DNA from: Capsaspora owczarzaki ATCC 30864 | Lineage: Eukaryota; Opisthokonta; Filasterea | DNA: 64,000 bases | Assembly (NCBI RefSeq): GCF_000151315.2 | Contig: NW_011887297.1 | Location: forward strand, 62,001-126,000 | Reading direction: 5' to 3' | Part shown: in pieces, positions 1-64,000 of the stretch | How the letters are laid out: each line of letters begins with the position of its first letter | Numbering within the stretch: position 1 is the first letter of the stretch | Translations under genes and position numbers: made by a program | The notes under the pieces: model-generated | Database searches by the model: none | What the model was told of the DNA's origin: nothing | The model's input: only the letters and a program-made list of their open reading frames with translations

Positions 1-2074
1 AAAACAGGCTGCCATATCCACCCCGTTCAAGCTTGCAACCAAGGTACTGGTCCAAGCACGAGAACTTGGGAAAATGGATTTCGCGAACTGTCATGCCGAA
101 AAGTTCCGCCAACCAACGACGTTGTGTGAGAGAACAGACTGGGGGCAGCCAAGCTGCAAAAGCTGCCTCGACCGAACTTACGCAGAGGTTGCTCTCGCAA
201 AAAATCACAGAGCTTTTCCGTATTCTTGTTGGCAAGCTGGGCTCGCGTTTGAAAGTCCCGCGAATTGCGCTCCAGAAAAATGGCATCGTCGTCAAAGTAA
301 GTGTCCTCGAACGTAGCCTGCAGCCTTGAATGCAGTTCGAGATACTGCGGGCTGTGCTTGCTTACGACAATGCTGTTTTCATCGTCAAGGTGCAAGGTTA
401 GAACTCTTGCAAAGGCCCCCCCCTTGTATTTTTCTTCACATCCCGCTTCCCACCCAAAATAACATACCTGCCTCCCATCACGTTGCTGGCACCCGAAAAC
501 AACTTGGTCAGACTTGTTGCGACAAGATCTGCGTGAGGGTGGACTCGGACATTGTAGGGATTGCCGATGGTGTCGTCCACCACGACGGCGGCGCCATGGT
601 GATGCGCAAGCGCTGCAAGGCGCTTCAGATCCGGGGTTTTGCACAATGGGTTGCTCGGCACCTCGCAAAACACGGCAAGGATGGGTTCTGTTCGAAGCAG
701 GCGCTCGAGCTCTTGCATGTCTTGTTCATCACCTTGGCCCAGGAAGTACGCGCCTGGCCCGAACTTTTGCAGGATTTTGAGCGTGTCAAGATACGGAAAG
801 CTGGTCAAAAATAGTCAGCAAGCCATGTCAGTCGATTTCACCAATGGGCGGCGACAACCCCTATCTCACAAAAACAATCCACGCCGCGGGTCATACCCAA
901 ACATGATGCTCTTCCGCGTAGGATGCTGCTGATGCAGGAGTTGAAAAGCAGCAAAGATGGCATTCATGCCGGTGGGGTAGAGAAACACATCCCTCGGGTC
1001 ATGCTCGACAAGCGCTGCCAACCGTTGCCGGATGCGCAGCTTGGCTGTCGCGCCGTCCGCAATGAGATTTCGGCCAAAATGTTCCTCGATAAACTCGTCA
1101 ACTTCTTCTCGATCCTGCTCAACGCCCGCCGTGGCCTGGAGCTCTTGCAGCAACTCTGCGGGCCATTGCCGCTTGGTTTGCAAAACGGCTTCCTTGACGA
1201 GTCTCTCGGCAAGGCGCGAAGACACAATTTCCCCAGAATGCTGCCAGTAGCTCTTGGCAATCGCTTGCAACGATACCGGGTACGTGACGACCGCGACTGT
1301 TGGAAGTTTGATTGCCTCGGGCTGAAAGTCCAGCAAATGTATTTGAACCGCATCATCGTTCGACCCCCGCAGGCTCTCATCGAGGCTTGCTCTTGCTAGG
1401 ATAAAGTCCCGGCAGCGCTTGGCGATCCATTCCGCGGGTAGACACAGGCATCCATGCGTTGTTCCGTCCAATCCAGCCATCACCAATCCCAATTTGGCGA
1501 GCTGTCGGAGGAACGAGATTTTGCACCAAATCCTCGATATCAGTGAGCCACAGCCACCACGTCCTCAAGAGCAAATGGCCATTGCCAAAAACCAACAGCA
1601 ATGAGAAAACACCCCATCCCCCTGTTTTACCACTTTGACTGCTCGATGGAAGCAGAATCGGGGGTAGCCGCTCTGGAGCTGGTCGTGAACGCGAGCGCGG
1701 CCCTCCTCGTAGTCGACGTTGTCCTGCCACGCCGGCATGCACACGGAGACGGCATGTGGCGCTTCAGGAACAGACGTGCCCAAGCTGCTGATGAGCTGTG
1801 ATTGGCAAAGCAGGAGGGAAAGAGAGGATTGAGTGAGAATTGCGTGAATCACGTTCGTACATCCATACAAAGCTTTGACGTGATGCGTGCTCAGATGTCG
1901 AGATGAAGGAAAACCAAAAGATCATGGATGGTCGGAAATTCAGCAACAAACAGCAGCGACATGTACCAGTGGCGCAGGCTGACGAAGCTTGCCTCGCGCT
2001 TTGAGGTTGAGCTTGTCGGTGATGTCAGAAACCGACGTGACTGAATCCGCGTCGCTGCCATTGAAAGTGTGCAT
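1..2074 (-). CDS. Cystathionine gamma-synthase, fungal Str2-like, 3' end missing
   Basis: PLP-dependent transsulfuration enzyme, expected to join an activated homoserine ester to cysteine to make cystathionine. The supported reading is six exons: 2074-1967, 1795 to about 1633, 1501 to about 897, about 803 to 463, about 408 to 182, and a last exon running off base 1. Recognisable blocks are HAVSVCMPAWQ and YEEGRARV at the N-terminus, YWQHSGEIVSSRLAE, FPYLDTLKILQKFG, the PLP-lysine segment ATSLTKLFSG, and GGYGSLF at the window edge. These match the long fungal Str2/Met-7 type rather than the short bacterial/plant MetB type. The ATG at 2074 is the first in frame with a phase-0 donor (CTG then GTACAT) that reads into the conserved N-terminus; it is less certain than the core. 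It is tail-to-head with the carboxypeptidase gene, about 300 bp away. Confidence 0.85.
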
Positions 2075-2369
2075 GGTAAGGGAATAGAGCAAAAAGAAGA
2101 CTGATGAAAGCTCAGCAAGAAACAGTAAGCATCAAACAACAACAAAGGAAGTAAACCATGGTCCTGAAATGAAAAAAAGAACGTTCAACTGTACTGTGGT
2201 AGCAATGAAGAAGCAAACAAACAAACAAAACTCTACAAATCACAAGTCAAGAAACTGGCAAACGACTAGCAAAGAGAACAACGACCAGCTATTCGCGCGA
2301 CCGACGCAACAAGCAAACAAGCAAACGGCAAAAGAGAGTTGAACCCGCTCAGTGGTTTTGGTTTTTGCT

Positions 2370-4385
2370 TTAAGCGTTGACGATGGGGTTGGCACCAATG
2401 TCAGTGGCAAAGCCCAGGAAGGCGCCAAGGATTTCCTCGCCGTTGGGGACGATCTGGGTGGGCGAAAGGAGGAAGCCCTGCTTGCCAGTGTCGCGGAGCT
2501 CAATGGTCTGGCGAAATTAAAAAAAAAAAAAAAAGCAGAAGAAACAAATAAATTGTGAGTTGATGTGTGCTTTCCCCGACTACCCTTCTTCCTCACCCGA
2601 CCCAGCAGTACCACAAAGATAGAACCCCCCCCCCCACAAAACCAACAACAAACCGCCTTACGTAAGAAGCAGCGCGGTAGCCCTTGTTGTTGCTGTCGTC
2701 GGCGTAGAAAAAGTCGCTGGCAGTGCCGCTGGTGGGGTAGAGACCAATGGACTTTTCGCTCGTGTAGGTGGTCTTGGTGAGCGCGTAGATGGTGTTGACC
2801 ATGTTGGTGCCGAGCTTGGCGAAACGGGTCTCGTCTTGGCAGTTGGTGTTGGTGTCACCCCACGGGCGGAGAACGAGCTGGCTGTACGAGTGGAAGTCGA
2901 TGGCAGCAATGGCGGGGGCCGACGCGCGGAAGTAGTTGACCGAGGCCTGGGTTTCGGGCTCCGAGTTGGCAGCAGTGCCCATGTACGTGTCGTCGCAGGG
3001 GTTGGAGCTCGAGCCGCCATTGTTCCAGTGGTAGGGGTAATTGCGGTTGAGGTCGGTGCCGAGGCACTTGGAGCCCTTGTTGGTGGAGAGGTTCTTGCGC
3101 CAGAGACGATCGTTGCTGTACGTGTACGCGAGGCCATCGACATTCAGGACGGGAATGACGACGAGCTCCTGCGAGTCGAGGATTGCGGCAACGGTGCTGT
3201 TGACATTGTAGTTCTTGACGAGGAAGTCAATCAAGTAGTTGCAGACGGCCGACGAAATCCACTCGCGAGCGTGGATGTTGCACTGGATGAAGAACTTTGG
3301 CTTGTTCGAGCCCTTGGCCGAGGTGACGTGAACGGCGGGGATGTCCTTGCCGAGGGTGGACTTGCCGATGGAGGGCACCCACGAGATGAGGGACGGGTAC
3401 GTGACGGTCAGGTTCTTGTAGTAGGCGAGAATGTCGTCGACGGGGTGGTACGCGTCAAACCAGCCTGCCGTCGGGGCAGCGGCAATCGCGGCGAGTTCCG
3501 CCTCATGCGCGACGACGGCGGCCTCGAGATCGGCAATGTAGTTCTCGCACACGACGCCTGGGATGCGCTCGACCAAGGCCGCCTGGAGTCCAGTCACGCG
3601 GATGTGCATCGGGTTGTGGTCTTGCCAAATGTCGATGCGGTGCGAGTCGACAAAGTTGCGCAGCAGCCTGACGCCCTCGTTGCTCGTCATCTCACTATTC
3701 ATTCAATTCAATTCAATTCAATGCATCGTCCAATCATGAATTCGTGATTTGCAATGGTGAGTAAAACAAGAAAAACAGTCAAACGTTCAAAACAGAAAAG
3801 AGTCAGATTTTCTGTTGTTGTTGTTGTTCTTGTTGTTTTGTTGTTTCAATCATCATAAATCATGATCATCGTAATAATAATAAAATCCGTCTTTGTTGCG
3901 ATTCGTTCGCAATTGTTTTTATTTTATTATTAACTCCTTCTAATTTGAAATTGTATCGCAAAAAGGGAAAAAAATAACAAAACCGAAAAAAAATGACTCG
4001 TGATTTTTGGAATTGAATCAAAGTCAAGTGAAAGTGAAGAAGAAGAAAAAGAAGAAGAAGAAAAAGTCGTCGAAGTCGAAGTCGTCGAAGTAGAAGAAGA
4101 AGATCAAAAACAGTGAGGAAGAGTACGGATGAGAAGCGAGAATGGGAACGGAGCAATGATTTGGATTCCCAGCGCACGAGTGCAACCATCGTGACACACA
4201 AAGCGACACGCATCGATCAAAAGACAGAGACAGAGAGAGAGAGAGAGAGAGCGAGAGGTGCGTTACCAGGAGAGCACGCGCTGGTTGGCGTAGGACACGG
4301 TGCGTGTGGGCAGCGCAGACGAAGTGGCTGAAACGGTCGCGACCAAGCAAGCCGACAGCAGCAATGCAATCGCAGCAAGCTTCAT
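2370..4385 (-). CDS. Secreted zinc carboxypeptidase, M14A (carboxypeptidase A/B family) zymogen
   Basis: Three exons (4385-4267, 3694-2662, 2507-2370) give 429 residues. The first exon is a signal peptide (MKLAAIALLLSACLVATVSA). A propeptide follows, with the family's VRLLRNFVDS-type start, then the catalytic domain. Zinc ligands are visible: HAREW near residue 180 and the His of IDFHSYSQ; DLNRNYPYHW carries the substrate-site Asn-Arg. The catalytic glutamate lies in the last exon, in TIELRDTGKQGF, which joins in frame to SY from exon 2. Length and layout are normal for a secreted digestive or lysosomal exopeptidase. The first intron is long (572 bp) and rich in GAA/GTC repeats. It is divergent from NAF1 with 365 bp between the two start codons. 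Confidence 0.95.
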
Positions 4386-4750
4386 GTTGGAAAAGTGAAA
4401 AAAAGAAGAATGATAGCCAGAATTGGAAATAGAAATACATTGAGTGGAGATCAGCAGCAGCAGCGTTGGAAAATCACCGACTCCGTCAAACGGCAAAGCA
4501 CTTTGCAGCGTGTGCAACAGAGTCCACCATCCGAGAGCGAAATGTCAAATCAAAATCATGAAACCAACACACCAAATTCATCCAATGATCTGAGGACTGC
4601 GCTGCTGCCCGAGTGACGGTGGCATGAAAACTGAAACCCAGCGTTTTGAGCTCTCTTCCAGTGAGCCAGGCTCAATCCACCGTTGATGTGATTCTGATTA
4701 GCACAATCTAACAATCCAAAAACCTACCGCAGTCATCTCTATCGAAACAA
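4386..4750. promoter_or_regulatory. Divergent intergenic region, carboxypeptidase / NAF1
   Basis: These 365 bp separate the start codons of two genes transcribed away from each other, so both core promoters and 5' leaders must lie here unless there are upstream non-coding exons. I see no TATA box at a convincing spacing on either strand. Confidence 0.4.
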
Positions 4751-5413
4751 ATGGAAGTGGTGGACAACACTTTGACGAGTGAATTGCCCGTTGGCGCGAC
4801 ACCAGCAACGGATCCGCGCCCATTCGAGACCGAGGAGCTCCAACCCCACAGCGCAGTCGCCCAGCTCGACGAGTCTGATGCGCACCAGCCGGTTCCTGCC
4901 ATGGACGCCGGGCGAGTCGCGCAGCCAAGCGCAGCAGCAGTGTCACACGTGGAGCACACGAGCGCGGTTTCCGATTCCACTGCCACAGCGATGGAGACCT
5001 GCGTTGCAGGAGCAGTCGTAGCACAAGAGCAGGATGATGCTGCACTGATCAGCACTGCCGACGATACCATGCACAGCGACGAACACGCTCAGCGGGCGCC
5101 ATCGCCGTCGCCACAGGAGGAGCAGGCGAGCGAGGCCGCCGCTGTCGCCACCATTGCTGCTGCAGAGGAGTCGATCGCACAGCCAGAGCCAGACGTCGTG
5201 GCTGCACTCGAGCGCAGCAGCAATGGCCACATTGATGCAATCGATCAAGAGGCTGCTGCAGCGACGGAAGACAGCTCGCAAATGTCGTCCTTGTTTAGCA
5301 GAGCGGCCGCGACGGCCGAAATCTCGGGTGTGCCCGTCGAGCCAGAGTACCGCAGCCAAAATCTGGATGCGTCCTCCTCGAGCGACAGCGACGACGATTC
5401 AGACAATAGCGAC

Positions 5414-5455
<42 letters not shown>

Positions 5456-7002
5456 GACGACAGCAGCGACGAAAGCGATGGCTCGGGCGCTGAGAATGCA
5501 TCGTCTGCGATGGTCCTGGACGATGCGGCTGGTGGTGACTCGCAATCTACGCGCAAATCACAGCAAAACCGCACCAAAAAGACTCGCGGAGCAGCCCGCA
5601 ACGACAATGACGAAGACGACGATGACGACGAGGATGGCGGGCCGCTCAAGACTCGGAATGAGCTGCTGCCAAGCGACTTGCCCGCAGTGGAGCCTGTCGT
5701 GATTTCGGACGTGGCACACGTGCAGTTGACCTGCATCGGACATGTTCACAGCGTGATTGACACGATTGTGGTGGTCGAATCTCTGGCCGGTTCTATTGCT
5801 CTGGATATCGATTCGGTTTTGTGGCTTGAAGACAAGCTTCCGATTGGGCGAGTAAGTGATGGTTGGAGAGCAGTGGGTTTTGGAGAGATTTCGTCCTGGA
5901 ACTGTGTTGGTGTTGGTATTAGTTGCTTTGTTTTGTTCTGTTTTGTTTGCGCGCTCGCAATCACACTGCTTTGCCTTGAAATTGCACACAAACTCATTCA
6001 CTGCATTGCCCTGTCATGCAGATATTTGATGTGTTTGGCCCAGTCAAGCAGCCGCACTACTCTGTTCGCTTTAACAACGTTCAAGAAATCGCAAACCTCG
6101 GTCTGTCCGTCGGCACCCGGCTATTTTTCGCGCCACACGAGAAGGACGCAACCATGTATGTGCTGATTGCCCAATTACAGCGGCTGCGAGGCACGGATGC
6201 TTCCTGGCTTCACGACGAAGAGCCTCCAGCTGAGGTAATGCTAGAGTTGTTTGATGAAGCATTGTTCAGCTCGAAAACCCCAGCACCAACCCCACCTGTT
6301 CTCTGCAGGCCATCGAATTCTCCGATGACGAGGAAGAAGAAGCGGCCAAACATGCACGCAAGCAAGCACGAAGGTAACTGGGAAAACCATTGAGCAAACG
6401 CAGCATGACGAGTTTGCTCACCCCATCACCTGTTGTTTTGTGGTTGCATCCATCTCCAGAGAACAAGCTCAGCAGCGCAATCAGGAAAGCGCCACTGATT
6501 CCAGCAATGTAAGTACTCGCACAGCGACCAGAGGGGTCCTTTACAAAACTATTCAACACGAATCCATGACTCTTTGCAGGCCGACAGTCAATCCACAGGT
6601 GCCTCACACTCGCGAGGGGGCGCTCGCGGAGGGCGTGGTCGCCATCATGGCCAGGCAGGACGAGGTGGCCATGGGATGTGGGGCTTGCCGCACCAACCCG
6701 CAGACCAAGCGTTTGTTTCGGCCATGCTGACAGACGTGCCTCCGTCCATGTACTCGGCCCAGCCTCCGCGCGCCCCATCTGCCTCGTATCGATCTGATCT
6801 GGTCGACACGATGGTGGCAGGACGCCATGGCATGGACACCTACGCGCCTCGTTCTTCGGTGGGTTTGCTGCCAACGCCAGGCATGCCACCACAAGCTGCA
6901 CCTGTACCGATGGTTGCAGCTGCAGCACTGCTCCCATCGCCTGTAGCAACGCCCATGTCCACCGCGTTGAGCGCGCTCAATCAGTACGCCGAGGATGAGT
7001 GA
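4751..7002 (+). CDS. NAF1: H/ACA RNP assembly factor NAF1
   Basis: NAF1 is the nuclear chaperone that holds the place of GAR1 while H/ACA RNPs (pseudouridylation guides, telomerase RNA) assemble on dyskerin. Five exons: 4751-5851, 6022-6234, 6309-6373, 6460-6508, 6580-7002 (616 residues). A long acidic, Ala/Ser-rich N-terminus includes a serine run encoded by a pure AGC repeat. The Gar1/Naf1 beta-barrel starts near residue 315 and crosses the first intron: VQLTCIGHVHSVIDTIVVV, then LPIGR joined to IFDVFGPVKQPHYSVRF. The family motif DASWLHDEE follows, then an acidic/basic stretch (FSDDEEEEAAKHARKQ). The C-terminus has an RG-rich segment (GGARGGRGRHHG). The 49-nt exon 4 is needed to keep frame. 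One of several ribosome/RNA-modification genes in the window. Confidence 0.93.
5416..5452 (+). repeat. AGC trinucleotide repeat coding polyserine in NAF1
   Basis: About twelve nearly perfect AGC units inside exon 1 of NAF1, encoding a serine run in the acidic N-terminal region. The same bases read as polyalanine or polyleucine in other frames, which explains spurious overlapping open frames. Confidence 0.9.
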
Positions 7003-7243
7003 GATACCTCTGTGTGTGCGTGTTTTTTTTTTAAATATTGTTTTTCATTTTTCTTTGCCTCGCCTATTTTCAAAAGATCATGAACAAAGTGGGGTTGATG
7101 GTAAAAGTAAACTTTAATGCAGAATCAATCCACAACGAGCAGAGCAAGCACACGCAACATACGAAACAAAAAATCACACGCACACGATTTGATAAGAATG
7201 CAAAATGCCTAATTCCAGCTTCGAGCTTTGCTTGTTTTCAACT

Positions 7244-9316
7244 CTACTCTGCCTTGACAGGAGTGCCACGCTTGTCGCCAGCAGCTGGTCGCTTGTAGGT
7301 GCGTGCGTAGAATTGCAGGAAGAGAACAAGGAAGGAGCCAATCACGCCAGTGCCCCAAGCGTAGCCCACGACGGAGCCAGGGCAGGCCAGCTTGACAATC
7401 CAAGCATAGTACACCCACATGTGGTTGCCGATTTGATCCGCGACGAATTGGATGATCTGGAGCTTGGTGAGGTGACGCTTCCACCAAACCGAAAAGCCGG
7501 CGCTCTGGACCATGTAAAAGTAGTACATGAAGACGTGCACAAGGGTGTTGGTGGCGATGCAAATCCACTGGGGCGCAAGCTGGTCGTCCATGGTGACCCA
7601 GCACAGCAGCAGGGTGATGATGTGGTGGTAGTAGTGCAAGAAGATCAATGGTTTCTGCGAAGAAACAAGAAAAAGCACAAAGGAGACGGAGAGTAGCCGG
7701 TGAGTGAGTTTTCAATGGTCGAGAACGAGCGAAGCGCGTCCGTGAAAGCAACACAACACAACCAAAACTTGGTCGGATGCTGTACCTTGCGGATGACAAT
7801 AAAGACAGTGTCGATGAATTCGTAAAACTTGGAAATGTAAAACACATGGTACCAGAAGTAGAGCTCGTTGTTTTGCACTTGGGCCTTGTTGGAGTCGCAC
7901 CACAGGCACTCGTTGACGGTATCGGTTTCAGACACGAATGCGTTGTAACCAGTCGTGGCAATCTGCTCAACAGCATGTGAACAACAGTGAGTCAGTTAGT
8001 CCAGCGTTCATTTTTTCAACGCACAACACAGCTTTTTTCTGTTTCTGTTTTGTTGCGGTTTGCTCGTCATCCACTTGTTCATCACAAGGTCTCTTCAGAG
8101 CAAGATGCTGGCGACTGTTCTCCATCAAATCGGCGCTCACAAGTCAACAAAGTGATACGCATGTGCGCTGATTCTGATCCAGAGTTTTTGATCACAGTTG
8201 CAAAATCCGGATTTCACCAAGGTTTTGAGTTCGCCTCTCTCACTTTGCGCTGTCGCTTTGTGCCTCGAGCTCGATTGCTCACAAGACACAGCGCACAGCG
8301 ATGATCGCCGTCCCAACAAGAAATATCAAAAAAGATAAGCAATGCAGGAGATTGACACGAGAGATCAACATAGCGATGCGCAGCATTTTCCCCAACAAAA
8401 AAAAAACAAAAAAACAAAAAAAAAAAAAAAACAAAAAAAAAAAAAACAAAACACAAACTTGCAAAATCAACACACATACACACGGGGGTAGCTCAACGCA
8501 CGATCTGCAGCCGGCATGCTCATCCATCATCCATCACCCATCGAGCTCTATCTCTGCTCTGAGCGTGTCAAAACGGATCTGCCCTTAAAAATAAATCGAA
8601 AGAATCAAAATTGCTGCCCCAACAGAATAAAAAAAAAAAAGAAAAAAAAAAAGCTGTCACTGCGCTTCTCACCCCACTTTTAGTCACGTCGCTGAATGGA
8701 TGGACGTAGATCAGAACAAGCACTTCTGCTCAGCGCGTCGAGACAACAACGACAACGACAAAACAACATGGTCGAACGGACTGACCTGCGTGGAAATCTT
8801 GAGGAGCATGACGAGCGACCAGGCAGAGAGGAAGCCATTGTGCAAGAACATGAGGACTTGGATGAACTTGCCATCCACGGGCTTGTCGCGCTTGTCCATC
8901 ACAAAGCGCTTGAGGGTGAAAATGCCAATTGCATAGCAAGTCACAGCAGTAACGGGCACCCACATGGCGTGCAGCGGGGTGATGCGCTGCTGGTATTGGA
9001 AGGTGGAGATTGTCTCTTGGTACATGTCGGCGAGCGCATACCCAGCCGCCACGAGCAGCCCAACAAACGCCGGCATGGCCCACGCGGTCAGCCCCTTGGC
9101 ATAGACGTCAGGACGGCGTGTCCGCGGAGCAGCAGCAGCAGTCGCAGGTGCTGCAGGAGTTTCGTCGGCCGATGCGGCGCTCGCAGCCCTCGTGCGAGCG
9201 GTGGCGGTGGGGGTGGCTTGCGAAACGAGGGTTGGCACGGGGTCGCGCTTGCCTGCCGCCTTGCTGGACGGCGCCTGTGCCACGTACGCAGCTTCAGTGA
9301 TGTGTGACGGGCCCAT
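7244..9316 (-). CDS. ELO-family very-long-chain fatty acid elongase (3-ketoacyl-CoA synthase)
   Basis: ER multi-pass enzyme that condenses malonyl-CoA with an acyl-CoA. Three exons (9316-8786, 7962-7786, 7654-7244) give 372 residues, all junctions phase 0. The family signature is clear: LHNGFLSAWS in exon 1, ELYFWYHVFYISKFYEFIDT in exon 2, and the HxxHH box LHYYHH near residue 243, followed by TNTLVHVFMYYFY in exon 3. The lysine-rich end (YKRPAAGDKRGTPVKAE) resembles an ER-retention type tail. About 95 residues of Ala/Thr/Pro-rich low-complexity sequence precede the first membrane segment, longer than usual for ELO proteins; a shorter start is not offered by another ATG in the conserved part. 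The first intron (823 bp) carries several A-rich runs. Confidence 0.93.
8395..8451. repeat. A-rich tract in elongase intron 1
   Basis: Repeated runs of A broken by single C, in the large first intron of the elongase gene. Simple low-complexity DNA; read from the elongase (minus) strand it is a T-rich tract. Confidence 0.8.
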
Positions 9317-10252
9317 TGGTAATGTAGGGTAAATGTAGACAGAAGAAGAAGAAGAAGAAAGGAAGAAGCGCGGAGAATCGAACACAAAAAAAGTGCAAAA
9401 ATTAGCACGGAAAGAAAGAACGCTGGGAAAAAAAAGGAAAGAAACCAACAAAAAGAACAAAAAAAAATTTGAACTGAAACGAGCCCAAAAAAAGAAAAGA
9501 AATGAAAGAACAGGAAATAGTTGGGGTTGACAATCATCATTGTGGATCAAAACAGCCACAGTCGCGAAAAGAAGGAAAGGCAGGAGTGGCCTCGTTGATT
9601 GCACTTTGATGCGTTGGTTTGCATTTTGCGATGATTTGGAACCATCTGTGAAATTGCTGCTTGCTCGCTTTGACTGAAATACTACACAGCAGCAAACCAT
9701 AACAGCGCAAAGACAAACTCAACGATTTGCACAAGGAGAAAAGTCGCGGCGGGAGCGAAAGAGCAATCGTTCTTCTTGGACGCTCCAGGTTTAATTCGGA
9801 CTGTCCTTCCAGCCAATGTCGTCAGACTCAGTGTGTACGTTATCCGAAAGGCGATCTCTAGACCGTATCTTCAGCCTCCTTTCTCCGACTGACTTGAGCT
9901 TGCACAAAAAACAAACCCCAAAACAAACGCCCCTCAATGAAAAGCGCAGCCAAAGCTACAGGTACACATTCTGCTGAATGCTGAATGGTCTTGCCACTGC
10001 GTTTGTCTTCTCTATGAATGATCGCAAACCCTCAGTTTTTTTGCTCAGAACGTCTGTGATTGCTCATCACGTATGTGATTGCTCATCTTGGACTTTTCCA
10101 GTCTTAATTTTTCCCTCCTTTTTTTCATTTTGTACACTAGTCCACTTCCCCTTGTGCTTTGTTTATATTTACCTGTTGTTCTTGTTCATTTGTCATATCA
10201 TAACCCTGCCTTTTCTGAGCTGGTTCTCAACGACACCCGCGCGCGTTCTGAG
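9317..10252. other. Intergenic, divergent elongase / RhoGEF
   Basis: About 940 bp between two start codons. The elongase-proximal half is purine-rich on the plus strand with many A runs; the RhoGEF-proximal half is pyrimidine-rich, which is the expected look of 5' leader and promoter DNA here. I see no coding potential or RNA gene. Confidence 0.5.
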
Positions 10253-10846
10253 ATGAGCCCGTCACCTCCGGGCACCCTCGCCTCCAGCGGCGGCGGCGGC
10301 GGCGGCGGCGGCGGCTCGTCCACTACTGCATCCGCAGCCGTAGGATCGGGGCTGCCTGGCAGCGGGCGACGGAAGCTGCCCTCTGGCTCACCAGTTCAGC
10401 AAGAGGATGGTAATCATACCAAGGCTCCTCTCTCTCTGACTCTCGCTCCCCTCTTCCCATCCCCCCCCCTCTTCTCTTCTCGTGCTCCTTGTGCCTCGGT
10501 TCCCCCATTCCGCGCGCCGCTCGTCTTGTCGTTTTGTCGGTCGTCGTTTCGGTTTTTGAGTGTTTTTCTCAGCTGGTGTTCGCTATTTTCGTACTGTTGT
10601 GGTCTCTCTCTGTCTCTCTCTCAATGGAACTCACTTGTGCTCTCCAGCAGCCAAGTCAGCTTGTTTCAATCCGCTTCGCCACAGCGTCTCGTCTTCCTCT
10701 CTTTGTCTCGCTTTTTGCCTCGCCTTGTCTCATTCTGACCACCCATGCAACATGGAAGGGGAAAGGGGAAAGGGGACTCTCATCCTCACTCTCTGATTGT
10801 CGTTACTCCTTGTCAGACACTTCTTCCTCTTCTTCTTCTTCTTCTA

Positions 10847-10878
<32 letters not shown>

Positions 10879-13800
10879 GCGAGCTCAATGTCCGCGTCGC
10901 CAAACGGCGCTTCGACGCCGAGCTTGGCCTGTTCCGCGCCCAATGCATCGTCGTCCTCCCTCGCTGCGTCCGCGCACCCCTTGCTCGCAAAGAAGCGACA
11001 AAGCTCTCCTTCACTGCTCATGTCCGTCACCACGCGCGGATGGTCCCCGTCGTCATCGTCGTCGGCGTCGTCGTCCCCGTCGTCGTCTGCAGTCCCACTC
11101 GATGCAGCGGCAAACAACTCTGCCGCAATAGCGAACGCTGCATCCGTCGCCTCTGCTGGAAGCAGTAGTGGTGGTGGTAGTGGTACTGGCAGCAGTAGTA
11201 GTAATATTGGTAAGGGCAAGGATGCTGGCGGACGGCGCACGTTCGTGGTCGGCGCCAGCATCGCCGAGGTGGACGAACCCTCCTCGCCCAGACGCGAGCG
11301 AGCAAAGTCGTCATCGCCGGACGCTCCGATGGTAGCGCCTGAATCGGGCAATCTCTCGCAGTATCGCCAGCTCCCGAGCTTTGACTCAAACTACGAAACG
11401 GACAGCTTGGCACCTTCGTCGGGCCCCCCGAGTCCCCTTTCGAGCATGCCGCCGTCCAACCTTGTTTCCGCAAACACCTTGACAACATCCGCATCGATGC
11501 CTCACACTGGCACTGGCTCGGCTGCGCACAGCCAACTGGTGGCCGGGCGCTCGCCTTCCGCTGAATCGCCACTTTCCCTCTCCGTCAGCGGGAATGTTCA
11601 AAACTTGCGGGGACACTTTCAGCAGTTGCAAGACGCTCGCGACGCGGGAAGGCGATCCCACTTGCCATCCGACGTGGCAGCCTTTCGGCTGCGACAAGCT
11701 CGGCACCTCGAGCACCTCGAGCACCTGAAGGCAGCTGCGGCAGCATCTCCTTCGCGAAGTGTATCGCCGACAGGCAGCGTGCTGACATCCTCGCCTTCCC
11801 CAGCATCAGCAGCACCTCCTGCTGCTGCCGTATCTTCTTCCCCGGCTGGCCGGCCCTATGTCGCCCGGCAGTTTGCCACGTCCGAGTCAAGTGCTGCGTC
11901 GCCCCTGACCGTTCATTCTTCGTTGTCGTCGTTCCAGGGGTACGATGGCGTGCTTCCCGTCTCCTTTGAGCTATTGAATGCCAGCGCAAGCAGTGAGTCC
12001 GGGACTTCCTCTCCAGCCGACACTCTTCAGCGGCAGCGATTGAGCCACGTCCGATCGGGCAGCCGCCACAGCACGTCGTCCGGCGAGTCCACTGTTCGGA
12101 GCGCTCCCAAGAATGTCTATGAGGCGCTGTATGACTACCGGGCGCGAAGGAACGAAGAGGTGTCGATCGGCAAGGGCAACACTCTGAAGGTGTTGCAAAA
12201 GCACGACGATTCGGGTGATCCCGACTGGTGGAAGGCAGATATGGGCAACGGGGTTGTTGGATTTGTGCCGGCCGGGTACTTGACCGAGTCTCGGCGAACG
12301 CGGCGCGTGCGACCTCCGATCGTGCGCCACGGCGATCCACTCGACAACCTTTTTCAACGGGACGCCTCTGCCCCCGCGGCTGCCAACCAGGATGGCGCGG
12401 TTACTGGCGCCCTCCCATCGGGATTGGCCAAATCCAGGTCGGAATCGCTGGCTGCGTCCAATGCCTCCTTCTCACCTACGGCGGTCGCCAACTCTGCCGG
12501 ACTTCTTGACGCTCATCACTCAATGTCGCCATGTGGTGCAGCGTCTGATGCTGCCGCGCGCCTCGATCACGAGGAGCTCTTTTCCAGCGAAGGACCGACC
12601 TACGCAGAAGGCGACCTGGACATTATGGACGACGAGTCGCGCTGCAACTTTGCGCGGCTCAAAACCATCGAGGAGCTTCTTGAAACGGAGCGATCCTACC
12701 TGGACAGTCTGATGAACATTGTGGATGTCTTCATGTATCCCCTCTTTGAGCGCCTCGAACGCTCGCATGGTGTGATCAACCGCGTCATCATTCGCGACAT
12801 CTTCTCCGAGCTTCCCGCCATTTGCAACGTGAATGGCGTGTTGCTGCAGGACGTTGAAAACATTGTCAATCGATTCACCATCCATGTCCACCAACAGCCC
12901 GCCACGGATCGGCCACGACGTGGAAGCATGCAGTCGACCGGCTCTGGCGTCGCTTCCCATCAGTCCGCGACTTCAATGCATCACCCGCAACCTTTGCAGC
13001 CCGAGCCGTTCCATCAGCAACAACCATCGGTTCAACCCCCTTCAGACGGTGCGCCGTCGGACTTTGAATTCCCTGGTTCCGAAACCACCTTCACCATTCC
13101 GTCCAAGTACGTGCCAGCCATGGTGGAGGAAGTGGCTCGCGTCTTTGTCCGCATGTCTCCGTTTTTGAAAATCTACACTGCATACGTGCGAAACTTTGAC
13201 TATGCCATGGAGACGCTGGCGACGCTTGGGCATACAAGCAAGGCGTGGCGCAAGTTTCTTCGCCTTGCCGAGGCCGATCCGCGCTGCCATCGCCTCCCAT
13301 TGGACTCATTGTTAATCATGCCGGTGCAGCGCGTTCCGAGGTACAAGCTGTTGCTCAAGGAGCTCCAGAAGCACACACCCGGGCACGAAAACACAGCCTT
13401 CAAACTTCTTGACGAAGCCGTGACAAAGCTCGATGAAGTGATGGCGCACATCAACGCCAAAACCAAGGAGAATGACGCAAGAATGCGCGTCACAACCCTT
13501 CAAAACGAGCTTCGAGGTTTGCGGCAAGTGCGCACGCGGCTCGTCCAGCCTGATCGCACGTTTGTGCAAGAAGGACGAGGTAACGGACTTGTGTTTGCTT
13601 GTTTTTTTTCGCTTTGCTGCTTATGCGTGTTGTTGTTGTTGTAGTTGTTGTTGCCTGTGTGACCTTGTCGTTTTTGAGCTCACTTCCCCCCCCCCTCATA
13701 TCTGCTTGCAATGGCAGTTTTCGAGCTCGAAGGCAGCAGCATCAGTCCTCGAGTCCTCTTGTTGTTCAACGACTGCCTCATTCTCGGACGGGAAAGCACG

Positions 13801-14814
13801 GGGCCTCTTCGTCGCCTGCCTGTGACGATTGCACGCACAGTCATCCCGCTCCGGTCGACCTGGGTCACCGATGTCTCCCAACCAGAGCCTGAGGCTGCAG
13901 GAGGTGGAGCATTCCGAGCGAGCACCTCCTCGACAACGGCCTCCATGTCACAGAGCTACACGGGCTCAATGCTTGCGCCGGCTGCAGGTCAAACGAGCGG
14001 AAGGACGCACCGCCCCGCGAGCCGCAAGCCGAGCGGCGAAAGTAACGTCGAATTTCACACCTCCTTGCACGACTCACCCCTTGCAAGCCTCGGCAACCTG
14101 CCCGAGGACAGTGCAACTGTCAGGCGGCAAAAGCAACAACGCCATCTGCAACTCCGCCGAAAGCGCGAACTGGTCAAACAGAGCGTCCTGCAACAGCAGC
14201 GGGCGCTCGATGCGATGCAACAGCACGAGCAAGTGGATCACGATCGCGAGGACGCGCAGCTGGTCGACCAGGGTGACGATGAGACTTCTGCTCGCTTGAA
14301 CGCCCCGAGCGACGCATCCACGACTGGGCTGATCGATGAGATGCCCATGCAAACCTTCTCGGAAGAGTCCGACGAAGCTTTGGAGCTGACTGGCAATCAA
14401 GATTACGGTATGAGGGAGGGGGGGGCACATTGTGAATTGCATGGTGCAGAGCTTTTTTTTTTCGGCGTTGATTATTCTCACTTTTTCTTTCTTTTCTCGC
14501 GTTTTTTGTTTTTCCTTCTTGTAGACTCGCCACCCGCAGATGCGCGGTACGCCTTGGTGATATCGACCACTGTTCCGGCGTTTTTCAGTTGCTTCAAGCC
14601 TGTGACGAAGAGCACCGTGCTGACCTTCAAGTCCGAAAGCGACAAGATGCAATGGATGCACATTCTACAGGACGCGATTACCAGTCTTGCCAACACCGAA
14701 CGTTACCGTCTTGAACTTGTCAAGGCGCACCTTGCTCGCAACAAGAGACCATCACGTTGGCAGATGTTGTGCTGCTGTTGCCAACCCTCGACCGATCCCT
14801 GGCGGCTCGCTTGA
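10253..14814 (+). CDS. RhoGEF with SH3, DH and split PH domain
   Basis: Dbl-family guanine nucleotide exchange factor expected to activate Rho/Rac/Cdc42 GTPases at the cell cortex. Four exons (10253-10409, 10817-13579, 13718-14407, 14525-14814) give 1299 residues. The first ~480 residues are Ser/Ala/Gly low complexity. An SH3 domain sits near 483-543 (ALYDYRARRNEEVSIGKG, DPDWWKADMG, GFVPAGYL). The DH domain lies near 660-940, opening with KTIEELLETERSYLDSL and closing with the conserved helix MPVQRVPRYKLLLKEL. About 100 low-complexity residues interrupt the DH before FTIPSKYVPAM. The PH domain starts at FELEGSSISPRVLLLFNDCLIL, is interrupted by roughly 200 Gln/Ser-rich residues, and finishes with VLTFKSESDKMQWMHILQDAI. 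The C-terminus ends in a cysteine cluster (MLCCCCQ), a possible palmitoylation site. Confidence 0.93.
10288..10316 (+). repeat. GGC repeat coding polyglycine
   Basis: Perfect GGC repeat in the first exon of the RhoGEF gene, giving a run of about nine glycines near the N-terminus. Confidence 0.85.
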
Positions 14815-14828
14815 GACTTCTTTTTTTG

Positions 14829-14833
<5 letters not shown>

Positions 14834-14866
<33 letters not shown>
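14834..14866 (+). repeat. GT dinucleotide microsatellite
   Basis: About sixteen GT units just downstream of the RhoGEF stop codon, in its presumed 3' UTR. The convergent spacer (14815-15157) between RhoGEF and CTU1 otherwise holds T-rich sequence and no gene that I can see. Confidence 0.9.
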
Positions 14867-14868
<2 letters not shown>

Positions 14869-15157
14869 GTTAGTGATTTCTTCCTTCAGTGATTTTTTTT
14901 TTTGAGTTGCTATTCTCTCCCTCTCTCGCTCGCTCGATTCCTCGACCCGAATCAGGTGTTTGCCGGGGTTTTCGTCTTACTCGTTCATTTTCATTATCAC
15001 CCACCCCGCAAGCAAACGTTTCTTGTTGTAGTACACTTAATAAGACACTCTTCTCGCCATTGTGAACTTTCATGCAAAGTCGCCGATTCTCGGTTTGCCA
15101 TGTTGCAGTACACTTGATATTGCTGTACTATCATTACAATGTGAAAACTCAACAATG

Positions 15158-16497
15158 CTACCACGAAAGCGCGTCTTGTAAATCAACCTCTGGAACATGG
15201 GTGACCTCGCGACCGCGAGCTAACTTGCGCAGCGTTTCTTCGGAATGCGGCTGGTGTCGGTTGGCCGCGCGACGCGCACTGCGCGATGCCTTTGGGGCTT
15301 TGACAGAGGCCGACGCACTTGCGTCACCATCATTGGTGTTCTCTGAAGCTATTGGGTGTGCCGATGCGGGCTCCGCAACAGATGCAAGCAACTCGGACTG
15401 AACCTTCATGGCCTCACGCCCAATGCCCAACTGTGGCAATCCTCGATTGAGGCCCTCTAGCAAGACGCACGCTTTGCAGAGTGATTGACTCGAAAGATAG
15501 CCACACCGAACACAGCGGTTTGGGGTGGACTGGAGCACTTCTTCCACCACTTCGATTGCCTCGCCCGCGCGAATCACGTCCACAATGCTGCTTGGGCGGA
15601 GCGCCTCGAGGTCTTTCAAGAAGGCGCGCGCATGGCCTCGGAATGCCTGCGGCGAGTAGACGCATTCTGTCGAAAAGTAGTCGAGCTTTTGAAAGTATGC
15701 GTACAGGACAATCTCCTTCTCGTAGGTGAATTTGAATGGTTTGCATCGCGGGAGAGTGTCCGACGAGCCTGTGTGTGTGTGTGTGTGGGGGGGGGTGGAG
15801 AAGCAGAGCGATGACAACGGCAACAGCATCAAGGAAAGCGAATGAGAAAAAACAATCCAACCCAACCCGAAACACAACAGCAACCACGAGGCCCCCCCCC
15901 CTCACCGGTGACAACGTTGGTGCATCGCTGCAGACGCGGCGCATCGCCACGCAGAATGTTCATAAACACCGTTTCGGCCATGTCGTCTGCATTGTGCCCA
16001 GTGACAATCTTGTTTGCACCGAGCAGCGCGGCGCCGCGGTCGAGCGCCTGCCTTCGAAACACGCCGCAGAATGTGCAGTTATTCTTGAGCCCAACCTCCT
16101 TGACGATGGCGTCCATGGTCCAGCCATAGAGCTCCTGGTACGAGACGATTTTGAGCGGGATGCCGTACGCCTGCTCGTTGCGCTTGACCGTCTCGAGCGA
16201 GTCGTCGCGGTAGCCCGTGATGCCTTCGTCCACAGACAGCAGGAAGAGCTCGATGCCATAGTTGTACATGTCGTTGAGGCGCTTGAGCACATATGCCAGG
16301 ACGGTCGAGTCTTTGCCGCCGGACGCGCCAATGGCCACGCGGTCTCCCGGCACAAACAGCTTGCTCTCGACAATCGTCGTGTGGATTTCCGTCTCGAAGG
16401 CGTCGTAGAAGCACTCTCGGCAGTACGGCTGCCCGTTCTTGGGTCGACGCAGCAGCGCAGACCGTGCATTGCAGCGAAAGCACAGCTTTTTGCCCAT
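15158..16497 (-). CDS. CTU1: Cytosolic tRNA 2-thiolation protein CTU1 (Ncs6/ATPBD3)
   Basis: Catalytic subunit of the CTU1-CTU2 complex that thiolates U34 of Lys, Glu and Gln tRNAs, using sulfur carried by URM1. Two exons (16497-15906, 15768-15158) give 400 residues. The N-terminal zinc site is CFRC ... CREC, followed by the PP-loop ATPase motif [13 protein letters not shown], then [34 protein letters not shown] and [11 protein letters not shown]. Exon 2 completes the core ([20 protein letters not shown]) and ends with the second zinc cluster [16 protein letters not shown] and [13 protein letters not shown] further ~75 residues of Ala/Ser-rich tail follow and have no family counterpart that I know. 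It is divergent from the LRR gene across the assembly gap. Confidence 0.96.
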
Positions 16498-16711
16498 TTT
16501 GAATTTTGAAGGTTCTAAGAAGGAAATCGATGACTGCAATCGGAAGAGTGGATTACAGCATTGTTCATTATAGGCGCAAGCGTTGGGTTGGATTCGACGG
16601 ATGTTTGCATGTTCAGAGTGTGAGTGAACGGGGGATGAGTGCATCACAAACGTACTTGCATTCGTGTGCAGCTGAGACGCGGCAGCGGCAGATCGTGATT
16701 CGCATCCTGAC

Positions 16712-17351
16712 NNNNNNNNNNNNNNNNNNNNNNNNNNNNNNNNNNNNNNNNNNNNNNNNNNNNNNNNNNNNNNNNNNNNNNNNNNNNNNNNNNNNNNNNN
16801 NNNNNNNNNNNNNNNNNNNNNNNNNNNNNNNNNNNNNNNNNNNNNNNNNNNNNNNNNNNNNNNNNNNNNNNNNNNNNNNNNNNNNNNNNNNNNNNNNNNN
16901 NNNNNNNNNNNNNNNNNNNNNNNNNNNNNNNNNNNNNNNNNNNNNNNNNNNNNNNNNNNNNNNNNNNNNNNNNNNNNNNNNNNNNNNNNNNNNNNNNNNN
17001 NNNNNNNNNNNNNNNNNNNNNNNNNNNNNNNNNNNNNNNNNNNNNNNNNNNNNNNNNNNNNNNNNNNNNNNNNNNNNNNNNNNNNNNNNNNNNNNNNNNN
17101 NNNNNNNNNNNNNNNNNNNNNNNNNNNNNNNNNNNNNNNNNNNNNNNNNNNNNNNNNNNNNNNNNNNNNNNNNNNNNNNNNNNNNNNNNNNNNNNNNNNN
17201 NNNNNNNNNNNNNNNNNNNNNNNNNNNNNNNNNNNNNNNNNNNNNNNNNNNNNNNNNNNNNNNNNNNNNNNNNNNNNNNNNNNNNNNNNNNNNNNNNNNN
17301 NNNNNNNNNNNNNNNNNNNNNNNNNNNNNNNNNNNNNNNNNNNNNNNNNNN
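16712..17351. other. Assembly gap (640 N)
   Basis: Unsequenced run lying in the divergent region between CTU1 and the LRR gene. It probably contains promoter sequence for one or both genes. Open frames drawn through it are artefacts. Confidence 1.
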
Positions 17352-17613
17352 TCGTTTTCCATGATCGCGCTCGTCTCTCCGCTTGCTTTCCTCTCGACCC
17401 TTTCGCGTCTCATTCAAAACGGTTACCGGCACACGTTGCTGCGCCCACCCACCTTCCATCGCCATGTGCTGTCCCTACGCTACACTTCTCCCCTCAAAGC
17501 TCATCCAACGCTCCTTCATAAAGCAGTCTCAGTCTATTTTTTTTTTTTTTTTTACTGTTTATTTTAACCTTTTTTTCTCTCTCTTTCCACGTCCTTCTGT
17601 CTTTGTGCGTCAA

Positions 17614-18091
17614 ATGGGCAACGTCAGCACGCGGCAGATCGACCTGAGCTCGCGACGGTTGACCGAGCTGGACGACAGGCTGCTGGCGTCGCGCAAGGTC
17701 CGCTCGCTGGCGCTGCAAGGCAACGTTCTCACGCACTTCAACGAAGTCTTGCTGTCACAGGAACAGCTCCGCGCTCTCAACATTAGCGAGAATCGCATCA
17801 CGGAAATCCCAGAAGGTTTGTGGCAAACTGATGGGCCCCCCTCTTCCTCCCCTCCCCTCCGTTGCTGTGCTAGATAGTTTGAGCCAATGGGCGTGTAGCG
17901 AGAATGACCGCCAAAACGACGCCCTCTTTCCCCCCTTCCGCTGATGCCCGTCCCGCACTCCTGCCCAGCCTGCCGCTGTTCACGAACGTCCACAACGGAC
18001 TGTTTGGCATGCGGACTGCAGCAGCGGAGGCAAATGCAAGACGCGCGTGCGCAAACGGGAGCGACAATCGACGCAGCTTTTTCCGTTGCGG

Positions 18092-18124
<33 letters not shown>

Positions 18125-21100
18125 GGGTTTTGCCCTTGTGAGCCAAAGGCGCCCCCAACGTCCCGTTCCCAACAAAGCACCGCACCAGCAGCCAGTGGCT
18201 TGCGTTGCCGTGGTGCTGTTTCAAGTGCGCTTGGTGTTGCCTTCAGCCACCCATGCACTCGAGTGACGCGTTTGAAAACAAAAAACACTAGAGGACGAAC
18301 CATTCGAAGCGAGGGCGCCGTCTGGTGTCGCGCTCGTCTGTCGCGCTCTCTCAATCTTGATGGCTCTGGGCGGTGGTGTGTGCAAGGTGTGCAGCATGAA
18401 CGAATGCAAGCGACAGGACGGCGTCGTCGTGCTCGATTCCAAAGCGAGTCGAGTCGCCGTCATTCGCCATTCAACGCGCTTTCGCTCGCTCTCTTCGTCA
18501 TCTCGGTTCCTCACCCTTCTTCTTCTTCTCCCTCTCTCTCTCCCTCTCCCTCTCCCTCTCTCCCTATCTCTCTCTTGCACTTGTGCGGGTGTTTTGTCGC
18601 CCATTCCGTTCCAATTTATGATTCTTTTTCTTCGTCGGAACGTTTTTTTTATTATTATTATTATTTGTTTATATTTTATCTTTTGTTTTCAATGTTCTTT
18701 CATTGACGATTTTTTTTTGTTTATTTTGTATTTTTTTTCTTTTGTTTATTTGGTGTCTCGTATCGCTTCGCTGCTGCTTGTTTCGCGATGCTTTCACACT
18801 CTCGTTCTTCTCTCTCGTCGGACATTGACACGCAAACTCGTCAGACTCGATTGTCTGGAATGTGTTCAAACGGGGAGGTGACCATCGTGCTTTTTTTTTT
18901 TTTTTTTCTTCTTGAGCTTCCCACTCGTTCGCTTCGACTTGGAACGTCGCGATTGGAGATGGCTTGTGCTTCACGTCACTTGCTTGAATGAATCGTCGTG
19001 ATAAGCTTGTGATGCCGAACAGCGCAGATCTCTGGTGTGCTCTTTGGGACTTTGTTGCAGGTGTCAGGTGTCACTGGCTGACACATTGCATGCGGGTCGG
19101 TGATCCACATTTCCCAATCCTCACTTCACCACCTTTTCAGACTCCTTCTTGTTCCGTCCCCTCGTCATCCCATCATTTCATCTCACTCCTGATCCACACA
19201 CCCCAGCAACCCCAAAAAACAAAACAAAACAAAACAAAAAAAAAAAAAAAAAAAGCACCGTATTCTCGATTTGCCTTTTTTGTTGCTTTGTGCGCGCGCT
19301 TTTTTTCCCCTTCTGTTTTTTTTTTTTGGTTTGTTGGTTTTTATTTTTCTTGTTCAACCGCAGAAACAAACAAAAACAAAAACAAAAACGAAAAAAACCC
19401 ATCATCGACGAATCAAAAGCAACACAACATGGTCGAGAACGTCGTTATTGCCATTGTTGGAACTTGCCATCGAAAATGACTCATCGACAAAGAGATCGCA
19501 ATTGCCAAAGCCTCTGCTTCATCCCCATCACACAACCAAACACCCATCACCGAAACAACAAACTTGCAAGAAAGCCCTCAAGGCACTCACTTGTTTTTTG
19601 TTGTTTTTGTTGTTTTGTGTTTTTTTTGTCGTTGCTAGACATTGTCAAGCTAAAACACATTCAATACCTCTATGTCAGCCACAACTTGCTGACGACGCTG
19701 CCGAGCGAAGGCCTGGGACGATTGCACGCTCTCGTGCACTTGAAGCTGTCCCACAATGAGCTCACGAGCGTGCCGGCGACCATTGGCCAGCTGACAGAGC
19801 TGACGCTGCTGGATTTGTCGTACAACAACCTGACCGAGCTGCCCGACTCGATTGGCCGTCTCCGCAAGCTCAAGCGCTTTGACGTCAAGCGCAACCAACT
19901 GACAGAGCTCCCCGACTCCATGAGCGGGATGGTCAGCCTTTACCGGTTACGCGCAGTCGATAACCAGCTCAAGGCCTTCCCCATTGCGCTCTGCCAGCTT
20001 CCCGCACTCGAAAAACTTGATCTTAGCAACAACAAAATCACCGAGCTGCCCGCAGCGATCGGCAACATGCCGCGGCTGGTCAAGCTCACGCTCGACAAGA
20101 ATCTGCTGACCAGTCTGCCGGACGCCATCTGCTTGCTCGTCAACCTGCGCCAGCTCACCATCTCACGCAACCGCATCCTCGACTTGCCACACAACGTGTC
20201 TCAGCTGCACCACATGATTAGCGTCCCCTGGTACGCCTCGTCGCTCGTCTCGTTTCCGCCCCACCTCCTCGAATTGCGAAATGTGCGTCAGCTCGACCTC
20301 TCTCGCAACAACCTGACCAGCATCCCGCCGGAAATTCTCGAGCTCAAGTACCTCGAAAAACTCAACTTGCGCTCCAACCAAATTCGCGAAATCCCGCTGC
20401 ATCTCTGCATGCTGCGCAAACTCACCTCGCTCGATCTGGGCAAGAACATGATTACCACCTTCCCGTACGAGTTCCTTGCTCTGCGGCACCTGGATGACCT
20501 CAAGATTGTCGGCAATCCCTTGAAAACCAAGTTCACTGCGCGGGCTGTTCGCATCCCCACCCTCAAAGAACTTGCTGCCCGCCAGGTGCTCGTGTCTCCG
20601 CCCCCAACCAGCACGAAAAAGCGGAGCAATTTCCTCCATGCCTTTGCGCTGGCCTTGCCCACATTCAGCAGCTTGCTTCATTCCGACACCCAGTCTTCAC
20701 CGCGAGGAGCGTCTTCGCCGCAGTCTTCGTCCACCGCCATGCCGCCCGTCGTGCACCAGCCCCGTCCGCTGTCGCCAACATCTGCGTCCTCGTCTGCCGC
20801 GGAATTTCAGCCTGTCGCCACCACCGCTGCTACTTCGCCGGGTCTGCCTCTCGCCTCGCCGCTGTCGTCGACCCTTGCTTCCCTTTCAGCCTCGCTGTCC
20901 TCGTCGGCTTCGGTTGTCTTCCGCCGTCCGATGCCTGGCGTGCCCAGCCCGTCCAACGCCGGCATGACCCCTGCCTCCGAGGCAGCAGCAGTAGTAGCAG
21001 CGGCCTCCAACACAGCAGCAACTTCATCTAGCAGTAGCGCCCCGCCGGCCACCTCCACGAGCGCCAGTGCCTCGGCTGCCGCTCCTGCTGCCCTCTTTTC

Positions 21101-22769
21101 TCCCGTGCATGCATCCGGCTCTCCCAGTGTCGCCCACAAGCCGCTCGCTCCCTATGAGATTCAGCGGCGCTTTGTCCTCGCCGTCTCTGCCCTCGGAGTG
21201 CGCTGTCGAATCATCCCTTACGAGCGCGATGACATTTCCGAGGACTTGGTCGAGTATCTGGCGTCCGCTCGTGCTTGCACCAACTGCGGCGGGCCCTTCA
21301 TCCAATCCAAGATGGAAGTGATTGAGTTCCACGAAAACTCCCAAAACCAACGCCTGCCCTTGCTCAAAACACTGTGCGGCACGGCTTGCTATTATCGTTA
21401 CAAGTACCCCGACGGTGCGCATCGCAAGCGCACAAAGTCGACTCCAACGGCAGCGAGCCCTGCGCCAGCCGCACCAGCAACCCCTGTCGGAAGCGTTTCT
21501 GCAGAAACAGCAGCAGGCGCGGCAACCACATCAGCTGCGACCGCGACAACTGCTGCCGCAGCAACAACAACAGCATCATTATCATCATCCTCCCTTCCTC
21601 CTGCTGCTCTCGCGGGTCTTGCAGAGACCGCGGCTGCAGCGACAGCCGGCACAGCAGCCTCAACGGCTGCCGCAACCACCTCGCCCGAAACTTCGCCTGC
21701 GACTGCGCGTCGCCGAAACTCTGCAGCGTCGCTCTTCACGTCCCTCTTCCGCGTGCGCACTTCCTCTCGTCCTGCCTCCTCTGACTACCACGATGGCTCT
21801 CACAGCGGCTCACATGGCTTTATTCATTCGAGCGAAGATGGCGCCATTTCTGGTCGTCGCTCCAGCTCGCACGCATCGTCATCGCGTTCAACCGGCGGCC
21901 TGGTACCCCGCCATCGTACGGCGACCAGCCCGAGTGTGATTCTGAGCGTCGCGTCGAATCCTTCTGGTGCGTTGCAAGTGTCCTCGTCCGAGCCCCACCT
22001 TGCCGCAGCATCGAGCACTGCTGCTGCTACTGCTGCTACTGCTTCTGCTTCTGCTGCTGCTGGTGGCACGTACCGAGCACGCGCCTCCACTCTGCATTCG
22101 TTGGTCATCCCTTCCGTGGAAGCACCGACAGCCAGCGACCGTGGCCTGCCGGCGCCCACACATGCCGTGTCGTCCGAGACGTTGGTCGAATCCAGCTCCA
22201 TGCGTCGCCACTCGGAATCATCCATGCACAGCAATGCCAGCGAGCAGACGATTCCCGTCTCGCCTCACCACCGACGCGCCTCCGACCCGCCTGCTGCATC
22301 GTCGCTTCCTCTGTCTTCGCATCACGCAGCTGGGACGTTTTCGGGACAGACCCAGTCGTTTGCCGAGTTCTTTGCTTCGATGCAGACCTCGCCTGGGGCA
22401 TCGAGCACCAGCATGGGCAGTCCCCGCGCCACAGGCATGCCGCTGTCCATTCTTTCGGAAGACGACACGGACACGGATGATGACACCTGGCGCCGACCCG
22501 ATTCTCGCACATCCTCCTTTGGAAGCAGCGCCAACGAAAGCGAGTCGTCCAGTCCCTACCTTGGGCTCTCTGCACGCTCCGGTCTGCCACCGCCCCGCTC
22601 ACCTCGCGCCCAAGCACTGGCGCATTCCTTCGAGCAGGCGCGTCTGCGTTCCATCTCGTTGGATTCAGCGCCATCTCATCGCACTGGCGACAGTGATAGA
22701 GAGCTGAGTACCCCGTCACCAGTTCGCCCCATCTTGGTTTTACCAGCAAGTGACACCTCCACTGCCTAA
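17614..22769 (+). CDS. Leucine-rich repeat protein with N-myristoylation signal and C-terminal Cys-containing domain
   Basis: Two exons (17614-17815, 19639-22769) give 1110 residues. The N-terminus MGNVSTRQ fits the N-myristoylation pattern (Gly2, Thr6), suggesting membrane attachment. About 14 LRRs of the typical/SDS22-like 23-residue type span residues ~10-365 (for example LPDSIGRLRKLKRFDVKRNQ), with clear conserved Leu/Asn spacing. After ~200 low-complexity residues there is a conserved block near 574-661: YEIQRRFVLAVSALGVRCRI, VEYLASARACTNCGGPF and LKTLCGTACYYRYKYPDGAH. This Cys pattern recalls the C-terminus of LRR proteins such as LRRC58 and some fungal LRR proteins, but I am not certain of that family link. 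The remaining ~440 residues are Ser/Ala/Thr-rich. Intron 1 is unusually long (1,823 bp) and splits the LRR array after EIPE. Likely a scaffold or signalling adaptor. Confidence 0.88.
17816..19638 (+). other. Long intron of the LRR gene
   Basis: The donor follows EIPE at 17815 and the acceptor TAG is at 19636-19638; joining gives GAC in phase with the next LRR. The intron is T-rich with several runs of 10-20 T or A. I found no convincing exon, RNA gene or element inside it, although a short alternative exon cannot be excluded. Confidence 0.7.
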
Positions 22770-23235
22770 AACCTTCCCCGTCACCATTTTAATTTCTTGA
22801 TTGTTTGCGATTTTTCAGTTATCGTTGTTTGTGTTTTCATTCTACCACTTTTTTTTTTTGTGTGTTTTTGTTGGTTATTTTTTGTTGTTGTTGTTGTTGT
22901 TGTTGATTGGATGGCTTTTTGATATTACTGTTGTTGTTTTCATCTGGACAACTTTGTGCCATTCGTTGGTGCCTCTGTTGTGTTTGTTTGTTCATAGCTT
23001 GGTTGTCAGTTAAATGTTATAACTCTCCTTGTTGTTGCTGTTGCATCTCCTCTTCAAATCTTGTTGGTAAAAAGTCTCTGCCGCCGACAACTCCACCTCT
23101 GCCGGTGTCGCGCTTTGGGCACTGTTGGCAGGCGTTCTCTCAACATTTCTTTTGGAATGGAGCGACTGTGGCGTAACTTTTTGGTGTTTGTTTGTTTTTG
23201 AGGTTGATGGAACAAATGAGACAAACACGTTTGCT
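22770..23235. other. Convergent spacer, LRR gene / CCDC86
   Basis: Presumed 3' UTRs of two converging genes. It holds T-rich stretches and a short TTG/TGT repeat near 22881-22905. I see no gene in it. Confidence 0.5.
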
Positions 23236-23506
23236 TCATCGTCGTGACAAGGTGCGGAGTTGAGCCTTGCTCATTCGCTTAATCTTGGAAGTATTGGTAA
23301 TCTGCATTGCGTTGAACGCAGCGGCAAACGCGAGCAACAAAGCAAAACAAGCAAAACAGAAGGCGGATTGTTTTTGAGCAACCGAATCAAAGTTGGCGAA
23401 ACAACTCCAAAAGAGCGGTCGGCTTACCTTCTGCACAACCTCGCTCTTGCGTTCGTTCTCGGCACGTCGCTTTTGCTTGGCAATACGGGCTTCACGCTCA
23501 GCCTAT

Positions 23507-23537
<31 letters not shown>

Positions 23538-24240
23538 CGTAGTTGATTTTGGATAGTGAGTTGCATCGCCCAACTTTGTTCCGCCCCCCCCCCTACTCCT
23601 CCACACAATCAATGCCTTTTGCTTGGGGGGGGGGGAAAACAACCACGCATTAATTCGTGGCTGTTTTTGCTTTGTAATGCCCCACCTGCTTGGCCTGGTC
23701 GATCTGCTCTTGGAGTTGGCGCTCCTGCTCCCGCATGGGAAGCTTCTCCTGCTTTCGCTCCATGAGCTTGGCCCAGCCGACGCGCGCGGACGGGACGTTC
23801 ATTCGTGCAGACGCTCTGTTGTTTTGCAATTTTGCACATGGATGCAGTGCACGCACAGTATAATGCATTGGCACGAGCGAGATGCTTCAGTGTGTGAGCA
23901 CAAACGCACCATGTGTGGTGCTTTCAACGTCGCGCCAAGTCCTTCTCCCCCCAACTCACCGCTGCGTCTGGCGTGTCTTCCAGTGCCGGCCGCTCTTGGC
24001 CTTCCCTACCACGCCTGCATCGAGTGGGTTTGGAGCGGCGTTGTTGCGCGGGTCGATTGCTGGCTTGGCCTTGCGTGGCTTGGCGGGAGCGGTTTCAGCC
24101 GGAGCCACAGCAGGAGCAGCAGGAGCAGCCACCGGGACGGGCGCAGGTGCTGCTACTGGTGCAGGTGCTACTGGTGCGGGTTTTACTGCTGCTGCTGCTG
24201 GTGCTGCCGGTGCTGCTGCTACTTTGCGAGGCCTGCCCAT
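23236..24240 (-). CDS. CCDC86: CCDC86 / Cgr1-family nucleolar ribosome biogenesis protein
   Basis: Small basic coiled-coil protein of the nucleolus (yeast Cgr1, animal CCDC86/cyclon), involved in rRNA processing of the large subunit. Four exons (24240-23960, 23815-23686, 23502-23428, 23301-23236) give 183 residues. The Ala/Pro-rich N-terminus starts MGRPRKVAAAP. The diagnostic block GKAKSGRHWKTRQTQR ends exon 1; exons 2-3 form a charged helix (WAKLMERKQEKLPMREQERQ, then KQKRRAENERKSEVVQK); exon 4 is the conserved end ITNTSKIKRMSKAQLRTLSRR. The order and spacing match CCDC86 closely. The last exon codes for only 21 residues, which made it easy to miss. Intron 2 contains a short TC/GA repeat. 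It is divergent from the L-domain gene with about 520 bp between starts. Confidence 0.93.
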
Positions 24241-24761
24241 GTTTTTCCAATCTCGAATGCAGACAACGAGGACTGAATCGCTCAGTCTCACTTTGTTCGC
24301 CTTCAGTGCTTTTCAGTGCTTTTCCTTCAGTCTTTGATTGCATTCAACATCTTTGTTCCAGAAAATAGTATCACAGTATGGCTGAGCGCTCGCCACACCA
24401 CCGACGCCGCCGACGCGGTAACGAAGGTGAGAGCGCGAGAGAGAGAGAGAGAGAGAGCGAGCTCTCGTTTTCGGTTTCGCTCCCTTACGCTGTTCTCCTT
24501 TGCAATGGCAATCCGGCATTCGTTGCCCTTGTCCATGCTTGTGTGCTTGATCGCATGAGCGCCATCACCAACCCCTGCCTCCTCTATCAAATGACTCAGT
24601 TCCAAATGTCATGGTTTTTTGTTTTGGTCACTTTGCTGTTGTCAGGTCCATTCAAGCCAGCTGCCGCGACTCCCGACGCGACTGCCCATCATCATCACCA
24701 TCAGTATCACCAGTATCATCATGGCCGTCGCTGTGGCTGGGCTGCCCGCGCCAGGCCGTCG
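24241..24761. other. Divergent intergenic region, CCDC86 / L-domain gene
   Basis: 520 bp between start codons of two divergently transcribed genes. A GA repeat lies near 24438-24460. An open frame runs in from upstream to the signal peptide of the plus-strand gene, but its sequence is arginine/glutamate and histidine low complexity, so I place the start downstream at the compact signal peptide. Confidence 0.4.
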
Positions 24762-27380
24762 ATGATGCAGCGAGTCGACTCTATTTCCGCTGCCATGGTG
24801 CTGCTGTTGCTGCTCTTTGCTGCAGCCGCATTGCCGCGTCCTGCGCTCGCTGGTCCGTATTGAAAAAAACTGTGACCTGCATTGCAAATGCACTTCAACT
24901 CATTGCTATGAGCTCGTGAATGAACCGAATGGAAGAGTTCTGAAAGAAACGGTCACCGAGCGAAAAACCAAAAAAAAAAAAAAAAAAAAAAAAACCCACA
25001 ATACTAAACAACTAACGGCATATCGACGAGTTTGAACTTTGCATTGACTTTTGGGGCTTTGAAGTGGGAAAGCAACGAGAGACACGGCGTCGATGATCCA
25101 CCAACAACTGTCAACTGCCAACTGCCCGATGACTGCATTTTTTTCGGCAGCACGTCTGAGCATTTCGTGGTTTGCTTGTCTCCGAGCACCACTTTCTCCA
25201 TTTCGCCCCCCCCCGCTTCGACCATTCCTCGATCTGAAAATGCCGCGACTGATTGTTGGTTTGTTTGGTCGGTTCTACAGTTACCTGCGGATCAACCACG
25301 CTCGCATCGAGCCTCGATGTTGCGAGATTTGTGACGGCCTGCACCGCCATCTCGGGCTCTCTCACCATTTCTGGCAGCGACATCATCTCACTGCAGACGC
25401 CTGGGTTGCAAAGCCTCGTCAACGTCACTGGCGGCGTGACCATCACCTCAAACACCGCGCTTGGCTCCCTCGCTGGTCTCGAGGCGCTCACCAACATCGG
25501 AGGATCCCTCTCCATCACTTCCAATCCGGCTCTGGGCAATCTCGCCGGTCTTGCGGGAGTGCGGCAGATTGGTGGGTCTTTTGAGGTCTCGCTCAACTCG
25601 GCCCTCACCAGCTTTTCGGGACTGTCGCAATTGCGCACGGTCGCCGGGTCTTTGACGGTGTCGAGCAATCCAAAGCTGCGCCAACTCAACTCCACCCGCT
25701 CTCTCACCCTCGTGAATGGGGACTTGACGTTGCTGTCCAATCCACTGCTTGCATCCATCGAGTTTCCCAGCCTTGTCAGCATTGGCGCGAATGCAAGCGT
25801 CATTGCTTGCAATCCGACGAGCTTGCAGGGATTGTGTGCCCTCAAGTCTGTCGGCTCCAACCTTGCAGTGCGCTACAACCCCGTTCTCGCTGACATTGAC
25901 GGCCTGTCCAAACTGCGCACGGTCGGCGGTGGCATGACAATCGAGCAGAATGCGGTTTTGGCAAACGTCGACGGCTTGCTCGGCCTCTCCTCCCGCGGAG
26001 TTGGTGGACTTGTCATCATCCAAGATAACGCAGCGCTCTGCTTCACTGGGGTGGTGAACTGGACCAGCGTCGCAACAACGCTTCCCGTCATTTGGCGGAA
26101 TCGGACGCCGTGTCCAGCAAGTCGTGCCGCGCCATTGTCTGTTCCTGGACCAACCTACTCTGACGTGCGTGCCACGTCTGTGCTCGTCTCATGGGAGCCA
26201 GCAAGCAACGTGAATGGGATTGTCACCGCCTACCGTCTGTTCGTTGGATCGGTTGCAAGCATGGACTTTTTTGCTTTCAACTCGTCCGTGCTTCCCGGCA
26301 CCCAGTCCTTTTGCGCAAACTCGCGCGTTTCGTACAATCTCACAAACTTGTCGCCCTACAAGACGTACTCAATGTACACCATTGCCTCCAATCTTGCCGG
26401 GAGCACCTCGAGCGCGATCACCACGATTCGCACCGCAGAAGCTGGTAAGTGCACATGTTGTACATTTCAGAACTATTGCATCGGTCTGCCTACTTTTTTG
26501 TGTGAGTGTTTTTGCGTCTTGCTGACTTTTCCAAAACTGATTGTTGACAGCTCCACAAAATGTCAGCGCTCCGGTTCTGATTCCAATCTCGTCGCGGCAG
26601 ATTGACATTCAGTTTAAAGATCCAGCCGTGCCGAATGGCGTTGTCAGCGGCTTTGTTATTCGGCGTAACGGAGCCGAGATATTCAATTCTGCTCCGCCAG
26701 TCCCGACAGGCAGTCCACCGCGTTACACCTTTAGCGACCGAATGCTTGAGCCCTATACAAGCTACACCTACGTCGTCTACGCAAAGACCAGCGCGGGGTC
26801 AACCGCAAGTCCCAATGCTACCGTTCGCACTCTGGAAGACGGTAGGTGGTTTTGCGCTTTTTGATCCCCCCTTTCTCCAGTTTCCTTCGATGAATGCAGC
26901 ACCCTGTTTTTGCTCTTAGGCTCACTTTTCGGTTTGTTGACTATTTTTCTTTTTGTTTTCGCTTTGGGATTTGTTTCGCTCTCGCATGGCGGATAATACG
27001 GCTTGTTCGAAGTTCCTGCAAGCATCAACCCGCCCGTTCTCCAGCCTTACAACAGGACAAGTTTGAATATTACGTGGAGCGCACCCGATCTGCCAAACGG
27101 ACTGCTGGTGCGCTACACTCTGGATTTGTACGTGGGATCGTCAGGCGCGAGCGCGACGATTTACAGCGGCACTCGTCGCTGGTTTATCGCCAACGGGCTT
27201 TCCACCGAGATCACGTATCTCGCGCGTGTCACCTTCTGGAACAGCGCCGGCTCAGTGACGAGTGCTCCAGGGGCTGGCTCACCTGCTGCTCGATCCAATG
27301 ACAGCGTGCTATTGCGACCAACAACGTTGTGGCTGCTCGCCCCGCTTTTGTGTTTCAGTGTCTTACTTGCTGGCTGTTGA
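24762..27380 (+). CDS. Secreted surface protein with receptor L-domain-like repeats and FN3 domains, probably GPI-anchored
   Basis: Four exons (24762-24852, 25281-26444, 26551-26841, 27013-27380), all phase 1, give 637 residues. Exon 1 is a signal peptide (MMQRVDSISAAMVLLLLLFA). Residues ~31-300 are irregular leucine-rich repeats of the receptor L-domain kind, with the repeating pattern GSLxIxxNPxL-xxLxGL (for example GGVTITSNTALGSLAGLEAL). Three fibronectin type III-like domains follow, beginning near PGPTYSDVRATSVLVSWEPA, APQNVSAPVLIPISSRQIDI and PASINPPVLQPYNRTSLNIT. The domain-by-exon structure is regular. The C-terminus is hydrophobic (TTLWLLAPLLCFSVLLAGC) with almost nothing after it, which suits GPI-anchor replacement better than a signalling membrane protein. 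No kinase domain is present. The use of ATG 24762 is set by the signal peptide. Confidence 0.88.
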
Positions 27381-27486
27381 TACTCTCTCAAGTCCGTCCA
27401 TTCGGGCTGGAGCTATTATTGTTAGATCACGTTCAAAGGGTGGTGTGATGTTCCCTGTTATGTATTGTCACACACAAGTTTCAAAA

Positions 27487-27492
27487 TAAATG
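27487..27492 (+). terminator. Candidate poly(A) signal AATAAA
   Basis: AATAAA 107 bp after the L-domain gene's stop codon, in the 143-bp gap before the convergent glycosyltransferase stop. Position fits cleavage of the plus-strand transcript. Confidence 0.45.
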
Positions 27493-27523
27493 TTCAATCG
27501 ATGTAGTGTAGTGGGCTGCCTTT

Positions 27524-29286
27524 TTACGGTACTAGTGCGTCTGCAGGTTGTTGTTGATGTTGTTGTTGCTCCTGCTGCTTGGCTTTGCGGTCATCCACCA
27601 GCCGTTGAATGTGCAGAAGGCGCGCAAGTACCACCTGCGCCACTCGCTCGGGGCGGTAATGGGCAATCATATCACGTCGTGCTTGACTGCCTTTGCGCAG
27701 CGCATCGCCGTTGCGCTCCACAAACACATGCCGCATGAGCGAGCGCAAGTGCGACAGTGATGGCTGCGCCCATTTGAGACCTCGATACGCGCCGCTTTCA
27801 ATGACAGTCAGTCCGTCGATTGCGAGCGGGTAGCCATTGTTGCTGTTGAGATACTCTGTTGGCCCAGACCAGTTGGTGGCAATCAGCGGCAGGCCCATAG
27901 CCATGGCCTCAACGTGAGGCCGACCCCAGCCTTCGCCCCTGCTCGGAATGACGACACAGTTGACAGCCTTGTACAAGCTGGGCAGCTGCTCCTCGGGCAC
28001 GTGCTGGTCTAGAATGTATATGGGTGGCAGTTGATCGAGAGGGGCTTGAGCGAGCTCGGCATCGCCTGTTTGTGTGATGAGTTGGCGAATTTGCAGCTCA
28101 AAGTTGCCATCCCCATGGAAGGGGTTGGTGAGCAGATACAACGCCACCTTGTCTCGATGCGCACTGCTGGCAAACTCGAGCAGGTACGCTTTGATGAGCA
28201 CATCCCAGGCTTTTCGCGGCTCCCACTTGAACACGCTTAAAAATGCAAAATGGTCTGCAGCAGTAGCAGTCGCGGTATCAATAGGCTGACCAACTGCCAG
28301 CTGGCCCGCCGGAAGTGCCATTGGCAGGTGCTTGGAAGGGTCGAAAAACTCCACGTCCACGGCTTCGGGAATCTTGACAATCTTGTCGGGATGCACTCCG
28401 CTTGCAGCAAAGGCCTCGACGTGGAAGCCGGTCGGCACCCAGACCTCGTCCATGGCATTGCATCGCCGAACCCATTCGGGAACAATGCGGTCTGCCTCAA
28501 ACATGGTGCGGCCAATCGTGTAGGCAGAGCGCATGCGACCTTCGGCGTGCACACGCGCTACATCGTTCGGATAGCTCGGCTTGGGTCCCACCACTTCTTC
28601 GCGCCGACTCACCTCCTCCAGCTCGAGCACGGGGCAGGGCGAGGTGCGATACAGCGAGGGATTCCAGGCGCCGGGCTCCGAGTGGCACACAACGATCGAT
28701 TCGCCCGGCTGGGACGCGGTCGCCGCGAGCGTGTGCAGCAGCGCCGACACGTTCTTGGGCAGTCCAGCCACAAAGCTCCACGAGAACGCATCGCCGTGCT
28801 GGGTGATGCGCATTCGCACGAACGGCGAGAGCGACTTGGCGAACGAGATGAGCTCGCTGCTATACCCGCCACCCGAGAATGCGGGACCCATCCACCAAAG
28901 CGTCAAGCGGACATCTTTGCTAAGCTGCTCATTGGCAGCGTGGAGCGCCTCCGAGGAGCTCGGCCACAGCAGCGTGAACAGTGCTGCACGAGACGCCGCT
29001 GCTTGCTGCTCGGCTTGGTGCAGCCAGAAGCGCACCGAGACGGCGGTTTCAGGCGGCAGAATGCTGATCTGTGACAGAAACAACAATGTTCAAGACAACG
29101 CATGAGTGCAGCCTGGACTTGAGTGGTTCAAAGAGCGCGCCGCCGAGGATGATGGAGATTTACCGCTTGACGAGCAATCGCTCGGCCGCCCTGAAGAATG
29201 CTGCTCGAGCCGTCCTCGACAATGCAGTAGTATGCCAGAATGGCAACGAGAACGAGCGCGAGCTCGACCTTGCGCAGCCGTGCCAT
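27524..29286 (-). CDS. Family GT4 glycosyltransferase, type II membrane protein
   Basis: Two exons (29286-29164, 29068-27524) give 555 residues. A short cytoplasmic stub (MARLRKVE) is followed by one membrane segment (LALVLVAILAYYCIV), the usual Golgi/ER type II layout. The catalytic part has the GT-B fold signs of family GT4: WWMGPAFSGGGYSSELISFA near the N-terminus, VWVPTGFHVEAFAASGV, KIPEAVDVEFFDP, FLSVFKWEPRKAWDVLIKA, and the sugar-nucleotide motif SRGEGWGRPHVEAMAMGLPL with its conserved E-x7-E arrangement. I cannot name the donor or acceptor. The C-terminal ~20 residues are Gln-rich. The phase-0 junction joins RQA to ISILPPE. It is convergent with the L-domain gene. Confidence 0.9.
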
Positions 29287-30189
29287 TTTCGGCGGGCGAT
29301 TGAGAGACGTTGCGAGGTTTTGGAGGACTGACCAATGATGCTCGCTGCGTTCAATGTATCGCATGTGGCTATGAAAATGTCGAACGATACATGCATTTTG
29401 TGGTTGTATGGAGATTCGCAAAGGCTGGAGGAGGTGGGGGAAAACAACAGGTCGAATTTAATCATTGAAAGTCAAAATCGCAGTCTGAACGTTGGATTGC
29501 CGCTGCGCTCAGCTGCTGCATCCGCGACCACCGCCATACCCACGGGTCAACACAAACAACTCCGATTTATTTTGAGAAGGCGAGGGGGAGGACGCGGCGA
29601 ACGCAGATTGCAGCAATCCAAAAACCAGCAGGAGCAAACCACAATCGCGTTTGCGCCAAGCTTTGAATCCAACTCGGTGCAATCGCCTCTGTGCTCCAAC
29701 TCGGCGACTTGCTCGACTGCTGCTTACTATCCGCGCTGCGCTGGCTGAATGCACGCTTGTGTACGCGTGCGCTCGATCGGGGGCGCGTGTGTGAGAGCGC
29801 GCAGACACACGCTTCAAAGATTGCTCGACATCTTTGTGCAAGGGTGGTGCCATCGTGCGTGAGGGAATTCCCGATGCGTGGCTTTTTGCTGATTGCAAAC
29901 TAAACATCCAAGCCCGCGACATGTGAAGCTTGCTTCCTGTCGCAATTTTTGTAGCTGGCCCAGGTCGGCTCTTTTCTCTCTCTCTCGCTCTATGATGACT
30001 TAAACGAAACAACGACGAAACAAACTGTGCGTGCATTCTTAGCTCCCGCGCGCACAGTCGCATGGCTCACGCACACCCCCCCCACACACAACATGGCTCA
30101 CGCACACGAATGAATGTAAAACCATTGTATTTTTAAGAATATGAACTTGTGAGCGCTCCTTTTCTCTCTCTCCATCAACACCACTCGAG
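29287..30189. other. Intergenic region, glycosyltransferase / NOP2
   Basis: About 900 bp lying upstream of the glycosyltransferase start and downstream of the NOP2 stop. Short open frames are present on both strands but none has protein-like composition or a recognisable motif. I see no RNA gene. Confidence 0.45.
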
Positions 30190-33489
<3,300 letters not shown>

Positions 33490-33613
33490 CTCTGCTTGTC
33501 TCAGATCACCAACTCAAAAATGAATGAAGCCGACCTATTTATCTTGCTGCAATTGGATCTTCAGTCAACCTTTTTATTTTTTTTATTTTTGTTGTTGTAT
33601 TGATTCGTGCAAC
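33490..33613. promoter_or_regulatory. Bidirectional promoter, NOP2 / mARC
   Basis: Only 124 bp separate the start codons of NOP2 (minus) and the MOSC gene (plus). Both promoters must share this interval unless 5' UTRs overlap. It contains a T-rich run near 33570-33598 and no obvious TATA box. Confidence 0.5.
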
Positions 33614-35135
33614 ATGAGCCGAACAGTGTTGGACGTGGCAGTGCGCGCGGCTGGCTGGGCGGCGTTTGGCTACTTGGTCTACGTCGGAGCCCGCGAGTTC
33701 CAATCTCGCCGCCGTGCGTCCAGCAGTCACCCCGGCTCATCGACTACGTCTTTGGCATCATCAACATCATCATCATCATCAGCAGCGACTGGTCCGAAGG
33801 TGAGTGAGCTGGGGGCTGGTGTGGTTTTGTGGCTGCTGTCTCATCTCACTCTCTCACTCTCCTCTGTCTCTCTGTCGCTGCAGGTCGTTCGAGTGACGCA
33901 GCTGTGGTGCTTCCCGATCAAGGCGTGCGCAGGCACCAGCATGGAGGAAGTCGAGGTGGACCGCCTGGGCGTCGTGGACGACCGCCGCAGAGTCATTGTC
34001 GACCCGCAGACACACAAGTTCATCACCCAGCGACAGTTCCCGCGCATGGCGCTCATCCGCCCGTCGTTCGACAAGGCAGACGGACATCTCGTCATCGACG
34101 CGCCAGGCATGCCCACCCTGCACGTCGTCGAGCCCAACGACGCCAGCACCCCGCGCGTCACCGTCACGGTAAAGCAAGCCTGAAAAAAGAAGAAGAAAAA
34201 AACAAACCTCCGTGCGTGAAATGGCACCATTGAGTATTGTTGAACGCGATCGTTTACATGGCACCATCCGCACAGTGTCAAGAGAGTTGGTCTTGAATGC
34301 AATCGCAGAGCTCCTTTCCCGTTTTTGCTTTGCTCAACGCTCACTTTGACACTTTTGATACTATGACACTCTGATGGCAGATCTGGGGCGACTCGATTGT
34401 GGCTCTGCCGTACAATGACAGCGCCGTGACTGCTTGGCTGACTGAGTTTATTGGTGCACCAGCGATGCTGGTCAAGACGCTGCCCCCACAAGTTCACAGC
34501 CGCCCCGTGGAGACCGAATACGATTTGATGATTGACGGCCAGCCTGCCCACGCTGCGTTTTCCGATGGCTACCCGTTCCTGGTATGTGCTGCTCAAACGT
34601 TGCATGGATGGATGATGATGATGAATCGATCGGGGCGATGCAGATAGACTGTGATCCAACCACCAACTTACCCGCTGACTTGTTGTTTGCCTTGCACATT
34701 GCGTGACTTACCCGCGTATTTGTTGATCGCACACGCGTCTTGTAATTCCAGCTCGCATCGGAGGAATCGCTCGTCGATCTGAACAACCGATTGGCCAATC
34801 CCGTCCCAATCCTCAACTTCCGCCCAAACATTGTTGTCGCTGGCGCCGGCAACCCGTGGGCGGAAGACACCTGGCAGACGGTGCGCATCGGCACCACCAA
34901 GTTTGGCGTGGTCAAATCATGCGCTCGCTGCTCGGTGCCGACAGTTGATGTTCAAACGGGCATTCGGGACAAAACGTCCGAGCCAACCAAGACCTTGCGC
35001 ACATTCCGCACGGTGGGCGACGGTGTCATGTTCGGCCAAAACCTCATTCACTACGAGAAGGCAGGCCGTCTTCGCGTTGGAGATCTCGTCGAAGTGATGG
35101 CGACCGACGACCACCATCAGCATATTCAGAAATGA
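33614..35135 (+). CDS. MOSC-domain molybdoenzyme, mitochondrial amidoxime-reducing component (mARC) type
   Basis: Four exons (33614-33799, 33884-34168, 34381-34581, 34752-35135), all phase 0, give 351 residues. The N-terminus MSRTVLDVAVRAAGWAAFGY is a hydrophobic anchor followed by a basic stretch, fitting outer-mitochondrial-membrane signal-anchoring as in mARC. A serine-rich linker leads to the MOSC N-terminal beta-barrel (VTQLWCFPIKACAGTSMEEV, where animal mARC has a similar YPIKSC element). The MOSC domain contains FSDGYPFLLASEESL, RFRPN-like NFRPNIVV, and the Mo-binding cysteine in SCARCSVPTVDVQTG, then MFGQNLI and RVGDLVEV. The enzyme reduces N-hydroxylated compounds with cytochrome b5; that role is by family only. 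A poly(A) signal candidate lies 105 bp after the stop. Confidence 0.93.
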
Positions 35136-35240
35136 GCGGAATGAGCGTGAGCTGTTTTGTTTTGTTTGTTGCATGCACCAATCCTTCCAATCCATATGCG
35201 CTGCAACTGTCAATCGATCCTACCGCCGCAGTGGTGCACA

Positions 35241-35246
35241 AATAAA
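35241..35246 (+). terminator. Candidate poly(A) signal AATAAA
   Basis: AATAAA located 105 bp downstream of the MOSC gene stop codon, with no gene between. Confidence 0.4.
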
Positions 35247-36048
35247 CCAATGCAAAGAACGAGCAAACGAGCGAATTCAGCGCATGCAGCAAGCTCATCT
35301 TTGTACAGCACAAACCGACGACGTTCGTTGGGGCAAAACCATCTCCCCGATCGAATGAATGCAGGAATGAATGCCGATCGGAAGAGGAATTCTCGTGTCA
35401 CGCGGTTTGAACTTCATCGTGCGGGACTGGGATCGATCGCTCGGGTCGTACTGCTCGATGACTGGCATGCGTTGTGCGTACTTGCGGTTTGAACTTGTTT
35501 TTTTTTTTTTCGTTCCATTGTTTTTTTTTTTGTTTCGTTGTCGAAGGCTCAACGTCTTCATCACCCCCCCTCCAAAGCCAATATTGAAAAAAGCACAAAA
35601 CTCGCCTCATGGCTCACCCATGCACCCGAACTGGACGTTGAACCACCAGCTCAGGCAGCCAATTCGAAGTGACAAGTCCGCAAGCCGTGTAAGGAAACAT
35701 TTTCCAGTGCTCCTACCGCGGCACCGCCCACCGCCCGTTCCTCGTCACTGCTCTCTCTCCCTCCTCCTCACTGCATTGGTCAGCACACGGATACCTACAA
35801 AAAGTATACACCACATGCACTGTAGAAGCAGCCGGCAAAAGATCGGCAGCAGAGCGCCCCAGCTGGACAAATGCGTGAATGCGTGGGTTGAAAAAATCCG
35901 TCAGACCCAAGTGCGTCAAGCTGTGTCGGGACACTGGGTGGGTGGGCGTACCAAATACATTGGTGGTGGACAGATTTCCTAACCTGCTTGTCTAAGCAAG
36001 ATATTCCCACTTTTCCCAGCATGATTTCCTCCTCCCTCCCGCCGTCCC

Positions 36049-36056
36049 TTTAAAAG
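36049..36056 (+). promoter_or_regulatory. TATA-like element
   Basis: TTTAAAAG 80 bp before the start codon of an intronless, highly codon-biased gene, flanked on both sides by pyrimidine-rich DNA. It is the best core-promoter candidate in the window, but the match is to a general TATA consensus only. Confidence 0.4.
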
Positions 36057-36135
36057 CGCGCACACTTTTCCTCCTTTTCCATCAGTCTTCTTTTTTGTTC
36101 TTCTCTCTTCCCTCCTCAGCTCCTCAGCAGTTCAG

Positions 36136-37593
36136 ATGAACAAGTTTGTGCTACTTGCGCTTGTCGGCGCCTGTGTGTCAATGGCAGCAATGCCTGCCCA
36201 TGCCGCTCTCGGCTATGTGACCGGCATCGAGCCGGCCATGGTTTCCGGCGGCACCCCTCAGCCTCTCTACGAACTCCTCCCCGGCCAAACGCTCCCCCTC
36301 GCCATCCAAGTTTTCAAGAACGGTGTTACGGATTCTGCTGGCGCTGGCGGCAACATTGGCTGCTTCCTCCGCACCTGGACAGTTGACGATTTCGGCGGCG
36401 CCCAATCTGCTCAGACCGACACTGCCATGACTTATGCTGGCGACGCTGGCGCTGGCAGCCCCCCGCCGAATGATCGCTACGTGCTCAACTTCCGCGGTGT
36501 TGATGGCCAAAAGTACGAGTACACCATGTTCTGCCGTGACAACACCGACAACACTGTTGCCATTCCCAACCCCGAGGACTTGACCACTGGCAAGGTTGTT
36601 GCCTACGCTGTTCGCACGGGCATGGTCAACTGGATTAACGAGAACTTCCTGTCCTTCACTGGTCTTGGCTTCCAGCCCGCCAGCAACCTTTCGACCGGCC
36701 AGCTCAGCTCTGACACCTGGCGTGTTGGCGGCGGTGTTAGCATGGACTACGGCACCACCCGCACTGGCGGTTTCTTTGCCCGTGGCGAAACCCTTGTTCC
36801 CACCCAATCTGGCGTCTACGGCATCCCCGCTTCGAGCAGCAACCGCGCATTCATCCTCCAGCCCTCGTTCGACCCCAGCTCCCGCCTCTTCGACCCCGGC
36901 TTTATCGAAATGCGCCTCGAGAACACTCTCCAGAACCGCATCAACACCAGCTTGCCCATCTTTGTCTCCTACGGCCTCTACTCGTACGGCAACACTGCTC
37001 GCATGACTGCCAAGCTCTCGTACCGCGTCTCGAACTCCAAGTCCTCGTCCGAGTCTGACATTTTCACCGATGTCGGCACCCCCTACACCTTCACCCTCGC
37101 CTCGTCGCAGGTCGGCACCGCGTCGTTCAACGTCTCCATCAACGCTGCCATCGAGTCGCACGACTACATCTTCATCCGCTTCAGCTTTGCCTCGTCCACC
37201 CCCATCTCTGGACCCCCGGATGCGATTGGCATTACCTCTGCCCAGGTTGACGTCAACTTTGGCGGCCTGACTCCCCCTGCCGTCGTCACCACCTCCCAGA
37301 TCGCCCCCGCCTCCAGCGCTGCCGGTTCAGTCGCTTCGTCCAATGCCCCCGCTGCCTCTTCCGGCGCCCCCGTTGCCGGCTCCTCGAGCGTCTCTCGCCT
37401 GTCCTCCTCCTCCTCCTCCAAGGCCTCCGTCTCGGGCTCGGCTGCCGCCCCTTCGATCTCTGTCTCGCGCCCCGCCACTACCGGTGTTGTTCCCAGCGGC
37501 ACTGTGGGCGCTGGCAGCGCTGCCTCGATGGTGTCCGTTTCCATCCTCACCTTCCTCTTCGCCGCTGTGGCCCACTTTGCCAAGATGCTCTAA
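36136..37593 (+). CDS. Secreted, probably GPI-anchored protein of unknown family, very strong codon bias
   Basis: A single exon of 485 residues. The signal peptide is MNKFVLLALVGACVSMAAMP with cleavage likely near HAALG. Residues ~30-380 are polar and beta-rich (for example YVLNFRGVDGQKYEYTMFC, DTWRVGGGVSMDYG, DYIFIRFSFASSTP) with only two cysteines after the signal peptide and several N-glycosylation sequons (NLST, NTSL, NVSI). A ~90-residue Ser/Ala/Pro-rich stalk follows, and the end is a hydrophobic segment (MVSVSILTFLFAAVAHFAKML) without a cytoplasmic tail. I do not recognise the fold. Codons end overwhelmingly in C (ACC, AAC, TTC, GGC, CTC), far more than in neighbouring genes, and there are no introns; both suggest a very abundant protein, such as a coat or matrix component. 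A 327-residue antisense open frame is a by-product of the codon bias. Confidence 0.9.
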   Translation: MNKFVLLALVGACVSMAAMPAHAALGYVTGIEPAMVSGGTPQPLYELLPGQTLPLAIQVFKNGVTDSAGAGGNIGCFLRTWTVDDFGGAQSAQTDTAMTYAGDAGAGSPPPNDRYVLNFRGVDGQKYEYTMFCRDNTDNTVAIPNPEDLTTGKVVAYAVRTGMVNWINENFLSFTGLGFQPASNLSTGQLSSDTWRVGGGVSMDYGTTRTGGFFARGETLVPTQSGVYGIPASSSNRAFILQPSFDPSSRLFDPGFIEMRLENTLQNRINTSLPIFVSYGLYSYGNTARMTAKLSYRVSNSKSSSESDIFTDVGTPYTFTLASSQVGTASFNVSINAAIESHDYIFIRFSFASSTPISGPPDAIGITSAQVDVNFGGLTPPAVVTTSQIAPASSAAGSVASSNAPAASSGAPVAGSSSVSRLSSSSSSKASVSGSAAAPSISVSRPATTGVVPSGTVGAGSAASMVSVSILTFLFAAVAHFAKML

Positions 37594-37756
37594 AACACTG
37601 GCAGAAGCAGCAGCAGCATGTCCTGGATTTTTTTGGTATTTTTATCACTCTAACTCGATTCGATTTTGATGTAGCTATTTAGTTTGTTGGAGTCCTGTAC
37701 AAATACAATCTGATGAAAAAAAAATACGCCCCAAAACAAAAACAACGAAAGTACAT

Positions 37757-39252
37757 CTAGGATTTGACCGGATACAGAGTCCGACGGGCGTTGCCAATGG
37801 CTTCTGCACACTGATAAAAGTAGCAGTTTTTGGCGCGGGATTCGGCTAGAATGAGATCGCTGGCGGACAGCGGTGGCTTGCTGTGTTTGGCAACCTCGAT
37901 TGCTCGGTCAAGCAGCAGGGCGACGATGCGCTCAAGACCTTGTTCTGCAGCAATATCCAAAGGGGTGACGTAGTCATCATCGCGAGCACCAACGTCGGCT
38001 GGTCTCGATCAACACAGAACACCAGGTGAGCAACGACATCATCCAAAGGCCGCTTCAACACAAAAACACAAGTTACCATCATGCTGGAGCACGGCCTGAA
38101 CAAGCTCAACATCGGCTTTTCTACACGCAAAGTGCAAAACTGTCGAATTGTCGTCCGCCTGTCCAATGATACAAGAAGGGGGCGTGAGATGGAAATCGGG
38201 ACTTTGGAAAACTGGCGTCATTCTTGTTGTTGGTTTCTCCAGCTCAAACCATTGGTGAGCATCGGGGGCTTACGCGACTATTGGTGTTGCTGCCACGCTG
38301 AACCAACAGCAAGGCGCACTTTGTGTGCCCAAATGCGGCCGAAATACGCAACGACTCGTCCAGCGTGTTTTGAGAAATTGTTTTGACCTGCAGCAAGACG
38401 GCCAGCTCGGCCGGGCAATTGTTCAAGCAAGCAAGCAGGACCTTCTGACTAACTGGTTTTTTTTTTGGGTTGGTGCAGTGATCAGAGAAGAGAGAGAGAG
38501 AGAGTGAGCACAGCGTGAGCTCAAAGGTCTCAGATCATCTCCGACGTTGACCTCAGTTTGACTCAACTCGGAACTCCAGACTCGAAAGCGGCTGGAGAGG
38601 TCACTTGGGGAATTCCTCGAGGTCCTTTGCGCGTGGGAGACGCGGGACTGGTCGCTTGCAGTGTGCCAATTGCTGGTCGGCGACCGGTTGTCGGGTCCAG
38701 GCTTTCGACCGGCTTTCGCGGCTTGCGGACGGGCGAGCTCGGCGCTTGCTCACTCTCGGCAGCCAAAATGGAGTTGTTTTGCGGCGATGTGTTCTGAATC
38801 CAACAAACCACAAGCAAAGGCAGCAAAGCGTCATGACAGTGAGGTTCGTTTTTGAACAGAGCAACAATGTTAGAATGAGGTCAGTGTACGTTCAACCCAC
38901 TTATAACCACCTCCAGCGTCGCGTTCCTGTTGTCGAGTGTACCATCTTCACTCTCTCCATGCCAACAACAGGTCCCCTCTCCCCAATCCATCAGGAGGCC
39001 AACAGTAGCAACAAGGCAGTCGTGTGAAACATTGATTTTGAAACGGTTTCAAAACCCCCAAATCCTCACCTCATTGTTGCTCGCAGCGTCGCTTTCGACA
39101 GCCACGGCAGACGCTGCATCGCAAACCCTTGCTTTCTCTGACGCCGCGGCTGGTTGCGCTGCTGCTGCGGCTGATGAGGCGGAGGAGGTAATGGAAAATG
39201 TCGAGCCAAACCGACTCGCCAGCTCAGCCTCAATGTCGGCCAGCAAATCCAT
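37757..39252 (-). CDS. Small ankyrin-repeat protein
   Basis: Five exons (39252-39070, 38793-38605, 38444-38274, 38158-38077, 37998-37757) give 288 residues. The N-terminus MDLLADIEAELASRFGSTFS is followed by Ala/Ser- and Pro-rich linker sequence (exon 2). Exons 3-5 hold about four ankyrin repeats: ESLRISAAFGHTKCALLLVQ, NSTVLHFACRKADVELVQAV and YVTPLDIAAEQGLERIVALL are the clear ones; the first (VLLACLNNCPAELAVLL) is degenerate. The C-terminal ~40 residues form a helix with two cysteines. The exon 2 donor (CAA then GTGACC) was chosen because it gives phase 0 and a total divisible by three; a donor 20-30 bp further on is possible. Function unknown; likely a protein-binding adaptor. Divergent from the helicase gene with 309 bp between starts. 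Confidence 0.78.
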
Positions 39253-39561
39253 TTTCCCCACAGAACAAAGAACAAGGACTGCTTCCGACCTTAACCTGTC
39301 AACCCCCCAAAAACGAAACTCAGCTCAGTGCAAGTGCGACCCGTTTGTCGTCTCGGCTGGTTCCAGATTTATGCTCATGCTCATAGCAGTGATCGGTGCG
39401 CAAACATTGTCGTTCAACGTTGGTTTTTGCTTTTGTTGTGTTGAGCTTGAGTGTGATAAAAGCCAGCACACAGTTTATATACAATACTTAATTTCCTTCG
39501 TGTACGATGTTGTTCTCAGTCATCATCCTTTCGCTTTGAAAGCGCACTGCTTGTTGTATCG

Positions 39562-39632
39562 ATGTGGCCGACAAGCAACGGACTCGCGCCGGCGCTCTTC
39601 CACGACCACTCACACTCACCACACTCACACCA

Positions 39633-39666
<34 letters not shown>

Positions 39667-42600
39667 GCGTCGTTCATGCAAGTCCCGCTGGGCTTCCCTC
39701 CGTTTGGACCGCAGCAGCAGCAGCATGGGTATGGTCCTGGTCCTGGTCCTGGTCCTGCGCAGTGGCCGTATCCGATGCAAGCCTACCCTCACCCGCCACT
39801 GAGGATGCCTCCTCAGCCTCCGAACGGCCACCACCAGCCATTCATGCATCCGCAAGCAGCGCTCATGCACCCCGGATTCATGCATCCGCAAGCTGCTGGA
39901 CACGACGCATTGCGTGCAATCTCGGACGACGCTAGATACGCTGCGTGGCCGCCCTCAGATTTCGAGTCCGAGCGGCGAACGATGTCGGGTCACCTTCGCA
40001 CGATGGCAGACGAGCTGCACAGGTGCATTCTAAACATTATTCGACAGGCTGCAAGTGTTGGGTTGAGACCAACTCAAGCGTCCCAAGCCGACATGCACCG
40101 CTCGCCCGACATCCTGTTCAACCTGGTGTGCAGCACGAGCCACCCGCCGATGCCGCCGCCGTTCGATTGGATTCACCCGCTGACAGCGACTCGCAATGAC
40201 ATTGAGGTCGGAAACAATGCCAATTTCGGCTTGTCGGCCAATTCGCCCGTTGGAGTACGCCGTCATCTGCCTTTGACCATCTACAACAACTCGAAAGTCC
40301 CGACTGAGTTGACGCACATTGCATCGTTCCCCACGAGCACCGTCTTTCGTATCTTGGTACCGCGGTCGTTCGGCGACGCGGGCGACGCGGGCGAAGCTGA
40401 GCATCTCGGCGACTATGTTCCCATCCAATCGATCACGAGCTTGTCCCGTCCCATCACCATCCCACCGCTGTCTCAAGTGCAAGTCATGGTGGAGTGCGAT
40501 ACAGCCGATGCTGCTCCTGGTACCCTGCGCCAATGGCATGCGTTCGTCTTTGACGCGTCGCACGTGATCATCCGACAGTCTTACGCAGTGGTTACGAACG
40601 AAAAGCGCGCGGCCCTCAATCCAAAAGCAGCACCATTTGGTAAAGTCCTCTGCTGGGCGCGTGTTGCGTGCTGAAGGTGGATGGCATGCGGCCGCAAGTG
40701 TTTTTTTTTTTTTTTTCATTCGCTGAATGTGCTTGACACTCAAATTCCTAATCCCCAATTGTTTCGTTCTTGATCTTGGTTTTCAACGTGTGTGTGTGTG
40801 CGTGCGTGTGTGCATCCCCAGTGCCCGCAAAAGCTGCACTTGAACAACATTTGGAAGACGATTACACGAACATCCTTCCTGCTGCCCCACTTCCTGCATT
40901 TGGTCCTCCAGTGGTCAACCCGCTGCTCGATTACGCGGCGCTCGGCGATCAGTATCCCGAACTGGCTCCCCACATGGCGTACTTTGCTCTTCAACGAAGG
41001 GCCCGATTTGAAGATGTGTCGACGGACACGCTCCGGGCGGCCGCCAAAGAGCTGGTCATGTCCAATGACTTTCCAACGTCCATTTCGAGCTATGTAACGC
41101 ACTTTCGCATTCTGCTCGCGCATGAAGAACACCAAATGGCGAGCGACATGAGCGGCTTTACTCAGCGCGACGAAGTGCTGGAGCAGTTCCGACCAAACGA
41201 GCCCGTGTACATCTTGCAGGTGCCGGGTCTGGTCGAGCGGCGACCACCGCTCGTCTATGGCGATGTTGTCCACTTTCGACCCGACCACATACCGTTCGCC
41301 GTGTGGGAGGCACGCGTTCTCAACGTCGATCGCCAGAAAAAGACCGTGCTTGTTCGCTTGCCTGCCGACATCATCCCCTGGCCCACTCGTGTCAAGGGCA
41401 CTGTGGTTTTCCGCCTGAATCGCCTTGCTCTGCAAGACATGCATCGGGCACTTGATCAGGTTCAAGCCTTGTCAGAGTCCAGCGCAATCCGACGTGTTTT
41501 GTTCCCGTCGGCCGAGCCGCTGCCCGAACCACGTTCCAAGGCCCTTCCAACCAAGACAACCCTGCTGGACCAGAAGCTCAACGACGAGCAACTCCGGGCG
41601 GTGCAGGTTGTGCTGAGTCCGCCACAGGCGTTGCCACCCGTCGTCATTTTCGGCCCCCCTGGCACTGGCAAAACGAGAACGCTGGTGGAGGCGATCGCAC
41701 AGGTGGTCAAGCATCCAACGTTGAATGCCACCGTTCTCTGCGCAGCGCCGAGCAACTCGGCTGCCAATTTAATCTGTGAGCGCCTCGCAACGTACTTTTC
41801 ACCTCGCGAAATGTTCCGGTTGAACGCCGTCTCCCGCCGCATCGATGAAGTACCCACGTCACTTCATCCATACTGTCAGGTTTGTAATTTGTCCAGCTCG
41901 CGGCCTTTTGGTTGTTGGAATGCGCTGTGTTTTGTCGTTTCGTTGTTGACGTTTTGTTTTCACTTTTGTTGGACACCTCTCATTTGCTCTGATTGACACA
42001 TCTCTCAGCTGGTTGACGGTACCTTTGCCATCCCGCCATTGACAGAGCTGCGCAAGTTCCGGATCGTGGTCAGCACGTGCGTGGCCGCTGGCGCGCTGGT
42101 TTCGATCGGCCTGGAACAAACACACTTTTCGCACGTGTTCGTGGACGAAGCTGGCCAGGCAATGGAGCCCGAGACGCTCGTCCCCGCCCTATTTGCCGTT
42201 CACTCTCGCGGCCTGTTGGTGCTGGCTGGAGACCATTGCCAGCTTGGCGCATCTGTTCGGTCTGCATTTGCCATGCGACACGGCCTGCACGTTTCTCTCC
42301 AAGAGCGCCTCATGGCCTTGCCCGTGTACGCGCTCGGTGCCAGTCGGGGAGCGCGCACCAACGCAGCAAGCTTGTCGCCGTGTATCCAACTGGTCGTCAA
42401 CTACCGGTGCCATCCGAGCATGCTGTACATGTCGTCGGCACTTTTCTACAAGAACAACCTGATTAGCCACGCATCTGAATCCGTGACGGAAAGCTTACTG
42501 AGCTGGAGCCAATTGCCCAATCCCAGCATTCCAATCTTGTTTTTGGGCCTGGAATCCGAAGACGTGCGCGAACCGTTTGACAGACAAGCCGTTGCCACCG

Positions 42601-43400
42601 ACCTCGAACCAGGGGGCTTTGTCCCAGGAACCGCGGCGACTCAGAGATCCACCGTCTCTTTCTACAATCCGCTGGAAGCCGCAAAGATTGCTTCAATGGT
42701 GCAGGATTTGCTCGCTTCCAATCCGCACTTGAGCACGGCACACATTGGTGTGATGGCGCCGTTCCGCAGCCAAGTCAAGCGGCTGCGCCAACTTCTTCGC
42801 CACATCGGACTCGGAGGTGTCGGCGTGGGCACAGTCGAGGACTACCAGGGCCAAGAGAGCCGCGTGATCTTTCTCTCGGCCACTCGAACCACAGCGGCCT
42901 ATCTTCCACAGGATGCCCGGCAAAATCTCGGCCTCATCAACAATCCAAAACGGCTCAATGTCGCCCTGACCCGCGCCATGTCGCTTCTTGTGGTCACGGG
43001 CAACCCCAACCTTCTTGTCCACGATCCGTTGTGGCTTACCTTCCTCCGATTCTGCGAGCGGTCGAATTGTTATGCTGGCTGCCCGCTGCCACGCATTGTC
43101 TACGATCAAGGCCCTCTGCCCAAGGACGGCGCGCTTTCGCAGGCCGACGACGCTCTTTTCCCGCTCGAGCGGCGCGAGCGAAATGCCACCATTATGAGCT
43201 CCCTGCCGTCAAACTTGTGGTTTGGCCAGCGCGGGAGGGGCGAGCATGACCGCGCGATGGAGCTACCTGATTCTCTCGCCAGCCAGCTTGATGACCTGCA
43301 GCTTGAGCTTGGCCCGGAGGATGCTGCCGATCTGGACATTGACGCTCTGATTTCTTCTTCAGAGCCGACGGACGAAATTGATTGGCGTCCAGTGACTTGA
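39562..43400 (+). CDS. Upf1-like SF1B RNA helicase, MOV10/SDE3/Armitage type
   Basis: Three exons (39562-40639, 40822-41879, 42009-43400) give 1175 residues. The first ~130 residues are His/Ser/Pro/Gln-rich with Gly-Pro repeats. A beta-rich region follows (IEVGNNANFGLSANSPVGVR, then TIPPLSQVQVMVECDTADA), as in MOV10. Helicase motifs: Q-like LNDEQLRAVQ, Walker A GPPGTGKT near residue 636, Ib CAAPSNSAANLI, DEAGQA near 757, III LAGDHCQLG, IV APFRSQVKRL, V GTVEDYQGQESRVIFLS, VI NPKRLNVALTRA. DEAG rather than DEAD/DEAH and the motif V/VI sequences place it in the Upf1-like group, closest to MOV10/SDE3. These act on RNA-protein complexes, small-RNA pathways or retroelement control in other organisms; the role here is not shown. 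The C-terminal acidic tail has no domain. Confidence 0.92.
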
Positions 43401-43645
43401 GCACGGCTTTGAGTCGGGACTAATTTTTTTGTTTGTTGGTTCTTCTTGTCTCATAGTTAATTTGTTTTGAACGCGTCGATCACTAAAAGCATTGTTTTTG
43501 TTTTGTAGAATTCTAGAGATTTGTGCGATCGATTGAGAGGAGTGCAATGTTTAGTTTCTACAGCTGACTTGACAGAGAAATCAAAGGACGGGTGTGTCCA
43601 AGGTCGCCCAAAGCATGGTCGATTTTTCATCAAAAACATACGACT

Positions 43646-46379
43646 TCAAGACAACTCAATCAGCCGACGCTTGCGCGGAGAGTCGACCGAGGGAATGGAC
43701 GGAATGGCAGACACAGTGATGCTGGTCGGGAGTGAGCGTTGCTTGAAACGTTTGAACGCGTTCTGGACGGCGTACATCTGGGGAGAAACAGACAAAACGT
43801 AGCGTCAGTACAAAGCCGCAGCCCTGCAAACTGGCACGCGGTGTGACGCGTTCCTACCTGATCGGGGTCGCGGCAGTACACTCGAAGAATGTTATCCTTG
43901 TACTGTCCCGGCAGCATGAAGCTGACCTTGTCGCGAGGAATGTTGAACGTTTCTGAAACACAGAGCGAAACCAAAGGAGCGTGGCGAGTGAGGCGCGGAG
44001 CTCGTGAAGATCATCCACAAAACTTCGGGCTCGAAAACAGAAAACAAGGACTCACCGTCCGCTTCCCAGCGACTGAAAAAGCGCGTCTGCTCAACGGGAT
44101 TGTTGCCATTCTTCAGACCATAGTGGATGTCGACCCAGTCAACGATAACATCGGATGCCTGCTCCAAAAAAAAAAAAAAGCAAGCAAAAGTGAGCGTTGG
44201 AGACTCAAGCCAGCTTTGCCCGTTCACGTACCGTCACGGGGAATCCGTCACTCTGGCAACTGGCAATCTCTTCGGGAGAGATGCGGCTCTGTCGGAGAAA
44301 CAAGCAACGTCAGGCACAGAAAACGCAATACAACCAAACGGCAAGCTGTGGCTAACCTTGTCAAGATGTGCCATGATGTCTTGCGGGATGACGACTTCAT
44401 CCACAAACTGAAAGAGCCGGACAAAGCAAAAGCGAAACGTTGAGTGAAATCGCACCTCCCTCCACCGGCCTTCCCTTTTCTCAACGAAATCATGGCGTTA
44501 CCTTGTATAGGTTGCGCTTTCGCACAGCTCGCAGGATGGACCTCGATTTTTCCAGTTCCTGGGCCACAAAAAAAAAAAAAAAAAAAAAAAAACCAAGGAG
44601 CTGAATCAGTGCGGAATTCTCGAGGCTCGGCCAAACAAAAAAAGAATCGCAGGATGCGTACCGGGACCTTGGAACGTTCAATTTCTTTCACAATGCTGTC
44701 CGTCATGTTCAGGTAGTCCGCAGGATCATCGACCGAAGCGGAAATCTGCAAATACTGGTCTGCCTCAAGCAGAGCATCGACAAACATGTGCTCGATGGCT
44801 TTGCCTACACCAGCACAGAGATGAAAAAAAAATGAGCCGGTTCGAGGACGGAAGCGGGTACAGGAAAGCGATTTACAACACGGCTCCACATACCGACACG
44901 GTGGGTGTAGACACGCTTGAACATGCTGTAGCGCGTGTGGAACTGCACAAGAGTGAAGTGAGGCTCATGCTGAATGTACTTATCTCAAAGTCATCGAATT
45001 ATGCGAAAACCATACCATTTCGTAGAGATTGAACACTTCCTTCTCTTGGAAGCAGATCTGGTCGTTGGCGACACGGCTAAAGTGGATCAATCTGTGATCC
45101 AAGCATTGGTTGCTCCAAGTTAGTCGGCAGCTTTCCCCACACTGGCATGCCATTGAAGATGACAACGAGAACGCGAGCTTACCGGGAAAAGTCAAAGTCG
45201 GTTTTGATACCCACATTGTACGCGTCACGTTGGAGATAGTCGCCCTTGTCCACATCGACCGAATTGCGTTCGTTGGACACAATGTCAAACATGTAGCGGT
45301 ACTGGGCGTTGGCTCTTTGATGTGTGAGAATGGAACGAAGGTGAGGGATAGGGGGAGGAAGCAAACAAAGAATCCAGCGCACCGCAACGAGCGCTCTTAC
45401 CCGCCTTCATTCGGCGCGCGGCCCTGAATCAAATCGCGAATAAGGCTGCCAAGAGGGCAGGAAGAAGAAAGAAAACAGCGAGTGAGTGTGCGTGAGTGCG
45501 TGAGTGCGTGTGTGCTGCTTCAACCAAATGAGCAAATTTTAGTCTTACGCAAGATCCTCCGCCTCAATGTCGACGTAGTTCTCGTCCACAAGATGGTTGA
45601 GCATCATTTCAGACCAATCTTCGTGGTGCCATTTGTGGTTGGGGCTGCGAATCAAAGACATGTCAGCAAAAAAAGCCGAGGAAACAAAAAACCCCCATGC
45701 CAGCATGACGATAACCAACACATTCGTACCGCGCACGCGGCATGAACCCGCCATCGAAAACATGACTGAAAGGCCCATGCCCTGTGATACACGAAAATAA
45801 AAACAAAATAAAACAAAACCAAAGCCAAAGCCAAAGTCAAACTCGATATTCCACGAGCAGCGAAGCTGCGCACACATTCAGAAAAGCCTCCATACCAAGA
45901 TCGTGACACAAGCCAGCCAGAGTGACAGCGTTGACCTCACGGTCGGTAATTTCCAACTCTGGTTGCTTGATGCGAAACCGCTCCATCCACTGGGATCCGA
46001 GGTGCGCAACTCCCATGCAGTGCTCGAATCGTGAGTGTGTCGCACCTGCACATAGATGGGGTGGAACCCATGCAACCAAGCACGCCCAAAATGAATGCAC
46101 ACGACACAACACAACGGGTGGATGAGTGGGGTGGTCAAACCCGACGCACCAGGATAGACAAACTGCGTCGTTCCAAGCTGCTTGAGGTCGCGAAGTCGCT
46201 GGAACTGTGGCGTATCGACAAAGTCAAGAATGTTTCTTGGGAAGACCATGTAGCCATGGATGTAGTCTGAGAACTGTCATATTTGGAATGTGAGTTGCAG
46301 TGCCGTGTTTGGCTACAACAAGCTGGGCAAAAGCGTTGGCTACGCACGTATTTGGACGACGAATCCGCAATAGCAGAAC
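43646..46379 (-). CDS. SAMHD1-like HD-domain dNTP triphosphohydrolase, many exons, 5' end unresolved
   Basis: About 16 short exons encode a protein collinear with the HD domain and C-terminal half of SAMHD1. The order is: 46379-46348, 46273-46150 (FSDYIHGYMVFPRNIL, DTPQFQRLRDLKQLG), ATHSRFEHCMGVAH, LAGLCHDLG joined to HGPFSHVFDGGF, HKWHHEDWSEMMLNHL, RDLIQGRAPNEG, YMFDIVSNERNSVDVDKGDY, NLYEM joined to FHTRYSMFKRVYTHRVG, IEHMFVDALLEADQYLQI, RSILRAVRKRNLYK, DVIVDWVDIHYGLKNGNNP, DKVSFMLPGQYKDNILRVYC and a last exon beginning MYAVQNAFKRFKQ. The metal-binding His, His-Asp and Asp residues are present (H in THSRF, HD in CHDLG, D in DVDKGDY). The enzyme hydrolyses dNTPs to deoxynucleosides and triphosphate. 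I could not place the first exon or a SAM domain; candidates lie in 46380-46933. Confidence 0.88.
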
Positions 46380-47443
46380 CTGTCACATCAACAGAAGTGA
46401 ATATAGCAACAAAAGGTCAGCGACAGATGAGTTTTCAGCGAGAAGCTCCAAAAAAAAAAAAAAAAAAAAAACTGTCTGAGAGCGAAACAAAACTGAACAG
46501 CGAAGACCTGGCAAAAGCAGCGCACGCGTCGTCCGACCCCAGGAGTGCCACTTAGCGCGGATGGGTCACTGCGGTTCGCGCGTTCAACTTTGACACCGAG
46601 CGGGGAGCCCGACGACAGCACAAGCCCGAGAAACCCCCCAAAAGCACGAAATGGGAAACGCAAAGGGATTTTTTGGCGCGGAAAATGCTGCAGCAGCCCC
46701 TTTTCATCTTCAGTCTCGCGCGCCGGCGAGTGCGAGCAGGGGGAAGCGGCGGGTGGATGGGATTTGCGCAAGCGCGCTAGCATGAATGTAGCAGCAGCAG
46801 GAGGAGGAGGAGGAGGAGGAGGAGGAGGAGGAGGAGGAGGACGAGGAGAGGGAGCGAAGAGGGCAGAGGGCCACACGCGCGTCTCGGCCGCCGACATCAG
46901 TGACCGCTTCCCCCTTCCTTCAATGCGCGTCATTCAACAGACACGACACAAGACTCGCGCCGGCGGAGCAGTGGGCGAAGGGGATCGTGGTCGAGCAGAG
47001 GAACAGGTGGGAACGACCGCAGCGAAAGCAGTGATGATTTTGACTGTTTTTTTTTTTTACCTTGGCTGAACTGCGACATGAATGAAGCAACAACTGAGAA
47101 GTTTAGACTGGAGCCGAAAAGCGTATCGTGTCATAGTCGATGACGGAATATTGCAAATCAGTGGCGTCATGGCGTGGAAACGTGGAAACAAGCATTGCGG
47201 GAGCAAAAGGAAAAGCGATTCGATTTTGTCATCCAACGATATCAGAACGATGCTCATAACGAGGAGGCAACGGACCATCCAAAGAAAACGAAAGACAAAT
47301 GCGGGTGAATAAGATGAAAGAGAAAAGTTGGCTCAAAGACACACTCACGCAATACAACCACAAACCAACGCAACAATAAAAGCAGACACGAGCGCCTGTA
47401 ACACAACTGAATGGCTCTCTTGAGGCGAAGAGGCACAGGACGT
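46380..47443. other. Region between SAMHD1-like gene and kinase-START gene
   Basis: About 1,060 bp upstream of the SAMHD1-like exons and downstream of the kinase gene stop. It should contain the missing 5' exon and promoter of the SAMHD1-like gene. A minus-strand frame starting near 46933 has a proline run (from the GGA repeat) and a usable donor near 46508, but its phase does not fit the next exon, so I leave it unassigned. An A run lies at 46450-46470. Confidence 0.45.
46799..46842 (+). repeat. GGA trinucleotide repeat
   Basis: About fourteen GGA units, with one interruption at the end. On the minus strand it reads as polyproline in one frame, in the unassigned region upstream of the SAMHD1-like gene. 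Confidence 0.9.
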
Positions 47444-50400
47444 TCAACTAGACTTGTCCAGATTGAGCGCATCACGCACTTTTGTGACATAGAGCGGCAG
47501 GTCGGTCGTGAGCATCTTGATCACTCCGTCGTCAATGTTGCCCTTGAGATCAATCTGAACGAAAGCAAGCACACACGCACACATCACATCTCATGTGAGC
47601 ATGAATGCAAACGCGCCCCATTAAAAAACCCCAAAACAAGCAAGCAAACAAAAAAACAAAAGCAAATCATAACGTACCAAGCACACATAGGTCACCATGC
47701 AGGAAGTAGGATTCAAATTCTCAATCACCCAACCGTTAAGATTGATCTCGGCACGCACAAAACCACTCTTGGGCGGGCAGCCCGGGTGCTCGACAGAGCA
47801 TCCAGCGACTGGAATGCACAAAGTTTGCACAGAGGCACGCACAAAAAATAAAATAAAAATTAAGTCGCTGCTTTTGGCACGTTTGCCAAGACCCTGGTCT
47901 CCCCTTTGAGCGCTTACTGTAAACATTGCCGGTGGCGGCATCCGTCTTGGTGTCGATGCCAACGCAAAAGTCACGAAGAGTCTTGTGGAAGAGCGTGGAG
48001 CGCTCGTGAGCTCGGTATCGCACTTCTGTATGATCGCCAAGTTGCTCCTGACGACAGCAAAGCGTCAGCACCAACAAAAAGGAACCAAAACAACAAAACA
48101 AACATCACGACAAAACGAAAAGCCAGCCTTCTCACAATCAGACGATCTTCTTTGAGCCATTTGCTAGTTTCCGTGCTGCGAATCAGAGAGGTGATCATGC
48201 GAATGACCTCGTCAACGCTGTGCTGCATCACGGCCTTGGCCTTGATGCGCACAAGACTGGCGCCGGCATCACCCGGGGTGGCAGGACCCCAATACTGGAC
48301 TTCCTTATCCAGGTGATCAAACTTCCATCGTTCATCCTTGTTTGACCACTCGTCCAGCAGTTGCCGATGAGCAGCATCGAGCTTGAGCTGAATCGCCGCC
48401 TTATTCGCGGGTGTGGCTTTATCAATGGGGTTGAACTGTAGGGCGTACTCGGCCTTGACGTCTGCAAGCCAGCTGCAAGAAAAAAAAAAGAAATCATGTC
48501 CAAGAGAAACCGAGCAGTTAGTGACGACTAGACTGAGAGAAAGGCCGCAACGAGAACAACAGGACGCTCTTACTGATGACCAAGAATCTGAGGAATAGTG
48601 ATACGTGCTATGGGATCGCAGACGAGAATTCGAGCGCACAAGTCTTTCGCTCCATCGGACGGCGAGGAATGGAACTCGAGGCGATTGGTGCGCATCTTTT
48701 TGTAAATCAACGGGACACCGTCAGCCGTGTCGACGTTGAAAGGATGGCGACCAGTGAGGAAATTGTAGAGAATGACACCCAAGCTCCAAGTGTCGGCAGG
48801 AGCGCCGAGGTAGTTCTGCAGGACGAAAGTACAAGAGTGGGACAAAAAAAAAAGGGCCAGAGTGAGAAACGTCAAACACAAACAAATACCAACGAAAAAA
48901 AAAAAAAAAAAAAAAAAAAAAGCACCGTCTTACCTGTGTCATCAATTCGGGTGCTGCATAGATGGGCGAGCCGCACATGGTCTTCAGCGGCTCAGTCTGA
49001 GAGTTGGTTCGCTTGGAGAGGCCAAAGTCGCTAATTTTGACATTTTTCTTGTCATCGAGCAGAATATTGTTCGGTTTGAGATCGCGGTGATAGACACAGT
49101 TTGCATGGAGATACTCGACGCCTGCAACACGACCAACAAAAACAAAAGGTGAGTTGTGTTGTTCGTCTTCCGATGCAGCACTTAAACGAGCTACTTACCC
49201 AAGGTAATTTGCAAGAAGATGCTATCGGCGCCAACCAGCAAGCAACCCCAAGAGCATTCACGAAAAAAAAAAAAACAAAAAACAAAAACAGCCACAATGT
49301 CAGCCAACTACGACAGACAAAAAAAAACCACCAAAAACAAACAAACAAACAAACAAACAAACAAAACAAAACAAAACAAAACAAAAAAAAAACCGAGATC
49401 GGTCACTGCATACCGGGCCGACTCGCGCTCTGGCATAATGTTGTTCTGCTGGTGGTTGATGTAGTCGAGAAGGTCACCACCAGCGGCAAACTCAAGAACC
49501 AGGCAGACGTACTTTGGGCGATCGATGACTTCCAAAACCTCTACAACATGGGGGTGATGTAGACCCTGCGGTACAGTTGCAACGAAATTGACGAGGCAGG
49601 TCGATGCAAGTGAGTCTCAAGCCAGACCGATCGCTCCGGATAGTGGACGATGCAAGCATTGTTCATTTTGCTCCTTTACCTGCAACAAATCAATTTCCTT
49701 CATAATGGTAGCAAGCGATTCTGCCTTTTCCTTTGGAATCATCTTGAGAGCAGCCTATAGAGTGGAGAGCCACGACGGCATCAAAAGTCCAGGCACAACA
49801 ACAGTCAGCGTGAATTTTCGGTTGAAAGCTTGAGAAGAAAGTCGAAGGTGTCGCCCCTCACCTTTTGGCCAGAGCCTTCGTGAATGCCCAGCTTGACGGC
49901 ACCAAATGCGCCGTGACCAATGCTCCGATCCACGCGATAAGAGCGCATGCGCTTGAGCTAACACCAAAAGAAAGAACAACAAAAGGACAACGATGACCGC
50001 AACAGATCAAGTGAGAAGCCAACCATATCCCACCCCTGATCAACAACCAAACACAAACCTTGATGGATCCTTCAGCAGTAATTTTAACAGGCGAAACAAC
50101 CGAGTTCTTGAGAAGCTGACGCATGATTTGGTCAATGAAAATGACCTTGTGGGGATCGCTGCGCAACACGGGCACAACATGCTCGTTCAGAAGACTCCAA
50201 TCTGCGAGAATGTCTTCAAGCGCGTCTGCGTGTGCAATGACGCGATACGTATTGTCCGCTTCGCGCATGTCAGCAGTGCGCGCGGCCACGGGCTTGAGCA
50301 GAATCTTGTACTGGTACTTGCGCAGCGCCTTGGACAGCAGCGCCCACGAGTGGTAGGTGACGGCTGCGAAAAACTCGTTCTCGTACAAGTCGTTAATGAC

Positions 50401-52096
50401 GTGCAGCGCGTTGTCCGACTCGGACTTTTGCGCCATCGGGGCGGCTGGAACGACCAGTCCGCCCTGCGTGTATTATGGTCAAAAAATGCAAAGTGCAGTG
50501 TGTGAGTGCTCCTCAAACACCTCAAAGCGACGCGAGGCGATGGAGCGGAACAAATCCCGCCCCCCCAACCCCATTGCAACGTACTGCGAGCATGCCAAAC
50601 ATTGCTGAGGTGACAACATGGCCCTACGATCGGAAAGCAAAACAACAACAAAAACAACAAAAAAGGCCAAATGAGCGCCCAAACCAACCATGCTCTGCCG
50701 AACAGTCCGAACTCTGTCAGCACTCACAGTTGACTTGCGTCGGAGCCGGAAGCCACTCGATTTGGGCTCTGCCAAGCTGCAGAAAAAACAAGAAGCAAAC
50801 CAAAACAAGGGTGGTTTCAGCACAACGGCAATTCCAATACCCAATACCCAATATCCAACACCCAATACCCAATAATACAATCCAAAAAAACCAGCAAATA
50901 ATGATGCTTGTCTCAGAGGTGTGCACGGTTACCTGTCGGTGGTCTTGCTCTTGCTCTCGGGCAGTGACGCGACAGCCGATGCGGGCGACGCAGCTGACTC
51001 GGGTTCGATGATGGCAGGAGCGCCACTTGCGTCAGGGGCACGGGAGATGATCGAGACCGGTCGCGACTTGCTCGACTTGCTCGATGATGTGGTCGAAGCA
51101 CCAGCAGAAGCAGCAGCAGCAGCAGCAGAGCCAATCGACGTCACAGGCGATGCTGACGATGGCAGGTCGTCCACCTTGCGCCTCAGGATCTGTCCAAAGG
51201 CGAATAGCATTGCACACACACACAATTGCGTAGCAATGCCGTCGTCAGCGCACAACGGATTTGGTGGAAGGGTTTGGACGATTGCGCGGAACCATGGCAA
51301 AAAAAAAAAAAAAAAAAAAAATAATAATAATAAAAATCAATGGAAACCGCTGCTGGCTGCTGCTTCTGCTTCTGTTGCTGCTGCTGCTCCAATCGTCCAT
51401 CAACGAAAAGAGCACGCAACGACCATTGAAGATGAAAGAGGGAAGCAAACATCCACACTCTGTGACGAGCCAATCCATGCACTGCTGCTTGACTGCCTGG
51501 TGAACTTTCGCAGCAGCGCTTTTTTGAACCAAAACCCTGTCTCACGGTGCTCACGGTGCTCACGGTGCTCAAGCGTCAGCGTCAGAAGCAAGTCTGTCTT
51601 CGTGCAGGCTGAATGATGATCGATGGCCGACGACCAATGAAAACAAGCCAAAACAGAAGGGAAAAAGAAGAAGAAGAAGAGCAACAAAAAAAAAAAAAAA
51701 AAAAAAAAAAACAAAAAAAAAAAAAAAACACCCTCGATTTTTCGACTTTTTTTTCCTTCTTCTTATTGTATTGAATTGTATCGCAGCCCCCCTTTCGTCG
51801 TCGCCATAGAGTGAGTGGGATGAAGCGAAAGGGAAAGACGAGATGAAAGGAGGACAACAACAACACAAACCCAACCCCCCCCCATCAGACACACAAAAGC
51901 GGTCCAAAAGCGAGGCGAGAAGTCAAAAAAGGGGCAGATTTGCGAGTGTTGTGCCTCTGTCAGTCCGTCTATGTGTGTCTGGGTGTCTATATGGGGTGTA
52001 TGGGTGTGTGAGTGTGTGTGAGCGTGCCTTGAGATTCGGAGGGAAGGACGTGCCCTTGAAGACCGTCCCCATCTCAATCGGCTTCATCAACACCAT
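47444..52096 (-). CDS. Ser/Thr protein kinase fused to a START lipid-binding domain
   Basis: A multi-exon gene of roughly 750 codons. The first exon (52096-52028) starts [16 protein letters not shown] and appears to end at a GC donor; exon 2 (51189-50933) is low complexity; a helical region follows ([20 protein letters not shown] to [14 protein letters not shown]). The kinase domain has all key motifs: [22 protein letters not shown] (ATP lysine), [69 protein letters not shown]; it looks like the CAMK/AMPK-related group. Directly after it, from about 48475 down, a START domain runs to the C-terminus: [19 protein letters not shown]-like [50 protein letters not shown] and [25 protein letters not shown] domains bind sterols, phospholipids or ceramide, so lipid-controlled kinase activity is a reasonable inference. 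Divergent from SPOUT1 with 266 bp between starts. Confidence 0.87.
50834..50875 (+). repeat. 7-bp tandem repeat, about six units of CCAATAC
   Basis: Six tandem copies of CCAATAC with single-base variants (CCAATAT, CCAACAC, CCAATAA) in an intron of the kinase-START gene. Confidence 0.85.
51685..51729 (+). repeat. Long A tract
   Basis: About 44 bases that are A except for one C, in the long first intron (51190-52027) of the kinase-START gene; on the coding strand it is a T tract. The rest of that 838-bp intron is low complexity with no visible exon. Confidence 0.9.
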
Positions 52097-52362
52097 GATT
52101 GAACAAGAATCAGGTTGCAGAAAAAGAGGAGTGGAAGATCTGAGAGCAAATCTGAGAGCAATGCGAAACAAAATACTGAAAACACCATTTGTGTATCAGC
52201 GTAGAAATCCACGACAAAAGAGTCAAAAAATCACAACTCACGCGCTCAGAATCCGAGAATTCAGCCAGTCAGTCTTCCTTCATTCAACATTCGCGTTTCA
52301 GAAAGACCGTTCAAAACACACACACACACTCATACTCACACACTCACACACTCAAAAACTCA
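52097..52362. promoter_or_regulatory. Divergent intergenic region, kinase-START / SPOUT1
   Basis: 266 bp between start codons. A CA-rich stretch (near 52316-52352) lies just before the SPOUT1 start, in its presumed 5' UTR. No TATA box recognised. Confidence 0.4.
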
Positions 52363-54150
52363 ATGCAAAAGTATAACAGCGACGACGACGATGAGCCGGA
52401 CTACACGGCGATGAGCAGCGCCGCACATGGCGCAGCAGACGGACTGGGATCCGTCTTGCGACCCAAGCGCCGCAACCACCGCCAGGAGAAGGAGCTCCAG
52501 CGCGAGAAGAAAAAGTCTCGCATTGAGCGGGCGATCGAGCAGAGCCGCGCGGCTGGCCCCGCAGGTCAGCGGCCCATTGGCGGCGCAGCCAGCGAGCGCG
52601 CGTGGAAGTCCAGCAACCACGGCGACGCGCCCTCAGCCGATGGACACGCTGCCTACAGCAATCGCGATGGCGAAAACGACGACGGCGACGATGCCACCGG
52701 CGGAACAGTCGCCGGAGGCGCTGGATCGTCGAGCAAGTCGGCGCCGCCGCCGCGTGGAGGCAGCCACAGTAGCTCCAGTGCGTCGGGTCGCTTCCACCGT
52801 CCTGGATTCTATCCGGCAGAAGACGCTGCTGCTGCCGCTGGTGGAGCCAATAGCGAGGCCACGCAGCAGGCACGCATGAACGCAGGGCTGGGTCCGCGTG
52901 CGTACACTGTCTCGGTCGCCATTCCCGGATCGGTGCTGCACCTTGCACAATCAGCCGAGCTCAAGACGTATATGGCAGGCCAGATTGCACGCAGCCTGTC
53001 GCTGTTCAATGTCGACGAAATTGTCATCTACAACGACGGCAGCGGCGGCAAGCAAGCGAGCTCAAGCATTGTCACGACGGAGGGCGAGTTTGAGGGCGCT
53101 GGCAAGCAGGCCACCTCCAACCCAGACGTGTTTTTGGCGCGTGTGCTGCAGTATCTCGAGACGCCACAGTATCTGCGTCGCCAGCTTTTCCCGATGCACC
53201 GCGACCTCAAGTTTGCCGGCTTGCTCGCCCCGATCGAGTCTGCGCACCATCCCAAACAGGACGAGTTTGTCGAATTCCGCGAAGGCCTCGTGCAAAGCCG
53301 TTCCAAAGGGCAACGCGGCAATGCCCACAGTCACGGACCAGCAAGCGCGTGGGACGACCAGGAGGGCGGCGAGCAGCACCACTCTGCGCCGTTGCCCACC
53401 AGCTCGTTTGTCGACGTCGGCTTGCGAACGGAGGCCAAGATCAACGTTGCGCTGCAGCCCGGAACGCGTGTCACTGTCCAATTCCCACAGTGGTCTGTCG
53501 ACAACAAGGACGGCCACTTTTCGCAGCCCTCCCACCACCGCTACCCGTCCGGCAACGTCGTGACGCCGTCGCTCCCTCGCGAGCTGCGTGGTTTGTACTG
53601 GGGCTACTCGGTGCGACTAGTGCCAACCCTCAGCCGCGCACTCGTTGACTGCCCCTTCAATGAACGTGGCCGCTACGACCTTCTGATTGGCGCCGGCGAT
53701 GAGGGCGATTCTGTGGACGATATGAGCGAGCTGCCCGAATTCAAACATGCCCTCATTGTGTTTGGCGGTGTATCGGGGTTGCCTGCCGCGATCGAAGCCG
53801 ACGAGTCGATGGAGGCGCACAACCCTCGCGCCGTCTTTTCAAAGTTCCTGAGCACGTGTCCCAGCCGAGGTTGCCGCTCTGTTCGACCGGATGTAAAGTC
53901 ATCAAGCATTTATCTTTTGGTTATGTTATGAAGCCTTTAGCCTTTGTTGGGAGCCGCGGGTCGGGAGAGGGGATGTGAAACAAACTGATTTTTTTGTTTT
54001 CCTGTTGTCAATTATTTCTCACAAACAATTTGCTCCGCTTGAACATAGGAATCGTTGCTGATTTCTTTGGCCGCCTTGCGCCCTCACCTTGCCCATGCGG
54101 GAGTCAAGAGCACCGGTGGCGTGACCAAATCGACTGCCAAGCGATCATGA
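52363..54150 (+). CDS. SPOUT-fold RNA methyltransferase, SPOUT1/C9orf114 (CENP-32) family
   Basis: Two exons (52363-53892, 54049-54150) give 543 residues. The N-terminus is acidic then basic (EKELQREKKKSRIERAIEQS), a likely nuclear/nucleolar signal, followed by Gly/Ser-rich linker. The SPOUT core starts at YTVSVAIPGSVLHLAQSAEL and LFNVDEIVIYND, continues with VLQYLETPQYLRRQLFP and FAGLLAPIESAHHP, an OB-like insert (INVALQPGTRVTVQFP), GLYWGYSVRLVPTLS, and the cofactor knot HALIVFGGVSGLPAAIEADE. The last exon is essential: PSRGCRSVRPD joins to ESLLISLAALRPHLA, the conserved C-terminal helix of the family; reading through the intron instead gives a tail that does not match. Human SPOUT1 methylates 28S rRNA and is found at spindles; the substrate here is inferred from family. 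Confidence 0.93.
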
Positions 54151-54977
54151 GTCGCGTTTGCAAGCAGTTTCAGTGTTATGTAACCGAAAATACAAAACAA
54201 CCATAATTCCGCGCTGGACGATGCACGAAAGGGTTTTAATATGCACGCTCTATCCGATGAGCTTTCGAGAGTGCTTCATTTCATGTGTTACATCGAACGA
54301 AAACCCCGACCTCGCGCTCTGTTTGTCGGGAATGGCACCACAGCAAAACCTTTGGGTCATTCTTGACACAGGCAACGGAGCTGTCCTTCCTGTAAAATCT
54401 TAGTGTTGCTGGAGACACATGTTGTCAAGCTTCATCTGGGAGAAATGCGCGCGCTGGCTGCAGAGACTGAGATGTGGGTAGGGTGGCATCCCTGAAACAA
54501 CAAAAAAGCACTCAGTAGCGGCTGGCGCTTGCGGAGCCATTTGGTTCCAATAATGCATCAGGATTGGGGCGAATACTTTCCACCGTGAGCTGTTCCTTGA
54601 AGCGCCTGATGATCACACGCATGCGTCACAGGTGCTCAGGGAAGAAGGGCACACGATGGAAGGAGCGCGACCTCCGGTTACACAGAATGCCATCACTCCG
54701 TTTTTTTTCCTTCTTTTTTTTTTTGGATTTGTAAGGTTTGACTTGGACATTCAAAAATGAGATGTTCTGTTTATTGTTGACAATGACCGACACGATTGCA
54801 TCTCGACAAACACAAAGTGAAACGACAACAATCCAAAAGTGACTTTTTTTTATGCACTCTTTTTTCTTTCTTTCTTTTTTTCTTTTCCATTGCAAAATCC
54901 CCCCCTTTTTCTTTTTGTCTTCGCACCGACTTCCACCTTCTTCTTCTTCCTCTCCTCCTCCTCTCTTCTGTTGTTGG
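54151..54977. other. Intergenic region, SPOUT1 / FTO-like
   Basis: About 830 bp between two plus-strand genes. I see no supported gene or RNA in it. A pyrimidine-rich stretch (54850-54975) directly precedes the FTO-like start and is probably its 5' leader. Confidence 0.45.
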
Positions 54978-55247
54978 ATGTTGACAGCCGCCAGCTTGAG
55001 CGCACTCGACGATCAGTGCGCATCGCCGGCGCGCCACAAGCGACGGAACGAGAACTCGAGCGACGCGCATCCCTCTGCCGCTGCTGCTGCGCCCAGCGCC
55101 AGCGCGACCACCTCCGCCACAGCTGCGGCTGCCGAGACTGAGCAATCGGCCCCAGAGCACATTGCCAAGGCAAGTTCCAACCATGTGCTTCCATCCCCAG
55201 CCACCGAAAAATCCAAACAAAATGCGCGCGAAACTTGAAAAAGCCCC

Positions 55248-55280
<33 letters not shown>

Positions 55281-56075
55281 GTTTTGGCAGCTCTTTCCAT
55301 TTGTCTGGAAGGGGTTTTTTCCCTGGCGCTCTCGTTCCCCTGTTGTCGTGTGGGGGTGTTGGTGGAGGCTGCAGCAATTTTGCCCCTGACTCTTACACGC
55401 ACTTGCAGCGGCGCGACTTGCGGTTGCGACGCGGTGGAAACCTGTTTTTTTTTTTATTATTATTATTTTATTATTTTTTATTATTTTGTATTTTCGGCTA
55501 AATTATTTCTTCGTCCTTGTTCATGCGCAATGCGTCGCGCCTTGTTCCTGTGTTGCTCAACTCACTGCCTGCTTGTGATTTCCATGCATCTTTGCACCTG
55601 TTGTTCCGTCGCGTGGATGCGCAGCGAGCACGGCGAGACGAGACTGAGCCGCTCACTGTTGATATTCCCCAGCTGCAGCAACCGGCGCTCGCAGACTTGG
55701 TAAGGCCCGTCCCCCTCCCCCTTCCTTCCTTCTGGCTGTGCTTTTGTGAGGGGAGGGACTGTCAGTTTTGCAACCATCGAGTGATTTGAGAGCGAGCGAG
55801 TCGAGTGGAGTGAGTGAGTGAACGGGAGGCGTGTTGGTGAGCGAGTGGTCCGACCACAAATTTCAGCCACCCGGGCACAACGACCGAGTCACGCATGCGC
55901 GCGGCACCTTGTTTCCGTGTCTCTGCAGTCAGTGCGCCAACGCGCGGGGACTTGCATCCATCTGTGTGGCGGCTCTGCGCAGTGTCCACAGCATGCTTTT
56001 CATCGGGATTTTTTTTTTTAAAAACAGATTTTTTGTAGCAGCAGTCGCGCCAGCTTTGGCTTCAACATTGTTGTT

Positions 56076-56107
<32 letters not shown>

Positions 56108-58242
56108 AGTGCTGGATGTCCCAGTCCCAGCCACCCTCAATTAGAAGCAGCACTCAACGAGCCCTCGTGCAGCAACCGCGTGCTTGGCGGCGGCGACCGA
56201 CGTAACGTTCGCAAACATTGAAAGATTGAGGGAGAAAAAAAAAGCATTCGCTCATGCAAAAACCAATCCATCATGGTTTCGACATTCTTGACAACGCTTT
56301 GGTCTCGTTTGGCATCGCGTGCAAAACACTCACCTCCCTTCTCACCGCCCCAAAAAACTACAGCTGAAAACAAAATTCACAGACCTATGGTTTGGCGCGC
56401 GTGAAGACATTGCGCCAGAGGTGCACACGCAGGCTCGAGAGGCGCTGGACGTCTTGCAGCAGACGGGCGTCTTTAACGACATGGCGCTCCGATTGCGCGA
56501 GCCGGATGCCGTGTCGCGAACGGCGGTCAAGCGCCTGCTGCTGGGCGAGCCGGGCCTGACCTTCCGTGTGATGGATTTGCGGCTGTTTGCCCTCCCGTGG
56601 TCGGATTTGTCCGAAACGGACGCTGCGGCGCTTGCTGCCGCGGCCGAGCGCCACCCCAACATTGAGCGCATGACCGCCGGCCTGCACAAGATTGCCAAGG
56701 TTCTTGCAGACACGGCCAAGGTGGAGATTGAGCGACGGACGACAGACTTGATCCGCGAGCACACTCCCCAGCCGCAGAGTCCTGCTGGGGACGAGGCTGC
56801 CACTGCAGCGGGCACTTCGCTGCTCTCCATCCCTCCCATCACCGCCCCATTGCTGGCGGGCCATCCGCTGTGGAAGCAGTCCGACCAGCTGGTCGCCGGC
56901 ACCGAGTTCAACGCCTGCATGCTCAACCTGTACGACCCTGCAGACATGCCCGACACGGATTTGCAGGACGATTTGCTGGGTCGCGGCAAGCTCGCGATGG
57001 GCTGGAACTCGGACACGTTTATCGATGCGTCGTCCACGATTGGCGTGTACATTTGCCTGCCAGAGGAGGCTGAGCAACGCGAGCGCCGACTTTCCATGTC
57101 GGCCAACGGAGCAGCAGCAGCCGCCGCCGCCGCTTCAACCAATGCCCAGCCCGAGGTCAGCAGCAGTAGCACGCCCGCGGCCCCGACTTTGACCCTGTCC
57201 AAGGACAACTCTGGCGACGCTGACGCTGACGAGCACGATTCCGCCGTTGAGATGGACACGTCCGACTCTGGCGCCTGGGCTGTCGGTTTCCGTGCCAAAT
57301 CCGACGGCACTGCGCCGCCACTGCTTGCGCATTTGCGCTCGGGTGACATCTATCTGATGCTGCAAGGCTTTACCGAGCACCACCAGCGCGCACTCTACGC
57401 TGGCCATGCCAAGCGCATTGCCTGCATTTGCCGCAAGATTGATGTATGTCGCTTTGATGATGATGGTGATGGTGATGGTGATGGTGATGGTGATGGTGAT
57501 GCTGGCGTTCTTGGCGAGAAGTCCCACTTGCCTATGCGGGCTGTCTTGCTCATAACCCTAACCCCTTCCCCCCTTGAACAAACAGAACTCGCCTCTTTCG
57601 AGCGGCACTCGTGACTACATTGTCAACTTGTGCAACTCGGCCATTGCCGATGCCTTGATATCCGGCAGCCATTTTGATCTCATGTCGGTGACAAAGGTGC
57701 AGCAAGCGCTGACGGAGGTTGAGTGCGGCTGGATTCGACAGTTCTGGGCGCACGGGTTGCGACACGCGCGTATCCAGGCGTTCTGGAAGCGCGTTATCGA
57801 AAGTCTAGAATTGCAGTGGCAACAACTGGAAAGCTTGGTACGTTTGGCTTCCCCCGTACCCCGCTGTCGATTTGATGCAAATGGTGTGCTCATGCTTTCT
57901 GCCCTGTACATCCGCTATTTACAGACTCGGCAATCTCTGGACTCAATAACACGGCATATGAGCGAGGCCCTGCACACCGCCACAAAGAGCGAAAATGCAC
58001 GCATTGCTACCATTTGCGATGCGCTGCTCAAGGCGTTCGAGCATCGGCTACGTCTCCGCGAGCAGTGGGCAAACTTTTACTCGTCCCCAGACTTTGATCA
58101 CATGGAGAACGATCTGCTGCCTGTTCGACGGCCGCACTTTTCGGCCTCGTCGCCCCTACCCGAGGCGCTCGAGCCCAAGATTGCCCAGCTTGTCAAGTAC
58201 ATTGCTCTGTTGGACGATCGCATTGCTGCGTATGAGGCTTGA
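54978..58242 (+). CDS. FTO-family 2-oxoglutarate dioxygenase homologue with altered iron ligands
   Basis: Five exons (54978-55169, 55625-55699, 56364-57443, 57586-57837, 57925-58242) give 638 residues; the first intron seems to use a GC donor. The middle and C-terminal parts follow human FTO along its length: GEPGLTFRVMDLRLFALPW matches FTO's GNPGCTYKYLNTRLFTVPW, NACMLNLYDPADMP matches VTLLNFMDPQKMP, AWAVGFRAKSDG matches WHVGFK, SGDIYLMLQGF matches QGDCYFML, TRDYIVNLCNSAI matches TLDYILQRC, and the FTO C-terminal helical domain begins at VECGWIRQFWAHGLRHARIQ. FTO demethylates m6A and m6Am in RNA. The iron site is unusual: human W-H231-H-D233 is W-N-S-D here, and H307 aligns with Arg in EHHQRALYAG. 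The two arginines that bind 2-oxoglutarate (R316, R322) align with R in AKRIACICR. A ~70-residue Ser/Ala/acidic insert lies between beta strands. Confidence 0.85.
55252..55279 (+). repeat. Poly-T tract in FTO-like intron 1
   Basis: An uninterrupted run of about 28 T in the first intron of the FTO-like gene. Confidence 0.9.
56069..56108 (+). repeat. TTG trinucleotide repeat
   Basis: About thirteen TTG units with one ATTG interruption, in intron 2 of the FTO-like gene. Confidence 0.9.
57463..57510 (+). repeat. Six-bp tandem repeat GATGGT
   Basis: About seven tandem GATGGT units immediately after the 5' splice site of intron 3 in the FTO-like gene. It stays open in the upstream exon's frame, which makes a false Asp/Gly read-through. 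Confidence 0.9.
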
Positions 58243-58516
58243 GTGGCTTGTTTTGCCGCATGTTCCACGTTACTTTCCCCAAAAGTTAGTTCCATCATCC
58301 AACGTTTGTTACGTTCGTTGGGTTTTTTCCGTTTCCTCTTTTTTTTCTCTTTTGGCCTTTTGTTTTTGTCGTCCATTCGCGTTTGTAGAATACAATTTTT
58401 CTTGCTTTCTCACCTCAGTGACGATTGTTCAACGAAGGGAAGTCTGAAGCACAAAAACAAGTTTGCATTAGGTTGGGATGGCACAAGTTAAACTAAACTA
58501 AACAAACATCTCGTCA

Positions 58517-60085
58517 TCAGCCCGTCTTGCCCAGTAGCCGCTGCTCAAGTTGGAAGGAATATGGATACTGGTAACGATTAGGAGGAGGAGGAACAGAACC
58601 GGATGAGCAGAAGACGAGAAAACAGGTCAGTTTCAACAAGGCAGAGCCCCACAAGCCCCCCCCCTTGAGAAACGGCAGAGCGTTTCAATTTTTTTTACCT
58701 TTCTGGACATGTCCATGTACGGCGTTGGCTCGATTGTCAATACAAGATTGTTTTGCTGGGAAAAGAGGCAACACAACAACATCGATGAGCAAAAGAAATC
58801 AAAACACACCACGGACATTACAAGTATACCAACCTGTGGCTGAGATCCACGGTCACTGCCAAGGGCTGGATGCCCAGGCGGAGAAGCGATTGGGACGCCT
58901 TCAAGCCAGATATACGCCGTTTTGGTGGACGAGTGGTGTGCTTGCTGATTGCGCTTTGTTCGTGGTGGTACTATGGGTGGCACGTTGGTATACACGTTAT
59001 CGTAATTGTCGCCCATGTGTCTGCAAGCGGGGGGGGAGAGAGAGAGGGAGAGGGAGACAGGACGGAGTGAGACACCGACATCAGTCAAAGCAAAAACGAC
59101 AAAAACCTGTTTCATCGTGAAAAAGAAAAAAACCACCACGTAACATACGCTGGCAAAGCACCCGTGGATGACGCGCGAGCATTAGAAAGTGAACTGGGCG
59201 GCACAAGGGACTGAGTTGGCATGGCAGCGAGCGAGGCCGTCGACTGCTCACGTTCGTAGTGGTTGGATTGTGGTCCTGGCGGTGGAGGTGCGTGACCCCG
59301 CCGTGGAGCCTGGAAAGAAGCGTGGTCCGCATCGAGGTATTCGTTGTCACGGGTGAGACGACCCTGCGAGTCTGGCAACGGCGCGCCGGTCGAGTCCCGC
59401 TTTCGGACGATGAGGGCGAGGTCGTCGACGAGCGGGCGGTTGGTGGGCACAAAGTACTGCGGAATGCGGTCTTGGTGCCCTATTATGGCCATCTTCAGGT
59501 CCTCAATGAACGGCGCAGAGCCTGCGCGCGGGGCCTTCCGGACGCACAGGCGATGCTTGAAGTCGAAATGATGACCTCGGACGCTCGTGTTGATGACTGC
59601 AAATCCCGGCGGCGGCGTCTCTGTGTCGCTCTCCAAGATGTAGACGTCCGTGACGACTTCCGATGCCATCGGATCCTGCGCAAAGCAGACGACGACCGTG
59701 CTTGGCATAAACCGTCCGACCTTGAGCGCGGCGCTGTGGCGTCCATTGAACGTGTGCGAGATCTGCTCCCGCCCCCAAAATCAGAGCAACCAACAAAGCA
59801 GAGTGTGTTGCCATATGAGTCCAACTGGGTGTTGACAGAAGCCCCCTCAACGACGACGACGGCGACGACGACGACGACATATGGCTGCGAGTGACGTTGC
59901 ATTCGAGCTCTAAACCGCTGTGCTGTGCTCGACCGTTCCCCCCGCTTCCAATGATGCTCATGAATGACAGTTGCCAAGGTGGGATCCAAGTTGCGCTGAC
60001 TTGCCTCTCTGTAGCGGATGGGGCAGCTCTCGTGCTTGCTCTGGTTGACGAGCACAATGTCGGTGACTGCGTTCTGACTTGCCAT
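58517..60085 (-). CDS. MVB12-like ESCRT-I subunit (MABP domain plus UMA-like C-terminus)
   Basis: Five exons (60085-60005, 59762-59149, 59020-58834, 58755-58699, 58567-58517) give 329 residues. The N-terminal half carries the MABP fold seen in MVB12A/B, in two or three sub-repeats: AVTDIVLVNQSKHESCPIRY joined to ISHTFNGRHSAALKVGRFM, and VVTDVYILESDTETPPPGFA. The first junction uses an apparent GC donor (GAG then GCAAGT). A Ser/Pro-rich linker has PPPP and PPIVPPRTK stretches that could bind SH3 or UEV partners. The C-terminus (IWLEGVPIASPP, TIEPTPYMDMSRK, YPYSFQLEQRLLGKTG) resembles a UMA motif, which contacts ESCRT-I, although the match is looser than for MABP. MVB12 stabilises ESCRT-I for multivesicular-body sorting. 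The last exon codes for only 16 residues. Convergent with the FTO-like gene; divergent from the isochorismatase gene. Confidence 0.78.
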
Positions 60086-60410
60086 CCTCTGAGTGGATGA
60101 GAAAACGAGCAAGAACCCAGAAAAAAAATGACGAATGAAGACTAAATAGTGAGAGCAAGCCATGAGACAATTGACCATTGGATGAGGCTCAGGAGAGGAG
60201 AGGAAGGCGAGGAGGGCACAGCAATGGCAAAATGAACTCGTCCCTCTCACTTGCAATCGCTCGCTCGCGGTCTCTGGCAGCTGGCACCTCGCTTTCATCA
60301 AAGGTCGAAATCAGCTCTGTCATCCAGTCCGAGTGCATCACATTGCCTCGACACACTCCAATTTGCATCGAATTTGCACAGAATCCAGTCCAATTCTATT
60401 TGCTTCAACC
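60086..60410. promoter_or_regulatory. Divergent intergenic region, MVB12-like / isochorismatase-like
   Basis: 325 bp between start codons of two divergently transcribed genes; presumed to hold both promoters. No distinct element recognised. Confidence 0.4.
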
Positions 60411-61564
60411 ATGGCGCTCATTCCGCGCGTTGCTCGCGAGTCGACTGCGTTTCTGCTGTGCGACATTCAAGAGCGCTTCCGCAACTCGATTGTCCACTTT
60501 CCGTCTGTCATCCACGTCGCCACCACCATGGTAGAGTTAGCAGAGAGAGCGAGAGAAACGGTGAAATTTCGTATCATCTCCGACAACTCACGCTTCCCTT
60601 TTCCCTCTTCCCCCCCCCCGCCTGCTTTGTGCGTACAGACTCAAGCTGCGGGTATCCTGAACGTCCCTCTCATCGTGACCGAGCATGTAACAATCAACTG
60701 GATGCGTTCATCGTCGTTGCTGCTTGTCGACGCGCAGAAACACTCACACTTTGCTGCTCTGCGCCCATTCTTTTGTTCCAAATTATCCGTGATCTGGCAA
60801 CCTGACAGGTCCCACAAGGTACCACTTTCACAGATTCGACTCCAAGCATGATGAATCGTTTTGCAAACCGTTTCACCCCCACCCTTGAGCTGTGTGCAAA
60901 ACGAAACGCTCACGGTTTGGTTGTTCGTCGTTGACGTTGATTTTGGACAGTGTTCGGCAAGACCCTCTCGGAAATCTCGGCCGTCTATCCCCGCAATACG
61001 AACATTTTCTCAAAGACCAAGTTCTCCATGGCGACGCCAGAGGTGGCGTCGTTCTTGACTGCAGGCAAATTCCGCTCTGTCGTTCTGTTTGGCATTGAGG
61101 TGCGGTATTTTTCGTTCTGTATTGCTTTCAGCCATTTTCTGCTCTGTCCGGGGGTTGGTCAAGAACACACGTTCACCCACTCTTCTACATCAACCGCAGG
61201 CCCATGTCTGCCTCCAGCAGACCGCGTTGGACCTGGTGTCTGCTGGCTACGGCGTGCATGTTCTCGCCGATGGCTCGTCCTCTTCCCGCCAGTTTGAGCG
61301 CACCATTGCCTTCGATGTGAGTTTTGCCAAAGACGAATTGAGAGATGTGGGTCACTCTGTGACTTGGGGAGAGAGAGGGGAACAAACAACTCAATGAATT
61401 CGACCACCTCCTTTTGGCATTACAACCAGCGCTTGCGACAGGTTGGTGTCACCATCACTTCCAGCGAGTCCATGCTGTTCGAGCTGATGCAGGATGCCAA
61501 GTACGAGAATTTCAAGTCGATTCTCGAGCTGGTGAAGCGCACGCGTCCTGATTCCGGCCTGTGA
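60411..61564 (+). CDS. Isochorismatase-fold hydrolase, ISOC1/ISOC2 family
   Basis: Six exons (60411-60530, 60639-60686, 60809-60818, 60951-61099, 61200-61316, 61430-61564) give 192 residues, the usual size of animal ISOC proteins. The catalytic-type Asp is in STAFLLCDIQERFRNSI; TQAAGILNVPLIVTEH follows; TKFSMATPEV supplies the Lys; SVVLFGIEAHVCLQQTALDL supplies the nucleophile-type Cys. The C-terminus is LRQVGVTITSSESMLFELMQ and TRPDSGL, as in ISOC2. Exon 3 is a 10-nt microexon (GTCCCACAAG): it restores phase between the 48-nt exon and FGKTLSEIS and gives VTEHVPQVFGKT, aligning with the animal VTEQYPKGLG element. The substrate of this family in eukaryotes is unknown. AATAAA occurs nine bases after the stop. 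Confidence 0.92.
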
Positions 61565-61572
61565 AGGCACCG

Positions 61573-61578
61573 AATAAA
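61573..61578 (+). terminator. Candidate poly(A) signal AATAAA
   Basis: AATAAA just after the isochorismatase stop codon, which would give a very short 3' UTR before the convergent ARPC5 gene 335 bp away. Confidence 0.35.
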
Positions 61579-61898
61579 TACAACCAAACCAAAAACCAAA
61601 CCATTCTAGTAATTCCAGACTCTGCAGAACTGGTGGTTTTTTGTTTTGGGGGAGGAAATGGTATATGTGCACGTCTAGAGATAACATTACCAGCACGCAC
61701 CACATCAGTAAAACACGACCGTTCAAGAAAACCCAAAACAAAACAGAAAGTGCTTTCAAAGCGTCCCAGACGCTGTCAAAGCGCGAAAAAAAAGTCGTGA
61801 AAAAGAGTGGCGGCGCTGGCTCTGAGGAAAGACACCGATGGCCAGGACAGGAGGGACGGAAAACGGGAGGTTGAACAAAAAAACGAGGTTTTGTTTTT

Positions 61899-63159
61899 TT
61901 AAAGCGAGCGACGGTCGGTGATGACACGGATAATCGAGCCGTGGCCACCAACAGCGAAAACCTGTGAGGCAACAGAGCGTGAAAGCGGCGGAAACAAACA
62001 AGAATGAGCTGACGTGCGGGAGAGCAGAGCAGCGAACAGAACAATGAAAGGCAACCTACCGCTGCGTGCCAAGCGAGCAAGATGCCGCTTTGGTTTTCGT
62101 CGTTCTTGCTCTTGCCGTCAACGTTCATGCCGCGGTACACGTACTTCATGAGGACGTCGATCTGCTCGGGGTTGAGGTTGCCGACAATCTTGGCAATATC
62201 GGCGGTCTTGGTTGCAGTCAAAACGGAGAGGACGGAGGCGACGCTCTTGTCCTGTATTTGTTTGTGTGATGGATGACAAAGTGAGCAACGTCGATGATCG
62301 CTTCTTCGTTCTTCGTTCTTTGGTTGTATGGAACGAGATTGAAAGCAGAAAATTTTGAAAGAATTTTTTTTTTTTTTTTTTTTTTTTGTGGTTGTTGTTT
62401 TTGCTGACTTTTGTTGATCGATCGTCTGTCTTTCCCTCCTCCGACTGACGTTGCCGTCCACACGCGCACATTCGCATATGCACACATACTCGCCCCAGAG
62501 CATCGTGAGTCTTCAATCTCATCACTCTGTCGTGCGCGGGAATCAGCAACAAAAAAAAAAAAAAAAAAAAAAACATTGAAAAAGGAAAGGGAAATGAAAA
62601 AAAAAAAAAACCCTCCTCAAAGTCAAACGGAACGCGAGAGTTCAAAAGGGGGACGACGCTCACGACACATCGGCCAGGCAAGGCATCTCGGTGTTTGTGT
62701 GGCGATGGCGATGACGATGACGACGACAAAGTGGTGACAATGACGATGGTGAGAAAAAAAAAAAGAGCGAAAAGAATTGGATTGAAAATAGTTAAAAAAA
62801 AAAATAAAATGAGATCTCTTTTCCTTCTCTCTCGCCTCTCTCTCTCTCTCTTCCTGTCCGCTGTCTGTGAGCGATCTGCTGCCCAACAAAGTGAAAAGGC
62901 AAACGAAAAAAAAACACAAAAAGTGAAGGGTGGCGCGTGCCTTGAGGGACTGGTCCTTGGCGTCGAGCGGCGGATCGGCGAGGGCGGCCTTGAGCGCTCC
63001 CTCCGTGTTGCCGCCAGTCAGCAGCTTCTTGACCTCGGCGTCGCGGGCGTTGACCTGGGCCGCGTTGTCGACAGCCTGCGACTCGTCCTCGTAGTTGTCT
63101 TCGTCGTAGGCGTCGACGTTCACCTTGCGGTAGGCAGTGGACGAGGTGTTCTTGCTCAT
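61899..63159 (-). CDS. ARPC5: Arp2/3 complex subunit 5 (p16-Arc)
   Basis: Smallest subunit of the Arp2/3 actin-branching complex. Three exons (63159-62941, 62251-62060, 61961-61899) give 157 residues, close to the 151 of human ARPC5. The start MSKNTSSTAYRKVNVDAYDE is nearly the human N-terminus; TEGALKAALADPPLDAKDQS, NPEQIDVLMKYVYRGM, LLAWHAA and VGGHGSIIRVITDRRSL align along the full length. The first junction is LK joined to DKSVASVL, corresponding to human VK-DRAGSIVL; the exon therefore ends at AAG followed by GCACGC, a GC-type donor. Intron 1 (689 bp) has several A and T runs. Divergent from the dehydrogenase gene with 408 bp between starts. Confidence 0.97.
62364..62388. repeat. Poly-T / poly-A tract in ARPC5 intron 1
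   Basis: A run of about 24 T; further runs of A follow near 62550-62572 and 62597-62610, all in ARPC5 intron 1. Confidence 0.85.
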
Positions 63160-63567
63160 GGTTTTGCTTTTGTTTGGAACAAAAAAAAAAAATGAAAAGT
63201 GAGCCCTGGTTGTTGTTTGAGCAGGTTGGTTGAGAATGCGAGAGAGGTGGGGAATTGCACTAAAATCACGATAGAGTGGGTATGACAGGGAGGAGGAGGA
63301 GGAGGAGGGTGGGGGATGATGGGAGGAGAAACAACGGCTCGTCACGAATCACAATTGAAAATTCAATGAGAGATCACTTCATCTCCCTTCCCCCCTCTCA
63401 AGACATACATGCAAAAATGCGTGCGCTTGACATTTGCACATCAACGACTTCCATTCAGCGATTGCGTCTGGCCGAATCGAGCAAAAACAACCCAACATGG
63501 AAGCCGAATGGAAGCCCAATTCACTTTTCAAAAATTTGCCCTCTCCAACGCAACACAATTCAAGACG
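63160..63567. promoter_or_regulatory. Divergent intergenic region, ARPC5 / dehydrogenase
   Basis: 408 bp between start codons. It includes a GGA-rich stretch near 63289-63310. No clear core promoter element. Confidence 0.4.
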
Positions 63568-64000
63568 ATGGCTGAAACGATTCCCGCAACGATGAAGGCG
63601 CTGGTCAAGACCAAGCCCACTGCGTCGTACGAGCTCGTCGAAATCCCCGTGCCGGTGCCTGGCGACGGCGAGCTGCTCATCAAGGTCGAGCGGGTCTCCA
63701 TCTGCGGCAGCGACATCAATCTGTACACTTGGAACGAAGGTTTGGCGAACGCGGTTGATGCTGATGGATGATGACGATGATGATGCGGCGTTGTCTGTGC
63801 TGATGATACGGCCTTGCTTGAGCGACGGGGCGTTGGTGCGCAGTGGGGAAGCAGCGGGATGTGGTGGTTGGAGCGAGATTTGGGTCGGGCAAGTTCTCAG
63901 GGCGATTGCGTTCCCCTCAAATGACCGCGCCAAGGTCTTCCCCATCGCGAACCATAAAAAAGAAGCAGCAACGTTGAAATATCAGATTGTGGAGTCCTTC
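63568..64000 (+). CDS. Zinc-dependent medium-chain dehydrogenase (threonine 3-dehydrogenase / sorbitol dehydrogenase type), 3' end missing
   Basis: Only the first exon (63568-63739) is certain. It encodes [20 protein letters not shown] then the GroES-like start of MDR enzymes: [20 protein letters not shown] and [15 protein letters not shown]. The Cys of ICGSD is the catalytic zinc ligand; [13 protein letters not shown] is close to the ICGTDVHIYNWDE of L-threonine 3-dehydrogenase, which is my preferred call over a general alcohol dehydrogenase. The rest of the window is intron or an unresolved second exon: a frame open to the end from about 63901 does not resemble the expected next segment. 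ATG 63568 is the first in frame, directly before the fold. Confidence 0.75.

Follow-up and report, generated by a model that had tools for sequence, protein, structure and literature searches.

Whether a relative of FTO that lacks most of its iron ligands could still act as an oxidative demethylase is the question raised by a gene at 54978..58242 on the forward strand of a 64,000-nucleotide stretch of the Capsaspora owczarzaki ATCC 30864 genome (contig NW_011887297.1, positions 62,001 to 126,000; hereafter the window, to which coordinates refer unless a contig is named). A sequence-only reading of this stretch had proposed that the gene has lost two of the three iron ligands of FTO and that its product may be a pseudoenzyme. 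The loss of two of three ligands supports this as the best reading of the sequence, and we consider it probable that the gene encodes a retained FTO pseudoenzyme whose iron site has been dismantled and which is kept for a non-catalytic task. No report of FTO in Capsaspora, or of FTO as a pseudoenzyme, was found in the open-licence literature, a body that leaves subscription journals and preprints outside.

Gene structure and relationship to FTO

Exon boundaries set from reading frames and splice sites place the start ATG at 54978 and the end of the stop codon at 58242, in agreement with the span originally given, and yield a five-exon gene of 638 residues with all four introns in phase 0. Exon 1 (54978..55169, + strand, delimited by its frame and a GC-AG donor) encodes a low-complexity N-terminus with the basic stretch RHKRR, and exon 2 (55625..55699, +, with phase-0 splice sites) a further basic stretch, RARR, followed by the lead-in to the FTO N-terminal domain. 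The homologue of the FTO catalytic domain (FTO_NTD, residues 90-449) is contained in exon 3 (56364..57443, +), the first part of FTO_CTD in exon 4 (57586..57837, +), and the remainder with the stop codon in exon 5 (57925..58242, +). These three exons are recovered both by Pfam and by an FTO profile search of the organism's own genome, with matches of 5.7e-27 and 8.0e-8 in exon 3, 5.0e-26 in exon 4 and 1.1e-21 in exon 5. Intron 1 is taken as GC-AG (donor AAG/GCAAGT) and introns 2-4 are GT-AG. The N-terminus of the predicted protein is uncertain because other in-frame donors exist in exon 1, where 12 GT/GC sites are possible; the start codon and intron 1, like the spliced five-exon model as a whole, are thus predictions. 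The frame is open across all five exons, with 638 codons free of internal stops, and GC at third codon positions ranges from 0.60 to 0.75 across the exons, versus an overall GC of 0.45-0.53 in the introns, the third codon position not being the GC-richest one in the short exon 2. Simple repeats are seen in intron 2 (nine GTT units, 56079-56105) and intron 3 (six GATGGT units, 57462-57497).

Against Pfam-A the 638-residue protein matches two families only, namely FTO_NTD (PF12933; 133.1 bits over a cut-off of 27, E 1.5e-38, in two stretches, the best covering residues 88-331) and FTO_CTD (PF12934; 188.8 bits over a cut-off of 27, E 8.9e-56, residues 456-623, spanning profile positions 1-169 of 170). 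A HMMER search of PDB sequences with E up to 1 returned 16 distinct matches, 12 of which are FTO (4.6e-33 to 1.8e-32), with human FTO as the closest solved relative; the other four, of the RACK1 type with E values of 0.36-0.81, were taken as chance. Identity to human FTO amounts to 144 of 489 aligned residues (29%), with 80/291 in the N-terminal domain (27%) and 51/162 in the C-terminal one, and both domains occur in the same order as in the human protein (PDB: 3lfm, 4zs2, 5zmd). The protein differs from the latter in its longer low-complexity N-terminus and in an insertion of 49 low-complexity residues that separates human positions 245 and 246 and falls between the HxD and distal halves of the iron motif. 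With both Pfam domains far above cut-off, the earlier claim of a relationship to FTO over the catalytic and C-terminal domains is upheld, and by descent the protein is, as judged from its sequence, an FTO homologue with both domains in place.

Ten family profile searches were run over the C. owczarzaki genome (27.46 Mb, 29 contigs), each scoring the best candidates only, and among the candidates scored the gene described here is the single FTO locus. Relatives were also sought outside this genome: a pattern from exon 3 matched six stretches of viral contigs, and a two-row FTO alignment matched 65 stretches of viral contigs and 138 of prokaryotic genome contigs, with none confirmed in any of these sets, while a tblastn search of phages with exon 3 gave no match. 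These searches covered viruses and prokaryotes, and say little about eukaryotes.

The iron and 2-oxoglutarate site

The human motif W230-H231-H232-D233 is replaced by W303-N304-S305-D306 (57003..57014, +; codons TGG AAC TCG GAC), so that the HxD is lost in just the form, WNSD, in which it had first been read. At the second half of the site, T304-H305-Q306-H307 gives way to H428-H429-Q430-R431 (57378..57389, +) with the loss of the distal iron histidine, and the arginine earlier noticed at H307 within an ungapped block is indeed R431, encoded by CGC at 57387-57389. One of the three iron ligands H231, D233 and H307 is therefore kept, their counterparts being N304, D306 and R431. Both 2-oxoglutarate arginines, R316 and R322, had likewise been reported as kept, and they are present at the same spacing as R440 and R446 (57414..57434, +); the spacing 307-316-322 is unchanged with respect to human FTO, and S318 has become A442. 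Also kept are H305 (as H429), N205 and Y295, and further changes affect H232 (S305), E234 (T307), Y108, K216 and K88. According to PMC3692548, conservation of H231, D233 and H307 among the FTO proteins of various species is high, and the human FTO double mutant H231A D233A has wholly lost m6A demethylation; of the residues listed there as those whose change abolishes or greatly cuts activity, two of four are kept. Because the iron triad is incomplete, the protein is not classed here as an FTO-type Fe(II)/2-oxoglutarate dioxygenase.

Placed without gaps, the HxD block (human 220-242) scores 38 against 9 at the next best place, a score reached by 4 of 5000 shuffles, and the distal block (human 287-324) scores 47 against 24, reached by 1 of 5000. 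Register shifts of 1-4 residues either way reduce the scores of both blocks to values from -5 down to -61. HMMER pairs both sites identically, with the HxD stretch weak when taken alone (15.8 bits, E 0.035) and the distal stretch at E 5.7e-19. There is no histidine between residues 256 and 380, the one nearest N304 being 48 residues off, and hence no local shift can supply one at the position of H231. The neighbouring histidines of the EHHQR motif, which had been named as ligands that might take over in another alignment, are disfavoured in this role: a shift bringing H429 to position 307 costs 75 score units and one bringing H428 there costs 79, and both shifts disrupt the H-x8-R distance to R316. 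The observation that two of the three ligands are lost is confirmed. With H231 and H307 missing, and an arginine at the latter position, ordinary Fe(II) chemistry would be very unlikely in this protein.

Four of the five 2-oxoglutarate contacts are kept, which at 27% domain identity would be a suggestive, not a strong, sign of a preserved co-substrate pocket. Single-sequence AlphaFold2 prediction of exon 3, run with no alignment, gave a pLDDT of 36.5 and a pTM of 0.23.

The base pocket

Measured against the residues listed in PMC7835257, the base pocket is identical to that of human FTO at 3 of 12 positions, with H231 and R322 each counted in two residue classes. W230, R96, F114 and R322 are kept; Y108, S229, H231, E234, K88 and K216 are replaced, so that neither of the two pincer lysines (K88 and K216) is left, and C392 is replaced as well. 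Of the pair R96 and E234, which hydrogen-bond the base in human FTO (PMC7835257), one member is present, R96 being kept as R146 and E234 having become T307. The remodelling of the pocket and the disappearance of both pincer lysines speak against plain m6A recognition, and the reading of a methylated base by the pocket as it now stands appears doubtful.

Writers, readers and AlkB-type proteins in the genome

FTO shares a superfamily with the AlkB-like proteins, of which the profile search of the genome recovers two loci (L006 and L007; PF13532). Inspection by eye indicates that both keep the HxD, the distal histidine and the C-terminal arginine (HTD...NHEV...R and HVD...THE...R). Since the iron motifs of the AlkB-like proteins are intact, a general fault of the assembly or of the genetic code does not explain the loss in the FTO-like gene. 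The scanned exons of the two AlkB-like loci, unlike those of the latter, match PF13532 only and carry no FTO_CTD.

Two MT-A70 candidates were scored, and the one match, which has the DPPW motif, is an MTA1/AMT1-like gene (L005, C7:1074045-1077437, - strand). Its identification as METTL3 was rejected, as its downstream exon fits 7F4R (4.8e-45) and 7F4L (8.1e-45) far better than METTL3 (best 2.8e-20), which favours a gene of the DNA 6mA type. Its upstream exon has five matches. Each carries the name MT-a70 family protein, in some cases together with mRNA m(6)A methyltransferase, and two belong to the 7F4 series. The entries 7F4L-7F4T belong to a study of Tetrahymena MTA1, in which the complex is credited with methylating DNA and probably not RNA (PMC9174199). 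METTL3, METTL14 and METTL4 were not detected among the two MT-A70 candidates scored, which would be a weak indication that further MT-A70 genes are absent. Similarly, YTH, PCIF1_WW and VIR_N found no match among the best candidates scored in this genome and none in the control genomes either; as no control genome matched, these absences are weak. PF05971, the family of METTL16, is present. Its detection indicates that the profile search is able to find a nucleic-acid adenine methyltransferase in this genome, and the presence of this family implies that some m6A writing is likely left. A candidate for WTAP was rejected, the Wtap match (23.3 bits) lying under the cut-off of 35 in a coiled stretch before kinase-like sequence; among 14 control genomes one (Haloferax volcanii) also matched, likewise not over the cut-off. 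The T-box profile gave six matches over cut-off on two contigs of the genome, a result that points to an opisthokont.

Alternative explanations

An FTO fold stripped of its iron could conceivably have turned its demethylase pocket into a sensor that binds N6-methyladenine in DNA or RNA. In favour of such a 6mA reader, the genome has the MTA1/AMT1-type writer with DPPW, of a family tied to DNA 6mA in PMC12695648; a structure of human FTO together with 6mA exists (PDB: 5ZMD; PMC7835257), and W230, R96 and R322 are among the residues kept here. However, E234, Y108, S229, H231, K216 and K88 are all changed, leaving few of the contacts to the methylated base and its flanks, and the term FTO is absent from the main text of that 6mA survey (PMC12695648). 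We regard a reader of this kind as unlikely, if ahead of the two explanations that follow. Somewhat behind it we place decay of the gene, or errors in the sequence of codons 304 and 431, an explanation that has in its favour that each histidine change is possibly one base away from CAC (AAC, CGC) and that the observation comes from the sequence of a single genome. Yet the 638 codons are open in five exons, the C-terminal domain scores 188.8 bits over nearly the whole of its profile, and H232, E234, S229 and Y108 have changed too, which goes beyond what two chance errors do.

The least probable explanation is, in our estimate, an enzyme that remains active through a rebuilt metal site, in which Asp306 would be joined by Asn304, His429 or other donors, perhaps for another reaction. 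An enzyme built around another metal centre would also be compatible with the retained D233, R316, R322, N205 and Y295, with the kept H305 (as H429), with the four of five 2-oxoglutarate contacts, and with the location of H428 and H429 three and two positions ahead of the histidine that was lost. Against this, the HxD histidine has no replacement within the histidine-free 256-380 stretch, H429 corresponds to H305 itself and reaches position 307 only through the shift that scores 75 units lower, R431 would probably add a positive charge at the metal site, and the base pocket is identical at 3 of 12 positions.

A probable retained pseudoenzyme and its possible history

The reading as a retained FTO pseudoenzyme would account for an otherwise intact homologue in which one carboxylate ligand (Asp306) is left and Asn and Arg stand in for the two histidines. 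Fe(II) would most likely not be held in the usual way and oxidative demethylation would most likely not occur. Three features suggest that the protein is still in use: a reading frame that stays open, a C-terminal domain of full length, and a 2-oxoglutarate pocket that is kept in part. Its non-catalytic task might be carried by the fold, by the C-terminal domain and perhaps by a 2-oxoglutarate pocket that is still charged, for example in the role of a nuclear scaffold or of a 2-oxoglutarate-responsive partner. The ligands may have been lost after the lineage no longer had the writers of FTO's usual RNA marks, the scaffold staying behind; a need for catalysis relaxed once those writers had gone is likely to be the most economical history. 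We infer the fold, the lack of iron and activity, the nuclear location, the non-catalytic role and the order of events. The support for this reading comes from one genome. A more specific version, for a unicellular relative of animals whose scored candidates include an MTA1/AMT1-type writer of DNA 6mA but no METTL3/METTL14, METTL4, PCIF1 or YTH gene, is that FTO was kept after the loss of its iron site as a regulator gated by 2-oxoglutarate or linked to 6mA chromatin, acting through its C-terminal domain and independently of RNA demethylation; this is possible but improbable.

A parallel is offered by the JmjC-type pseudo-oxygenases such as JARID2, which keep the 2-oxoglutarate oxygenase fold, have lost the iron ligands and are non-catalytic; JARID2 differs in belonging to another branch of the superfamily and in its association with histones instead of nucleic acids. 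Within the FTO family, the Ostreococcus and diatom proteins are, like the present one, homologues from beyond the vertebrates. As described in PMC2241624, the vertebrate, Ostreococcus and diatom proteins keep the iron and 2-oxoglutarate residues, unlike the C. owczarzaki protein with its lost iron ligands. The distribution given there also fits the earlier remark that FTO is patchily distributed beyond vertebrates and algae, and an additional FTO homologue, from a lineage other than vertebrates, green algae or diatoms, bears on the idea of horizontal transfer put forward in that paper.

In animals, catalysis and any further function of FTO coincide, which makes a role beyond demethylation difficult to test there. 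An FTO homologue without an iron site, in which both domains are kept, constitutes a natural separation-of-function case, and since the writers of the main RNA substrates of FTO were not detected among the candidates scored in this genome, any role of this protein should be non-catalytic or differently catalytic. Capsaspora is tractable, and a knockout in this organism could test a non-catalytic role of FTO directly.

Neighbouring features

The upstream neighbour of the FTO-like gene (52180-53931, +) has a Methyltrn_RNA_3 domain (PF02598, 7.9e-88) and is a putative RNA methyltransferase, and a convergent frame downstream (59112-59780, -) has a weak match to MVB12 (PF10240, 5.3e-5). Elsewhere, the window contains N runs at 16712-17351 and 32725-32824, a SH3-RhoGEF frame (10414-13641, +) and a frame combining a Receptor L domain with fibronectin III (25253-26602, +).
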